A DNA stretch of 64,000 nt from Fomes fomentarius. Taxonomy: Eukaryota; Basidiomycota; Agaricomycetes; Polyporales; Polyporaceae. How positions within the stretch are numbered: position 1 is the stretch's first letter; the number at the start of each line of letters is the position of its first letter. Under the pieces are notes generated by a model. The model did not search any database and was not told the origin of the DNA. It worked only from the letters and a program-made list of their open reading frames with translations. Made by a program: the position numbers and the translations under genes. Location of the stretch: the NCBI GenBank assembly GCA_022606135.1, contig JABYQN010000008.1, positions 2,418,001-2,482,000 on the forward strand. The letters are read 5' to 3'. Positions 1 to 64,000 of the stretch are shown here, piece after piece.

Positions 1-1158
1 GTAGAGGCAGTGACGGGTAAGACGGGAGCGGAAGAGCTTGAAGTAGACGTCCTGGACCTTAATGACCACGTTGCCGTCAGGGTAGAAGAACTCCGAGGAA
101 CGCAAATTGACAGGGTTCTGGAGCGTCAAACACGAATTGGGAGCGTGGTAGGATGGTGGCCGCTCCATATCGACAGTCCAAGACGGCTTCGGGCCGTCGG
201 GCACTGAATTTGCGACAGCGGGCTGCCTTGAACTGTCAACCGCTGAGGGTTCGACTTCTAGACGCTCCGAGTCGTTGACCGATGAAGGCCTGGAATCAGA
301 ATTCACGAGTACGTCCATAACAGAAGACTCCGAGTCACTGCTCTCGTCAATCGGTGAAGGGACAGATGTGCGAGTCGCCGCCGGCCCAGGCGTGACCGCC
401 GTTTGAGCAGCTGTACGGGCACCTGTTGACGTACCAGAGGCTTCCGACTCTGAAAAAAGTCGTGGTGCGAGTAGGAATGGCGACCGGAAGCCTGAGGGAG
501 ACAACGGTGAACGTGGGACTGGGGTCGGACGAGATGCAGACCAGTCAGACGTGGGCTCAGATTTGACAAAAGACGGCATTACACGAGGTCCCCGTGTCTC
601 AGAAGATGGTCTGGTTGCGAATGCGAAGATAGGGGGCTGCGTGACTGATCGCTCAGGGTGGCTAGAAATGTTGGCCGCGAACCAATTAGGACGATCAACT
701 GGTGGTGTGGGACCTACGGACAAATCCGTGTAGGGTGCAAAGGTCGATGCAGAACTTCTCGCCTGAGTTGTATGTACCGCTGTTGGTGTCGTATCAGAGC
801 CCGATGCAGGAGCGGAGAATCTGAGTCCTGACAGCCCTGATAGAGGGTACGAGGTCGAAGTGGTGGCTGATGAGGACTGTAGCTTTGTCTGGAGCTGAAA
901 CAGCGATGTCGATGGAACTAGCTTCTGGTGTTCATCGCGAATCGTACCGGTCGACGCAAATGGGGGACTGAACGCGGACCAGGACGTAGTCGCAGAGTTT
1001 ATGGACGCCCAAGTCGTCGGCTGAGAGGGTCTAGCTGACGTTTTCGGACTGCGCTGTCCGTGAGTTGCTGGATTCGACGGCTTGTGTTTATGAGCCTTGG
1101 CCTTATGTTTCTTCTTTCCCGCGGGCTTGGGCTTGGTAGACTGTGGCGGACAAGTCAT
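1..1158 (-). CDS. BTB/POZ-domain protein, partial (3' end beyond window)
   Basis: The minus frame is open from an ATG at 1156-1158 to the left edge, 386 codons, so the protein is incomplete. The first 30 residues are Lys/His/Pro-rich (a likely nuclear signal), then about 300 residues are Ser/Thr/Pro-rich and probably disordered. The last 40 or so residues before the edge read FFYPDGNVVIKVQ then FKLFRSRLTR, the start of a BTB fold of the fungal type (aromatic, D-G-N-V-V-I, then F-K-L-hydrophobic-R-S-R-L). The same motif recurs in the two neighbouring genes, which are paralogs. BTB folds mediate dimerisation or adaptor binding; the partner cannot be told. The long disordered N-terminus is unlike the short one of the gene at 5611. 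The window cuts the fold, so later introns and length are unknown. Confidence 0.75.
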   Translation of the reverse strand, partial: MTCPPQSTKPKPAGKKKHKAKAHKHKPSNPATHGQRSPKTSARPSQPTTWASINSATTSWSAFSPPFASTGTIRDEHQKLVPSTSLFQLQTKLQSSSATTSTSYPLSGLSGLRFSAPASGSDTTPTAVHTTQARSSASTFAPYTDLSVGPTPPVDRPNWFAANISSHPERSVTQPPIFAFATRPSSETRGPRVMPSFVKSEPTSDWSASRPTPVPRSPLSPSGFRSPFLLAPRLFSESEASGTSTGARTAAQTAVTPGPAATRTSVPSPIDESSDSESSVMDVLVNSDSRPSSVNDSERLEVEPSAVDSSRQPAVANSVPDGPKPSWTVDMERPPSYHAPNSCLTLQNPVNLRSSEFFYPDGNVVIKVQDVYFKLFRSRLTRHCLY

Positions 1159-3520
1159 GCGCACTGAGTACGTGTAGATCGCTTAATTACAGTCTACAGA
1201 GCTCACCCTTTGTTCTGTGCAAGATGTACTGGCGTTGGCAGAAGACAGGTGTGGTGCACCGATGGGTTCATCGCAGGCCCAATCCGTGCGAGCCTGTTTA
1301 GCAGCCCCTTCCATGCTCCGTACCCATCCTCCCTCAGTCTCAATAGGCACCTCCCGTTTATTGGAGCCAGCCAAATGTTGAGGATCTGGAAATAGAGGTG
1401 TTGCGTTACTGCCAGTGGCCCAAGGAGGTGCCCGTTGCTCAAAGGTACTGTATTGATGGATAGGTGCTGCCGCTCTCCACATCCACTCCGGGGGTGGCTG
1501 CTGCATCGAAGATACTTGTGCGTATATTCAGAGACCCCTGCTACTTGCAGCCTGAGATGGGAAAACGGTGGTACAGACCTTGGGCACAGATCTTCCGGTC
1601 TCGGACGCGTTCAACGAAGAAACTTATAACTGTTGCTGCGGCAGCCGCGGTGCGGCAAACCGTGTGACTGTGACAGATGTCACAAAGGTACCCCTCTGAC
1701 ATAAGCATACCATCCTCGGCCACCGCTTGGCTGGTTCGTCATTGCACCAGCGAAATCAAGTATTAGAGAGCCTTGTAACTAAGTCTTTGACAGTAGTGTG
1801 CGTATGTCCGGAACAAGGTCATTCTATAACCCACACGGCGCCCAAATCCATGGTCAACTCGAGCTTATTCTGACGCACGTTGGGTGGTCACTGTCTCGCC
1901 GACCGCGACCACACTCACAGGCTGAGGATTGAAGCTGCAACTTGACGCATACCCTCGTTTCCGCTTGTCTGCTCCACACGGTTTACAAGGACCTTTTCCC
2001 TCCGACCCGCCACAGATGAAACGTGTGGCTGTTGAACACACTGCTCCTTAGTCACTATTTTTCTGGAACTGCCAGTGAGATGGGACTAACTTCTGCAATT
2101 GTTACATCCGCCTCTGACGAGCGGATGGTAGTGGTTTCTAGAACCGTGTGGCCTGAATTCGTCTTCCGACTCGGGGTCCATCGAACTTTTCGGTTGCGTT
2201 GACTAAGTCGTGATGGATAGAATATTAGAAGAGTATAGAAGGAGCTGTCGAGAATAGTCACTACCGACCTCTGTCATGACTCTGGAGGGTAGCTTGGAGT
2301 TGAGGGGGATTTGTCCTCGAGCGGTGTCGACTGGTGCTCTATTTATGCAGGTCCATTCGGGAGCGATGTCTGCGTTACAAGGGAGTGATAAAATGCAGGA
2401 GAACAAAGGCGCCACGCATAGCGTCGTCCTCGGAAAATGAATAAGAGCTTTATCAGGAGTCAGGAGCTTGCGTGACAGATGTCAATGCGAAATGTCTGTG
2501 CTCATGCTTCGCTCACGTAACAGTCTCGCTACCGTACAGATACGTTGCTGTTGTACAAACGACTATTGTTTCGGAACGTCAGTCAACAATGAGGCACAAG
2601 ACCGTCATCGGCCGCGATGATATTCTGTGGATATGCAACTATGAGTACGAGGTGGTCGAAGATGCGTTTCGGAGGTGTTCTCTGAAACGTTTCCGGACAC
2701 GTTTCTGGCCGCCAAAGACCTGTCTCCGGCGGAAACATGCTGACATCGTCGAAACGCCTCCGGGGGTGGAGTGCGTAAATGTGTATAAACACTTGTCGAT
2801 AGTGATCGTGATGCCTTCCAGCTGTCGTGCTCGCATTCTACGACCGAGGGCCGTCTCACAATCCTTGAGTTGCCGAGTGGTAAAAGAACGAACTCACTTC
2901 GTCGCCACGTTAGAACCGCCCCGACCCTCACCCAAGCCACAAGAGCTCGCACTGATTCACCGCATGGGACGACCGCCGCAGGCGCTCAACCCTCAGTTGT
3001 TGATTGCGACGCGCTCGCATTGGCCAACGCACAAAGCGCCGCCTCCGTCCAAGGGCAGAAAGCCTGATACCTCGACGTGCGCGGGCATGTACAACGAACT
3101 GCGCGAGCCTGCCCTAGCCCTCCTGCAGGAGAGCAGTAGGGCGCGACGAAGCCTGGGTAGTTAGTCCAGATCGGCTGTGCGGAAATGGACGAGGCCGAGG
3201 ATGAGCTGAACCAGTGATGGGCTGCTGCAGTGGGCCCGGATTCGGAGCGATCGTTGGTCCTTGAGAGCCCGATGGTCTACGGCTCGAGCAAGGCCGACGA
3301 CATTTGAGCCGCACAAGGTCAAATTCGTGGATGAGTGGACCTGCGCGGGACTGGGAGCACGCGTGTGCGGAGAGCAGCGATGCATTCGGATAGAGATGGA
3401 GCAGAGTCAAAGTCTAAGCAGTACACTGAGCAGTCTAGCAAGTCCGCCAGTACACCTACAGTATGACAACATCATCAGCACCACCATAGCTCGACAGGGA
3501 ACGCATAGTACGTACCACCA
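1159..3520. other. Intergenic, no supportable gene
   Basis: This stretch lies between two minus-strand BTB genes. Open frames exist on both strands (the longest, 230 codons, at 2472-3164) but lack family motifs, have no convincing splice partners and overlap equally open opposing frames. Near 2660-2770 there are short GGAGGC/GTTTC inverted repeats. I see no RNA gene. Confidence 0.5.
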
Positions 3521-5391
3521 TCACTCCTCCCCCTCTCCCCTCAACCCGAGCAGTACATCCAACCTCTTCCACAACTTCACCCTCATCTCGCCCCACGCAT
3601 CCCTCCTCTCCCCCACACACGCAGCGCAATAGCCCGCGCCGGCCCAGTCCACATCGCGCACCAGCATCTCCAGCCCGCGAAAGACGTCCGCGAACCCGGC
3701 CTCGAACACGCTGGCCTCGAGCAGGCGCGCCGGCCACTGGGTGCCGTCAGCGCGACGCGCCTTCTGACGATCCTGCGCTATCTTCTGTTTCGCGAGCGAC
3801 ACGCTGTTGTCGGAGGCGAGATGGGAGAGCGGGCACGGGAAGGCGGAGGGGAGGGGTGCGACCCGCATCAGGGCGAGCCATTCGGCCTGCATAGCTTCTT
3901 TTGCGCGCACGAGCCGGACGAGGTCGGATGCGGCGAGACGTGGAGGAGGGGCGTGCGTCTCATCGTCCTCGCTTGCGATCTCGAGTTGTGTTTGTGACTG
4001 TGAGGGGGAGGGGTCGGCGTGTACGACGTACACTTCGACATCCTGTCCGAAGTTGGGCGTGCGAAGGAGTTCGAAGTATGCGCTCTTGAGGACTTCGGGG
4101 ACGTCGCATTGCTGTGCGAGCAGGATGGTCTCGACTGCGTGGGATTCGGAGCGGGGTTCGGCTGTGAGTTGTGCAAGGTCTTGCGGCCACATGGTGCGCA
4201 GGAGGTGGGTGGCGAAGGAGAGGATGCTGGTGAACTTGAGCGTGTGCGCGGCGCGGAGGAGGGAAGCGAGGACCGGGAAGGGCGGTGGGGTGCTCGCGTA
4301 TGCTCTGCGAATCTCGCGTCAGGGGGGCAAGAGTGATGAAGATAGAGAGACGTACATTCCAGCGTCGAGTGCGGTTAGGAGTCGCTCGAAGTCTAGGACG
4401 CTCACGCCCTTGGCGACGTAGAGCGGACAGCTATCAACGACATCTGGCTCTTCGGCGCTGTCGGAACTGGTACTTAGGCTTGCTCTGCAGACTCGGGTCA
4501 GTGGTCGAGTGGAGAAAAAGAGCTGGGAGAGGGACGGACCGGTCAGCTCTGAAGAGGGCGGAGAAGTAGTCGGACTGGGAGGTAAGACGGGAGCGGTGGA
4601 GGCGAAAGAGAGTGTTCTGGACTTGGACTACAACGGAGCCGTCGAGATGCCAGAAATTCTCGCTCCGCTTGCGGGTTATGGCGTTTTGCTTGCCTTTGTC
4701 TTTAATCCTACCATTCGGCTTGAAAGTCGAGGGAGGGTGTACGGAGGCTGGGGTATGGTGGGATGGAGTGAGAGGGACAGGACGGGGAAGGGGCTGGGTG
4801 GCGGGCGGGGGCGCGAGTTGAGAGTGGCGAGCGCGTTTAGTGGGTCTGGGCGAGTGAGCGCAAGAAAGAGGGGGATATAGAACAAGTTACGGACTGGGTG
4901 AAGGACGGTGAGAACTGAGAAACTCCTTCCGCGAGCTCGTGCGCTCCTCTCTTATTTTCTCTGTGCGTAGACTTGGGCGTACTCGAGGAAGAAGGCAGAG
5001 CGCTCGTTGCTGAGCTCACTCCCGTCTTTTTGCCCTCTGAAAAGGTCGCTGTCGGCGGGGATCGGTCTTGAGAGGGAGCTTTGCGCGTTGAGCTGCGGGT
5101 CTTGCGCGGACTGGGGGCCGTTACTGGTGTCAGAGGGAGCTCCTGCTCGACGATCTCCTCCTTCGGGTTCGGACTCTTGCCTCCTCTTATACTCTCAGCG
5201 AGCTTGGGAGAAGGCTCTCGCAGCGAGCGCGGAGTAAGAGTTTTTGAGGTTGAAGGCTGTGGTGTGCTAGACCGTGAAAGTTGTCTTGCTTGGGTAGCCA
5301 CGATTTGTGCAAAGTCAGGCAAGCTGGAGTTGCTGTGATCCGAGTCCGAGCCGATAGAGGCTGCATCGGCTAGAATGCTGTCGTCCAGCAT
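3521..5391 (-). CDS. BTB/POZ-domain protein
   Basis: Start ATG is at 5389-5391 and the stop at 3521. Exon 1 encodes about 160 Ser/Thr/Pro-rich residues. An intron of uncertain borders (about 4750-4915) leads to a BTB exon with NFWHLDGSVVVQVQ and LFRLHRSRLTSQSDYFSALF, matching the fungal BTB core. A further intron (GTCCGT to CTGCAG, about 4473-4529) restores the frame to a segment with the BTB helix pattern (CPLYVAKG, LDFERLLTALDAGM). After a third intron near 4300-4350, the last exon of roughly 260 residues carries the alpha-helical BTB-back region and ends with CAACVGERRDAWGE, closely like CRSCLGERAKAWGT at the end of the gene at 5611. It lies head-to-head with that gene, about 220 bases apart, so they may share a promoter region. 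Function beyond protein-protein interaction is unknown. Confidence 0.75.
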
Positions 5392-5610
5392 CGAGTATGT
5401 ATGAAGAGAGCAGGCGCGTCCGAGTCCGGTCCCCGACGCGTCGCGCGGGTGTCACGCGTCGGTCACATCATTCCCGACGGGTCGCAGCAGTGGAGAATAG
5501 GGGTTTACTATTCTTCCACTTTCTTAAATGACGGTCAAAGCAGAGCTGGATGGTCAGTTCATCTCTGCTGAGCCGACACCTAACTCGCCTGACTGAAAGG
5601 TTGTCTAGAG

Positions 5611-6804
5611 ATGAATTCTAGTGCGTCGAGCGCGGGCGGGACGAAACGCGTGAGTTCCAAGTTCTCTCGACGCCAGCCCAGTGGAAGCCAACTGGTAAAT
5701 GTAGAAAGCGGACGAGACCGCGTCGGACCAAGACGTGAAGCGCATCAAGCAAGAAGTGGAAGGCGAGAGTGTCCAGCCGGACTCGGACGTGCCCGAGCCC
5801 GAGCCCGCCCAGAACAGATCGCCCGAGTTTTGGTACGAGGACGGCAATGTGGTTATCGTCGTCGGCAACACCGCGTTCAAGCTCTACAAGGCCCGCCTGT
5901 CCCGCTTCTCGGCCGCCCTCGCTGCACGCTTCGCTCAGGACGACGGCTCGAGCCGGCCGCTCATTCAAGCCTGCCCAGTGTACGAGCTGGCGGACGTGAG
6001 CGTAGAGGACCTGACAGAGCTCCTGACCATCCTCGAGAACCCCGCGTACGTCCCTCCTCTCCCCTCTCTTCCTCTTCCTCTCACCTCGCCTACCCCCTCT
6101 CTCCCACCAGCCTCTCTCCCTCCCCACCGCCCTCTCAAGACACGCTCATCTCCATCCTCCGCGCCTCCCAAGCCCTCGACTGCTCAACAACCCGCGCCTT
6201 TGCCGTCGACAACCTCCGCGCCCTCTGGCCAGACACCGACCCAAAGCTCCCTGGCCCCCGCCGCTCCGCCGTCGACGCCATCAAGATCATACGCCTCTCC
6301 CGCGAGTGCGCCGTCCCCGAGCTCCGCAAGCGCGCCTTCTACGAGCTCCTCCGCAACCCGCCCTTCTTCAACACCGTCGCAAAGGACCGCACCCGCATCC
6401 CCCTCCCAGACGCGGATATCATCGCCCTGCTGATGGCGAAGAGTGATTTGCAGCACCGGTGGTGCTTGCTCGTGATGAAACCGCCCTACCCGTCTGCGGA
6501 CGCCTGCCCGAACGTGGAAGCGAGTCCTAGTAGTCCTGGCCGCCAGAAGGACGCTCACTGTCAGCGGAGGTTCGTAAAGGGCTGGTCCCGCAAGGTCAGT
6601 TGGAGGTCCGACCTCGTCGACACCGGCGACTTTGACGCGGGCAGGGCCGACCCGATAGGTTATCTGCAGACGTTAATGACCGAAAAGTCGTCCGCGCTCG
6701 CTGCTGCAGGTTGGTGCAGGAGCTGTCTGGGCGAGAGAGCAAAGGCGTGGGGCACGGCCCAGGCCCAGTGGTGGGCGTCGTTGGACAATTGGTTTAAATC
6801 TTGA
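5611..6804 (+). CDS. BTB/POZ-domain protein
   Basis: Splicing 5611-5649, 5705-6045 and 6111-6804 gives an unbroken 357-residue protein with phases that fit. The start is the first ATG after a 220-base divergent promoter shared with the minus-strand BTB gene. Residues about 45-85 hold the BTB core (EFWYEDGNVVIVVGN, FKLYKARLSRFSAAL), followed by PVYELADVSVEDLTELLTIL, the usual end of the BTB fold before the intron. The rest is helical with a conserved tail WCRSCLGERAKAWG shared with the paralog at 3521. Two residues of the tail are a CxxC pair that could bind metal. Homologs are common in agaricomycetes as expanded families; substrate-adaptor roles are usually supposed but unproven. The intron at 6046 is pyrimidine-rich, and its acceptor (6110) was chosen because it alone keeps the downstream frame. 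Confidence 0.85.
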   Translation: MNSSASSAGGTKRVSSKFSRRQPSGSQLVNVESGRDRVGPRREAHQARSGRRECPAGLGRARARARPEQIARVLVRGRQCGYRRRQHRVQALQGPPVPLLGRPRCTLRSGRRLEPAAHSSLPSVRAGGRERRGPDRAPDHPREPRVRPSSPLSSSSSHLAYPLSPTSLSPSPPPSQDTLISILRASQALDCSTTRAFAVDNLRALWPDTDPKLPGPRRSAVDAIKIIRLSRECAVPELRKRAFYELLRNPPFFNTVAKDRTRIPLPDADIIALLMAKSDLQHRWCLLVMKPPYPSADACPNVEASPSSPGRQKDAHCQRRFVKGWSRKVSWRSDLVDTGDFDAGRADPIGYLQTLMTEKSSALAAAGWCRSCLGERAKAWGTAQAQWWASLDNWFKS

Positions 6805-7616
6805 CTTCTAGTTGATTTGCATGTCTACCTTGTAGAGTGTTGTGATGCGTACTGTATGCTCGTCGTTTCGGATGTAGACACCGCTCTCCCGCCATCCACC
6901 AATAGAGAAGAAGAGATCAGACGACGGCGATGAACCTCGAGTCTCTCTTGTCAAGGTCCATGGTGGAAGTAGTCAGAGTCTATCTGGATATTGTGCAACG
7001 TTAACAGTGAGCACGACCGTTCTTCATCTCACACAGCTCGCGGGCTTGGACATCCTTGAGGCGACTTGGACGGTGGCGAATTGAACGGATACTAATCGCG
7101 CTCAATCAAGAGTAGCATATATGCGCATGCAGGGGATAAGGCAAGCTTGACCACGGAGCACCATCCCGCCGCTCCCCACCCGATGCAGTGGCACCTGGTA
7201 GTAATAGGTTATCAAGAACAACCCCCGCCACCTGCGACGCTCGTTACTGGACCACAAACGGTGAGAGAGACGGTGCCCTCACCATGTCTCGCGCGACATC
7301 ATCGCACAGTGGTGCGCCGCAGTCTGCCGCTGCCGCTTTTGCGAATACCCATCCCTATAATAAAGCTTCAGTCAATAAACTCAGAACATTCACCAGCATA
7401 CTGAGCTCCTCAATTCGCACATGTCCCATAAGATTAAATTGATTGTAGGCGTCGGTGCTACCGGTAACATAGCTGTCGTCGTCATAAACCATGAGCAGCC
7501 GCCACTGCCCTACCCACTTTCCTGCGTGTACGAGGTACAACCTGCATGCCCCCAGACCGATCCGAGCCAAACAACATCAGTGGCTGATGTTGAGCGTGCT
7601 GGACTAATGCGGACGT
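6805..7616. other. Intergenic between convergent BTB and SEC61 genes
   Basis: Two convergent 3' ends flank this stretch. Short open frames (7147-7442) have no recognisable domain and overlap each other in different frames. Part of the stretch will be 3' UTR. No RNA gene seen. Confidence 0.5.
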
Positions 7617-9539
7617 TTAGAAGAGCTCGCCCAGCGCTGCCATCTCAGGACCGCCCGACTCGCGCATTCCGATCTCCCAGTCTACAAAGCCGGTCAGTCA
7701 GCGGGGTTGATGAAGGTGCGAGAGCATCACTTACAGCCGTAGATGATGGTGACAGCCATGAGTATACCAGTCCCACTGCCAATGGCGCCCATCAAGTCCG
7801 CGACGACGGAAAGGAGACCGAGGATGGCACCACCAAGCGCAGCCGCGGTAGGGACGACGCGCTTTAGTTCCTTGTACATTGAGCCCTCACGGTGACCAGC
7901 CATGACCTACGTCCACGATAAGCGTGAGTAAACACCAACGTCAAAAACGAAGAGCACAACACACCATCTGCTGATCCTTGAGCTGCTTCGCGATGTCACG
8001 AGGCCCACTTCCAGAGACTTCGATCCAGGTCTTGGAAAAGATGGCGCACGCAGTAACGGTGAACGCGACGTAAATCAAAGTGTGCACGGGGTCGAGGAGC
8101 ACGGCGCGGAGCGTGTGCGGGGGCGACATGTAGTACGCGATACCCGACACGGCCGCGAGCTGAGGAGAGTCCTCGAGGGGCTAGAGCACACCACTCAGTA
8201 CGACGCGACGTTAGGCAAGAGAAGGAAAGATCGTACCTCCCACACACCGAGGAGACGGACGAGGAAGTTGCTTGGGAAGCGGTTGGCGAGCATCTGGGAG
8301 ATGAGGAAGACGTTGGACGTGAGGGCACTCTCCAACATGATGGGCATGTTCGACGTGTAGAAGAGCTTGACGGGGTAACTGCCGCGCTGGCCACGGAAGC
8401 GGTTGCTCTTGACGGGGATTTCGATACGGAAGCCCTGGAGGTAGATGACGACAGCAAAAACGGCTACAGTCGCGATGAGGTTCATGATGTTGGGGAGACG
8501 CTCGCGCCAGAAGGCCTCGCGGAGAGCACGGCCCTTATCGTTCCAGGTGAAGACCAGGTGGAAGAGGGAGACGACAGCACCCTCGAACTCGGGACCACGA
8601 CCGGTGTTGACGGTGGTGGGGGAGAAAGCCTTCCAGACGATGGACTCGCAGATGTTGGTGGCAATGAAGAGGGAGATACCAGAGCCGAGACCGTAGCCCT
8701 TCTGGAGAAGCTCGTCGAGGAGGATGACGATGAGGGAGGCGGAGATGAGCTGGATGATGAGCAAGAGACAGATGCCGGCGCCGAGGTCGCTAGGTTGACC
8801 ATACATGCCAGTGAGGACGTAGACGGTAGCCTGGCCGAGAGCGAGGACGAGAGCAAAAACTAGGAGTAATCGATGTCAGTACGCGGTTGAGGGAAGCACG
8901 TCCAGTCATGCAGCCGTACGAGCACCGCCGCTGGCGAGAAAACGACCCATGTCATGATCCCAGTACGACGTGTGCGAGATGGCTCAGCCTGCCCAGTCTC
9001 CTTCCACCCGTCCGCGACAATGTGCGGTAGGACCAACGACACAAGATGGACGACTCACGTTTCTGGGCGCCACTGAACAAGGCGCGGTCCTCCTTCAACG
9101 AAAAGTCGACTTCGATCAGGTTCGCGCCGGCCAGCAGCTGGATGATCATGCCCGAGGTGACGATGGGGGTGATACCGAGCTCCATGAGTGTCCCACGATT
9201 AGATGCTAGGATGACACGCATCCAGTACAGCGGGTCGGCCGAGTCCGAGGACATGATACCATAGAGGGGGACTTGGGAGCAGACGAGGAAGATGAGGAGG
9301 GTGACGGCGGTCCATAGCACTTTTTGGTTGAACGGAACCTGTGCGCGCGAGAGAATGCGAATGGATACGGTGCGTGGTTGATGAGCCGGAGAAGAGGAAT
9401 GCTTACTTTGCGGTCAGGGGATGATACCTCGGGGAGGATGGGCAGGAAGGGTCGGACGAGATTCAGAAACCGGACTGCGTCGGAGAGAGGTCAGTGCGCG
9501 CGGCGTAGGACGACGACGACAAGACTTACAACCGCTCAT
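7617..9539 (-). CDS. SEC61: Protein transport protein SEC61 alpha subunit
   Basis: This is the channel-forming subunit of the ER translocon (SecY family), about 475 residues with ten membrane segments. Start ATG is at 9537-9539: M-S-G, then a short intron, then [20 protein letters not shown], the conserved N-terminus. Further family signatures follow in order: SQVPLYGIM (plug region), [65 protein letters not shown] (cytosolic ribosome-binding loop), [29 protein letters not shown], and [21 protein letters not shown]. At least five introns interrupt it. The stop is at 7617-7619 after [12 protein letters not shown]. It is full length with no missing key part, so it is a housekeeping anchor for the chromosome. 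Its promoter must lie in the 280 bases up to the ATG7 3' end, in the same orientation. Confidence 0.96.
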
Positions 9540-9821
9540 GGTGGCGAAGAGGGAAGAAGGAACGGCGGGGGTCAGCGAACGAAGGTGAGTCTTAACCAGA
9601 CACGTCGCGCTTGGACGAGTGAGGTGGCACACACAAACATGCGCAAACATCGCGCAATCCGAATATGGAAACTCGACGTGGTCGTCCTCTCGCCCGACAA
9701 CGCATGATCAGATCTCAAGTATGAGGTATATTCGTCAAGGGTATGGATCATACAGCCGCAGGGTAGCAACACCCTCCGTAATCTACTGGTACAACATTAG
9801 CCCATCGTACAAGCTTCCTTC

Positions 9822-12161
9822 CTAGAAATCATCCTCCTCCCCGTCTACCAAGTCATCATTCTCCAGCGCAGCCTGCGTCTCCTCATACAGCGCCTTCAGC
9901 CCCGTCAGCGTCGGCAAGAACTCGGTGTCATTGAACGCCTTCAGCAGCACCTCGAACCCCTCCTTCTCGTACGCCTCGATCACCCGCTCGCTGCATCCCG
10001 TGCACCGATCGTACGCGGGACCCACGATAGGCACGTTGCGAAACTGTGCTAGGAACCCCCGCAGCTGGTGCGGCACCAGGCCGAGGATGCTTTCGTGCCC
10101 CGAGGACGTCGACCCACCGTCATTATTCGTCTGCAGAGGCGGCGCAGGGGCCTGGATGCCGTCTGGATGTTGCAGCAGTGAGACCAACAGCTCAACCGCT
10201 GTCGATGCCGCGATCGACGCCAGACCCGGTCGCGTCACCGTACACATCTGGTCCAGCGTCCGGTCTGTCAACGACTATACACACACCTCGCATCAGTTTA
10301 CGACACACAACGGTCAGCATACGAGCACTCACATCACTCGGCGCGACGATGTCATTGCAATAATAACAGCCCAACCTCTTCCCGTCCTTGTCCGCCGCAC
10401 GCGCCCCGTGTCGCATGACAAGGAATGTGTCGAATCCGAGCGCTGCGTTCAGCACAATCTTGCCTTTCGCAGCTCCAAGCACGGTCGGAAGCCAGCGGCT
10501 CTCGCGCGAGTCCATCAGCAAGAAGATCACATCGTGCTCGTCGACCAGCTTCTCCAGCTGCGCAACATCCTTCTTCGTCTGTTCGACCGACGCCGGTGGA
10601 ATCGGGTGCCCTGGCATCGGGATGCTCAAATTGTACCCCGAAGCGTTCTATCATACCGGTGAGCACGCGGCATCGGCGCGGAAGGAGGTACGTACCACTC
10701 CGGGGAAGATCTTCTTCAGCTTCTCTGCCGCACACGCAGCCTTGGGCTTCCCGCCGTTCAAACAGTCCTCGAAATCGAACAGCGGCTGTCGGACGGGGTT
10801 CGAGAACGACACTCGTGCCGAGTCGACGAACGTGATCGTCCGCACGCCCCAGCCCTGCCCGTCGTCAGCGCGCGATTCCATGCGAAAACGCGGGGGCATA
10901 CCATGAGTGTCCGCGCGACATAACAACCCAGCGTGCCCGCGCCAAGGAGCAGGCAGCGCGTGTTCGCGACTTTGTCGAGGTCGAGCGCAGGGAGGATTCG
11001 CCACCGCATCAGCTTGAGATTCAAATCCACGGCCTGGTCCGCAAGCCTGCCCTCACGCGTCAGCCGTGCTGCACTACCTCTAGCGCACGAACGCACCTCG
11101 CCGGGTCCATCATAGGTGCAAGGTCCGCCACACGGGGGCCGAGCTTGCCTTGAACGTTCTTCTCCCAGCCCACCGCCGACGGTTTGGTGGCGGGAGCAGC
11201 TGGATCGGCCGCTTGCTTGAGGATCCCAAACCGGCTCTTCCACCCCGCCGTCGAGCCCGCGACGGGTGGCTCCAGGTCGCGCCATGCCAAAATTCTAGTG
11301 CCATGCGCGGTCTCGGGGTACAAGGCGAGGAGGTAGGCGAGGAGATTGCGGAGGGGCCAGCCGGGGTTAGAAGGTAGGGCGGATGGGTCGAGGAAGCCGA
11401 TTGTGCGTTGGTCGGGGGGCACGCCGGCGAAGAAAGTGGGGTAGTCTTCGACGGGGGCGATGGAGGTTTGGTTGGAGAGGACCTTGAATAGGAAGAAGGG
11501 TTTCGGAGAGGCGTGGAGATGGGATTGAATTGCAGAGAGCTGGGGAAAGGGGGGTTAGGGTATGGACTCGGAGCATATCGACACTCACGGTATCCGTTCC
11601 GATCGAGTCCTCGGCCGCAGTCCAATCTTGGTGGATCTCCCATGCAGGCTTGGCAGCGAAAGCGGGGAAGGCGAACCAGTAATAGTACTTGTACTTCTTG
11701 AGATCAGCGAAGGTGATGAGGAGAAAGCGAGTTAGTTGTGTGGTAGACTTGTGGTCGAGGATGCTCTTCCAGATATCGTCGGCGACGGAGTTGAAGAGGG
11801 CGGTCTTGTCCGCGTTCTTGAAGTCCTCGATGGTGTTGAAATTCTTGAACAATCCGTTCGCTACCACGGAATTCTGGGGCAGACTGGGTCTGGTGGTCAA
11901 TGGATGGGAGATAATGGAAGGGAGAAGAGAAACGGACTGGGGGGAGTTCGTGAACGCGTCGGGACTTATGGTGAGATTGCAACTGAGAGGGATGTCCTGG
12001 CCCGTCTCGCGATCCTTGACGGCGCGTCCAGAGGAGTAGGTCGCGGTGAGTGGGAGAGCATCTTCGGACAGGCGAAGGACGTCGATCTTGAGATCTGTGA
12101 GGGCATGCCAGAACGCTGGCTGGACGAGCGACTGGAACGGCGCAAACTGGACGATGGGCAT
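9822..12161 (-). CDS. ATG7: Ubiquitin-like modifier-activating enzyme ATG7
   Basis: E1-like enzyme of autophagy that adenylates ATG8 and ATG12 and passes them to ATG3 and ATG10 in the cytosol. The start at 12159-12161 ([18 protein letters not shown]) matches the family N-terminus. The frame is open further upstream through a poly-proline run, but that is a GGA microsatellite and not conserved sequence. The N-terminal domain has [18 protein letters not shown]. The adenylation domain has [14 protein letters not shown] (ATP loop), [20 protein letters not shown], and [13 protein letters not shown]. The crossover loop has the catalytic cysteine in [12 protein letters not shown]. CxxC zinc pairs occur as CYYC and CTGC. 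The acidic tail ends in EEDDF. About six introns. Apparently intact. Confidence 0.96.
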
Positions 12162-12185
12162 TCGGATGAGGTCGTGGACGCGAGT

Positions 12186-12239
12186 GAGGAGAGGAGGAGG
12201 AGGAGGAGGAGGAGGAGGAGGAGGAGGAGGAGGAGGAAG
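12186..12239. repeat. (GGA)n / (TCC)n microsatellite upstream of ATG7
   Basis: About seventeen GGA triplets on the plus strand. Read on the minus strand the run gives a proline tract in frame with ATG7, upstream of the preferred start. It is likely 5' UTR, or an N-terminal extension if translation begins at 12309-12311. Confidence 0.9.
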
Positions 12240-12404
12240 GAGGTCGCGAGCGAGGAGGCCGCCTCTCGCGCACGCCACTCGCTCAATATGGCAGCCTAAC
12301 GCGTCAATCACGTGGACAGGAAAGTGGCTTGAATTCGAACTGCTTCAACTTGAAGTCAGAAGTTCAAGTTGAACAACGCACAACGCGCTCCGACCTAAGT
12401 AACG

Positions 12405-12732
12405 ATGGTGTCAGACGACGAGTCGAAGATGCAAGTAGACCAAGCTGCTACTCCTCCCAGACCTCTCTGCCAAGTCGCACCTAGACACCTCACCAGGTGC
12501 ACATCAGCCTTGGAGCTCGCGACAGCTATGCTCGATGGCATCACAGGTCATCTCCCTCATTCTTCTCTCTCAACTCTCACTAAAGTCCTCCCTAGCACAT
12601 CAAAGGCTCTTATGTGAGGCCGGCACCCTCCACGGCGACGTCAACATCAACACCGTCCTCCTCATCGACTTTCCCGATGGCAAGACCCAGGGTGCGCTCG
12701 TCGACTTCGACAAGCCCATCACCTTCAAATAG
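12405..12732 (+). pseudogene. FunK1-type protein kinase fragment
   Basis: A short frame from 12405 reaches ATAMLDGIT, then an intron (about 12546-12595, GTCATC to CCTAG) joins it to HQRLLCEAGTLHGDVNINTV and LIDFPDGKTQGALVDFDKPI, followed by a stop at 12730. In fungal FunK1 kinases this stretch is the alpha-E helix, the catalytic loop (H-x-D-I/V-S-x-N-N) and the D-F-D metal motif. Here the catalytic Asp (HGD) and a following Asn remain, but the second conserved Asn is Thr. Only about 90 residues remain: the N-lobe and the end of the C-lobe are absent, so this is a remnant. Confidence 0.6.
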
Positions 12733-13539
12733 AACGGAAACCCTTCCTCTTTCTCCCGACTGTCACTACAGTTACCTTCTTGTGATATCCTATCCTTCTC
12801 TCGCGCCTTGTACAATCAATCTCAAACCATACTGTCGTGTCGCCGCTCACTCTCCCAGCGTTGTCCTCTTGCCCACGGTCTTCTCAGACTTCTTGAGATC
12901 TATTCGAGTTCACCAGCGTGTTACTGCCGTGGTCGGGTGCAAGTTACAATGGCGGGGTACAAGACCGGTGTCAACCAGACGACTCACTTCAGCCACTTGG
13001 TCTCCGCTAACCTGAACGTCAACGACAGCCGTGGAGGCAGGTCACTCTCGCTGACTAAGCGGACCCCCAACCATGACGACTCCCACTACGAAAGACTTTT
13101 GTTTCCCTGTCTTCTTCGTTCTTCCTCCTGCTCCAGATCAAGTCACCAACTACCGATTCCTCTTCCGTGTTTTCTCTCCCATTTTGCACAATCTGATCCT
13201 CGGCGCTCGCAGCACTTTGTCGACTACCAGAGTACACGCACTGTTCCGACCGAGATTTCATCATTACAGGTGTGATAATGGGACTACCGTAGCTTCAGAC
13301 TTCCTTACCGCGTCTCTCCCGCAGTGCTTTGGTTTGCCCAAGCCCGTCACACTCACGGCAGCGAGTCACCGAGAGGCAGCGAGGCTTACACAGTGGTTGA
13401 TAGTAGCTGGCTGGAGAACAATGTCGGCCTATTGAATCCCAGTCTACGACTCTATAAACCAGAGGGAGACGTGTTTGCCGTTATACGTACGTCTACGCTT
13501 TCCGCTTGGCGTCCATAATTGCTGACTGTGCGACAACTA
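12733..13539. other. Decayed or non-coding stretch
   Basis: This lies between two kinase remnants. Several overlapping plus-strand frames (12808-13435) are rich in Ser, Arg and Leu, share no phase-consistent splicing that I could find, and have no recognisable motif. Confidence 0.4.
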
Positions 13540-14250
13540 GCTGTCAAACCTTCCTCTCGCTCAACGCTCCCGCTTTCAATAACTCAAAAAGTACATAAGT
13601 CGACGCAACAGATCCGTCACCCCAGTGCCTCTTCAGGTGAGGTTCTGTATTTGATTAGCTCTCTAGGTTGTGAACAGATCTCTGTCACCGCCCAGCGCAA
13701 CACGCGCTGTGCAATCCCCCACCATGATTGGCCCTCGTCTTATGACCTACTGCGATGAGGGTAGCAGCATCGTCGCGATCACCTACACGAAACGGCTGAA
13801 GCAGACGTATTCTGAAAAGGTGCTCTTTGTTGCAGAGGCCCAGGTCGATTCCTAGCCTGTAAGCAAGCTTCTGGTCAAAGTTCCGCCGACATACAGATTT
13901 CGTGCCGCGCATGAGCTTCTCGCGAGGGCCTCACAAGCACCGAAGCTGCGCTATTGCGAAGAGGTCGGGATGTGGGTGGTCGTGATGGACTACGTGGATG
14001 GTAAAGAGGTCGAGGGTGTCCTGCACAATCCAGCACACATCGCTTCGCTCGAGGGTGCAATCGCGGTATTGCATGCTCAGGGCTTTCGTGTTTGGAGAGC
14101 TGCGGTACCCGAACGTGTTCCTGGTGGGCGAGCGAAGTATTGATCGACTTTTATTGGTGTGGCGTGGAGGACGAGGCGCGGTATCCGAGCGACATCTTGA
14201 TTGTGAAGGGAGTGTGGCACGCTGACGTTCGGGGAGGCTGACGAGGTGGG
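13540..14250 (+). pseudogene. Kinase-like protein, frameshifted
   Basis: Reading across frames gives, in order: LLVKVPPTYRFRAAHELLA (Lys of the N-lobe), APKLRYCEEVGMWVVVMDYV (hinge), LHAQGF then VFGELRYPNVFLVGE (catalytic loop), and VLIDFYWCGVEDEARYP (DF-x-W-C motif). This order and spacing are typical of a basidiomycete kinase-like family whose catalytic loop is usually F-G-D-L-R-x-P-N. Here the Asp is Glu. The frame changes between LHAQGF and VFGEL (about 14090) and again before VLIDF (about 14140), and an in-frame stop occurs near 13855. It is therefore a broken copy, probably related to the fragment at 12405 by family expansion rather than by direct duplication. Confidence 0.6.
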
Positions 14251-15111
14251 CGCACGACGAGTTCCATCTGAGACTGCTCATCGGCAAGGCGTAGGCTCCC
14301 TGTTGTAGCGGTCTCGGCGATAACCCTCGGTGAGCTCTCAAACACGTTCGGAATACTTGTAGGGTGACTCGGCTTTGGTCTTGGGGCATATACTAGAATG
14401 TGTAGGCCATTGCCAGACCTTATCTCTTCTCCTGCATTTGGCGCGCTCGTGCCTGCGCCTATTGCCCTTCCCCTATCCCTAGATATCGACTCTCAGTTCC
14501 TGACTCTTCCCCCCAGGTTGTGTGTATGAGAGCCCCGGAATGTGTCTGACGTGTGTGCACTCGAATGCTGAATCTTCTTGGTTAAATGGGAGACAAGGCG
14601 AGGTGAGCTCTGATACGAAGTGAAATAGCGAGAGGAGTAATCCAATGTGGTATGTTTCGAGATTTGGCAGTCAAGTCCCGACCTCTTAGGACATGTCGAC
14701 AGAGCCGCACTCTCAGGTTGTACTGCTCCGCCGCCTCCACCACCCCAGAAGACCCACTCCAACGACCACTCACTTGGTGTTCCTATGTCCACCATGGCTC
14801 ATATCTGCGCTGAAGGAGGACATCTAAGACGTCGCCCTTCTCTCCGGAGAGTATCCCACCTTTCGCTTCTTGGTGGGCTTGACTTCAGTCGCAGCATCCC
14901 TACTACCCTTCCTCCTCTATACACTCAAATTTAAAGGGGTCAAAAAGATGTGGGTAAGGGTCAGCCCTAGGTTAGACCCACCAATTTCAGACTTTTGGCT
15001 TCAAGCATACGAGCACTTATCAGCACAAAGCACATCAAGCATGCACACCACACCCTACATACAGGGAAACAGGGCAGAGCGAGCTTACACATGGACACTT
15101 GTTGTTTGAAT
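14251..15111. other. Intergenic, left flank of the accessory block
   Basis: No coding frame can be supported on either strand. This is where unique chromosome gives way to the repeat-rich block. I found no clear terminal inverted repeat or target-site duplication by eye. Confidence 0.45.
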
Positions 15112-15420
15112 GCCCGGGCACGCCAGGGTACGGTGTACCCGGGCTCTCAGTGTCCGCATAGTGGATTATGCCAGATACATTACCAGAAGTATGCCTATCC
15201 ACACCTAAAAGCCCGGGCACGCCGAGGTACGGTGTACCCGGGCTCTCAGTGTCCGCATTGTGAACATGTACATCACCGGAAGTATGTCTATCCCCGTATA
15301 AAAGCCCGGGCACGCCGAGGTACGGCGTACCCGGGCTCTCAGTGTCCGCATTGTGAACATGTACATTACCAGAATTATGCCTATCCACATCTAAAAGCCC
15401 GGCGGCGTGCCCAGCCTAAC
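15112..15420. repeat. Tandem repeat, unit 93-99 bases, about 3.3 copies
   Basis: Units start with GCCCGGGCACGCC at 15112, 15211 and 15304, with a partial fourth at 15394. Each carries CCCGGGCAC...GTGTACCCGGG, so one unit can fold on itself, and ends with CCTATCCAC. Open frames across this array are by-products of the repeat. Confidence 0.85.
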
Positions 15421-15439
15421 ACTATGAAGCCGGCATTAT

Positions 15440-15690
15440 GCCCCATAATGCCGTTAGCGCCTGGTCAGTTTGGCGCCTGGTCAGTTTGGCGCCCACCCCA
15501 CTTAGGTGCCGCACCTGGTCACTTAGACGCTGCCTGGTCACTTTAGCGCTGCCCTGGTCAGTTTGGCGCTGCCTGGTCACTTAGGCACCTCCTGGTTCTC
15601 TTAGCGCCTCCTGGTCAGTTTGGCGCCGCCTGGTCAGTTTGGCACCGCCCTGGTCACTTTGGCGCTGCCTGGTCCTCTTAGCGCCATCTG
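15440..15690. repeat. Degenerate short repeats, consensus CTGGTCAGTTTGGCGC
   Basis: About a dozen imperfect copies of a 16-24 base unit (CTGGTCA[G/C]TTTGGCGC and variants with CTTAGGCGC) lie directly upstream of the TATA box and start of the OrsD-type gene. Position and degeneracy suggest promoter-proximal binding sites or a decayed minisatellite. Confidence 0.7.
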
Positions 15691-15729
15691 ATGTAGATGC
15701 CATGTAAACAATTATAAATAGTCCATCAG

Positions 15730-15738
15730 TATATATAG
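15730..15738 (+). promoter_or_regulatory. TATA box of the OrsD-type gene
   Basis: TATATATAG lies 90 bases upstream of the ATG at 15828, followed by a pyrimidine-rich leader. Other genes of the block have a similar box 45-105 bases before the ATG. Confidence 0.55.
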
Positions 15739-15827
15739 CTTCTGAACTCGGAAAATCACTTCTTGATCTTCGACCACTATCATCGTATCACTGATTTCTC
15801 AACTGCTCCTCTCTCTCCTTTTTCATC

Positions 15828-17857
15828 ATGGCTCTCTGCTCCTACTGCAAGGCTACCTATGACAAATCACCATCTCATCATCAGAGAGAGTGCCCTATGT
15901 TCACCTTCCCCATTCATCAATATCCACTAACGAAACAAGGTCCCACTACTGACGTGGAAAGGGATAAGGAAAATAGAATCATTTGTAGATGTGTAGATTC
16001 AGAGGGGACTGTGTGTGCTGGTACATTCAAAAACCAGAGAGTTCTTTGGGATCATCTTAAGAATTTTCCGACCCATACCTGGCTGGTGTGTCAGAATATT
16101 TTGATTGAATATCTGTTATCTAATCGGACCATTAGATCCCTCCATCAGCTACGGCACCTAACCCTTCAGAAGAGGAAGGGAATATTCCCGCTCAAGTAAG
16201 TGTCATATACATTTAATTCATTTATTTCTCCGCTGATATTCTGTGGCCTTTAGGAAGTACCCGGCTCTCCTATGCAGCAAGACCTCCACGTCTCCCGCTC
16301 CATGTTAAATGAGGCTGTCTCTCCCAGCCTTTCTGCTCAACTGGGCTCATCTCCCCGATCTCAGTCGTCCCATATGTCTGTAGATCCTGCTCCTTTCCAA
16401 CTAGATGAGCAGGTAGCGTCGGTCCCAGAGGTATGTGATATTTTACTATATATTGTATGGGCTCTGTTCTAATGATTATTCTAGCTGTATGACTTGGACG
16501 GAGAACCTCTTGCAGCGTGGGGTCTTCTGATCAATCGTCGTCTCAAGGCCTTTATTTGCCTTGCTTGTCAAGCTGTCGTTCTGCCCTCCCACATCCAAGG
16601 TCATCTCAGCCAGCAACACAAAGGGTTCAAAGCTCGTATCGACATGCAAGTGATTGACCAGGCTGTGGCTACAGAGGGCATTTGTGAAGACTGGCCAGCC
16701 ATCCCTGCTGCTATGCCTCTTCAATTCCAAGGTCTCTCCCTTCTTACTGGCTACGAGTGTCCGGTGTGCACTGTGATACACCCTGGCTTCAAGTCTCTCC
16801 AAAACCATGCTCGACAGTCTCATTCAGTCACCTTGCCATCCAACGGGCGCTACCAGATTTGTGATTGCCAGCAGCTCAGCAAGCACCCTGCAGCACGCTC
16901 ATGGTTTCCCGTCCACCGTTATGCCCCTCCGCCAGTCACTTCCTTCTCCCCCTATCTCTCAACACTGAGGGAACAGCTCGACATCCCTGCTGTTATTCCT
17001 TTCAGTGAGGTCGATCACCGGCAAGTCAATCCTTGGCAGGCCACCACTCGCTGGGGAGAATGGGTGGCGACCCAAGATCCTGCTCTCCTTATGCAGCTGG
17101 TCGAATATCCTAAGCCCAACAGCGACTTGGCTAATCTCGGTCCCATTGTCCAACGCTTCCTCAACCGAGTCTACAACTTCATCCCTGTCGCTGGCGAACT
17201 CTGCTGCCAGATTCTCAACACGGAGACGCCCACAAGGTACATATGTATAGACCATGTGCTTTATCGTGTGCTTACCATGTCACTAGCGATTACAACCACA
17301 CACCGTTCAACCAGCATCAAGTGCACGACTCATTCAAGGCTTACAGCCGTGTCGCTGTTCAACTTATCGCTTTCATCATTCGTGCCTCCTCCCATCCAAC
17401 CTACCGGTGTGGGTGGCATGAGGGCATCAGTGACCTGATGCAGGCTTTTGCAAATGACATTCAGGACGAGGACGTCAATGCCGCAGAGCCTGTTGACTTT
17501 GATGAGTATGTCAAGAACATTCTCCTTTCCTTGTGGACGGAGACATGGCCACTATCCCACGGCAACCCTTTCCCCGACCCCACCATCCGTTTCATCATTT
17601 ATAGGGAAAAGAATGCCCTGGGTCAGCTTAGGGTTACCTTCGGCTTAGATTTTCGCCCAAACAGGCCCGCTGACGAGGTCATTTCTCGTACCCGGCCTCT
17701 CTCATGCCCTTCTATCAGTGTCCATAGTAACAATCTACCCGCGCACGAGGTCCAATCTCGTGCCCGGGCTGACCTACATAATCCACCTACGAGGTCAGCC
17801 CTCGTGCCCGGGTTGATTCTCTCACACCTACGAGGTCAGCCCTCGTGCCCGGGTTGA
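15828..17857 (+). CDS. OrsD/DUF3505-like zinc-finger protein, probably C-terminally truncated
   Basis: Exons 15828-16085, 16136-16195, 16254-16430, 16485-17236 and 17287-17857 join in phase to 605 residues. An N-terminal finger (CSYCKATYDKSPSHHQREC) and a second (IICRC...CAGTF...WDHL) precede the main part. That part has GLLINRRLKAFICLACQAVV, SHIQGHLSQQHKG, then YECPVCTVIHPGFKSLQNHARQSH: the paired C-x2-C...H...H fingers typical of the OrsD family. A following segment (DEYVKNILLSLWTETWPL, PFPDPTIRFIIYREKNALG) resembles the linker that, in large basidiomycete proteins, leads to a RecQ-like helicase. Here the frame instead runs into the hairpin array and stops, so helicase parts are absent. OrsD function is unknown; DNA binding is an inference from the fingers. 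The family name is from memory, not a search. Confidence 0.65.
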
Positions 17858-18190
17858 TTCTCTCACCCCGCCTACGAGGTCAGTCCTTGTGCCCGGGGTG
17901 ACACTGTGATATACATCTCAGTCTGCCACTGTGACAGCACCCGTGGTGCTGGAACCCCGCCTACGAGGTCAGCCCTCGTGCCCGAGGTGACACTCCAATA
18001 TACATTGTCGTCAATCTGCCACTAATCATTGCACTTCATCTACCAGAATACCGTAGTTGACTTTCTCCACCCACCCACGAGGTCCAATCTCGTCCCCAGG
18101 CTGACCTACACAACCCACCTACGATGTCATCCCTCATGCCCGAGTTGACTTTCTTAACTAATCTACGAGGTCAGGACTCTTGCTCAGCGC
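17660..18190. repeat. Hairpin-forming tandem array, copy 1
   Basis: Units of about 40-75 bases share CTACGAGGTCAGCCCTCGTGCCCGGG or close variants. ACGAGG and CCTCGT are inverted repeats around TCAGC, so each unit can form a small hairpin. About nine units occur, the later ones more diverged. The 5' units still read in frame with the OrsD-type gene, giving its odd C-terminus. Confidence 0.85.
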
Positions 18191-18887
18191 AACCCATCAT
18201 GTATGCATGCCGCAGTTATATATAATGTCAGTCAGCACATACACTTGCTAATCATGTAGTAGTCCCAGTACTAGTAACTGGAGCTCACAGCCGTTTCGCT
18301 GCAGGTGGGCGCAGGTTAGACCCCCCCTATAATGCTATCAGCATTATCACCTTCTCAATACTACACTGCTTTCATGTTTATCCTGCCTGCACATCTATCT
18401 TGTTCTCTCCTATGCACATGTGTGCTGTCCGTAGTTGATCCACAGCGTGTACTTTGTTATACGACAGACAACCTCCTTTCGATGTCTGAGCGCATCCTCC
18501 CAATTGTTGTTGTACCTCCAAACAGCGCCTGCCTCATACTCGGGCCGATTTTGAAGTCACAGGACAATCGGCTCCATATTTTGCAGCCTATACACGTCAC
18601 TTACGTGTTATCTAGGCACACAGGCAGGTGCATGCATGCCCAGGCGCTAACTGGAAATTGATGGAAATCCGACCCATAATCTGACCGATGATCTGACCAA
18701 TTTGTTTATCTACACTGCCATCATGCCTGATTTGGCACACCATTGCCACACCCCCTGGCACATGTGCCACCTGAGTATAGGGTATTTCATGAGCGATTGC
18801 ATAAGATACCCACATCCACACATATTTTTGTGTATAATTTCCATTGCATTGACACTCAAGTGACAACCAACGCTCTACCAAAAAAAG
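18191..18887. other. Non-coding leader region of the large gene
   Basis: Between the hairpin array and the ATG at 18888. A TATATATAAT box at 18216 is far from the gene; a weaker GTATAATTT lies at 18832, 55 bases before the ATG, and is the better promoter candidate. No supported coding frame. Confidence 0.45.
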
Positions 18888-21800
18888 ATGTCATCAAACA
18901 CGAAGGTCAATAACAAGGTTTGTCCGCTGTGCTAGTCACATAGTTGCTCCTAAAAACCTTCTGCTCCAGTCTCACAAACCGCAACCACGCGCTGTATCCC
19001 GCAAGGTCAATCGTATCAATAGCCTTGTGCCATTTGATTGCATGTACTGAAATTTTGCTCCATTCCAACAGACTGAGCGAGTCGACAACACTGAGTCCCC
19101 AGTTGAGGGTAACCCCACAGCCAGAGCCGCTGATGCTGCCAACCAGGTCAGTCCCTCATACCCATTGGTATCCATGGCGGTTATGATGATTCATTCCACC
19201 CTCTCTGCTCGCAGGTCAAAGGCAAGAAGAAGAAGGAAACCAAGCCGGTTGAGGTTGCCAAGAATGTGCAGGATGTCCAGCAGACAGCTGACCAAGCTGT
19301 CCGCATGCGTGCAGCTCTTGAGAAGGCCACCCTTGGTTGGGCACGCATGAACACTGCCGATCCGCCGCGGAAGAATGTCAGCCTCCGTTTTGGATTCAAG
19401 AACCCACGCCCTGTCAGCATGCAGGCGGTCGACAACCTGCGCAAGTCATTCAAGCAAGGTGGCGGTCGTGACCCCAGCGTGGAGCCCCTCAATGTCCTCG
19501 TCAAGCCCAAATGGATCAACCCCTCAACTGTCGCCGGCACCCAAGCTGTTGCGTATGACAAACTGCCGCTTATCGAGTTCACTCAGGCTGCATCGGACCA
19601 GACCATCGATATCCTCTCTGGACAGCACCGCACCGTTGCAGCCCGGCAGGAACGCCAGGAAATGCTTGCCGAGGTTGAACGGCTCAAGGCCTCCCTTCAG
19701 AAGCTGCTGGACGGATCTGGTGGTGGTGAGCTTGCTACAGAGAGCCAGATTGAGGTCGACCGGCTTAAAGCCCACATCGCCAACCTGTCCAATGTCATCC
19801 AGGGGTACTGCATCTGGGCAGTCAGGTGCATCAATGCTGGTCCGTCCCACTGCCTAACCCTAAGTGTCTCCTGCTAACGTCACTTCAGAAACTGCCTCCG
19901 ACGAGCTTCTGGTCTATCTATCCTCCAACTTCTACCGCCCATCGTTCAGCCGCACACCCGAAGAAGGACTGCTGATGGCTATCGACTCCATCGAGAGCAT
20001 CCTCCCCACCATCAATGATCAACTCATCCAGCAGGATCCCTCCGTCAATTATGACCTCCAACCTGGCACACAACTTTGGGTCAAGGAGGTCCTCCCTCGG
20101 ATCTTCACCAACAATGAGACGCGGGATCTGGACTGGCCGATACTCCTCCAAAGTGCTCCTGCCTACCAGCTTGTGCGCCACATGAGACGGTCCCACTACT
20201 TTTCGAGTCGCTACATTATTCCTGTTCCCCTACTCCGTCGCGCACTTGCTGGTGCTAGCCGCAACAAGTCGACCATCCCCACAGTTGGCTATGTACGTTC
20301 ATATCTATTCCCTGGTGCTTTTCTCACCCCACATGCGTCCACAGTGGTGGGCTGATATTCTCAACCGCACTTTTGATGACATGGAGCTCATATCAAGCAG
20401 TGCCCCCTTTCCTCATCTGTGCGACCTTGATGTGATTCAACCAGAGTACACCGCGCCTGGTACACAGTGTCCTAAGGACGCCGTCGATGCATCCACTATC
20501 ACTGGCCCGGCCCTCTCACTTCTCAATGTCCTCCTCTCATCCCGCCAACAACCTCTTCTCATCAGCGACATGTGCCGTATGAACTGTGGGTTGGACTCGC
20601 CCATAACCACTGCCCGTGATTTCAGACAGGCACAACAGGCGCAGAGCGAGTTTGTTGCCCTCCAGTTTTCTCAAACTGTTGCCAGGCTCCGTACTGACGG
20701 AGTCACCATCTCTCACATATGGAGTGATGCCGTGATCAATGTCATCGAGGAAGCTTACAAGACGTATGTATCCCCGGCCATGGACGTCTATGGGCGCTTC
20801 ACAGATCCACGGTGGAAGGCCGCCATGGAACGCTACCGCAAGGCAGTCTTGACCCAGGCAGGACAGATTTGGCGAGCTCAGGGGGACCAGCTCATGTCGT
20901 CCCAAGACTCACCACCCTCCCCTGAGATCCTTGCCTTCTCTGGTGCCCGCCGGAAGCTTGCTTACCTCTTCCAACTCCGCGAGGTCGACTATGTTCTTGA
21001 CCTACCTCTTCTAAGCCCCACATACATTGAAGACTCGCTGAAGATGCTCGAGAAGTATACTCACACCATGCGCTGGGTCAGTGTCACGTCTCACATGCTG
21101 TCCCCCAAGTCCCCACTTATGACATGGCTTCCTGCAGCTTGCTCGCACCTTGGATCCCCTGTGCGAGCCATCACTGCACTCTGTTGCAGAAAAGCACAAG
21201 GTGTTTGATTACTCGTCGTATATCGTCGAGTGCCTCAAGAATACAGAATGCTTTCAAAGCCGCCCGGATGTTGCACTCGAGGTCAGTGTCTGTCAGAGAG
21301 GGCGAGATACATCACTTAAACCTATCCACCTGCAGTTTTGGCAGTGGTGCTTTGCACATGCACACTTGTTCTCCGATGTTGAGGTGCTTCTCACAGAGTA
21401 CACCACCGCAGAGATGAGCCAGTTCTGGAACATGACGTTCGCCCGCTGGGAGGCTGCTGTCAAAGCGTTCTCCACCTCGAAAGGGCTCAAACCGTTCGAT
21501 CCACACGAACCGAAGTTTCTCAAAGAACTGCCCGGGCCGGACTTCCAGGTCACAGAGGAGGAGCAAGGCTGGCTGATGGTCATGCGTGAATGGGCGGCGG
21601 TGGCCTTTTTCAACAAGCACAAGCTGTCGGACAAGGAGCTTCGCCAGTTGCACACGACGAAAGCTCTGCCGGGCGTGAAGAAGCTTGACTTGTGGTACGC
21701 GGTCAGCGACGTCGGGCTGCTGGACCAGGATCCGCTCCTCAAAGTACACCGGTTTGCTGCACCACCTCGTTTGAGGCAGTGTCCTCCTGCCCGCATGTTG

Positions 21801-23874
21801 TACCGCAACTTTGGCTGGAACTCACGCACCAGCAAGACTCGGCAGGTCACCGCTGATGCACACTGTATGCTCTGCTGCCTCGGGTTCCGCTATCATGTTG
21901 CGACCACTGGCCAACTTCTCCTGACCGAGGAAGGGCCCCAGCTTCGTGCGATGTTCCTCCAGTTTCTCTCTCGGTTCTGCCAACCGACCCTCGACAACTT
22001 CCTGGGCCCGGAGGATCAACGTTCTGCCGCTCTCAATGTTCAGTGGGTGAGCTGGGACGCCGAGTTATTGGATGACATCAAGGACCGTGCTCGCCAGCTC
22101 CCCCCACCCAGTAACCATGTGCTTGTTTCTGGTGTCAGTCTCAGCCCAGAAGCACGATTGGCAGCGCTGGAGCGGCAGCGCAAGTACGAGCCCGAGATTC
22201 AGCACATCATCGCTACTGTTGAAAAGGCCGTATCTGCTTCTGGTGCACCAGGTGAGTCGCGCCGTGTGCATGAACATGTACATCGCGCCCTGCAGGGTCT
22301 TGTTGGTGTACGTGCATCTGTTCTTCTCCTTGCATGTGGCATGTGATTGATGCAGAACTCCAGGCCCTGCTTGACAATGTCGACCGCATGGAGGAACGGC
22401 AGGCGGGATATCCTCGCTCTGCCCCCTTTGTTCCCACGAGCACTGGACGGTACGGCAGTGCCGTGCGGGTGTACATGCAAGAGCCCTACACCGATCCAGC
22501 GTGGTATGAGAGCATCGACGACTTTGCTGCCAGTGATCCTCATGCTTTCGAGGAATACCGCCAAGCGCTCGAGAAACAGTACCCCGGCACACCTATCGAC
22601 GACTTGATTGCCGACACATTGCACGTCCCCCAACAGGTTGCCCAATTTGCCACCCAGTGGCACGCAGATGAAGATCAAGATGAAGAAGAGTCTGATGCAC
22701 CAGTATCCCGGGCCATGGGCAAGACTCGAGCGCCCAATGCAGCCCTCTTTGAAAGGCAGCAGCTCTACCGCAGGCGCTTGACCGCACCGATCGCTGCATC
22801 CCATCTAACACAGGTCAGGCCAAGGCCACAGGGTGAGCCTGAGCAGGTGATGCCTGTCGCGGTCCAGGAGAAGCCAGTCCACAGACACCCTGCAGCCGTC
22901 CCTGCTCTTCCCCAAGCACGAAGATCTAGGGTACCCACCAGAGAGGATGACATGCAGGTGGACGACCCCGATCTCTCCCCTCTCCCTGAGCCCCGTGTTC
23001 CCTCTCCTTCATCAGACTCCAGCCAGGGGAGTTACACACTTCAGCGTTTGCACAAGCGCACCAAAGACGACATTGAGCAGGTAAGTGGGGTGCGCAATCT
23101 CACTTTGTATGCACACACTGATCATTCGTAGCTCTATGCCGCCAACAACGCGGAACCCCACCAGCAACTGGACAATCACGGCAGCCCCTCCTCCCCTGCA
23201 TCAGACTCAAGCATGCAGCAGAGGACTGTACGCCGTTTGCACAAGCGCACAGAAGACGAGGTTGAGCAGGTCAGTCAAGTGCCCAATCACACTCTTCGCG
23301 CCAATACTGATTCTCCGTAGCTGTATGCCACTCCCAACATTGAAGTGCACAAGGGCAAACAGAGAGCAGATCAGCCGTCCAAGATTCTTGTGCCCGACTC
23401 TTCGCCCGATACTCCGTCGATGCACCCACAGCCGGATGTGTTCCAAGTGTCCCACATCCCTGACCATTACCTTGACGACTTGCCAGACTTCATTCCGTCA
23501 ACATATCCAGATGAGCCCTCACTGGGTGCAGCTGTCAAGCCGCCTCCGGCTGGCCCATCTCAGTCGCTCCAAAGTAAGTCATGCTACCTTTGCCCAATGC
23601 ACAGGCAACTTATTTGTTTTCGACCCCTGTGGACACAGGCTCATCAACTGCCTCCAAGCGGCCCCGATCAGACACACTTTTGTCTACACGCCCCGATGGA
23701 CACCCTGATGCAGATGGGTCAGGGCCCCCTCCATTGAAGCGGCCCCACCAGCCCCCACTCCCATTGAAGCCCTTGCTCGACAAGCATCAGGCGCAACTCG
23801 ACAAGCAGCAGGCGCAACCTCGCAAGCTGACTGCAAGAATGAAAGGAGCACAGCCGCCAGGTGCTCCGTTGTGA
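18888..23874 (+). CDS. Large protein (1425 aa) with ParB/sulfiredoxin-like segment
   Basis: Twelve exons, hand-checked for phase: 18888-18917, 19072-19146, 19215-19839, 19889-20292, 20345-21076, 21138-21281, 21336-22251, 22356-23080, 23132-23269, 23321-23573, 23639-23874. That is eleven listed pieces and ten introns, total 1425 codons. A Lys-rich start (KGKKKKETK) is a likely nuclear signal. Residues about 90-190 read VDNLRKSFKQGGG...EPLNVLVKP...IDILSGQHRTVAARQ, the order seen in ParB-N/sulfiredoxin folds (helix, strand with P-[L/I]-x-V, then G-[Q/H]-[H/R]-R-x-x-A). A short coiled coil follows. The middle has no motif I know. The tail is acidic and Pro-rich with two repeated exons ending RLHKRT[K/E]D[D/E][I/V]EQ and a basic SKRPRSD patch. 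The ParB-like assignment is inference; partner or catalysis unknown. Confidence 0.75.
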
Positions 23875-23979
23875 AGGAGCTGTGTGCGGTTTGACTTTCA
23901 TTGGAACACCGCTCTCCCCGTTGCTCTTTACTAGGCCTGTGTAGTACGCACACTACTGTGCCTGTATGTGTATGCATCA

Positions 23980-26900
23980 TGTCCACCAAGTGTATAAATC
24001 CAGTGCCTGTCCAAGGCACAACCGCGCGTGAGAATCAACACTGCATATACCGGATCTGCCCCAAACAGTGCAAGTGCCGGCTCACGGGAAAACCCTGGTG
24101 CCACCTTTTACCGTCTCAGCTGATGGTGGCAACCAGACATGATGCGATACTTAGACTGTTCTCCAGGCGTCCACACTCCACATGGTTCAGGGTGTCGATC
24201 CAAATGGTGATCCGCAGCCCCAGGCAAATGGTTTCAATACTAGCGAGACAAAATATATACCATGCGACGCACGTCTGCTTCATTCTCCCCCCATCCCTAA
24301 CCTTGAGAGACCACCTCACCGCACATGCCTTTGTCAGATATGCCGTTTGAACTCAGTGACCCGTACAGCAGGTGATCTAATCTATCAATTAAAAGTGCAC
24401 CCAGTGAATTCCCACTGACTGTGTCATGTTTCTCGCAGTTCTTCAGACGAAGAGTCTGAGCCTATTCATGATGAAGCGCTCGGCACCCGTGCGCTCCGGG
24501 ACAAGCATGCCCCCCCTCTGTACCAGCTTGACCTCGTCCCTGCCACGCTCCAAGCTGACGATGGTTACGACCAGTCGGTGGTGACGGACAAGTTGATGGA
24601 GGCCGACGGTGATGGCCTGGGCGGCCGCAACGACTACTCGCAACAGCCCGTCAAAGAAGTGCACCTATCCTACTTGGAGCGCCTGAGCCGCACCGGCGAC
24701 AAGTATCGTGCGTTACAGTTGCTGAAGGAGAAAAACAAACTCACCATCGACCGCAAGTACCGGGCTGTTGGAACGGACCCAAACTACACCTGGACCTTGA
24801 TGGGCGTGAGTGTCTCTGTCCCCGGGCGATGCATGATTGCTGGAGTTGACCTGGTCATTGCGTAGATCAATCTTGACTACAAGTTTGCACTGGGGCGAGA
24901 ATGTGGTCTCGACGCGTTTCTTCCGAACATGCGCAACCCCGGCATCGCCAACCTCTACGCCGGTGGTAAGGCCTACTACATCTGTCCACAACACCGCCAC
25001 TGGGACTTCCGTGGACGCACCAGCATCTTCCCGTTTGATCCTACAGGACGATGCATGCACTTTGGCCATGACGGTGTCGGCGACCACTACTGGATTGTCC
25101 TCGCCCCGAAGGACTCCCTGCGCCTTGGCGCCCCCATAGACCAGCCCCCAAGAACCCAGGGGCCGCTCTGATGCCCACGCGCGCACGCATGGTCATGTGG
25201 GCATGGCTCGCTGTGGCCTTGCAGCGCATTCAATACCGCGACTTCGCTATGGGCACCGACTATCCCAACATTTCCAATGAGAGACAATTCGGCCTTTATA
25301 CCTCCATTTTGTGAGTCATTTGCATTTGTCCCACGGTCCCCAGGCATGAGGACATTCCTCATCGCCGGGCTGTCTGGCCACGCGCCATTCAGGCCGGTTA
25401 CGAGGAATGTCCTCGCATCCGGTCACATACCCCAATGCATGCTGCATCGCCCAGACGTCATCGTCTCCAGGTAACAGTGGTGAACACCCTGCTTCCCCGC
25501 CCACGAGGGTCCCCCTGGTAGCCGGGCTGTGTTTCCTTCTGCCCCGGACTCTTCCACCTGGTTCTGACATTCTAACATCGTACTCTAGCCAAATGGCCAA
25601 CTGGGAACTCAAGCTTGACCAACTGGTGGCCTTGAATGATGTCTTCAAGGAGCAATTTGCGGACTGGTATCACAACGCACCGGAAGAGTACCAGTTTGAT
25701 GTGTTTCACAGTGCTGTCCCCGTCGGGTTTGTGATCCGGTACGGCCAAGACCGCCCCGTCCAACGCACTGACGGTGTCAGCAGCCGGACATTCTGGATGG
25801 AGGAGTTTGATCTTACTGTCTTGCACACGGTTGAATTAGCATTGGCCACACATTACAGGTGCACCTCTCTGCCTCGCTCATGTGTTGCTTAGCGTTAACC
25901 TCGTTCGCAGCTGTTTTCAACCTGCCGACTGGTCTGTGGACAGTCCAGAAACCATTTTGGCTGAACATGACGAAGAGGTGTATGACACACCTGACCCAGA
26001 CACGCGATCACAACTGTCTGCCCAGGACCTTGAGGACCTGCCTCTGTTCACGCCCAATCGGTCCGAAGAAATCTTTGTCTATGACCGTGACGGGTCCCAG
26101 ATCAAGCGTCGTCATCCTATTCCTCACGCCGACGACGAGTGGCCTGTCTGTGGCGTGATGCAGGACCTGACCCTGACCCATCTGTTTTTTGCCGGGTCTG
26201 CCCAGTTCGATGAGGAGGACGAGGAGGACGATGTCTACGATCTCCTTGACCCCGATGATCCTGACGCTGGAAGGATCAACGACGAAGACATTGCCGGAGT
26301 CGATGGTCTTCGCTCCCTCCGCCGCATCCATGACATCCACAACGACCGGTATCCTCACTTTAATTCTGGTCACATCGGGCAATGGCAGGCGCATGGTGTA
26401 CCCCTCCAGTTCCTCCCTCATCTCTTCCGCATCAACCGCGCCATTCGCCACCGCCCAGGTGGTGGCTTGTGCATTGAGCCCATCTCCTCTCAATGCTACA
26501 ACTTGCTTGCGCACCGTGTCCGTCCAGCCGCCCGTGTCCATCTCGCTCAAACTGGTATCATGACCGCCGTCTCCTCTGGCGCATGGGCCCGCACCCAAAA
26601 GGCCGAACAAACCGCAAAGCGCAGTTATGACTTTGTGCGCTTGTCTCTGCCTCACACCCGCCTCGCCACACAGATTCGGTCCGCAGGCCCGGTGCACCTA
26701 CGGCTCGAGAATGTCTACCGTTTCCATCCCCTCCGGATGCACCCTGACATCGTCAATGACATCTATGGGTTCCATGACAGGGTAATCCTCCCTCTGTTCA
26801 GCGCATCTTCTGACCCAGCCGTCGTCAACGTTGTCAAGAAGACGTCGGTCATTCTTGTGCCGGAGGTTCGTGTTCAATACTCTCCCTCCCGCTGGTCTCT

Positions 26901-29125
26901 GAACACCCCATCACCCACAGATATGGCCCCACATCTACAACATTGCCACGTTTCCCCTCACCACGTTCATTGAGACTCTCTGGGCCACTCGCCTTGCAGG
27001 GTCAGTCCGGAAAGCCGCAGGTGCAGCCAGCGCCGCTCCCAGTTCCCAACCGGGATCGTCTTCCCAGCAAGACGTCCCTATCGCCACGATTCCTTGGGCA
27101 GGACGCATGGCCGCCACCCCATTCCCTCAGTACGTTGAACTCATGGCAGTGGCCGAACGCGCTCTCAACTATGCGCACACCGGTGCAGCCAAGGTTCTCG
27201 CACGCAGTCTTATGGACCCCTTGTGGACGTCCAAAGCGCTCGTGGACGGCCTGCTCCCTATGTTCTGTCCGACGCTCCAATTCGGTGGCAAGGACCACTG
27301 CATGCCCTCCTTTGCCCTTCGATCTTGGCCCATGAACCCGCAGAGCCATCTTCCTCGTGTGGCCTCTAAGCGGACGCAGGAACTGACCTATGGCCCCTCT
27401 CACTTTGAGGTATGTGTTCGACTTCCGACCTCTGGGGCTCGCTAACCTTGCTTCTGTCGACTCAGGGGTATCTCAGCCACTTCCATATGCGTTTCCTACT
27501 CCAAACCCCTCACGCTGATGATCGTGCACGCCTCATCACCATTGTGTCTGTGGCAGTGGAGGCATTCATTCAAGACGTTCAACAGTTTGTCACAGACGAA
27601 TTCCACAAGGCCACTGCGGACATCACCGCTGATGAGGCACTCGCCACCCCCCACTATCGTACCCGCCTGGCTGAACTCCAGGCTTGGCGTGCCCAAGAAC
27701 ACCCTCTGTCCTACGGTGACCCCCACGCCTCGAATCTGTCCCGCCTCTCCCTGATCATCCACCCGACCCGGCAGGCTGCCGTCTCCTTTGGTCTCCCTCA
27801 TTCCCACATAGAGCGTTGCTCGCCCGCTCAATTTGCCAAGCGCATATACACAATGGCCATCTCCGAGAATGCTCGCTCCCGCCGTGCCCCCTTCTGCAAA
27901 GATGGGGCCTTCTGGCCGGTCATCCGCACTGCCGTCGCTGAATCTTTCATCATTCTGCCCACCGCCTCCGAAAAAGACCGTGCTACTGAATTCCAGGCGG
28001 CTATAGTCTCTGCTGTCAAACAATATGCCATCAACTTCTTCCCCGATGCTAGCACCCCTGGCGCTCACAACCCCTCATTCACTACGTGGACCCGATTGGA
28101 CCTTCCCAACCACGCGCCGCACCTGTTGTCCACTGCTCAACCCACACTCGAACAACGTCAGGCCAACCAGATGACCCAAAACGCCCAGCAAGTTATGGAG
28201 CACGACCCCCATGCACCCTGGTGCACCTCCGATGTCACCCTCTCGCGCTACCACCTCTTCATGAATCGTGAAGTCCTGCCGGATGACTTCAGTGTCCGTC
28301 CTGCCCATCCGGAAGCCACCGGCGGCCTCACCCTCCAGTCCTACCAGTGGGCGGAGACATGGCTCCACAACCACATTACTGACTGGCGCTCTCGACTCGC
28401 GCAGCATCTGGCTTTCCTCCACTCCAGAATCTCCCCCAACATTGGTTACGCCCAGGAAGATGTTCCCGTGGTCTCCCAGTCCATCCTCCCTTCCTCGACA
28501 CCCCAGGAGCGCGTTGACCAAGTTCGCAAGCTCGGTTGGGCCATTAAGGTCCAAAGCGGTGTCTCCCCTTCCCATTATTTCTCACAAGCGCTTGTCTTCT
28601 ACCTCTGCTGGATTCACGATGGCTCCCCGTTGCGCAAGGCCCTCGGCACCTCTGATCCCGGCCTATCCGCGTGGCTATCCAAGCACAGTCCGTTTTTCTC
28701 CAGTGTGTCCAACCCTTCCAGACAACTTTCGCTGATCCAGTTTCCCAACAGCACAAAAGTCCCTTGGCATCGTCAATCTCATCCGTTTTGGTATTGCATA
28801 TCCACTGAACAATCGCATCTGGAAGGCCGGACGGTATGGCCATTGTTATACCGTCCGCCCCCAGGAGGAACTACAAACATGGTTGGGCACTGTTGCACGC
28901 CTCCTTGGCTCCAAGGACTCTCGCCCCCGGTATCAGCTCTGTGAGACCATCTTTGGCCCGCAGGGGGTTGCCCTGCTCGTTGAAGCCAGGCAATTGGAGC
29001 CCAAGCCGAGTCGGGCTTCCAATGCACGTCCCTCTGCTTCACATGCCCCTGGCCCTTCACGGGCCCATTCATGTCAGGACGACGATCAGCCAGCCCGTCC
29101 TTCCAAGCGACTCCGCACGCAGTAG
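23980..29125 (+). CDS. Giant unrecognised protein of the accessory block
   Basis: The secure core runs from about 24440 to 28690. Confirmed junctions: 25858/25911, 26865/26921 and 27409/27466. It holds YLERLSRTGDKYRALQLL, YAGGKAYYICPQHRHWDFRG (Cys/His pair), WELKLDQLVALNDVFKEQF, an acidic run (EEDEEDDVYDLLDPDDPDAG), WPHIYNIATFPLTTFIETLW, and a long helical part. The 3' end returns in another frame (RYQLCETIFGPQGVALL...RPSKRLRTQ, stop 29125), so a shift is needed near 28690-28735. Frames also fail to close around 25140 and 25340-25590. Either unseen introns or real frameshifts break it. The 5' exon is uncertain: a Cys-rich frame begins at ATG 23980, but its join to 24440 is not resolved. I know no family for it. 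It follows the ParB-like gene in the same orientation. Confidence 0.55.
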
Positions 29126-29274
29126 ATGGTGCCCGGGATTGGAGTAGCTTCTGGGTCGTTCCAGGTCTCTTAGGGTTTCATACACGTGTATCTCTCGTTC
29201 AATCAATGCATGCATGTCCGAAGTCTGTTCATTCCCTTCTCCTCGTGCCACGCAGGCTCCTCTCGGTTCAGTTG

Positions 29275-29505
29275 GGCCGGAACGCACCCACAGACTTCCA
29301 TTTTTCTGGCGTTAAGTTTATCTGTCACTCAAGGAGAACAAGAACTCGTCCACCAGTTTTCTTTGCCTCTGCACACGCTCAAACCAGTAGACGAATTGCC
29401 CATCGTGCACGAAGACGCCTTATGCCCCCGGCCAACGACTCACTTGACGCATGGCAAGCCCTTTTAGCCATACACTCGTCTGCCGCACTTGTTCATCCGC
29501 AATAG
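29275..29505 (+). pseudogene. 5' fragment of the nuclease-kinase gene
   Basis: Reading across frames gives TDFHFSGVKF, then VTQGEQELVHQFSLPLHTLK, DELPIVHED and MPPANDSLDAWQAL. These match TDFHFPGVKF, VTEAEKELIGRFNLPLKELV, PELPIMDD and LPPAKDLLAAWER near the start of the intact gene at 32383. The fragment is frameshifted and lacks everything after. It lies just downstream of the giant gene, so this is the old junction between the two, the second copy of which is at 31.5-32.5 kb. Confidence 0.75.
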
Positions 29506-29772
29506 ACCTGCATTAACGCAATAGAGATGCGTTTATAAAACTAGCACTAACCGCCTGTGTCATCGCACGTCCTGAAGTATGCACATAAAACAATCGGGAA
29601 TGCCGGACACCGGTGTCCCCAGGTCTTTGGCAGGTGGTCCACACACACACAAAGATGTATGTGATCCCGGGCCTGCCGCGCACCAGGGCTCCTGGGTTTT
29701 TAAGTTATAGAAGACCTATAGACATGTGTTGCCAACGGTAGCACTAATCCCTTCTCTACCCACTCTTGCGAA
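29506..29772. other. Short intergenic stretch, convergent 3' ends
   Basis: Contains a (CA)n run near 29641 and the 3' flank of the minus-strand gene. No gene seen. Confidence 0.4.
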
Positions 29773-31406
29773 CTACGCGGTCCATTCCAATCGCCTCCAC
29801 AACAGCCGGTGCATGTGATCGTGGAATTCGAACCACTCGCCCATGCGGAGCAGTTCGTTAACCACCAATCTAAGGGGCCATTAGACGCTGCAGGTGTGCA
29901 CAAGGACGAATGGTTGACTTGCGATATGACTTTCACATTGAAAATTCCCTCTTCGTGAAGCGCCGCTCGTGCGACCCATACCACCTCTAGAGCGTCGGCT
30001 CCCATGTAGCACTCCCCATCTCTGAATCTGTCGAGCGTCTCGTTGAGGATGCGTTGACCTGCTGGTTGATATGCTTCCTCCACCTTGAAGTCCAAGGGTG
30101 ATGGGTCCCATGGGACTGAAACATACCCCACGCCCCGAACGGCCTCCCGGAGACCGTATTCCAGCCACCAAACACGCCACTACAAGAGGTCAAATTTATT
30201 GTGCGTGTGCAAGCAGTGTATTACCACGTACCCGGATTGCAAGCTTGCGCAGCACTATGCGCATGCTGTACGCCATTCCGACCATCGCTGTGAGTTCGTC
30301 GGCATTCAGCACAGTGGGGACAGTGTCTGTGATCAGCACAATACACTTCTGTGACCACCTGTACTGTATTTCGAGCCATGCGGTAGCCTTCAGGAACACA
30401 CCTGGACTTCACATTTGTCAGCTAAGTTATGCGCACGACGCTATTATGTGACTTGCGCAATGCCTCCATACAGCACCGGTACATGGGCAGATGTCTTGTT
30501 GATGAAGTGGTGCACATGGCAGCGCCGTTTGTCTTCGTCCTCGAGCTCAAGGTAGACGCACCCCGCACTGAAATCGAATGCCACCAGGCGGCCGCAAATT
30601 TGAACCTACGGCACATGTGTTAGTGTCGACGGCGCGTTGGCATTACTGTGGTGTTCGCGGCGGCTTACCCGCTGGATCAGACGCCCCATGTAGAACCACT
30701 GGCCGCGTGACAAGTTCGGTGCGGTCGCCTGGTCTACACACCACAGGCCGCCCAGGGTGATCGGGATGTCCTCGATAACACCGCCATCGATCTGTGCACT
30801 CATCAGTCCAGATATGTCACCGGTCAAGTACACAGGTGAACGCACAACTTGGAGCTTGTAGCTAGACAGCTCCATACGTTCCTGGCCGCCTGTGCTTCGC
30901 AACGCTTGGGGTAGCCAGCTCACAACTTGCTCGCGCAATGCGGTGGGGTCACGCCTGTGCGAACCAACTTGCCTAATCTCAGCTCGAGGGTCGTAGATGG
31001 CACATACAGCGCCACTGACCTTGCACTGCCTCGAATGCCGGGTCAGGGTTGCCGCCTGCAGACTGCGAGGCGATAACTTCTTGGGTGGGGTCCGTATCCG
31101 CGACAAGAGGTTGCCCGTCGTTGGTGCTGTGGTCCAAGTCAGCCAACGACGCCTGTTCGACATTGGCCTCCGTCTGCGTTGCCTCTGCCCCATTGTCCTC
31201 TGCTTCACGGCGCTGTGCCGCTTTCTTGCGCTCTTCCTCCTGTTCTGATCCCGCACAGTAGTACACGTCCGTTTGTTAAAGCCCATACAAGATGGGCACA
31301 AGTGGAAGGACTCACTGTGCTTTTCTTCGACTTCTAACAAATGCGCCTCCAGCTGCGAGTTCCAGGTGATCATCTCACCGTAGTCGGAGTCGGAGTCTGC
31401 GGGCAT
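29773..31406 (-). CDS. Unrecognised protein, possibly decayed
   Basis: Start ATG is at 31404-31406, 45 bases downstream of a TATATATA box on the same strand. Exon 1 (MPADSDSDYGEMITWNSQLE) joins a charged coiled-coil exon (QEEERKKAAQRREAEDNGAE). Later exons carry SSYKLQVVRSPVYLTGDISG, WCVDQATAPNLSRGQWFYMG, RLVAFDFSAGCVYLELEDED, WLEIQYRWSQKCIVLITDTV and WWLEYGLREAVRGVGYVSVP. The last frame resembling protein is NELLRMGEWFEFHDHMHRLL, with a stop at 29773. Most introns close in phase; the joins around 30420-30450 and 29880-29930 do not, so small indels or an unrecognised splice are likely. It is the only gene of the block on the minus strand, and it sits inside a duplicated junction, which suggests it arrived with that rearrangement. 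No family recognised. Confidence 0.5.
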
Positions 31407-31450
31407 GGTGGGGGTTCAGATGCTGCGGGGGGCCCTGACCTGGGTCCCAC

Positions 31451-31458
31451 TATATATA
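31451..31458 (-). promoter_or_regulatory. TATA box of the minus-strand unknown gene
   Basis: TATATATA 45 bases upstream of the minus-strand ATG at 31406; supports that start. Confidence 0.5.
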
Positions 31459-31499
31459 CTGTTTATGCGGCTGCCTGGGGTACATCATGCAATCAAATA

Positions 31500-32225
31500 T
31501 TGACATCAATTCGGGTTGCCAACCGGGCTTGTCTCCCCAGCGTCACATCCGTATCCCCACAATTCCTTTGGCAACATGCATGGCTGCCACCCCATTGCCT
31601 CACTACGTTGAACTCATGGCGGTCAAGGGCTGGTCCTTGGCCTGCTCCCTATGTTCTGTCCGACGCTCCAATTTGGTGGCAGCGACCACTGCACCCCCTC
31701 TTGTGCCCTTCAATCTTCGGCCATGGACCCGCAGGGCCATCTTGGTCGTGTGGCCTTTAAGCGGACGCACGAACTCACCTATGGCACCTCTCACTTTCAG
31801 GTAGCCGTTGTTATACTGTCCGCTACCAGGGCGAACTCCAAACATGGTTGGGCACTGTCGCACGCCTCCTTGGCTCCAACGATTCCGGCCCCCGGTATCA
31901 GCTGTGTGAGACCATCTTTGGCCCGCAGGGGGTTGCCCTGTTCGTTGCAGCCAGGCAATTGCAGCCCAAACCGAGTCGGGCTTCCAATCCACGTCCCTCT
32001 GCTTCACATGCCCCTGGCCCTTCACGGGCCCATTCCCGTCAGGGCGACGATCAGCCAGCCCGTCCTTCCAAGCGACTCCGCACGCAGTAGATGGTGCCCA
32101 GGTTTGGAGTAGCTTCCGGGTGGTTCCCGGTCTCTTAGGGTTCAATACACGTGTATTAATACACATCTATATCTCGTTCAATCAATGCATCGTCCGAAGT
32201 CTGTTCATTCCCTTCTCTGCCCGCT
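31500..32225 (+). pseudogene. Internally deleted copy of the giant gene's 3' part
   Basis: 31,545-31,800 matches 27,080-27,410 (for example CCACCCCATT...TACGTTGAACTCATGGC, then CCTATGTTCTGTCCGACGCT). The sequence then jumps to the counterpart of about 28,845-29,230, including the coding end (PSKRLRTQ-stop) and the 3' flank (TCTCGTTCAATCAATGCAT). More than 1.4 kb between is missing, and about 90 bases near 31,620. It is a non-functional deletion derivative lying upstream of the intact nuclease-kinase gene. Confidence 0.85.
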
Positions 32226-32322
32226 ACGGAGGATCCTCTCAGTAAGGTTCGGCCGCATGCTTTAGGCGTCATGCTGCTTATCTCGTCAAGGTCCGCTGAT
32301 AACGTTAGCTCTCACGCTCGCT

Positions 32323-32329
32323 GTATATA
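32323..32329 (+). promoter_or_regulatory. TATA box of the nuclease-kinase gene
   Basis: TATATAA, 54 bases before the ATG at 32383. Confidence 0.6.
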
Positions 32330-32382
32330 AGAGTGTGGTTACCCGGCACCAGCCCCTATCTTCCTCCCTCCATTCCAACGCC

Positions 32383-34385
32383 ATGGCCGTTCACGGTAGG
32401 TCTCCAATTCCGTTTGACAACCTGTACCCTGACCCTTGGCAGTCATTGGATCCGATGGCGAGCTCGTCAGCCAGGTTCTCAGTCGGCTGGACACAGCCAC
32501 AGACTTCCATTTTCCTGGCGTTAAGTTTATTTTACCTGGACACGTCGCCGGCACACGGTTGGTCACTGAAGCAGAAAAAGAACTCATCGGCCGGTTTAAT
32601 TTGCCTCTGAAAGAGCTCGTACAAGTACCCGAATTGCCCATCATGGACGATGTGGATAGATTCGAGGCCAGGGACTTGCCCCCGGCCAAGGACTTACTCG
32701 CCGCATGGGAACGCTGCCATGTTCGCGGCCCGCAGGTCCAATTCCATCAACACCGGTCCACTCTCTCAGATGAGGCCTCTGTTGGTGATGTGTGGGTGGG
32801 CATAGGCTCCACCATCGCTGCCCTCTTCCAGGGCAGTGGTGCATTGGATGGGTTGCCCCAACATTCTCTCGATCCTGAAGGTCGGTCATTATATCCTCTC
32901 CACTTGAACCCTCTAGATGATGTCCGTTCCACAGGCCTCAATACTGTGCCATGGGCCTTCGGCTGCGTTTACACTCCAGCTAGCAAGTCCGGCCCTACCC
33001 GCACCGATCTCGCCTTCAAATATCACATCGTGGACATCCCCAACTCTGATGTCGTCTACCTCGTCATAGAGATCAAAGGGCCCTATCAGTGGTGGTCGCG
33101 CGTGAAAGACATCCAGCAACTCATCAACGATGTCCACTTTGACATTCATACACATCTCGACGACAAAGACCATGCCGCGCACTTCATCATCCAAGTGAGT
33201 ACTCCACCAATCACATGGTTCTTCCCCGTCACACATTAACGCGACAAAGGTATGGAACCAGATGCTCCGATACGGTGTCGACCTCGCAGTGTTTGGCTGC
33301 GTCTCTGGGACCTATCTCTTCCAACGCACTGGCCCCCAGACCCTCTCTGTCGCAGGCCCGTACTACTTTCCTCCTGACCCCCAAGCTCGCGTCGATCTCG
33401 CCATTGAAACCTACATCACAAACGCCAAAGCAAAGCCCCTTGCCTGGTCTACGTTCTTCAAATTCGTGTATCTCGCAAGCCGTGTGAGCCATTTGCCCTG
33501 GACCCGTCGCTCTCATATTCATGGTGACTGCGCACAGCTCGCTTGGCCCAAACTCGTCGAGAGTGTTTACGACCACCCGTGCGCACTGCCGTCTCCCGTC
33601 GTCGCGTCCGATGACGCTGACACGTCCATCACACTAGCACATCAAAGTTCTCCTGTGAGCGCATCAGTGAATATTCCATGGCTCCGCGCACTGGGTAGAG
33701 CTGTCGGGCAACTCAAGGACACGCTGCTTCGCCAGTGGCACGAGTACGAGTTGGGGCGGTGTGAGCTGGTGTGGCTGCGCACAGAGTGGGCATTGCACCC
33801 GATCCCGCTCGTACGACAGGAAAAGCCTTTGAATCTCGAGCACGGCATCTGGCTTGGATTTGTATTTTGGTGCATACATTGGCTGATGTCATTGTTTCGG
33901 ACGTCGGTGGTCGAACTGCACCTGAACGGGTTGGTCGGCTCAGGCCGGAGTGCGTCGGTCATGCAAGGGCAGTATGCGTGTGCCCGTGTGGTTGTCAAAT
34001 TTCCCCATGTGGCACGCCCTCGGGCCATGGCACAGGAGTGGCGTCGCTTGCGTCGCCGATTGCAGCCGCTGACATCCGCTCAGCTGGCCACGCTTCCCAT
34101 CCCGAAGTATTATGGACTGTTCACGTACTGTGAGTATGCAGTCACGATGCTCTCGCACGAAGGCCAAGATTTGGCTAAGACTTCGGCACCGGACAACATC
34201 TCGTGAGTGACACCGTCATCATCTCTTGTACTGTGCTCAATGGGTCGCACAGGACTCTTCTGCACGACGCCGTCTCCAAGCTACGTCAAGTAGGTATCGA
34301 GCCGACGGATGTCAGCCATCTGAATGTGTTGTGGGATGGGGAGCGGCTCACGCTAATCGATTTCGTCGATCCGCTCTGTTCTTAG
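32383..34385 (+). CDS. PD-(D/E)XK nuclease-like domain fused to a protein kinase-like domain
   Basis: Exons 32383-32395, 32443-33194, 33250-34202 and 34253-34385 close in phase to 616 residues. Residues about 195-290 have the restriction-nuclease pattern: TDLAFKYHI (Asp), VVYLVIEIKGPY (E-x-K), then after the intron VWNQMLRYGVDLAVFGC (the Gln-x3-Tyr helix and following strand). The C-terminal part is kinase-like: GLVGSGRSASVMQG (Gly loop), ARVVVKF (Lys), EPTDVSHLNVLW (catalytic Asp and Asn retained, His replaced) and LTLIDFVDP (metal Asp). This order is known from fungal and oomycete Crinkler-type and transposon-linked REase-kinase proteins (Aravind and co-workers). A nuclear role with DNA cleavage gated by the kinase is inferred, not shown. 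A broken 5' copy lies at 29275. Confidence 0.7.
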
Positions 34386-34580
34386 ATCAGTGTCACAGTC
34401 ACGGGCTGTTGTATATGTTTGCAAATGCCATCGCTTCAGCGCACTCTTGTGGCCAATTTCCCTAAGTCATAGCAGTGTTACTTCGCCGCACGTTTAACCA
34501 TGCAGCCACCCCGGGCCGGTCAGCGCCGCGTCTGCGTCCTGATGGCATCACGGCGTTCTCATTCCTTTTCAGAGCGCCTC

Positions 34581-34588
34581 TATATAAT
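34581..34588 (+). promoter_or_regulatory. TATA box of the 511-residue Cys-rich gene
   Basis: TATATAAT about 100 bases before the ATG at 34684. Confidence 0.5.
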
Positions 34589-34683
34589 CTCGCCACCTGC
34601 TCCGACGCCGCCCGACCCTCTTTCTCTCCCACTGCCACCGTCGGCTATCATCCCACCATCCTCACCGCTAGCCTTGGCCCCCC

Positions 34684-36548
34684 ATGCCTCTCAATCTGGT
34701 TGGCAAGAACCTCAAGAAGACGTTTGCTAATCCCGAGGGCTCACGTCAGACTGTGTTAACCCATCGTCAGTCCCACGCCGAGGCTGGCGCCCCTGATGGC
34801 GAAGCTGCCTTGCAAGGTAACTTTTGGCCAAGTTCACTGCGGTTTCAGCTCACTCTTTCGCTCCAGCTTTCCTCAATCTCAAGCAGTTTTGTATGCCAGC
34901 TCGCATTTTTCTTAGGAGTTCGCACTCACTACCCTCTGCCCTTTAGCTGACAATGAGCAAGACTACGACTTGTCGATTGGAGATGTCGCGTTGGCTCCCC
35001 TGGATACACGCACGTTCCAAGGTGAACGGGGCGGTGTCACCCAAGTGAGCCGTCCCACTCTGTTCGGCTTATCGTTGTGTTAACCTCGACTTGTAGTCGT
35101 GCTCCTCATGCCTTGACATCCTCTTCGTCGCCAAATGCATCACTCCCGCTTGTCCGCATGCACAGTGTGTGTGCGACCCTCACGAGCCCGAAACTGACAC
35201 AGGCGGCTGTGTCATCCTGCCCGAGGGTCAGACATTCGCGCACTTTTGCAAGACCTTCCGATGTGCGCAGTGCTATCGGCGCCTCCGCCAGCCCTTGCCT
35301 TACGAGCTCGGCCTCACTGGTGAAAACTTCCTCAATGCCAGCCCGGCCAACCAAGCGCTCGCGCTGGTCTACTTGTATGGCGTCGACTCACAGTTCAAGG
35401 ATTCCGTCCTCAACACCACCAAAGCCCTTGGCTCGAGCCACAAACACAATGTGCTTCGCCCCCATCGTCCGTGTTCGCAACTACTGACTCACGCCCCTAG
35501 ATTATCCACCACGCGTACAAGGTCTGTTTGAATGGGTTACGGACCATCCAACGAAACCAGGCATTGCTCAACTTCCAGGCCGCCCTGACGAGGAGCCCGC
35601 TCAAGGCCCGCACTCCCATCGCTATCTGGGTCGACACGCACGCCGCGCCGGATGGCAAGATAACTTTCAATTATGGCCCGACAATGGCGCACAGGCTTGG
35701 CCTGCCGTCCTCCAGCCTTCTATCGTTCACTGTGCCTCGGGTATGAATGTTCATAGTTTGCCAGATCTCACGCACTCACCTTTTATACAGTTCCTGGAAG
35801 TCTTTCTTGGGCCGCTCCATCAAGACCTCCGCACACTAAAAGGGCTCAAAGGCCTCTTTCTGCTTGTTTGTGGCCCGGCTATCAGACTCGCGCTAGACCA
35901 CATCCGCCGTCTGGTCGAATCGTGAGTGGTCACGCCATGTCCCGGCATTGCGCTGACTGCTGTTACAGCCGCCTCTTTACATTTGTGATCGCGTCCGAGT
36001 CCGACACGACCACCGTTGCAGGGGTGGGCCCCGCGTACCTCGACCTCTACACTGCTCTCTTCCTCAAAGAACACCGCAATTCATATCCGTTGTACCAGCA
36101 GATATGCCATGGCCTGCTCACAGAAAAGGCCAAGAGCGCGCAGTCGAACTTCATCGTGATCTATCGTGATGGCCATGACCAGGTGCACTGCAAACGTTTT
36201 GCCCACGAGCATGCCAGGACCGCGAACGCATATGGGCTCCGGGTCGTCTGCCCCACCTGCCACAACGCTAATAACGTCTTGGTCACGCGCAACCATGACC
36301 GCCGCATCGCCCTCTGTTCTGGCTGTGGTTTCCGCAGCCACGTTATACGGCCGTCTTGGGTAACGCAACCCATGTCTGGGCAGCCTTGGTTCGCGGCCGA
36401 TTATCCTCTCCCGCCCACGTGGCCCACGATCAGCGACTTCAAGTCGCCCAACCCTCCACTTCAGAAGGGGCAGAAGCGCGGCCGGCTGCCATCACCCGGA
36501 GAGACACAGGCGAAGCGCGCCTGCCCTCATTGGCAGCGCGCAGATTAA
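34684..36548 (+). CDS. Cys-rich 511-residue protein, paralog of the H3-mimic PHD protein
   Basis: Exons 34684-34816, 34947-35044, 35097-35450, 35501-35740, 35791-35921 and 35969-36548 close in phase to 511 residues. Residues about 78-105 are Cys-dense (CSSCLDILFVAKC, CPHAQCVC), followed by CKTFRCAQCYRRL: a degenerate PHD-like or other zinc-binding region. The C-terminal half has PIAIWVDTHAAPDG, LFLLVCGPAIRLALDHI, FVIASESDTTTVAGVG, then a zinc-type pair CPTCHN...CSGCGF, and a basic tail. The gene at 46360 has the same length and order (LTVALLSCGALMD, FAFGATAVQAALTVPF, CPKCGT), so the two are paralogs. This one lacks the H3-like N-terminus. Function unknown; the C-terminal domain is not one I can name. 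Confidence 0.75.
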
Positions 36549-37036
36549 TGCCGGACAGGGTCAGTTTTCGTGTGTCTCTGGGCCGCTCCATGCGTACGTC
36601 AATGTAGGATCATAGTATGTCAGAGTAGTCAAACATGGCCCCGCCGCGATTGGTTTGCAACGCCCACCAAGTAAGTTGCCGGTCCCCACCACTGAAATTT
36701 CTATACATTTGAAGCCCTTTGTGGTACATGCGCACGAAGCCATCGAGCAAGTCATTGTCATTATGGCTGCGTTGAGCAGGAGAGACCGACGTGTCTCAGC
36801 AGCCTCGCCAGTGCCGCGACTTTGCCCCCACTTCTTGGATGGGCCCCAGCGTTTATCCATCGGTTACGAAGCCAGCGCCGGCAACTGCCGGCTCCCTTTC
36901 AAGCTCCGATGGAGAATATCAACCCCTGCAGCCGGCCGGCAAATGCCGACCTCTCTTGACCTCGAACCACGACCATCGGTTTTCGGCGCCTACGGTTAGG
37001 CGCCCGATGCGCTGGCACTCCATCCTTGTGCACGAA
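36549..37036. other. Intergenic before the 82-base satellite
   Basis: 3' flank of the gene ending at 36548. Short frames on both strands without motif; nothing else seen. Confidence 0.4.
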
Positions 37037-39290
37037 GGCCACCGCTGCGATGCCATCCCCCGTTGACCCGTTGCGTACTTCGGAGACCACCCGTTGTGTG
37101 GACTCGGGATGGTTGCAGTGGTGGTCCGCACCAGAGGTCCCTCTTTACACCGGTTTTGCCAGTGTGCCCCTGGGTTCGCAGTGTCGTCGAGTGCGCTGTT
37201 AAGTGCATGCGAGGTGTCCATGGAGAGCGTACTCTCTGTGGCGGCTCGCACTCGGCCTCTTTCTCATGTCGAGTGCGCTGTTAAGTGCATGTGAGGTGTC
37301 CATGGAGAGCGTACTCTCTGTGGCGGCTCGCACTCGGCCTCTTTCTCATGTCGAGCGCACTGTTAAGTGCATGTGAGGTGTCCGTGGAGAGCGTACTCTC
37401 TGTGGCGGCTCGCACTCGGCTCTTTCTCATGTCGAGCGCACTGTTAAGTGCATGCGAGGTGTCCATGGAGAGCGTACTCTCTGTGGCGGCTCGCACTCGG
37501 CCTCTTTCTCATGTCGAGTGCGCTGTTAAGTGCATGCGAGGTGTCCATGGAGAGCGTACTCTCTGTGGCGGCTCGCACTCGGCCTCTTTCTCATGTCGAG
37601 TGCGCTGTTAAGTGCATGTGAGGTGTCCGTGGAGAGCGTACTCTCTGTGGCGGCTCGCACTCGGCCTCTTTCTCATGTCGAGTGCGCTGTTAAGTGCATG
37701 TGAGGTGTCCGTGGAGAGCGTACTCTCTGTGGCGGCTCGCACTCGGCCTCTTTCTCATGTCGAGTGCGCTGTTAAGTGCATGTGAGGTGTCCGTGGAGAG
37801 CGTACTCTCTGTGGCGGCTCGCACTCGGCCTCTTTCTCATGTCGAGTGCGCTGTTAAGTGCATGCGAGGTGTCCATGGAGAGCGTACTCTCTGTGGCGGC
37901 TCGCACTCGGCTCTTTCTCATATGTCGAGCGCACTGTTAAGTGCATGCGAGGTGTCCGTGGAGAGCGTACTCTCTGTGGCGGCTCGCACTCGGCTCTTTC
38001 TCATATGTCGAGTGCGCTGTTAAGTGCATGTGAGGTGTCCATGGAGAGCGTACTCTCTGTGGCGGCTCGCACTCGGCTTGTGGGTTCATTACTTATCACC
38101 GTTTTTTCACAGGTGGGCGTTGACAGAGGTGAGGGCCACGCCGTCCCTCTGGGACGGATAGCGTCTTGCCATTCCTATCTCGGTCTTAGGACCGTTGGTT
38201 TGTGCAAGACTTGCCCGCACCTCTGTTGCCCTTTGCCGCCGTTATCGACCTCTGTTGATGCGTAAGAGGCCACCGCTGCGATGCCATCCCCCGTTGACCC
38301 GTTGCGTACTTCGGAGACCACCCGTTGTGTGGACTCGGGATGGTTGCAGTGGTGGTCCGCACCAGAGGTCCCTCTTTACACCGGTTTTGCCAGTGTGCCC
38401 CTGGGTTCGCAGTGTCGTCGAGTGCGCTGTTAAGTGCATGCGAGGTGTCCATGGAGAGCGTACTCTCTGTGGCGGCTCGCACTCGGCCTCTTTCTCATGT
38501 CGAGTGCGCTGTTAAGTGCATGTGAGGTGTCCATGGAGAGCGTACTCTCTGTGGCGGCTCGCACTCGGCCTCTTTCTCATGTCGAGCGCACTGTTAAGTG
38601 CATGTGAGGTGTCCGTGGAGAGCGTACTCTCTGTGGCGGCTCGCACTCGGCTCTTTCTCATGTCGAGCGCACTGTTAAGTGCATGCGAGGTGTCCGTGGA
38701 GAGCGTACTCTCTGTGGCGGCTCGCACTCGGCCTCTTTCTCATGTCGAGTGCGCTGTTAAGTGCATGCGAGGTGTCCATGGAGAGCGTACTCTCTGTGGC
38801 GGCTCGCACTCGGCTCTTTCTCATATGTCGAGTGCGCTGTTAAGTGCATGTGAGGTGTCCGTGGAGAGCGTACTCTCTGTGGCGGCTCGCACTCGGCTCT
38901 TTCTCATATGTCGAGTGCGCTGTTAAGTGCATGTGAGGTGTCCATGGAGAGCGTACTCTCTGTGGCGGCTCGCACTCGGCTTGTGGGTTCATTACTTATC
39001 ACCGTTTTTTCACAGGTGGGCGTTGACAGAGGTGAGGGCCACGCCGTCCCTCTGGGACGGATAGCGTCTTGCCATTCCTATCTCGGTCTCAGGACCGTTG
39101 GTTTGTGCAAGACTTGCCCGCACCTCTGTTGCCCTTTGCCGCCGTTATCGACCTCTGTTGATGCGTAAGAGGCCACCGCTGCGATGCCATCCCCCGTTGA
39201 CCCGTTGCGTACTTCGGAGACCACCCGTTGTGTGGACTCGGGATGGTTGCAGTGGTGGTCCGCACCACAGGTCCAACTCCGTGTAATGCT
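37037..39290. repeat. Higher-order satellite: 82-base units with a 147-base header
   Basis: A header (AGGCCACCGCTGCGATGCCA through GTGCCCCTGGGTTCGCAGTG) occurs at 37037-37183, 38269-38414 and, truncated, at 39170-39271. The first two are each followed by an array of 81-83 base units containing CTGTTAAGTGCATG[C/T]GAGGTGTCC and GGCGGCTCGCACTCGGC: about eleven units at 37184-38079 and seven at 38416-38981. Each array ends with the same 190-base tail (GTGGGTTCATTACTTATCAC...GTTGATGCGTAAG). The two large periods are 1232 and 901 bases. Many frames are open through the arrays on both strands because 82-base units shift frame; none is a supported gene. Confidence 0.95.
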
Positions 39291-39582
39291 CTAACTGCCT
39301 GTCCCTAGCACGCAGGTGGCCTCCCTGTGCGCATACTTTGTACCGTTTTGCTTGTCATGTACAAATCTGTAATACTCTCGTGAAATTCACTTTGTTTCCT
39401 CCCTCACCCAATTGTGTGCAGCCCTGCTCCCCGTCAGTAGTGCCTCATTGGACGCAAGCCTTCAATTCTTAGGTCCTACCTATCTCAGTTGTCGCCCACA
39501 TGTAGCTTGTGTTTTCGACCCTGCCGCAATGTGTGCGGCCCGGCGATTTCCGTCAAGTAAGGTTCCGATCACATCCATTGCA

Positions 39583-39593
39583 TATATATATGG
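39583..39593 (+). promoter_or_regulatory. TATA box of the basic/Pro-rich protein gene
   Basis: TATATATATGG about 75 bases before the ATG at 39665. Confidence 0.5.
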
Positions 39594-39664
39594 TACGTGC
39601 CCTCGACCGGTCTTCCCTCAACCCCCATCATTTACGTCAACAACCACACTACACTCCACTCACC

Positions 39665-42524
39665 ATGTTCACCTCCGCACAAGTTGCGCAAGAAAAAAAA
39701 AAGACCTTCCGTGTATACCAACACGAGCTCCGCATGTTCGCTGACCTCGACGATGTCGACACCCTGGCGGTCACTCAGGCTCTCAACACGTTCCATGCCC
39801 TTCTTCCCGTGCAGGACGAGGAGCTTAACTACGAACTTCGTCAGCGGGTCGGCAAACCCGGTCAGTATCAGGAATCCGAGCCTCCCATTGAGGACTTGAC
39901 CCACCTCGGCTGGATTCCTCATGCCCATGGTGACGCTGTCCGCGTCATGGCCAGGATCGTCGCTCTCAACCAATTCATCTACCACCGCATCGACTGGCAC
40001 AGCATTGGAGCAGAAAACAAGAGTCTCATGGGTATATGCCTAACCGCATCCCGGGACATGTTGAAGCCGTCCGAAAGACACATCAGTGACGCCATCGATG
40101 AATACCTTCGCGCGTACCACACCGGCATCGTCGCCACCATCCTCACCGGTCTCAACATCATCAAGGCAGTCGTCACAGACTGTGCCGCCGTCACCGCAAC
40201 CAGTCCCACACGCGACCAAGGGCTGCTCTACCTATACCAGGCGATATGGGAGCAGTTCCAATTCAGCACCAACAACCCCCAAACACTCGACGCCCTGGAC
40301 CCGTCCCCGAGGCATGGTTTGTACTACCGGTGTCCGGTCAAATGTATGCCTGCAGTCCATTAACGCCATCTGGATCATTGATACATTTCCCTAGCCCCAA
40401 AAATGTACATCAAGAACAACGAGCTCGAAGCCAAATTTTACTGGGGCACGAGCTTGGCGTCCAAGACCGAGGGCTCAGATGGATACTGGCACGACGACCA
40501 TTTCGACGGCTACCTCGCCAAGGTCGATCGATACGTTCGCACTGAACTAATGTCCGACGCACGCCAAGATGGTTCTGCACGCACGGGTACCATACGCCCA
40601 TCAATGTTCCTTCCTGTCGTCTGTCTTTCGCACACTTACCCATCTCCAGCCCCCCCACAGGGCCCGCTCGCCCTTCCGGGTGTGAACATGGCTGACGTTG
40701 AAGGTCTTGCAGCGCCAAGTTCCTCTGTCCCGGCCCCGCAGGTTAAGGGAAAGGGACGTGCACAGGCTCATCAGGGCCCCGCCCAACAGCGTCAGGGGCG
40801 CCACGGTAAGCAACGCCAAGGTAAGCATGGTAAAGGCAAGCAACGACTTGGTCACGATGCACCTGGTCGTTCGTCGGGTTGGGCGAAAGACGTGGACGAA
40901 GCACCTGCACCCGGCGCTGGTGACCAGCAACCCCCGCATCGTGATGCCGAAACGGTGGACCAGCACCGACCCCGTTCTCAGCCCCCTGAGCAAAATGCGG
41001 AGGCGTCTCCCTTTTCCCCCAAACAACCACAATCCCACCTGGAGGACGAACACACCATGGCTGGTTCCGACCGCGAACAAGACGGGCATGGTTCTCCGTC
41101 ATCCAGCTACCGTGAAGAAACTCAAGTCAACGCAGTCATCGACCAGGACTCTGGGTCGTCATCTTGCTCCGCTATCAACCAAAAAGCCTTCGAGGTCACT
41201 CTCACCCCCCCCCTGGTGGATCGCAACCCTTCGTGTTCGACACGCCACTTCTCTCAAGTAAGCTCATGTGCTCAGATGTACTGAAGCTCTTCTTCACACC
41301 ACACCTCCAGATATTGCCACCGCTGTGCCCGGAGGGGCCCCCTCCCCTATGAGCGGCCGTCAGTTGTCCGTGGGTCCAACTGTGCGCTCTATTTCTTTTC
41401 GCCAGTGGAGGGCATCCTTTGACACTTACGCAGGCGCAACATGATCCGCCAGCCCCTGCTACGACCGCTGAGTCCGACAGTCCTCAACCCACAGCTGAGC
41501 CCGCCGCGCCGGCCCCCATGAGCGACCGTCAGTTGTCCGTGGGTCCAACTGTGCGCTCCATTTCTTTTCGCCAGTGGAGGGCATCCTTTGACACTTACGC
41601 AGGCGCAACATGATCCGCCAGCCCCTGCTACGACCGCTGAGTCCGACAGTCCTCAACCCACAGCTGAGCCCGCCGCGCCGGCCCCCATGAGCGACCGTCA
41701 GTTGTCCGTGGGTCCAACTGTGCGCTCTATTTCTTTTCGCCAGTGGAGGGCATCCTTTGACACTTACGCAGGCGCAACATGATCCGCCAGCCCCTGCTAC
41801 GACCGCTGAGTCCGACAGTCCTCAACCCACAGCTGAGCCCGCCGCGCCGGCCCCCATGAGCGACCGTCAGTTGTCCGTGGGTCCAACTGTGCGCTCTATT
41901 TCTTTTCGCCAGTGGAGGGCATCCTTTGACACTTACGCAGGCGCAACGTGATCCCCCAGTCCCTGCTGCGAACCCAGCGTCCGTCCAACCTCAACCCACC
42001 GCTGAGCCCCGTGGAATAGAACAGGGGCGCGGCGCCCAAGTCATACACCCTGATCGTCGCAAGCATGTCATTGCCTTTGATGTAAGTGTGGATCATGTAT
42101 CTTCATCTCCTTACGTTGGCATTCACCTCCATCCAGGATCAACCCGCCGCCAAACGCTTGGCTGTTCACCCTCCAGGTCTGCAGTCTGTATCTGCAGAGA
42201 TTGCAGCCAGCAGGTCCGCCGCCACTGGCGCATGGGACAAGAGACGCCAAGGCGAGAAATCGCTCCACCCGCCATTCGCCCAGCCTTCATCTGCTCACCC
42301 TGCCGTCACCCCGACACAAACCGCCGACCCACCCATGCAACTCACACCATCCCCCGACCGAGAACAGCACTCCCCCCCCAAGGTATGTTAGCTAGGTTAT
42401 ATCGCTTCATGGTTCATGTCGCCAACTCGAGTCATAGACGAAAGACCGATTCCAACGCCGCAAACACGTTCCCAAGGACGTTACGCCGGTTCCTGGTCCC
42501 TCTCAGCCCCCACCCCGTCGCTGA
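39665..42524 (+). CDS. Basic, Pro/Gln-rich protein with a multiplied exon-intron unit
   Basis: Exons 39665-40316, 40395-40586 and 40650-41257 close in phase. The N-terminal 275 residues look globular (YQHELRMFADLDDVDTLAVT, WIPHAHGDAVRVMARIVALN, IKAVVTDCAAVT, NNELEAKFYWGTSL). Then comes a basic low-complexity part (QVKGKGRAQ, RHGKQRQGKHGKGKQR) and acidic/Pro-rich sequence. The next join (41257 to 41311) is out of phase by one base; adding one C to the C9 run at 41205-41213 would restore it. After that come 41311-41369, three identical 105-base exons (41434-41538, 41603-41707, 41772-41876), then 41941-42081, 42137-42382 and 42438-42524 (ending PGPSQPPPRR), all in phase. About 750 residues if repaired. 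No family recognised; low-complexity basic tail suggests nucleic-acid contact. Confidence 0.6.
41370..41940 (+). repeat. 169-base tandem repeat = one 64-base intron plus one 105-base exon
   Basis: Introns 41370-41433, 41539-41602, 41708-41771 and 41877-41940 (GTGGGTCC...TTACGCAG) are identical but for one base. Between them lie three identical exons of 35 codons, AQHDPPAPATTAESDSPQPT through APMSDRQLS. As 105 is a multiple of three, each unit adds a 35-residue repeat without breaking frame. Confidence 0.85.
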
Positions 42525-42929
42525 ACCACCTTGCAGTGCTCCTTTTCATCGCGCCTCATCTGCATGTCTCTCATGCTCTGTCATCTCTGCATTCGCCGTT
42601 CTCTCATAATGTCGTAGTGATATACAATCACGGTCCGTCGACAATTCCATCATTACTTCGTCCGTACTTTCTATACTAGCGGTTCATGCAATGAATGTGT
42701 ATATACCGTCCTTGCAAAGTTGCACCCTATCTACCATCCCCACTTGGACAGTCGACCGTCAATCAAATTGCTAACCCTCAAAGCCACCCAGAATTAATGC
42801 TCCCTCTTCGCACTCAAACCCGCCCGCTAATATGTACTATTAGACCCATCCTCATGGCCACTGTTTCACGTAGATAGCTGGGCAGTAGTAGCGACCACGG
42901 TCACGTCACCAGGGCGTAGGGTTGATCCT
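42525..42929. other. Short intergenic region
   Basis: Between two co-oriented genes of the block; relatively AT-richer; GTGTATATACC at about 42700 could be a TATA element for the next gene, though it is 230 bases from the ATG. No gene seen. Confidence 0.4.
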
Positions 42930-45615
42930 ATGAGGCGCCCACACGCGCCCTTTCAGCGTGCTCTCCGCCAATTGGCAAGCCCTCATCTCATGCCTCCCAA
43001 TCTCCCAGATGTCAAGCGTAAGAAACGCCGTTTGGCCGAGGAGGTCTCCCTTGGTCTCGTTGACAACCTCATCGAAAGTCGTTGGGACCGATCTCACCCC
43101 TACTACGGCATTGGCCACGAAGATGGAGGTTGGGAGCATCCCGATTCGCCAGTCAACCTCAGTCGACTCTCTGTCTGCGGTCAGCCTGCCGCCCGGCTAG
43201 CAGTTCGATTGCAGGACCTAACATCCATTCTATCACTCCAGATGAAGTCACGCTGCACGCTTCCATCCCTCTTGCCCCCCATAGTGTGTGCACTTCCACC
43301 AATGTTTTGACCCGTTTCCTAACTTAGTGGCAGCCCTCACCCCCACCCGCGAAGATGGTATAGGTATTTTCCCGGCTGCAGCCAGTGTACTTTGTTTATT
43401 CTATATGTGTCTGTTAGGTATGCGTCGCCGCCGCGCTGACGCAGGGTTTATCCTCGCTGGGGACCCCGTCTCGCCCCCCAAATTCATGCACACGCGGTTT
43501 CGCGCCAACCGTGGCGAGCCCAGAACGCCCATCGATTACAGTTATATCAAAGCGCTCCACTATACCGTCCAGGAGGTTATCTTGTCTTGGCCCGCTTGCC
43601 CACCGCACGAAGACAGCGTCGACTCCACGGTCGTTACAGAGTTTGCCTTTTTCCACGACCGCTTCAAGCCGACTGTCGATATTCTGGTGCAAAAATGTCG
43701 CAATGGCGTGGCCACGGACCAAATATTTCGCCGCCCACCCCCGGCTGTGAGTCCTCAGCCGTTACATGGCGTAATTCGCTCACCTGTTTACACTGTTCCC
43801 CAGGGTTATGACTGGGAAAAGCTGGGCAAAGAAGTACGTCATCATTGGCGGTCGCATGGTGGCCTCCCGCCACATCCTGCTGGGGAAATAGGACGTCAAC
43901 ATCCCTGTTCAAAGGCTGGTAAAAGGGCACTTAGGGTTAGCCCGAGGGCATGCACCCGAGCTGGCCTTTGGATGTGGATTTTAACCGCCTTGTCTCCCCT
44001 GCGATCTGCCAGTATGCCCGCTGTATCATTTCGTTTCCCTCTGTTGCCACCACTAAGCCACTCATTTCCAGGCTTCCTCCCTGATCAGTCAAATCTTCAA
44101 CGTCTTTCACAGCATCGTCGACGCATTTGTGGCGAGCGCACCACATTCCGCCCCCGGCTCCGCAGCATGGACCCGGCTCTCTGCTGTGCCCGACGTCGTC
44201 CTAACCGCATGTGAGTACGGCAAGTTGCATGCACAACAATTGCGGTTGTACGGTGAACTTGGCGCGCTCGCCTATGACAACGCACGCTGGATACCTTGCC
44301 ATAAGTATGTCAACGCTTTTCATTACTCTCCCCGTGACCACTTGGTGAGGTTTGTGTGTGTGTGTCGGTAGGATAAGCCACGACGACCAGGAGTCGCTGT
44401 CGAAGAAGTTCATTGTCGAGTCAGAGGCCATCTTCAACTTGGCACACACATCGGGTGCAGTCGACCAGGAAGATGCGATACTGGTCGATCACACCTGGCA
44501 GAAAGTCATGGCGCCTCCGCGCGATGTTGGAATGACTGCAGTAATTCTCTACGATGCCGACGCGGACCTATCCAACTTGCCAGATGAAGCCATCGTGAGT
44601 GTCTCACATAGGTTCACACCATTCATGTCACAGACACGCCTGCAGATCGGCGCATGCATTTACAATGCAGATCAATTTGATGCTATTCTGGGGGAGGAGG
44701 TGCAGCAACTGATCGAGTTGGAAGCGTCGGCCATGGTTTCTTTCGTCTCGTATGCACGCAGCTCTTGAAGGTGTTTCTTTCCTCATATCGACTGTTGCAG
44801 CGCCCGTGAAGCTCTCCAACGCGGTGTCGATGATCGTGGTGCCATGGTCAAGTCCCTCGGGGTACATAGCACCAATGGCATTCGCCACCGCATGGACATA
44901 CCAAAAGGCACTGCTCACAGTGCCAATCCACGTCCTGCTACTCTCATGCGCATAGCTGAGCAAAACAAGATGCGCTTCCTGGTTCGACGTGATGGCGACC
45001 GTCAGTGTCATCCCCCGTGTTGTTCATGCGCTCTCACATCCTTCGTCGAGCAGTTACTCAATCATATTCGTATGCCATGCTGGAGGGCTTTATGCCTCAT
45101 TTTGCGCGTGCCCAGATGGTGAGGGGGTTCCCTTCCGCAGCGCGCCACGACATCCTAACCAGGTATACAGGATGTCGCTCAACGCCATGGCCTATTGAAC
45201 AAATTCGGACATCCGAACACGTCCGTCTTTGCGTCATTCTCATATGCCGCAGCCATGCACGTTGACCAGGACGATTCTGTCAGCTGTGGCTGGGTAAGCC
45301 GCCGTGACTTTAAGGTACACCGACTTCTATCTGTCCATCCACCATGGTCTCACAGTCTCCCTCCATCAGATCCAGCACGACGAATCCAATTTCGTCTACG
45401 CAAGTTACAAAACCATCCTGGGATTGTCGCACCGGGCCCACTGGTACTGGGATGCACGCAATTGTCCCCATGGTACCACTTTGGGTCGACTCATTGGGGC
45501 CCAGCCCAGCTCCTGGAAAACGTATGCCCGGGATCACGCTGATCAGGCAGCGTGGACCCGGGTCAGTGTCATTACGCACAAAGGTGTCCTTGCCAAAAAC
45601 TCTGGACTCCAATAG
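42930..45615 (+). CDS. TET/JBP-like 2-oxoglutarate/Fe(II) dioxygenase
   Basis: Multi-exon gene with basic N-terminus (MPPNLPDVKRKKRRLAEEV, likely nuclear signal), then YIKALHYTVQEVILSWP, FHDRFKPTVDIL, SLISQIFNVFHSIVDAFVAS, DDQESLSKKFIVESEAIFNL and MTAVILYDADADLSNL. The diagnostic part is at the end. SVFASFSYAAAMHVDQDDSV has the H-x-D iron motif. After an intron, IQHDESNFVYASYKTILGL is followed by WYWDARNCPHGTTLGRL, giving the second iron-ligand His. H-x-D...ESNF[V/A]...HGTTL is the signature I associate with fungal TET/JBP enzymes, which oxidise 5-methylcytosine or thymine in DNA. A 2OG-binding Arg is not assigned. Splice sites are clear except between 43840 and 44095. In basidiomycetes TET/JBP genes are expanded and linked to KDZ transposons (Iyer et al. 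2014); no KDZ transposase is seen here. Stop at 45613-45615. Confidence 0.6.
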
Positions 45616-46359
45616 ACTTCTTCAATGTATCCCTTTCCCTGAGTTACGGTTTACATTTTCCTTGTAACCCTTCTTCTTCCGTCTTCTTGCCCGCCACACT
45701 TATACCCACCGTATCTCATATGTCGGTAGAACTACAATATCGCCGGCACGGCGTGTATTAGCCTTCGGGTAGTACACAGTATCCTCGAATATCCGTCCGT
45801 TCACCCAGGTTTGCGCCCCGCTATAATTTGAACCCAACCAACTTGGGTCAGCGCTGCACATTGTTAGGCACGTCGGTTGCGTTTAGAGCTCTTTGATGGA
45901 GGTCGATGTGCGTAAGCAAGCAAGGTGGCTCGATCCTCTTCCAATCGACGTGGTACCGCCTGCGTACACCATGTGTTCCCGTCAACCATGAAAAACGCAC
46001 AAAACTATGTGTTCATGCATTAATAGTCTATACCGCCTGCATGCTTCCGTGGAAGACACCCACAAGGGCATGGGCACAGACTGCCAAAGCGCCCCAGGGT
46101 ACGAGCGTAGTCGGCTATGAGTCCGACCAATCGCATCTCAACCCCTCCCGCGTCCGTAGCAATTGAGCAGACCTAAAAACGGCAAGTGTGGGTCCCGCAT
46201 GGCCGAGTGTGGCACGCGGCCCGGTTACCCACGTGTTGAGCCGCGCCCGGGGCTACCTCTCTAAGTCAGTGTCCCTTTTCAGGAAGGTGGCCAAACAAAG
46301 CCCGCGTCGCCCTTATCTACGTGTGATCTTTCAAAATCTCTCCATCTCCTCCACGTCTC
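45616..46359. other. Intergenic between the dioxygenase and H3-mimic genes
   Basis: No supportable gene on either strand. The 5' side of the next gene lacks an obvious TATA box, unlike the other genes of the block. Confidence 0.45.
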
Positions 46360-48256
46360 ATGGCGCGCACTAAGCAAACTGCTCAACGTAGCACAGGCCA
46401 GGCTGCTCCCAGGGCAGCACTTACTGGTAAGGCGTTGTCTGGGACGCGCCGCACTTATTGACAGGCCGCTGCTACACTAGGCACAATTCACCGAGTCAGT
46501 CATGCCGAGGACGAAGCCATAATAGACGCATTGACCCACTCCTCGGATGACGAACGTCTGTCGAGCTCCAAACGCAAGCGCGTTAGACGTTCCACACGCA
46601 TTCGGGGCAAGGAAGACAGTAAGTCCCAGTTTTGCAGTCATCAAACTCACGCACCGACATGTCACAGCGGACGCGCAAGTAACCACGCACACGCAACTCC
46701 CGGCAGCAGGGGCACCTCAAGAGACATCCTCCACCGATATCGGACAGACCTCTGACACGGTTAGGCGCACAGTCTCAGACATCTAACCGCACGCTGATAC
46801 CACGCCACAGTTCTGCTACTTATGTACGAACGGGGGGGATGTGATCGCATGCGACGACTGCCCGCGAGTCCTGTGTATGTCCCATGTGCCTCGGGTCAAA
46901 GACATCCCCGAAAACGAGCTCGCACAGTTGGTGTTTGTATGTCCTTCCTGCCACAATCGGGCGCAGATGCGAGATCAGCCGCACCCATACTACGTGAGTT
47001 CGATGCCGTGGTACTCCATGTGACATGCCTGATTGACATTCGACAGGGCCTGTACCGTGTGGTTAACGGACAGCGCGAGCCCTTCCTGCCGGAATTCCTG
47101 GCAGTGCACGCAGTTGGCCGTCGTCCCAGAGACGCGAGGGTGGACACGTCCCCAGTTGTCATCGTGAACCTGCACTTGGCTTCGCTAGCAGACGCTGGTT
47201 CCCCAGCACAAGTCGTGCATGCCACTTTGATGGCTTACTTCTTACGCGACGCAGCCTCGCTGCTGCATTATATTGATGCACCTTACAACCTCCGCTCGAA
47301 TGCCGAAGCAGCTGCCCACCGGAATGGCCTCGACACCGCTCTGCGAGTGCTGGACAGGTCAGTCCTTGTAACAATACTCATTCGATATGAGTTCATGTCA
47401 CCTCCAGGTTTGAACGTGCGCGAGTCTTGTTCTTTGTGTACACGCACTCCGAAGAGTCCACTGGAGACCTGTTCTACGCTCAAGGCCAGGCATCTCTCGA
47501 CCTAAATCAGGTGTGTACGCGGTGTGAGCGCACCGCAATATCATGGCACTGACCTCCCACAGTGGTGGGATGACGTTATATCCCCCGGTCTTCAGCAATG
47601 TGGCAAGCGGCATGAGCTGACAGTTGCCTTGTTGTCGTGCGGCGCGCTCATGGACAACCCCGCCAACTTCTCGATTATCAAGAAGCGCGCTGAACTGTCA
47701 GTCGTCTGTCTCATCTCAAATAATGTCAGGCCTCTTACGATTCTCTAGGATGTCTGCCACCCGGCTGTTCGCCTTCGGTGCGACCGCTGTTCAAGCCGCT
47801 CTCACGGTGCCCTTCTTCATCAATTTTGTGCACCGCGTCTACATTGAGGCGGGCAAGATCGACATCCATCACATCGGAGAACTGTTAACATCGTCTGTCT
47901 ATCTGGGTCGACACACTCCTGTTGTGGTGCTCGCCCCCGATCCGCGCATGGGCGCTGGACTCATTGCACAACGCTACATATGGACTCATCCCACTTTGAA
48001 GCCTTTTGGATCCGAGTTGCCGCTTCAGTGCCCGAAGTGTGGCACAGTCTCGGCCTTGAAGTCAACTCAGGGAAACGCTGGCGTCATTCTCGTCACTTGT
48101 ACCTATCGTGGTCCGAGGAGCAAGAGCGTCGAAGGGACAGGTACCGCCGGCCGGAAGGTGGCATGTGACTACAAGATGGAGCACCGTCTCCCGGAGCAAG
48201 CCACTTTCATCAAGGGCGGCGAACGAGGCCAGTGGGTGGCCCAGCCTATTCATTAG
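46360..48256 (+). CDS. Histone H3-tail-mimic protein with PHD finger
   Basis: Exons 46360-46426, 46481-46618, 46668-46759, 46811-46993, 47047-47357, 47408-47510, 47563-47696 and 47749-48256 close in phase to 511 residues. After the initiator Met the protein starts ARTKQTA, then Q-R, STG, Q-A, APR, A-A, L: 14 of the first 20 positions equal the histone H3 tail. K4, S10 and T11 are kept, while K9, K14 and K18 are Arg or Ala. Next are an acidic stretch (SSDDERLSSS) and a nuclear signal (KRKRVRRSTRIRGK). Residues 101-146 form a PHD-type finger: C101/C104, GGDVIACDDCPR with C113/C116, C121, H124, C143/C146. Fifth and sixth ligands are C and H instead of the usual H and C. The GGD...CDDCPR core resembles PHD fingers that read unmodified H3K4. 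The C-terminal half matches the gene at 34684, including a CPKC pair. Intramolecular tail-finger binding or decoying of H3 enzymes is inference. Confidence 0.85.
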
Positions 48257-48400
48257 ATAGTACTACGTACATCTACTGCCAATGTGATGTTCTTCTGCCT
48301 TGCCACCCTCCGCACAACCGTCTGCCCGCTTCATCGCCGGTAGTATCTTTTTAGGGCCCGTGTATTCAAAGTCGTAACTTCTAACCTCCCTAAAGGTACT

Positions 48401-49691
48401 ATGCCACAGGTACGCCCTCCGCTCGCCTCCCCGGACTTCCCGCCCTTGGCTGTGGCGCTATCATCGGTATGCTCCCCTTCTGCACTCGCTATACTCTCTC
48501 TCCTCTCTCTCCTCCCACGTTAATTTACCGCACCGCACAGTGCAAACCTCTCATAGAAGCAATCTTTCAAACCAATATACGGCCCGACGCCATTCCTCGA
48601 CACCTCTCAGGACGGCCACTTTGGTGAAATGCACAGGGTCACCCAACATCGACCACTGTACAAGCACGCCAACAAGGTTCATCCGGCGGGCAGGAGCTCC
48701 AGCGTGTTGCACCAGTGTGAGCTAGGCAGACACTGCGCCGTGCAGCCTGGGTTTGTCAACCCTGCGCCATCCTGAAGGGGACGCCCTCGTTGTTCCCGAT
48801 GTGCACATGGACTCGTCTCGCGTGCTCATGCTCATGCCTTGCTCCCACCGGTGCCATCGTACCGCACCGCGAGCGCCGCAGAAGGGCTTCCCGGTACTCG
48901 TGCAGAAGGGCCCAGGGACGCAGAACATGGCGCTCCCCCGCTCATGCGGAAGCATGTCCTAGATTGGCAGATTCTCGGAAACAGGAGCGGCACGCTAATT
49001 CGTGATAGTGTCCAGCGTGCATACCATGATCTCATCCAAGTGCAATGCCAGTGCGTCAGGGCTGCAACTTTGGCAGTGGAGCATCGTTGGGTTCGGTTAG
49101 GCTGGGTCCGTCACATCGGGGGCATCCCGACGGTCACGCTCCTCGTTCTTCGTAATGTCCACATCGACTCTTCTGACGTCCTCATGCGTTGCTCAACCGG
49201 TTAGCGTAGTCCCTTGCAGCTGTCGTCGCCTCAGCGGCTCTGTCTGCAACCCTTTGTATCGGACACCGACGGGCTTCCCGGTACTCGTGGAGAAGGACTG
49301 GCACTCGTGCAGTTTAGGGTTCCTTGTCCGCTGCCCGAACCTCACTCCTGAGAGGTTCTTCCTCGCGCCTCACGACAACACTGGACGTGGTCGGGCGGAT
49401 CCTGCGCGCGCCTCGCCCTTGTCTCTTCAAAACCTGTGTGCGTCGCAGCACCATACCAAAGCCCGGTCTTCTCCCCAGCGTGCGAGATATTCACTCCAGT
49501 TCAATACGCCGTCGCTCCGGCCAACGCAGCATCATCTCTATTCGTGTTTCCTCTCCCCCTTCTGCAACACAGAATGCCAGCGTCGAATGCGCGAGGCTGG
49601 TCAGCCTCCTCCCGTTGTCTTGCCTACGATCAGTTTAGCGCATATCTTCACTCCGCGGATGGAGCTGTTAGGCAAGCCGTCTAATGACTAA
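48401..49691 (+). CDS. Possible small multi-exon gene with internal repeat
   Basis: ATG 48401 reads MPQVRPPLASPDFPPLAVAL to 48466, then an intron to 48556 leads in phase to KQSFKPIYGPTPFLDTSQDG and LYKHANKVHPAGRSSSVLHQ. Beyond about 48717 exon joins are unsure. Two diverged blocks recur: VHMDSSRVLM...GFPVLVQK (48800-48910) and VHIDSSDVLM...GFPVLVEK (49155-49290), separated by WQILGNRSGTLIRDSVQRAY. The repeated order suggests duplicated exons. No family recognised; could be decayed. Confidence 0.3.
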
Positions 49692-50630
49692 CTCTTGTAC
49701 CATGATGCGGTTAGCTTTCTCGCACTAACAACGAACTATCGGCGCGACCCGGTCGCACGTCTGTGTACGCCTCGCACTGTGCTTTATGAAGGAGGCTGTC
49801 AGAGATCTGGAGCTCACGGGCCCAATCATGATGCAGCGAACTATACCGCCAGTGTGATAGGCACAGGTCCGCCCCGACCGCAGCTCGGGGGAAAGAAACC
49901 TGAACGTTGAGCACGTTTGTGTCCCGGACGGCCCGCCAGAATTCATGAAGCCTTCCGGCTCCGAGCCCACTTCCGTCCTCCGAGCTCCAGAATCGCCAGT
50001 CGCCCGACCTGCGTCATCTGTTCTCACTTGTAACGCGGCCGGGTACACCTCCCAGTCGGCTACAGCTATAGGTCCCACTACAGGGGCGGGGTTCTGGTGG
50101 CTACTGCTCCCATCTCTCTGACCGCTTTCGCCTTTCGTCTGCCGCAACGTACGATGGGCAAGGGAAGGGAAATCAAACATCCAGCCCTTCGACGTTAGGG
50201 TTTCGTACTATCACGCTTTCATCGGTCGGCCGTCCGCTCGCGCGTGGTCACCTCTTTATAACCGCAATGAGCACAAAGGGCAACGTTGTGGGCGGGACCT
50301 ACACGGCCTCCATTGTCTTTATCGCTCGTACCCATGGCCAATTGGTCATTGGGTTCATTGCTCAGCCACGAGTAAGCAGGTACAGACTTGTGGATACTGG
50401 CAAGCAGGGTGAGGGTGTTCGGCCGTTGGGTCCCCGCCAGGTCTGCAGGGTCAGTACGTGCAGAGGTGCCTGTCGGGTGGCGCATGGTCTTCCCATTGTA
50501 CCTTAGTTCATCAGTATGAGCGACGTGTAATGCAAGGGCCTTGGCACTACGGACCAACGGGCGGGTGCATGGCACTTGTGAGCGAAATGCTGTGACAGAC
50601 AGCCTTGTAAATCTTTCATAGGCATCGGCT
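49692..50630. other. No supportable gene
   Basis: Opposing open frames of 70-150 codons (49725-50180 minus, 50219-50665 minus) lack motifs and splice logic. Left flank of the 147-base satellite. Confidence 0.4.
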
Positions 50631-51420
50631 AGTTGCATGAGCTTGTGCACTGCGGTGACTAACATCTATAAGCCATCCGCTGCAGCTTCGCCAGTTGTGG
50701 CAAGCGACGTTACGGCGTGTATGACAACGGAGACCCATCGGCCGCCCCGTCTATCCCGTGTCGGATGGGCGATACAGCTGCATGAGCTTGTGCGCTGCGG
50801 TTATCTTACATCTCTAAACCCTCGGCTGCAGCCTGGGTCATTTGTGAGAAGCGACGCTACGGCGTGTATGACATCGTAGACCCATCGGCCGCCCCGTCTA
50901 TCCCGTGTCGGATGGGCGATACAGCTGCATGAGCTTGTGCGCTGCGGTTATCTTACATCTCTAAACCCTCGGCTGCAGCCTGGGTCATTTGTGAGAAGCG
51001 ACGCTACGGCGTGTATGACATCGTAGACCCATCGGCCGCCCCGTCTATCCCGTGTCGGATGGGCGATACAGCTGCATGAGCTTGTGCGCTGCGGTTATCT
51101 TACATCTCTAAACCCTCGGCTGCAGCCTGGGTCATTTGTGAGAAGCGACGCTACGGCGTGTATGACATCGTAGACCCATCGGCCGCCCCGTCTATCCCGT
51201 GTCGGATGGGCGATACAGCTGCATGAGCTTGTGCGCTGCGGTTATCTTACATCTCTAAACCCTCGGCTGCAGCCTGGGTCATTTGTGAGAAGCGACGCTA
51301 CGGCGTGTATGACATCGTAGACCCATCGGCCGCCCCGTCTATCCCGTGTCGGATGGGCGATACAGCTGCATGAGCTTGTGCGCTGCGGTTATCTTACATC
51401 TCTAAGCCATCCGCTGCAGC
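50631..51420. repeat. 147-base satellite
   Basis: Four perfect or near-perfect units start (CTGCATGAGCTTGTGCGCTG) at 50778, 50925, 51072 and 51219, each exactly 147 bases. Diverged half-related units flank them at 50636-50777 (GCCATCCGCTGCAGCTTCGC) and 51366-51560. CGCTACGGCGTGTATGACA and CCCGTCTATCCCGTGTCGGA are the most conserved parts. Confidence 0.95.
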
Positions 51421-51594
51421 TTGCCCTGTTGTGGCAAGCGACGAGGCAAATTCGTCAGTCTGCTTGTTGACGTTACAGCAGTCAGGCACGCATGAACTGC
51501 AGCCTTACGCTATGGCGTGTATGACAACCTACATAGGTAGTCCGCCCCGTCTATCGTTCATAGGTACATCTCACCCTACTAGTACAGCACATGC

Positions 51595-52693
51595 GTGAGG
51601 AAGCATCGTATTCATCAGCTCAAGTATCCGCAGCCTCACCTAGCTGTATATCCGGATATCTCACTGGTAGAGGCGCAGCGTTCCATCTATTGTCAGTCGT
51701 GCAGCAGTTCTTTGTACGCGGAGCATTATATACGACGTTTCCATGCTCCCCCCTTACTCTTTACAACTAACCCCCCTGCTCAAACACAACTCGCCACCGT
51801 AATAGACGTCACGAACGAACGAAGGTATTACCCACAGGACCTTGTGTTGCACAATCCCAGCCAAATGGATGGATATCCGGAAAGTTGTGTATACACTTTG
51901 GGTTTTCATCGTCAACCTGGTCCCCCAAACATAAGTCCATACTCCGGTTTGCCCCAGGAAGCAGCAAATTACCAGCCCACCGAGGCTGTTCCTCCAGCCC
52001 TAGTGAGTGTCGTGTATTAGTTGCACCCACGTTGCGCTCAGCATTTGTCAGGATATCTCTCTTTCTTGGCAGCGCATTCCATGCGTGCGTTATGCCGCGG
52101 GAAGGGTTAGCCGCGCCAAACACACAAACGTCACGGTATGTTTCAATCGTCGGGTGGGAGGAGTGTTAGAGGAAGGCGTCATGTTAGCGGCGCTGTTGGA
52201 GAAGCGCAGCTCACTAGATCTGGTGAATGGGCAAGCACCCGGGTTGCCTGAAGATGTCGCTGCCAAGATCTCCATCAGGATTGAGGTATTGACAATTACT
52301 TTACCCGCAAAAGACCCTGACTGACCAAACATGGCCCTAGTTCCCCGGGTGCGTGCCATATACCAGGCAGATCATGTCCCGCAGGTCAATTAAAACGGCC
52401 GAAACTATCTCTCTCCTGACACTCGCTGACAAGATTACGCAAGAGACCTCCAGGTTTATGGTTCGTATCTTGGCTGTTGCTCATTCCAGACCGACAGACG
52501 TGCTGACTGTCTGCAGGCTAGGACTATTCAGGCTCACAAACCTCTCATCCATGACGGCATTGTGATAGAAACCAAGGATCTATTGCTATGCAGCCTCTAC
52601 AGAGCATCGTCAGGTTCGTGGGTTCCGGAGTTCAAGGTACCCCGCTGGAATCTGCCACCTGACGGTTGTGGTTGGCAGCGTGAACTTGCTTGA
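51595..52693 (+). CDS. Unrecognised protein, four phase-consistent exons
   Basis: Exons up to 52002, 52052-52285, 52341-52460 and 52517-52693 all join at codon borders, giving about 312 residues and a stop at 52691-52693. The 5' end is unsettled: the frame is open back to 51583 without an ATG, and the ATG at 51591 is in another frame, so a first exon is likely further upstream in the satellite flank. Visible features: YCQSCSSSLYAEHYIRRFH (possible C-x2-C...H...H finger), YYPQDLVLHNPSQMDGYPES, VRYAAGRVSRAKHTNVTVCF and ITQETSRFMARTIQAHKPLI. No family recognised; the finger-like start loosely recalls the OrsD gene. Confidence 0.45.
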
Positions 52694-54323
52694 CTGACTC
52701 GCACACTTGCAGCATGTATTATATAGTTTGTGAATAGTACGTGGGATGGTTAGAGCAAACAGATTGGCGCCGCAGAGCAGGCTGCCATTGGAGACAAAGC
52801 TACATCGCTACGCATGCATGTAAGTAGGCTCTCTTGCAAGCGGCCAGTCCAATGTGGTTATGACCATCCAGACCATCTTCAGTTTAACCAACTTGAACGC
52901 GCCAGTGTCGCCAGCTGTGTAGTTGTTCTCGGATCGACGAGTACAGGTCACTGGCATATCGCCAGGGTTAGTACCGTCGGGCTCCATGTCGTCTCCAGGC
53001 CTTCGGGCAACTCGACGGTCGTTGGATATGCGTAGATAATGAGGTGCCCACTATGTCAAGCAACAAATCGATCAACCAGATCATACCTTGTGTGTGCTCT
53101 TCAGGCGTCGCCACCCCAACAGGTGATGTGGTTAGACTTGGCGATGCCCTCAATGCTCACACTATACGTTATAACATCTAATTCGCGAATCAGGTTGTTC
53201 CTCAAGTGCGGCTTGGACCCATCCCTTTCCAACCACCATCTAGTCATCCCATCCAGTCTAAATACGCACGGCCCACCGGAACGTCCTGACTGGTCCCAAG
53301 ACACCTGTGGAGGTCCCTCGACCCTGACGACTTGCTTCCTGGCGGGTGCGCATACAAGCCTACGTCCTGCTGATCCATACCTCTTCCTCCGCTTTGTTTG
53401 CGGCCGTCACCACCCTATACTTACACTCTTACCTACTACATAGTCTAGAATAGTTTGTCAGTCCGTCACATCAGCAGTGTAATTGCTGTCCATTCAAGTT
53501 CTTGGTCTGTAACGTTGCGACACCCAGGCAGGGATCGAGAACCTGGACAAGATCTGTTTTACCGCAATGAAGATAGCCAAGATGGCCAGCGCTCCGAGAT
53601 TCGCGCTTGAAGATACATCACCCGACTCCTGTGCCGTGACGGAGGGTTAATGAGGGTGTGTCCCACTTCTATGCTGTCGGACCTTGTCTCTCTTCCTCTC
53701 GTACGCCGTGCGTCAGCTGTACCAGTCTCTGTGTCCCCCTTGGCATCTACGCTCTTGTGCTTTACCGGGTTACCTCCATACGGTCACTCCAGTGCTCGTT
53801 CACGTCGGACAGCGCGCGCGACTCGCGGCACACACAATGCCCAGCGCATACCCGCCTCCGGCAGGGTTGTCGGGGAGGTTGTAGGGCATGTAGCATGGCG
53901 ACCTCTCTGCAGTAGGAACTACGGGCAGCTCACGTAACTACGACCGTCTTCCGATAGGTCTCTCAGCGGCACTACCACGACTTCCACATCCCGCTACAGC
54001 GACATCACCACCACGACCACCACATTCTAACGGCACCGTCACCGTGACCTTCCCATTTCGGACTCCCATAGTTACGCGCTACGATACGTCTCGTTTGTCT
54101 AGACGAACCAACGCCAGTCCACGGCGATGGCACGCGAGCCCCGTCCCACCTCGTCCTCCGTACCTCTGTACTTCGCCTTACACCTTCGAATCAAGTCTTC
54201 GTCCTCAGATCTCGCCGGGCTCGGGCCACAGCCCGTTACACACATCCCACCACTCACAACCCTCCTCCGATCACTTCACCTGCAGTACTGCCATCGCTAA
54301 CGCCTACACCATTCACCATCAAC
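52694..54323. other. No supportable gene
   Basis: Several frames (52814-53035, 53039-53443, 53650-53937, 54044-54415) are open but unmotivated, with no good splice joins. The stretch separates the accessory genes from the transposon remnants. Confidence 0.4.
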
Positions 54324-54686
54324 ATGAATGTCACGCAGCGACCACAGTTTGCGGGCAAAATCAACAAGCACCAGCCGAAACAATTCCTGCCCGACCTCAA
54401 CCAGTACATAATTGAGCGGCAGATCACGGATTGTAAGACGAGATGCTTGACGTTCGGCAAAGCGATGAAGGTCGAGAACCAGGCAGACGAACGGTTCCAG
54501 TCTTTGTATCTGACCAAGCGGGCGGCGGACTGGGACTGGCTGCAGGATAAATTCAAGGCGAAGTGGATCAAGGTGCAGGCATCAGGGATGTCGCACCCGA
54601 CGCCCTGGAGTACCTTGTTCATCAGCCAAAACCCGGATTGCCCATGGCGCTTGCGACAAGGGTGTCCGGTCAGGAACGCTTGGTAG
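54324..54686 (+). mobile_element. Retrotransposon gag-like fragment
   Basis: A 120-codon frame from an ATG has AMKVENQADERFQSLYLTKR then AADWDWLQDKFKAKW. The pattern (hydrophobic-x-G/T-x-A-x-x-W...L...F...W) is that of Ty3/gypsy capsid segments. No zinc knuckle, protease or reverse transcriptase follows, and no LTR was found, so at most it is a fragment. Chance similarity is possible. Confidence 0.3.
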
Positions 54687-54984
54687 GCCTTGCGAGCGTT
54701 CGGGCCGTGCTTAGGACCGGTGAGCGCATGAGAGCGGGGCATATCAGACGTATGGGAGTCGCACGCAGCCAGTACCGTTCGGTCAGTGTACTCGCACTTC
54801 ATGATCTTCAACACGATACACATGCCGACATAGATTATTTCTGTAGGGGCCTCGGATGACAGGATCGGCCATGAGAGCTCAGCAGTTACAGTACACCGTC
54901 AATGTATATGTATTCAACTACAATGTGGTCTCGTCTCCAAGGTACATGCGGGCCCCCGCCTCATCCTCCCCGTCCTCCAGACCC

Positions 54985-56108
54985 TAGTCGGGATCGGAGT
55001 CAGTATCACTTTCACCTTCTCGGGATCCTGCCCCTCCATGATTAATCCCTATGCCCACCCCATTATCTTCCAGATCGCACTCGTCCCCCGATGCGAAATC
55101 CACATGTGGTTCTTCCTCGTACGAGTCGGGCTCCATACCAGCAGAAGCGTCGTGTGAGCCTAATGAGACCGCATTGCCGATCTCGCTACTGCCTTCTTCC
55201 GATTCTTCTGGGCCGGATTTGTACAGAGCGGTTGACGCGATCAGATGCAAGATGATCTGCTCATGTCCCACAGCACCCCCAAGATACGACTTGAATAGAT
55301 CGCGGTCAGACCACCTAACCATCAATTAGTTAAACAGCGTCAGGTATGAGGGACAGAACACAGTAGAGGATACAGTGTGACATACATTCCAATGTAGAGG
55401 TATTTCCAGTCATCCTGCCGACGATCACTCCGTGTAATAGTCAATCCTGGACGACCATTGTCGGCACGAAGATGATGAAAGGCAGGGATGAGATCGACTC
55501 CACGAAGGATCTTGTCTGGGTCGATGAATGCGAACGGCTCCTCACTGATGTGCGCAAACTCCGGCCTATGTGGACGGCGGACTGCGAATTCACCTGAAGC
55601 CCAAGCATCGTAGTCTAACCAAAGTATCCCGAGCACCTGAAAAAAAGAGTCATGCCACTGGCGCATATCGTATGATGTGTAGTTCATGCGCATGACCTTG
55701 TGTAAATACAGTCTGTTGGCCCGAATGCGAAGAGTATTGAGCTCCTCGCGCGAGGGCTCAGAGCTGTCATCGCGGCCATGCTTCTTGAGTCTGAGTACAA
55801 AATCCTGCAAAGTACATGATAGGTTGAGCTGTTCAAGTGCTGTGAGTAGATCGAAGACAGACTTTGCAAGCTGGGTCCCCGTTATTAGATGCAACAAGTT
55901 GTAAGATGTCGACAGCATACCGCTTCTCCTGCGAGATGTCGTAATGATGTTGGGGGGAGGATAAACCAAGCGGTTTGGCATCACGGAAGCGGAGACGCAG
56001 ACACTCCGATCGAGCCTTCTTCGGGCCATGCATCTTCCCGATAGGGCGTGTCTTCTCAAGAATTGCACCTGAGCGTTGAGAGTATGGCTTCGCGTCTCTG
56101 CTGCGCAC
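54985..56108 (-). pseudogene. C-terminal remnant of a Plavaka-type (CACTA superfamily) transposase
   Basis: On the minus strand: RIRANRLYLHKVMRMNYTSY-DMR, EPFAFIDPDKILRGVDLIPA-FHH, DWKYLYIGM, then after an intron WSDRDLFKSYLGGAVGH and an acidic tail ending at 54985. These are the hallmark C-terminal motifs of basidiomycete Plavaka transposases (H-K-V-x-R-x-N-Y-T-[S/T]-Y-D; DP-x-x-[I/V]-[I/L]-R-G-x-x-L-I-P-A-F; DRD-x-[F/M]...Y-L-G-G-x-V-G-H). Between the first and second motif the usual 60-80 residues (the HPYWYAR...FLWVRW part) are mostly missing, so this copy has an internal deletion. The catalytic region upstream was not found. Non-autonomous or dead. Confidence 0.8.
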
Positions 56109-57689
56109 CGAGCTGACTAACTAATGTTGAGTTTTTGTTAGTATGCGAGTAGAAGCGTTTGATACACCGATGCTCAAGCTCTCCCTAGTAGGACAACGAT
56201 GATTCAAATATTCAATACGGGTTGGTAGGCTGATGGCAACGCACCGTCTGAGTGGTGAAGTTATCAGTGGTTCTAAATGGGCGTATAGCAGCAGGGTAGT
56301 CGGCGAGGCGGTGATACTTGTACGTGCTCAAGTTGAGCTGCTTCAGCCTACAAGGGGGACTAGACTGCGTATAGCATTGAGGGGTCGAGGTCGTTGGTCG
56401 GGTCGATCGAGTCGATGGTTTGGCAGCAGATGCTGCAGTGCGACGGTGTCGAGCAAGTGTCTCCTTTGGGAGCTCGCGTGTGTCATATTCGGAGCATACA
56501 TCACGGCAAAGAATGGCATGACCTACCCCAGACCACGTGTCATCGTCTCGAAGAAAGATAGAGTTGACTCCGAACGAAGGCGCAGCTTGGCGAGGGTGTG
56601 CCAAGTGGCGAGGACAAAGATCAGTTCGCGGACGACTTTGTTGGCACTTGGAGGGAGGAGACCTTCAAGCACTGGATATGCGCCCCAGTTTGGTGACCCA
56701 GTCAGTGTTTAGTGCGTTGTTACATAGTTACTCCATAATACATGGTTCTTCATGGCAGATACATTTCAGCCCAACCTCTGTATCGTGTCCCGGCCCAAGG
56801 TTGGGACTTGGGCGAAGCTGTTCGAGGGTGTTAGCTGAAGTCTTATGGGCAACATGCACTATTTGGCTCTTACCGTCGGTCCAGCTCCTGGAAACAAGTG
56901 CCGCCAGCTGCAATAAGCATTCGAATGAAGTGAGTAAAGTTTGCCTTACATACACCCAATTCAAACCCATGCATCAGATCAGGGAGAAGCATATATCAAG
57001 ATGTACATGGCTCGCAATCAACATATGCTACGCGGACATCCCACATACACAGGATTATCAAAACAGCAGGAACAATGCAACAGCTGAGGACATTAGAGAC
57101 ACTTAGGGTGGCGCAAAAACAAGGTTTTTGTTGGAGGCAAGCTGTCTGCATGTGCTGGACACATTCAGTTTGATGACGGTAGACCACCATCCAAGCTCCA
57201 CTGCCGAAGCACAGTAAATTTCTGAGAGTACACAAGCTAGCCAACCATGATCTACACGTGGAATCAAGATCAGAGCAATCTGGACCACAGGAAGACGGTG
57301 ATGGATGTGGTACTACAGACGTAATAAGCAGAAGCTGGGTAAACATGACAAGGCATCTGATTTCAAGGCCACATGTCATAGTTTTGAGAGTGATGATCTT
57401 GAATCTATAACCCTGAACATGGAGGAGCTACTGCTTGGATTAATGACCAATTGGACAATTCAGAGCAGTGGATGGATCTTTTCAGTGTTTTCAGTATTGA
57501 ATTTGACCACTGACAATAGAAAAGCTGACAATATCTTCTTTGGTGCCCCAGAACCTTTCAAGCAACAGTGAGTAGATGCAATAATTAATGCGGTTAGGTT
57601 AGGAGATGATCTGACAAAGGTTTTTCTGTCCCATCCATTCCAAAAGAGCTTGTATAGCAACGCTAACTCTAAATTGATGTAACCCATCC
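56109..57689. other. Upstream flank of the transposase remnant, unresolved
   Basis: The minus frame at 56212-56604 (DDDTWSGVGHAILCRDVC, LPKETLARHRRTA) may be a decayed N-terminal exon of the transposase, by the C...T-x-x-R-H pattern, but joins are not visible. From about 57100 composition turns AT-rich; the plus frame 57305-57571 has no motif. Confidence 0.35.
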
Positions 57690-58000
57690 CTGGTTGACCC
57701 GTTGCGTACTTTGGACACCACCCTAAGTGTGGACTAGGGATGGCAGCAGTGGTGGTCTGCACTAGGGGTCTCTGTTTGTGCTGTTGATGGTGAGCTGCAC
57801 TGTCCATGGGAGGTGATGGTGAGTGGGTGTGTGTTGGGAGTGTTGGGCATGTTGTGGAGTGGGGTGTTAAGGGTGTGCAAGGTGTTCATGAAGGGCATAT
57901 GGTCTATGGTGGTTTGGAGTTGATGATGGAGGGGATTGAGTAATGGGGTTTAGAGGGGGGGGGGGGGGTTTACTGGAGGCAGGGAGGTAAGCTATGGAGT
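57690..58000. repeat. Diverged copy of the 82-base satellite and its header
   Basis: GGTTGACCCGTTGCGTACTT at 57693 and GGTGGTCTGCAC match the header at 37037. From about 57850, GTGGAGTGGGGTGTTAAGGG, GTGCAAGGTGTTCATGAAGG and GGTGGTTTGG follow the 82-base unit, with most C positions replaced. So the second duplication copy is preceded by related satellite. Confidence 0.6.
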
Positions 58001-58307
58001 GTTAAGTGTTAGGGATTTACAGGAGGGAAGTGTTGAGGGGAGTGGAGGAGGAAGGGAGAGGGCAGTAGATAAGTGTTTACGTGTTACAGAGTGAGGGTAG
58101 CTCAATGGAATAAAAGATATGAAAGGAAGAGAGGACAAACTGTTTGGGAGATATAAGGGAGAAGGAAAGAAAGAAATGTGTGTGTAAGTTGTTTAGGGTG
58201 TAGGGATGGTAGAGGATATATATAATGAGATATGACTATATTTAGGAGGCATGTGAGTAGGGAGAGTGTGTTAGATAGGGAAAATGGGAAGATTATGTGA
58301 GAGTAAG
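57830..58307. other. C-poor, purine-rich stretch at the duplication junction
   Basis: On the plus strand this 480-base stretch has very few C residues, long G/A runs and a G tract at 57954-57968, ending exactly where copy 2 begins at 58308. No gene fits. Confidence 0.8.
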
Positions 58308-58569
58308 CATTTATAGGGAAAAGAATGCCCTGGGTCAGCTTAGGGTTACCTTCGGCTTAGATTTTCGCCCAAACAGGCCCGCTGACGAGGTCATTTCTCG
58401 TACCCGGCCTCTCTCATGCCCTTCTATCAGTGTCCATAGTAACAATCCACCCGCGCACGAGGTCCAATCTCGTGCCCGGGCTGACCTACATAATCCACCT
58501 ACGAGGTCAGCCCTCGTGCCCGGGTTGATTCTCTCACACCTACGAGGTCAGCCCTCGTGCCCGGGTTGA
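58308..58569 (+). pseudogene. 3' fragment of the OrsD-type gene
   Basis: From YREKNALGQLRVTFGLDFRP to the stop it equals the end of the gene at 15828, with one Leu-to-Pro change. No upstream exons or promoter; not a working gene. Confidence 0.85.
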
Positions 58570-59290
58570 TTCTCTCACCCCGCCTACGAGGTCAGTCCTC
58601 GTGCCCGGGGTGACACTGTGATATACATCTCAGTCTGCTACTATGAGAGCACCCGTGGTGCTGGAACCCCGCCTACGAGGTCAGCCCTCGTGCCCGGGTT
58701 GATTCTCTCACCCCGCCTACGAGGTCAGTCCTCGTGCCCGGGGTGACACTGTGATATACATCTCAGTCTGCTACTATGAGAGCACCCGTGGTGCTGGAAC
58801 CCCGCCTACGAGGTCAGTCCTTGTGCCCGGGTTGATTCTCTCACACCTACGAGGTCAGCCCTCGTGCCCGGGTTGATTCTCTCACCCCGCCTACGAGGTC
58901 AGTCCTCGTGCCCGGGGTGACACTGTGATATACATCTCAGTCTGCTACTATGAGAGCACCCGTGGTGCTGGAACCCCGCCTACGAGGTCAGTCCTCGTGC
59001 CCGGGGTGACACTGTGATATACATCTCAGTCTGCTACTATGAGAGCACCTGTGGTGCTGGAACCCCGCCTACGAGGTCAGCCCTCGTGCCCGAGGTGACA
59101 CTCCAATATACATTGTCGTCAATCTGCCACTAATCACTGCACTTCATCTACCAGAATACCGTAGTTGAATTTCTCCACCCACCCACGAGGTCCAATCTCG
59201 TCCCCAGGCTGACCTACACAACCCACCTACGATGTCATCCCTCATGCCCGAGTTGACTTTCTTAACTAATCTACGAGGTCAGGACTCTTG
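58382..59290. repeat. Hairpin-forming tandem array, expanded copy
   Basis: Same units as at 17660. The gain comes from repeats of a longer composite: TGACACTGTGATATACATCT, CAGTCTGCTACTATGAGAGC, ACCCGTGGTGCTGGAACCCC, then the CTACGAGGTCAG hairpin, which occurs four times here and about once in copy 1. Confidence 0.9.
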
Positions 59291-59995
59291 CTCAGCGCAA
59301 CCCATCATGTATGCATGCCGCAGTTATATATAATGTCAGTCAGCACATACACTTGCTAATCACGTAGTAGTCCCAGTACTAGTAACTGGAGCTCACAGCC
59401 GTTTCGCTGCAGGTGGGCGCAGGTTAGACCCCCCCTATAATGCTATCAGCATTATCACCTTCTCAATACTACACTGCTTTCATGTTTATCCTGCCTGCAC
59501 ATCTATCTTGTTCTCTCCTATGCACATGTGTGCTGTCCATAGTTGATCCACAGCGTGTACTTTGTTATACGACAGACAACCTCCTTTCGATGTCTGAGCG
59601 CATCCTCCCAATTGTTGTTGTACCTCCAAACAGCGCCTGCCTCATACTCGGGCCGATTTTGAAGTCACAGGACAATCGGCTCCATATTTTGCAGCCTATA
59701 CACGTCACTTAGGTGTTATCTAGGCACACAGGCAGGTGCATGCATGCCCAGGCGCTAACCGGAAATTGATGGAAATCCGACCCATAATCTGACCGACGAT
59801 CTGACCAATTTGTTTATCTACACTGCCATCATGCCTGATTTGGCACACCATTGCCACACCCCCTGGCACATGTGCCACCTGGGTATAGGGTATTTCATGA
59901 GCGATTGCATAAGATACCCACATCCACACATATTTTTGTGTATAATTTCCATTGCATTGACACTCAAGTGACAACCAACGCTCTACCAAAAAAAG

Positions 59996-62900
59996 ATGTC
60001 ATCAAACACGAAGGTCAATAACAAGGTTTGTCCGCTGCGCTAGTCACATAGTTGCTCCTAAAAACCTTCTGCTCCAGTCTCACAAACCGCAACCACGCGC
60101 TGTATCCCGCAAGGTCAATCGTATCAATAGCCTTGTGCCATTTGATTGCATGTACTGAAATTTTGCTCCATTCCAACAGACTGAGCGAGTCGACAACACT
60201 GAGTCCCCAGTTGAGGGTAACCCCACAGCCAGAGCCGCTGATGCTGCCAACCAGGTCAGTCCCTCATACCCATTGGTATCCATGGCGGTTATGATGATTC
60301 ATTCCACCCTCTCTGCTCGCAGGTCAAAGGCAAGAAGAAGAAGGAAACCAAGCCGGTTGAGGTTGCCAAGAATGTGCAGGATGTCCAGCAGACAGCTGAC
60401 CAAGCTGTCCGCATGCGTGCAGCTCTTGAGAAGGCCACCCTTGGTTGGGCACGCATGAACACTGCCGATCCGCCGCGGAAGAATGTCAGCCTCCGTTTTG
60501 GATTCAAGAACCCACGCCCTGTCAGCATGCAGGCGGTCGACAACCTGCGCAAGTCATTCAAGCAAGGTGGCGGTCGTGACCCCAGCGTGGAGCCCCTCAA
60601 TGTCCTCGTCAAGCCCAAATGGATCAACCCCTCAACTGTCGCCGGCACCCAAGCTGTTGCGTATGACAAACTGCCGCTTATCGAGTTCACTCAGGCTGCA
60701 TCGGACCAGACCATCGATATCCTCTCTGGACAGCACCGCACCGTTGCAGCCCGGCAGGAACGCCAGGAAATGCTTGCCGAGGTTGAACGGCTCAAGGCCT
60801 CCCTTCAGAAGCTGCTGGACGGATCTGGTGGTGGTGAGCTTGCTACAGAGAGCCAGATTGAGGTCGACCGGCTTAAAGCCCACATCGCCAACCTGTCCAA
60901 TGTCATCCAGGGGTACTGCATCTGGGCAGTCAGGTGCATCAATGCTGGTCCGTCCCACTGCCTAACCCTAAGTGTCTCCTGCTAACGTCACTTCAGAAAC
61001 TGCCTCCGACGAGCTTCTGGTCTATCTATCCTCCAACTTCTACCGCCCATCGTTCAGCCGCACACCCGAAGAAGGACTGCTGATGGCTATCGACTCCATC
61101 GAGAGCATCCTCCCCACCATCAATGATCAACTCATCCAGCAGGATCCCTCCGTCAATTATGACCTCCAACCTGGCACACAACTTTGGGTCAAGGAGGTCC
61201 TCCCTCGGATCTTCACCAACAATGAGACGCGGGATCTGGACTGGCCGATACTCCTCCAAAGTGCTCCTGCCTACCAGCTTGTGCGCCACATGAGACGGTC
61301 CCACTACTTTTCGAGTCGCTACATTATTCCTGTTCCCCTACTCCGTCGCGCACTTGCTGGTGCTAGCCGCAACAAGTCGACCATCCCCACAGTTGGCTAT
61401 GTACGTTCATATCTATTCCCTGGTGCTTTTCTCACCCCACATGCGTCCACAGTGGTGGGCTGATATTCTCAACCGCACTTTTGATGACATGGAGCTCATA
61501 TCAAGCAGTGCCCCCTTTCCTCATCTGTGCGACCTTGATGTGATTCAACCAGAGTACACCGCGCCTGGTACACAGTGTCCTAAGGACGCCGTCGATGCAT
61601 CCACTATCACTGGCCCGGCCCTCTCACTTCTCAATGTCCTCCTCTCATCCCGCCAACAACCTCTTCTCATCAGCGACATGTGCCGTATGAACTGTGGGTT
61701 GGACTCGCCCATAACCACTGCCCGTGATTTCAGACAGGCGCAACAGGCGCAGAGCGAGTTTGTTGCCCTCCAGTTTTCTCAAACTGTTGCCAGGCTCCGT
61801 ACTGACGGAGTCACCATCTCTCACATATGGAGTGATGCCGTGATCAATGTCATTGAGGAAGCTTACAAGACGTATGTATCCCCGGCCATGGACGTCTATG
61901 GGCGCTTCACAGATCCACGGTGGAAGGCCGCCATGGAACGCTACCGCAAGGCAGTCTTGACCCAGGCAGGACAGATTTGGCGAGCTCAGGGGGACCAGCT
62001 CATGTCGTCCCAAGACTCACCACCCTCCCCTGAGATCCTTGCCTTCTCTGGTGCCCGCCGGAAGCTTGCTTACCTCTTCCAACTCCGCGAGGTCGACTAT
62101 GTTCTTGACCTACCTCTTCTAAGCCCCACATACATTGAAGACTCGCTGAAGATGCTCGAGAAGTATACTCACACCATGCGCTGGGTCAGTGTCACGTCTC
62201 ACATGCTGTCCCCCAAGTCCCCACTTATGACATGGCTTCCTGCAGCTTGCTCGCACCTTGGATCCCCTGTGCGAGCCATCACTGCACTCTGTTGCAGAAA
62301 AGCACAAGGTGTTTGATTACTCGTCGTATATCGTCGAGTGCCTCAAGAATACAGAATGCTTTCAAAGCCGCCCGGATGTTGCACTCGAGGTCAGTGTCTG
62401 TCAGAGAGGGCGAGATACATCACTTAAACCTATCCACCTGCAGTTTTGGCAGTGGTGCTTTGCACATGCACACTTGTTCTCCGATGTTGAGGTGCTTCTC
62501 ACAGAGTACACCACCGCAGAGATGAGCCAGTTCTGGAACATGACGTTCGCCCGCTGGGAGGCTGCTGTCAAAGCGTTCTCCACCTCGAAAGGGCTCAAAC
62601 CGTTCGATCCACACGAACCGAAGTTTCTCAAAGAACTGCCCGGGCCGGACTTCCAGGTCACAGAGGAGGAGCAAGGCTGGCTGATGGTCATGCGTGAATG
62701 GGCGGCGGTGGCCTTTTTCAACAAGCACAAGCTGTCGGACAAGGAGCTTCGCCAGTTGCACACGACGAAAGCTCTGCCGGGCGTGAAGAAGCTTGACTTG
62801 TGGTACGCGGTCAGCGACGTCGGGCTGCTGGACCAGGATCCGCTCCTCAAAGTACACCGGTTTGCTGCACCACCTCGTTTGAGGCAGTGTCCTCCTGCCC

Positions 62901-64000
62901 GCATGTTGTACCGCAACTTTGGCTGGAACTCACGCACCAGCAAGACTCGGCAGGTCACCGCTGATGCACACTGTATGCTCTGCTGCCTCGGGTTCCGCTA
63001 TCATGTTGCGACCACTGGCCAACTTCTCCTGACCGAGGAAGGGCCCCAGCTTCGTGCGATGTTCCTCCAGTTTCTCTCTCGGTTCTGCCAACCGACCCTC
63101 GACAACTTCCTGGGCCCGGAGGATCAACGTTCTGCCGCTCTCAATGTTCAGTGGGTGAGCTGGGACGCCGAGTTATTGGATGACATCAAGGACCGTGCTC
63201 GCCAGCTCCCCCCACCCAGTAACCATGTGCTTGTTTCTGGTGTCAGTCTCAGCCCAGAAGCACGATTGGCAGCGCTGGAGCGGCAGCGCAAGTACGAGCC
63301 CGAGATTCAGCACATCATCGCTACTGTTGAAAAGGCCGTATCTGCTTCTGGTGCACCAGGTGAGTCGCGCCGTGTGCATGAACATGTACATCGCGCCCTG
63401 CAGGGTCTTGTTGGTGTACGTGCATCTGTTCTTCTCCTTGCATGTGGCATGTGATTGATGCAGAACTCCAGGCCCTGCTTGACAATGTCGACCGCATGGA
63501 GGAACGGCAGGCGGGATATCCTCGCTCTGCCCCCTTTGTTCCCACGAGCACTGGACGGTACGGCAGTGCCGTGCGGGTGTACATGCAAGAGCCCTACACC
63601 GATCCAGCGTGGTATGAGAGCATCGACGACTTTGCTGCCAGTGATCCTCATGCTTTCGAGGAATACCGCCAAGCGCTCGAGAAACAGTACCCCGGCACAC
63701 CTATCGACGACTTGATTGCCGACACATTGCACGTCCCCCAACAGGTTGCCCAATTTGCCACCCAGTGGCACGCAGATGAAGATCAAGATGAAGAAGAGTC
63801 TGATGCACCAGTATCCCGGGCCATGGGCAAGACTCGAGCGCCCAATGCAGCCCTCTTTGAAAGGCAGCAGCTCTACCGCAGGCGCTTGACCGCACCGATC
63901 GCTGCATCCCATCTAACACAGGTCAGGCCAAGGCCACAGGGTGAGCCTGAGCAGGTGATGCCTGTCGCGGTCCAGGAGAAGCCAGTCCACAGACACCCTG
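59996..64000 (+). CDS. Second copy of the large ParB-like-segment protein, partial
   Basis: Every exon of the gene at 18888 recurs at +41,108 with the same splice sites, up to the window edge inside the exon that corresponds to 22356-23080. Differences seen inside exons are few and silent or mild (61739 region, 61852). No stop or frameshift, so both copies look equally intact. The 3' end is outside the window. Confidence 0.8.

Follow-up and report, generated by a model that had tools for sequence, protein, structure and literature searches.

A mushroom protein family with a conserved N-terminal mimic of the histone H3 tail, a PHD-type finger and a modelled caspase-like core

We analysed a stretch of 64,000 nucleotides from the genome of Fomes fomentarius (assembly GCA_022606135.1; 40.9 Mb, 24 contigs), which covers positions 2,418,001-2,482,000 of contig JABYQN010000008.1 on the forward strand and is here called the window; all coordinates refer to it. 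A gene predicted in the window extends from a start ATG at 46360 to a stop codon at 48254-48256, and its eight exons close in phase into an open frame of 511 residues, with introns that are all of the GT-AG type and 49-54 bp long. An in-frame stop is present upstream of the gene, and no other in-frame ATG lies between that stop and 46360. The model is backed by homology across 99% of its length, with 43% identity to the homolog P0001. An earlier, sequence-only reading had proposed that exon 1 alone encodes a tail resembling that of histone H3, ends at a normal donor at 46427 and is followed by seven further exons closing in phase, all of which is borne out by the gene model. The features are:

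46360..46426, + strand: exon 1, 67 bases, residues 1-22 plus the first base of codon 23, encoding MARTKQTAQRSTGQAAPRAALT
46363-46422, + strand: H3-like tail, residues 2-21, ARTKQTAQRSTGQAAPRAAL, inside exon 1
46427: GT of the exon 1 donor
46481..46618, + strand: exon 2, basic, with the NLS-like stretch KRKRVRR at residues 53-59 (46570-46590, by eye)
46668..46759, + strand: exon 3, linker of low conservation
46811..46993, + strand: exon 4, PHD-type finger, residues 100-146 (46811-46951)
47047..47357, + strand: exon 5, start of the caspase/CHAT-like core (approximately residues 190-410, by homology to modelled proteins)
47408..47510, + strand: exon 6, motif YTHSEESTGDLF, candidate catalytic His277 at 47445-47447
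47563..47696, + strand: exon 7, motif LLSCGAL, candidate catalytic Cys324 at 47638-47640
47749..48256, + strand: exon 8, end of the core, C-terminal zinc-ribbon-like module (CPKC from 48029) and stop codon

The zinc-ribbon-like module gave a Pfam match only below the cut-off in a scan of the whole protein, and from 48029 onward it displays the recurrent motif WTHPTxxPxG...LQCPxCG. The stretch KRKRVRR, picked out by eye, is what lies behind the earlier description of the protein as nuclear-looking, and it may point to a nuclear location.

The surroundings of the gene were scanned with Pfam as twenty long open frames, taken from stop to stop. No match at 0.01 was obtained for the ten open frames near the gene, while the other ten matched DUF5774 (E 0.0062) and OrsD, the latter domain (PF12013, E 2.4e-9) being located in the open frame 16485-17435. 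Since these scans gave no suitable match among the neighbouring frames, no partner gene is proposed. The gene is flanked by the two copies of a direct repeat of 5,028 bp, located at 17865-22892 and 58973-64000, which are 99.68% identical and approximately 41 kb apart, the second copy reaching the end of the window. The repeat is possibly a recently moved transposable element; no Pfam match was found for three of its open frames.

Residues 2-21 of the protein are identical to residues 1-20 of histone H3 at 14 of the 20 positions, the substitutions being R8 to Q, K9 to R, G13 to Q, K14 to A, K18 to A and Q19 to A. Direct alignment thus confirms that ARTKQTA, STG, APR and L occur in the spacing of H3, and that K4 is retained while K9, K14 and K18 are replaced by Arg or Ala, as the sequence-only reading had pointed out. 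At least 14 matches are expected by chance with a probability of about 4e-13 for one N-terminus, or about 6e-9 genome-wide if 15,000 genes are assumed. When a histone fold was sought behind the tail, Pfam matched no histone family in the protein at E-values up to 1, and the 18 PF00125 (histone family) matches listed for the genome, one of them on contig 2, do not include the locus. The N-terminal match to H3 thus exceeds chance on a non-histone protein, and it is in this sense that we use the term mimic; the alignment supports a genuine H3-tail mimic that has retained K4 and lost K9, K14 and K18.

At least 13 homologs were identified, six by a protein search and seven more by an alignment search, and this number is a lower bound because each search scored only the approximately 8,000 candidates that shared most words. 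The alignment search did not list P0004 and P0006 from the protein search again. Three chromodomain helicases (P0014-P0016), which cover 12-16% of the query, were dropped before counting. The homologs are from Earliella scabrosa (six), Ganoderma sinense, G. leucocontextum, Dichomitus squalens, Polyporus arcularius, Suillus lakei, S. variegatus and Pleurotus djamor; the lineages looked up for three of these species are the Polyporales, Boletales and Agaricales, all in the Agaricomycetes. All 13 are named "hypothetical protein" at NCBI, and none is listed with a Pfam domain. The Ganoderma sinense homolog P0005 extends past the ribbon (residues ~610-705) and has a UniRef label that mentions a peptidase S53 domain, in keeping with the additional C-terminal end of what is likely a fused gene model.

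A recognisable tail (at least 10 of 20 positions identical to H3) is present in 12 of the 13 homologs; it starts at residue 1 in 11 of them and at residue 52 of the annotated P0012, and is absent in P0002. Identity to H3 is 13-16 of 20 in these tails, with the exception of P0008 from Earliella scabrosa, which has a degenerate tail, MAGTQQTARRSCGEQAAHIAL (10 of 20), in which R2 and K4 are lost together, and which despite this keeps the full finger and the His/Cys pair. Across the 13 tails, from the window protein and 12 homologs, the H3 residue is found at A1 in 13, R2 in 12, T3 in 13, K4 in 12, Q5 in 12, T6 in 11, A7 in 12, R8 in 9, K9 in 3, S10 in 12, T11 in 11, G12 in 13, G13 in 3, K14 in 1, A15 in 13, P16 in 10, R17 in 10, K18 in 1, Q19 in 0 and L20 in 13. 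The residues kept across the family are thus A1-A7, S10-T11-G12, A15-P16-R17 and L20, while variation is tolerated at K9, K14 and K18, so that the conserved function has no need for these acetylation and methylation sites.

Mean pairwise identity, calculated from 55 pairs of 11 sequences (the window protein and ten homologs, excluding P0002, P0011 and P0012), is 0.69 for the tail, 0.18 for the linker, 0.38 for the finger, 0.37 for the core and 0.25 for the C-terminal part. The tail is thus the best conserved of the five parts, though the linker behind it is unconserved. A profile of the 13 homologs matches histone H3 chains in the PDB with E-values from 1.7e-9 (best 60 of 158 matches), and these matches align from the start of the tail. 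Because relatives from three mushroom orders keep the tail, histone mimicry appears to be built into the family. No second copy was found in the F. fomentarius genome with the window protein, P0010 or P0006 as queries; one weak match (L013, E 0.014) was judged by eye to be an ordinary PHD-containing gene, and a weaker one (L014) had an E-value of 0.463. A survey of N-termini for unrelated proteins with an H3 tail, made with residues 1-40 of P0010, was uninformative: it scored 7 candidates and missed P0007 and P0009, though these have the same first 13 residues as the query. Among viral contigs, 37 stretches fitted the N-terminal pattern and none was confirmed.

An exon that carries nothing but the tail could be a recently captured 5-prime exon of a histone H3 gene with no selected function, and transposons are known to take up H3 in Dothideomycete fungi (PMC6710886). 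The Pseudocercospora copies described there are likewise fungal H3-like sequences outside histone genes, but they are damaged by RIP and located inside hAT elements, whereas here the tail is conserved and the gene intact. DNA coding exactly for MARTKQT occurs at four sites in the genome, corresponding to three genuine H3 genes and the mimic gene, yet only 4-5 of the 15 shared residues (Met included) have the same codons as in the H3 genes, and nucleotide identity to these is 33-34 of 63 positions, as compared to 52-58 of 63 among the H3 genes themselves. With so few codons and bases in agreement, exon 1 of the mimic gene was not recently copied from an H3 gene. The first exon of the H3 genes furthermore reaches approximately codon 31-32 (by eye), as compared to 22 in the mimic gene, and the tail is retained in homologs with 28-44% identity to the window protein (five of the six relatives from the protein search). 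The sequence-only reading had itself raised the prospect of a captured exon unconserved in homologs; what was found is a conserved tail with different codons, and recent capture, now largely refuted, is very improbable. Even less credible is a tail produced by a faulty gene model or by chance: the start context is weak, with C at position -3 (by eye), but the public gene models of 11 of the 13 homologs begin at the same tail, and the match probability per N-terminus together with the conservation in homologs led us to reject chance resemblance.

Two further parts of the protein, the finger and the modelled core, had not been remarked on in the sequence-only reading. The finger has eight ligands in the order C-C-C-C-C-H-C-C (C4-C-H-C2), which departs from the C4HC3 order of PHD fingers, and it is therefore named PHD-type. 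We compared a profile of nine aligned members (the window protein and eight homologs) to the PDB and obtained matches led by CHD4, TRIM66, TRIM24, BHC80/PHF21A and TRIM33, with KAP1 and AIRE lower down, at E-values from 1.2e-7 to 6.2e-3. Most of these PHDs read the unmodified H3 N-terminus; KAP1 is not known to do so. The Pfam model PF00628 matched exon 4 with an E-value of 4.5e-4 and 20.6 bits, under the cut-off of 24 bits, and a match was found in seven of the nine members; PF00628 was not found when the whole window protein was scanned with Pfam. BHC80, AIRE or TRIM33 are also among the Foldseek matches of the models. In comparison to the PHDs of CHD4, TRIM24, TRIM66, BHC80, TRIM33 and AIRE, which are the closest by profile, the fungal finger differs in that the fifth and sixth zinc ligands are C and then H, in that it scores below the Pfam cut-off, and in that the putative ligand is carried on the reader's own chain. 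In the H3K4me0-reading PHDs of BHC80 and AIRE, an acidic residue is located two positions before the first Cys. This position is D or E in three of the ten members that have the site, and in the window protein it is Thr, with Asp at -3. The full ligand set is present in eight of the 13 homologs, and it is incomplete as annotated in P0002, P0004, P0006, P0012 and P0013.

The modelled cores have a caspase-like fold in the predicted structures, with SAVED-CHAT (8tl0), other CHAT proteases, caspases and MALT1 as the best fold matches. As in these proteins, a His and a Cys follow successive strands of the core, and both are conserved in all 11 aligned sequences, with a spacing of 47 in the window protein and 44-58 in homologs in which both were located by script. 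No match to caspases or CHAT was found in Pfam or by sequence in the PDB, and the core is therefore called caspase-like only and is not filed as a member of clan CD. The family also differs from CHAT proteases and caspases in having the H3 tail and the PHD-type finger, with no other known Pfam domain. A weak PADLOC match to Cmr5 (E 0.017, in one of nine members) was taken as chance. Judging from the modelled fold, the family proteins are probably cysteine proteases. In the AlphaFold2 models, pLDDT is below 50 at residues 1-11 of P0001 and 1-15 of P0009, and its mean is 51-64 for the blocks of residues 11-20 and 21-30. Both models assign single bridge residues at positions 18 and 22, a hint of possible contact between the APRxxL half of the tail and something in the chain.

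The explanation that we tentatively favour as the most economical, with somewhat less than even confidence, is that the tail docks on the protein's own PHD-type finger, thereby holding the protease or bringing about its assembly. If the initiator Met is removed, this would expose an A-R-T-K end that could be bound by pockets of the kind that recognise unmodified H3; a finger of the matching class is located approximately 80 residues further along the same polypeptide. The docking might be intramolecular, or it might form an assembly contact that joins separate chains. Genuine H3 tails, or a mimic tail that is modified or clipped at R2, T3 or K4, would break or shift it and thereby change activity. 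A ligand-reader pair that gates a protease would seem to fit the architecture better than a decoy for H3K4 readers and writers, which was the role proposed in the sequence-only reading. That proposal has the tail acting outward on other H3 readers or enzymes (Set1/COMPASS, LSD1-type, Haspin-like, PHD proteins), either recruiting chromatin machinery or competing with H3, while the finger has a separate job. We consider it somewhat unlikely, as no partner was identified and the presence in the same protein of a finger nearest to readers of the H3 N-terminus is left unexplained, but it stays strong because the tail persists in four of the five homologs with an incomplete finger. Although some of those gene models may be mis-spliced, they are the main evidence against an obligate pair of tail and finger. 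The outward reading is also favoured by the NLS-like stretch and by conservation that extends to L20, since a pocket that reads ARTK should not need residues that far along.

The tail might also be a bait, an integrated decoy that lures the H3-tail enzymes of parasites, viruses or selfish elements, its modification triggering a caspase-like death. The fold closest to the modelled cores, SAVED-CHAT, gives immunity through a proteolytic cascade (PMC11229360); R2, T3, K4 and S10 are retained while K9, K14 and K18 are lost; and with six of the 13 homologs from Earliella alone, the family can expand. Against this stand the single copy found in F. fomentarius, the ten neighbouring open frames without Pfam domains and the lack of a known attacker, and we regard such a role in defence as distinctly unlikely. 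The docking explanation can be extended to a protease with tail and reader in one chain, in which H3 tails switch the caspase-like activity either by competing or by being modified, so that the protein would be a self-contained sensor of histone state linked to proteolysis or cell death; in this extended form we hold it to be rather unlikely.

It is established that the PHD of UHRF1 binds two non-histone proteins, PAF15 and DPPA3, through sequences that resemble H3 (PMC7060239, PMC11187062). Like the mimic protein, PAF15 is a non-histone protein, and its H3-like N-terminus is bound by a PHD in the manner of H3, but it begins with VRT and its reader, UHRF1, is a separate protein, whereas in the fungal protein the likeness to H3 continues through residue 20 and the finger and the caspase-like modelled core are in the same chain. 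The VRT motif of DPPA3 sits in the H3 site of the UHRF1 PHD and competes with H3, but it is internal, and as far as described there DPPA3 has no protease part (PMC11187062). The family was not found described in the open literature, a coverage that leaves most subscription papers outside. Examples are known of short H3 mimics, of PHD readers and of CHAT proteases taken separately; neither a union of the three nor a conserved cellular mimic of 20 residues was found described there.

Discussions of histone mimicry usually concern a few residues, either in viral proteins or in single proteins of a host. Here, members of a cellular family from three fungal orders preserve a likeness to H3 over its first 20 residues, joined to a finger of the H3-reader type and a modelled caspase-like core. 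As a natural test case, the family could thus show which residues of the H3 tail are co-recognised, with the retained A1-A7, G12, A15 and L20 set against the variable K9, K14 and K18, and whether a fungal protease can be gated directly by chromatin state.
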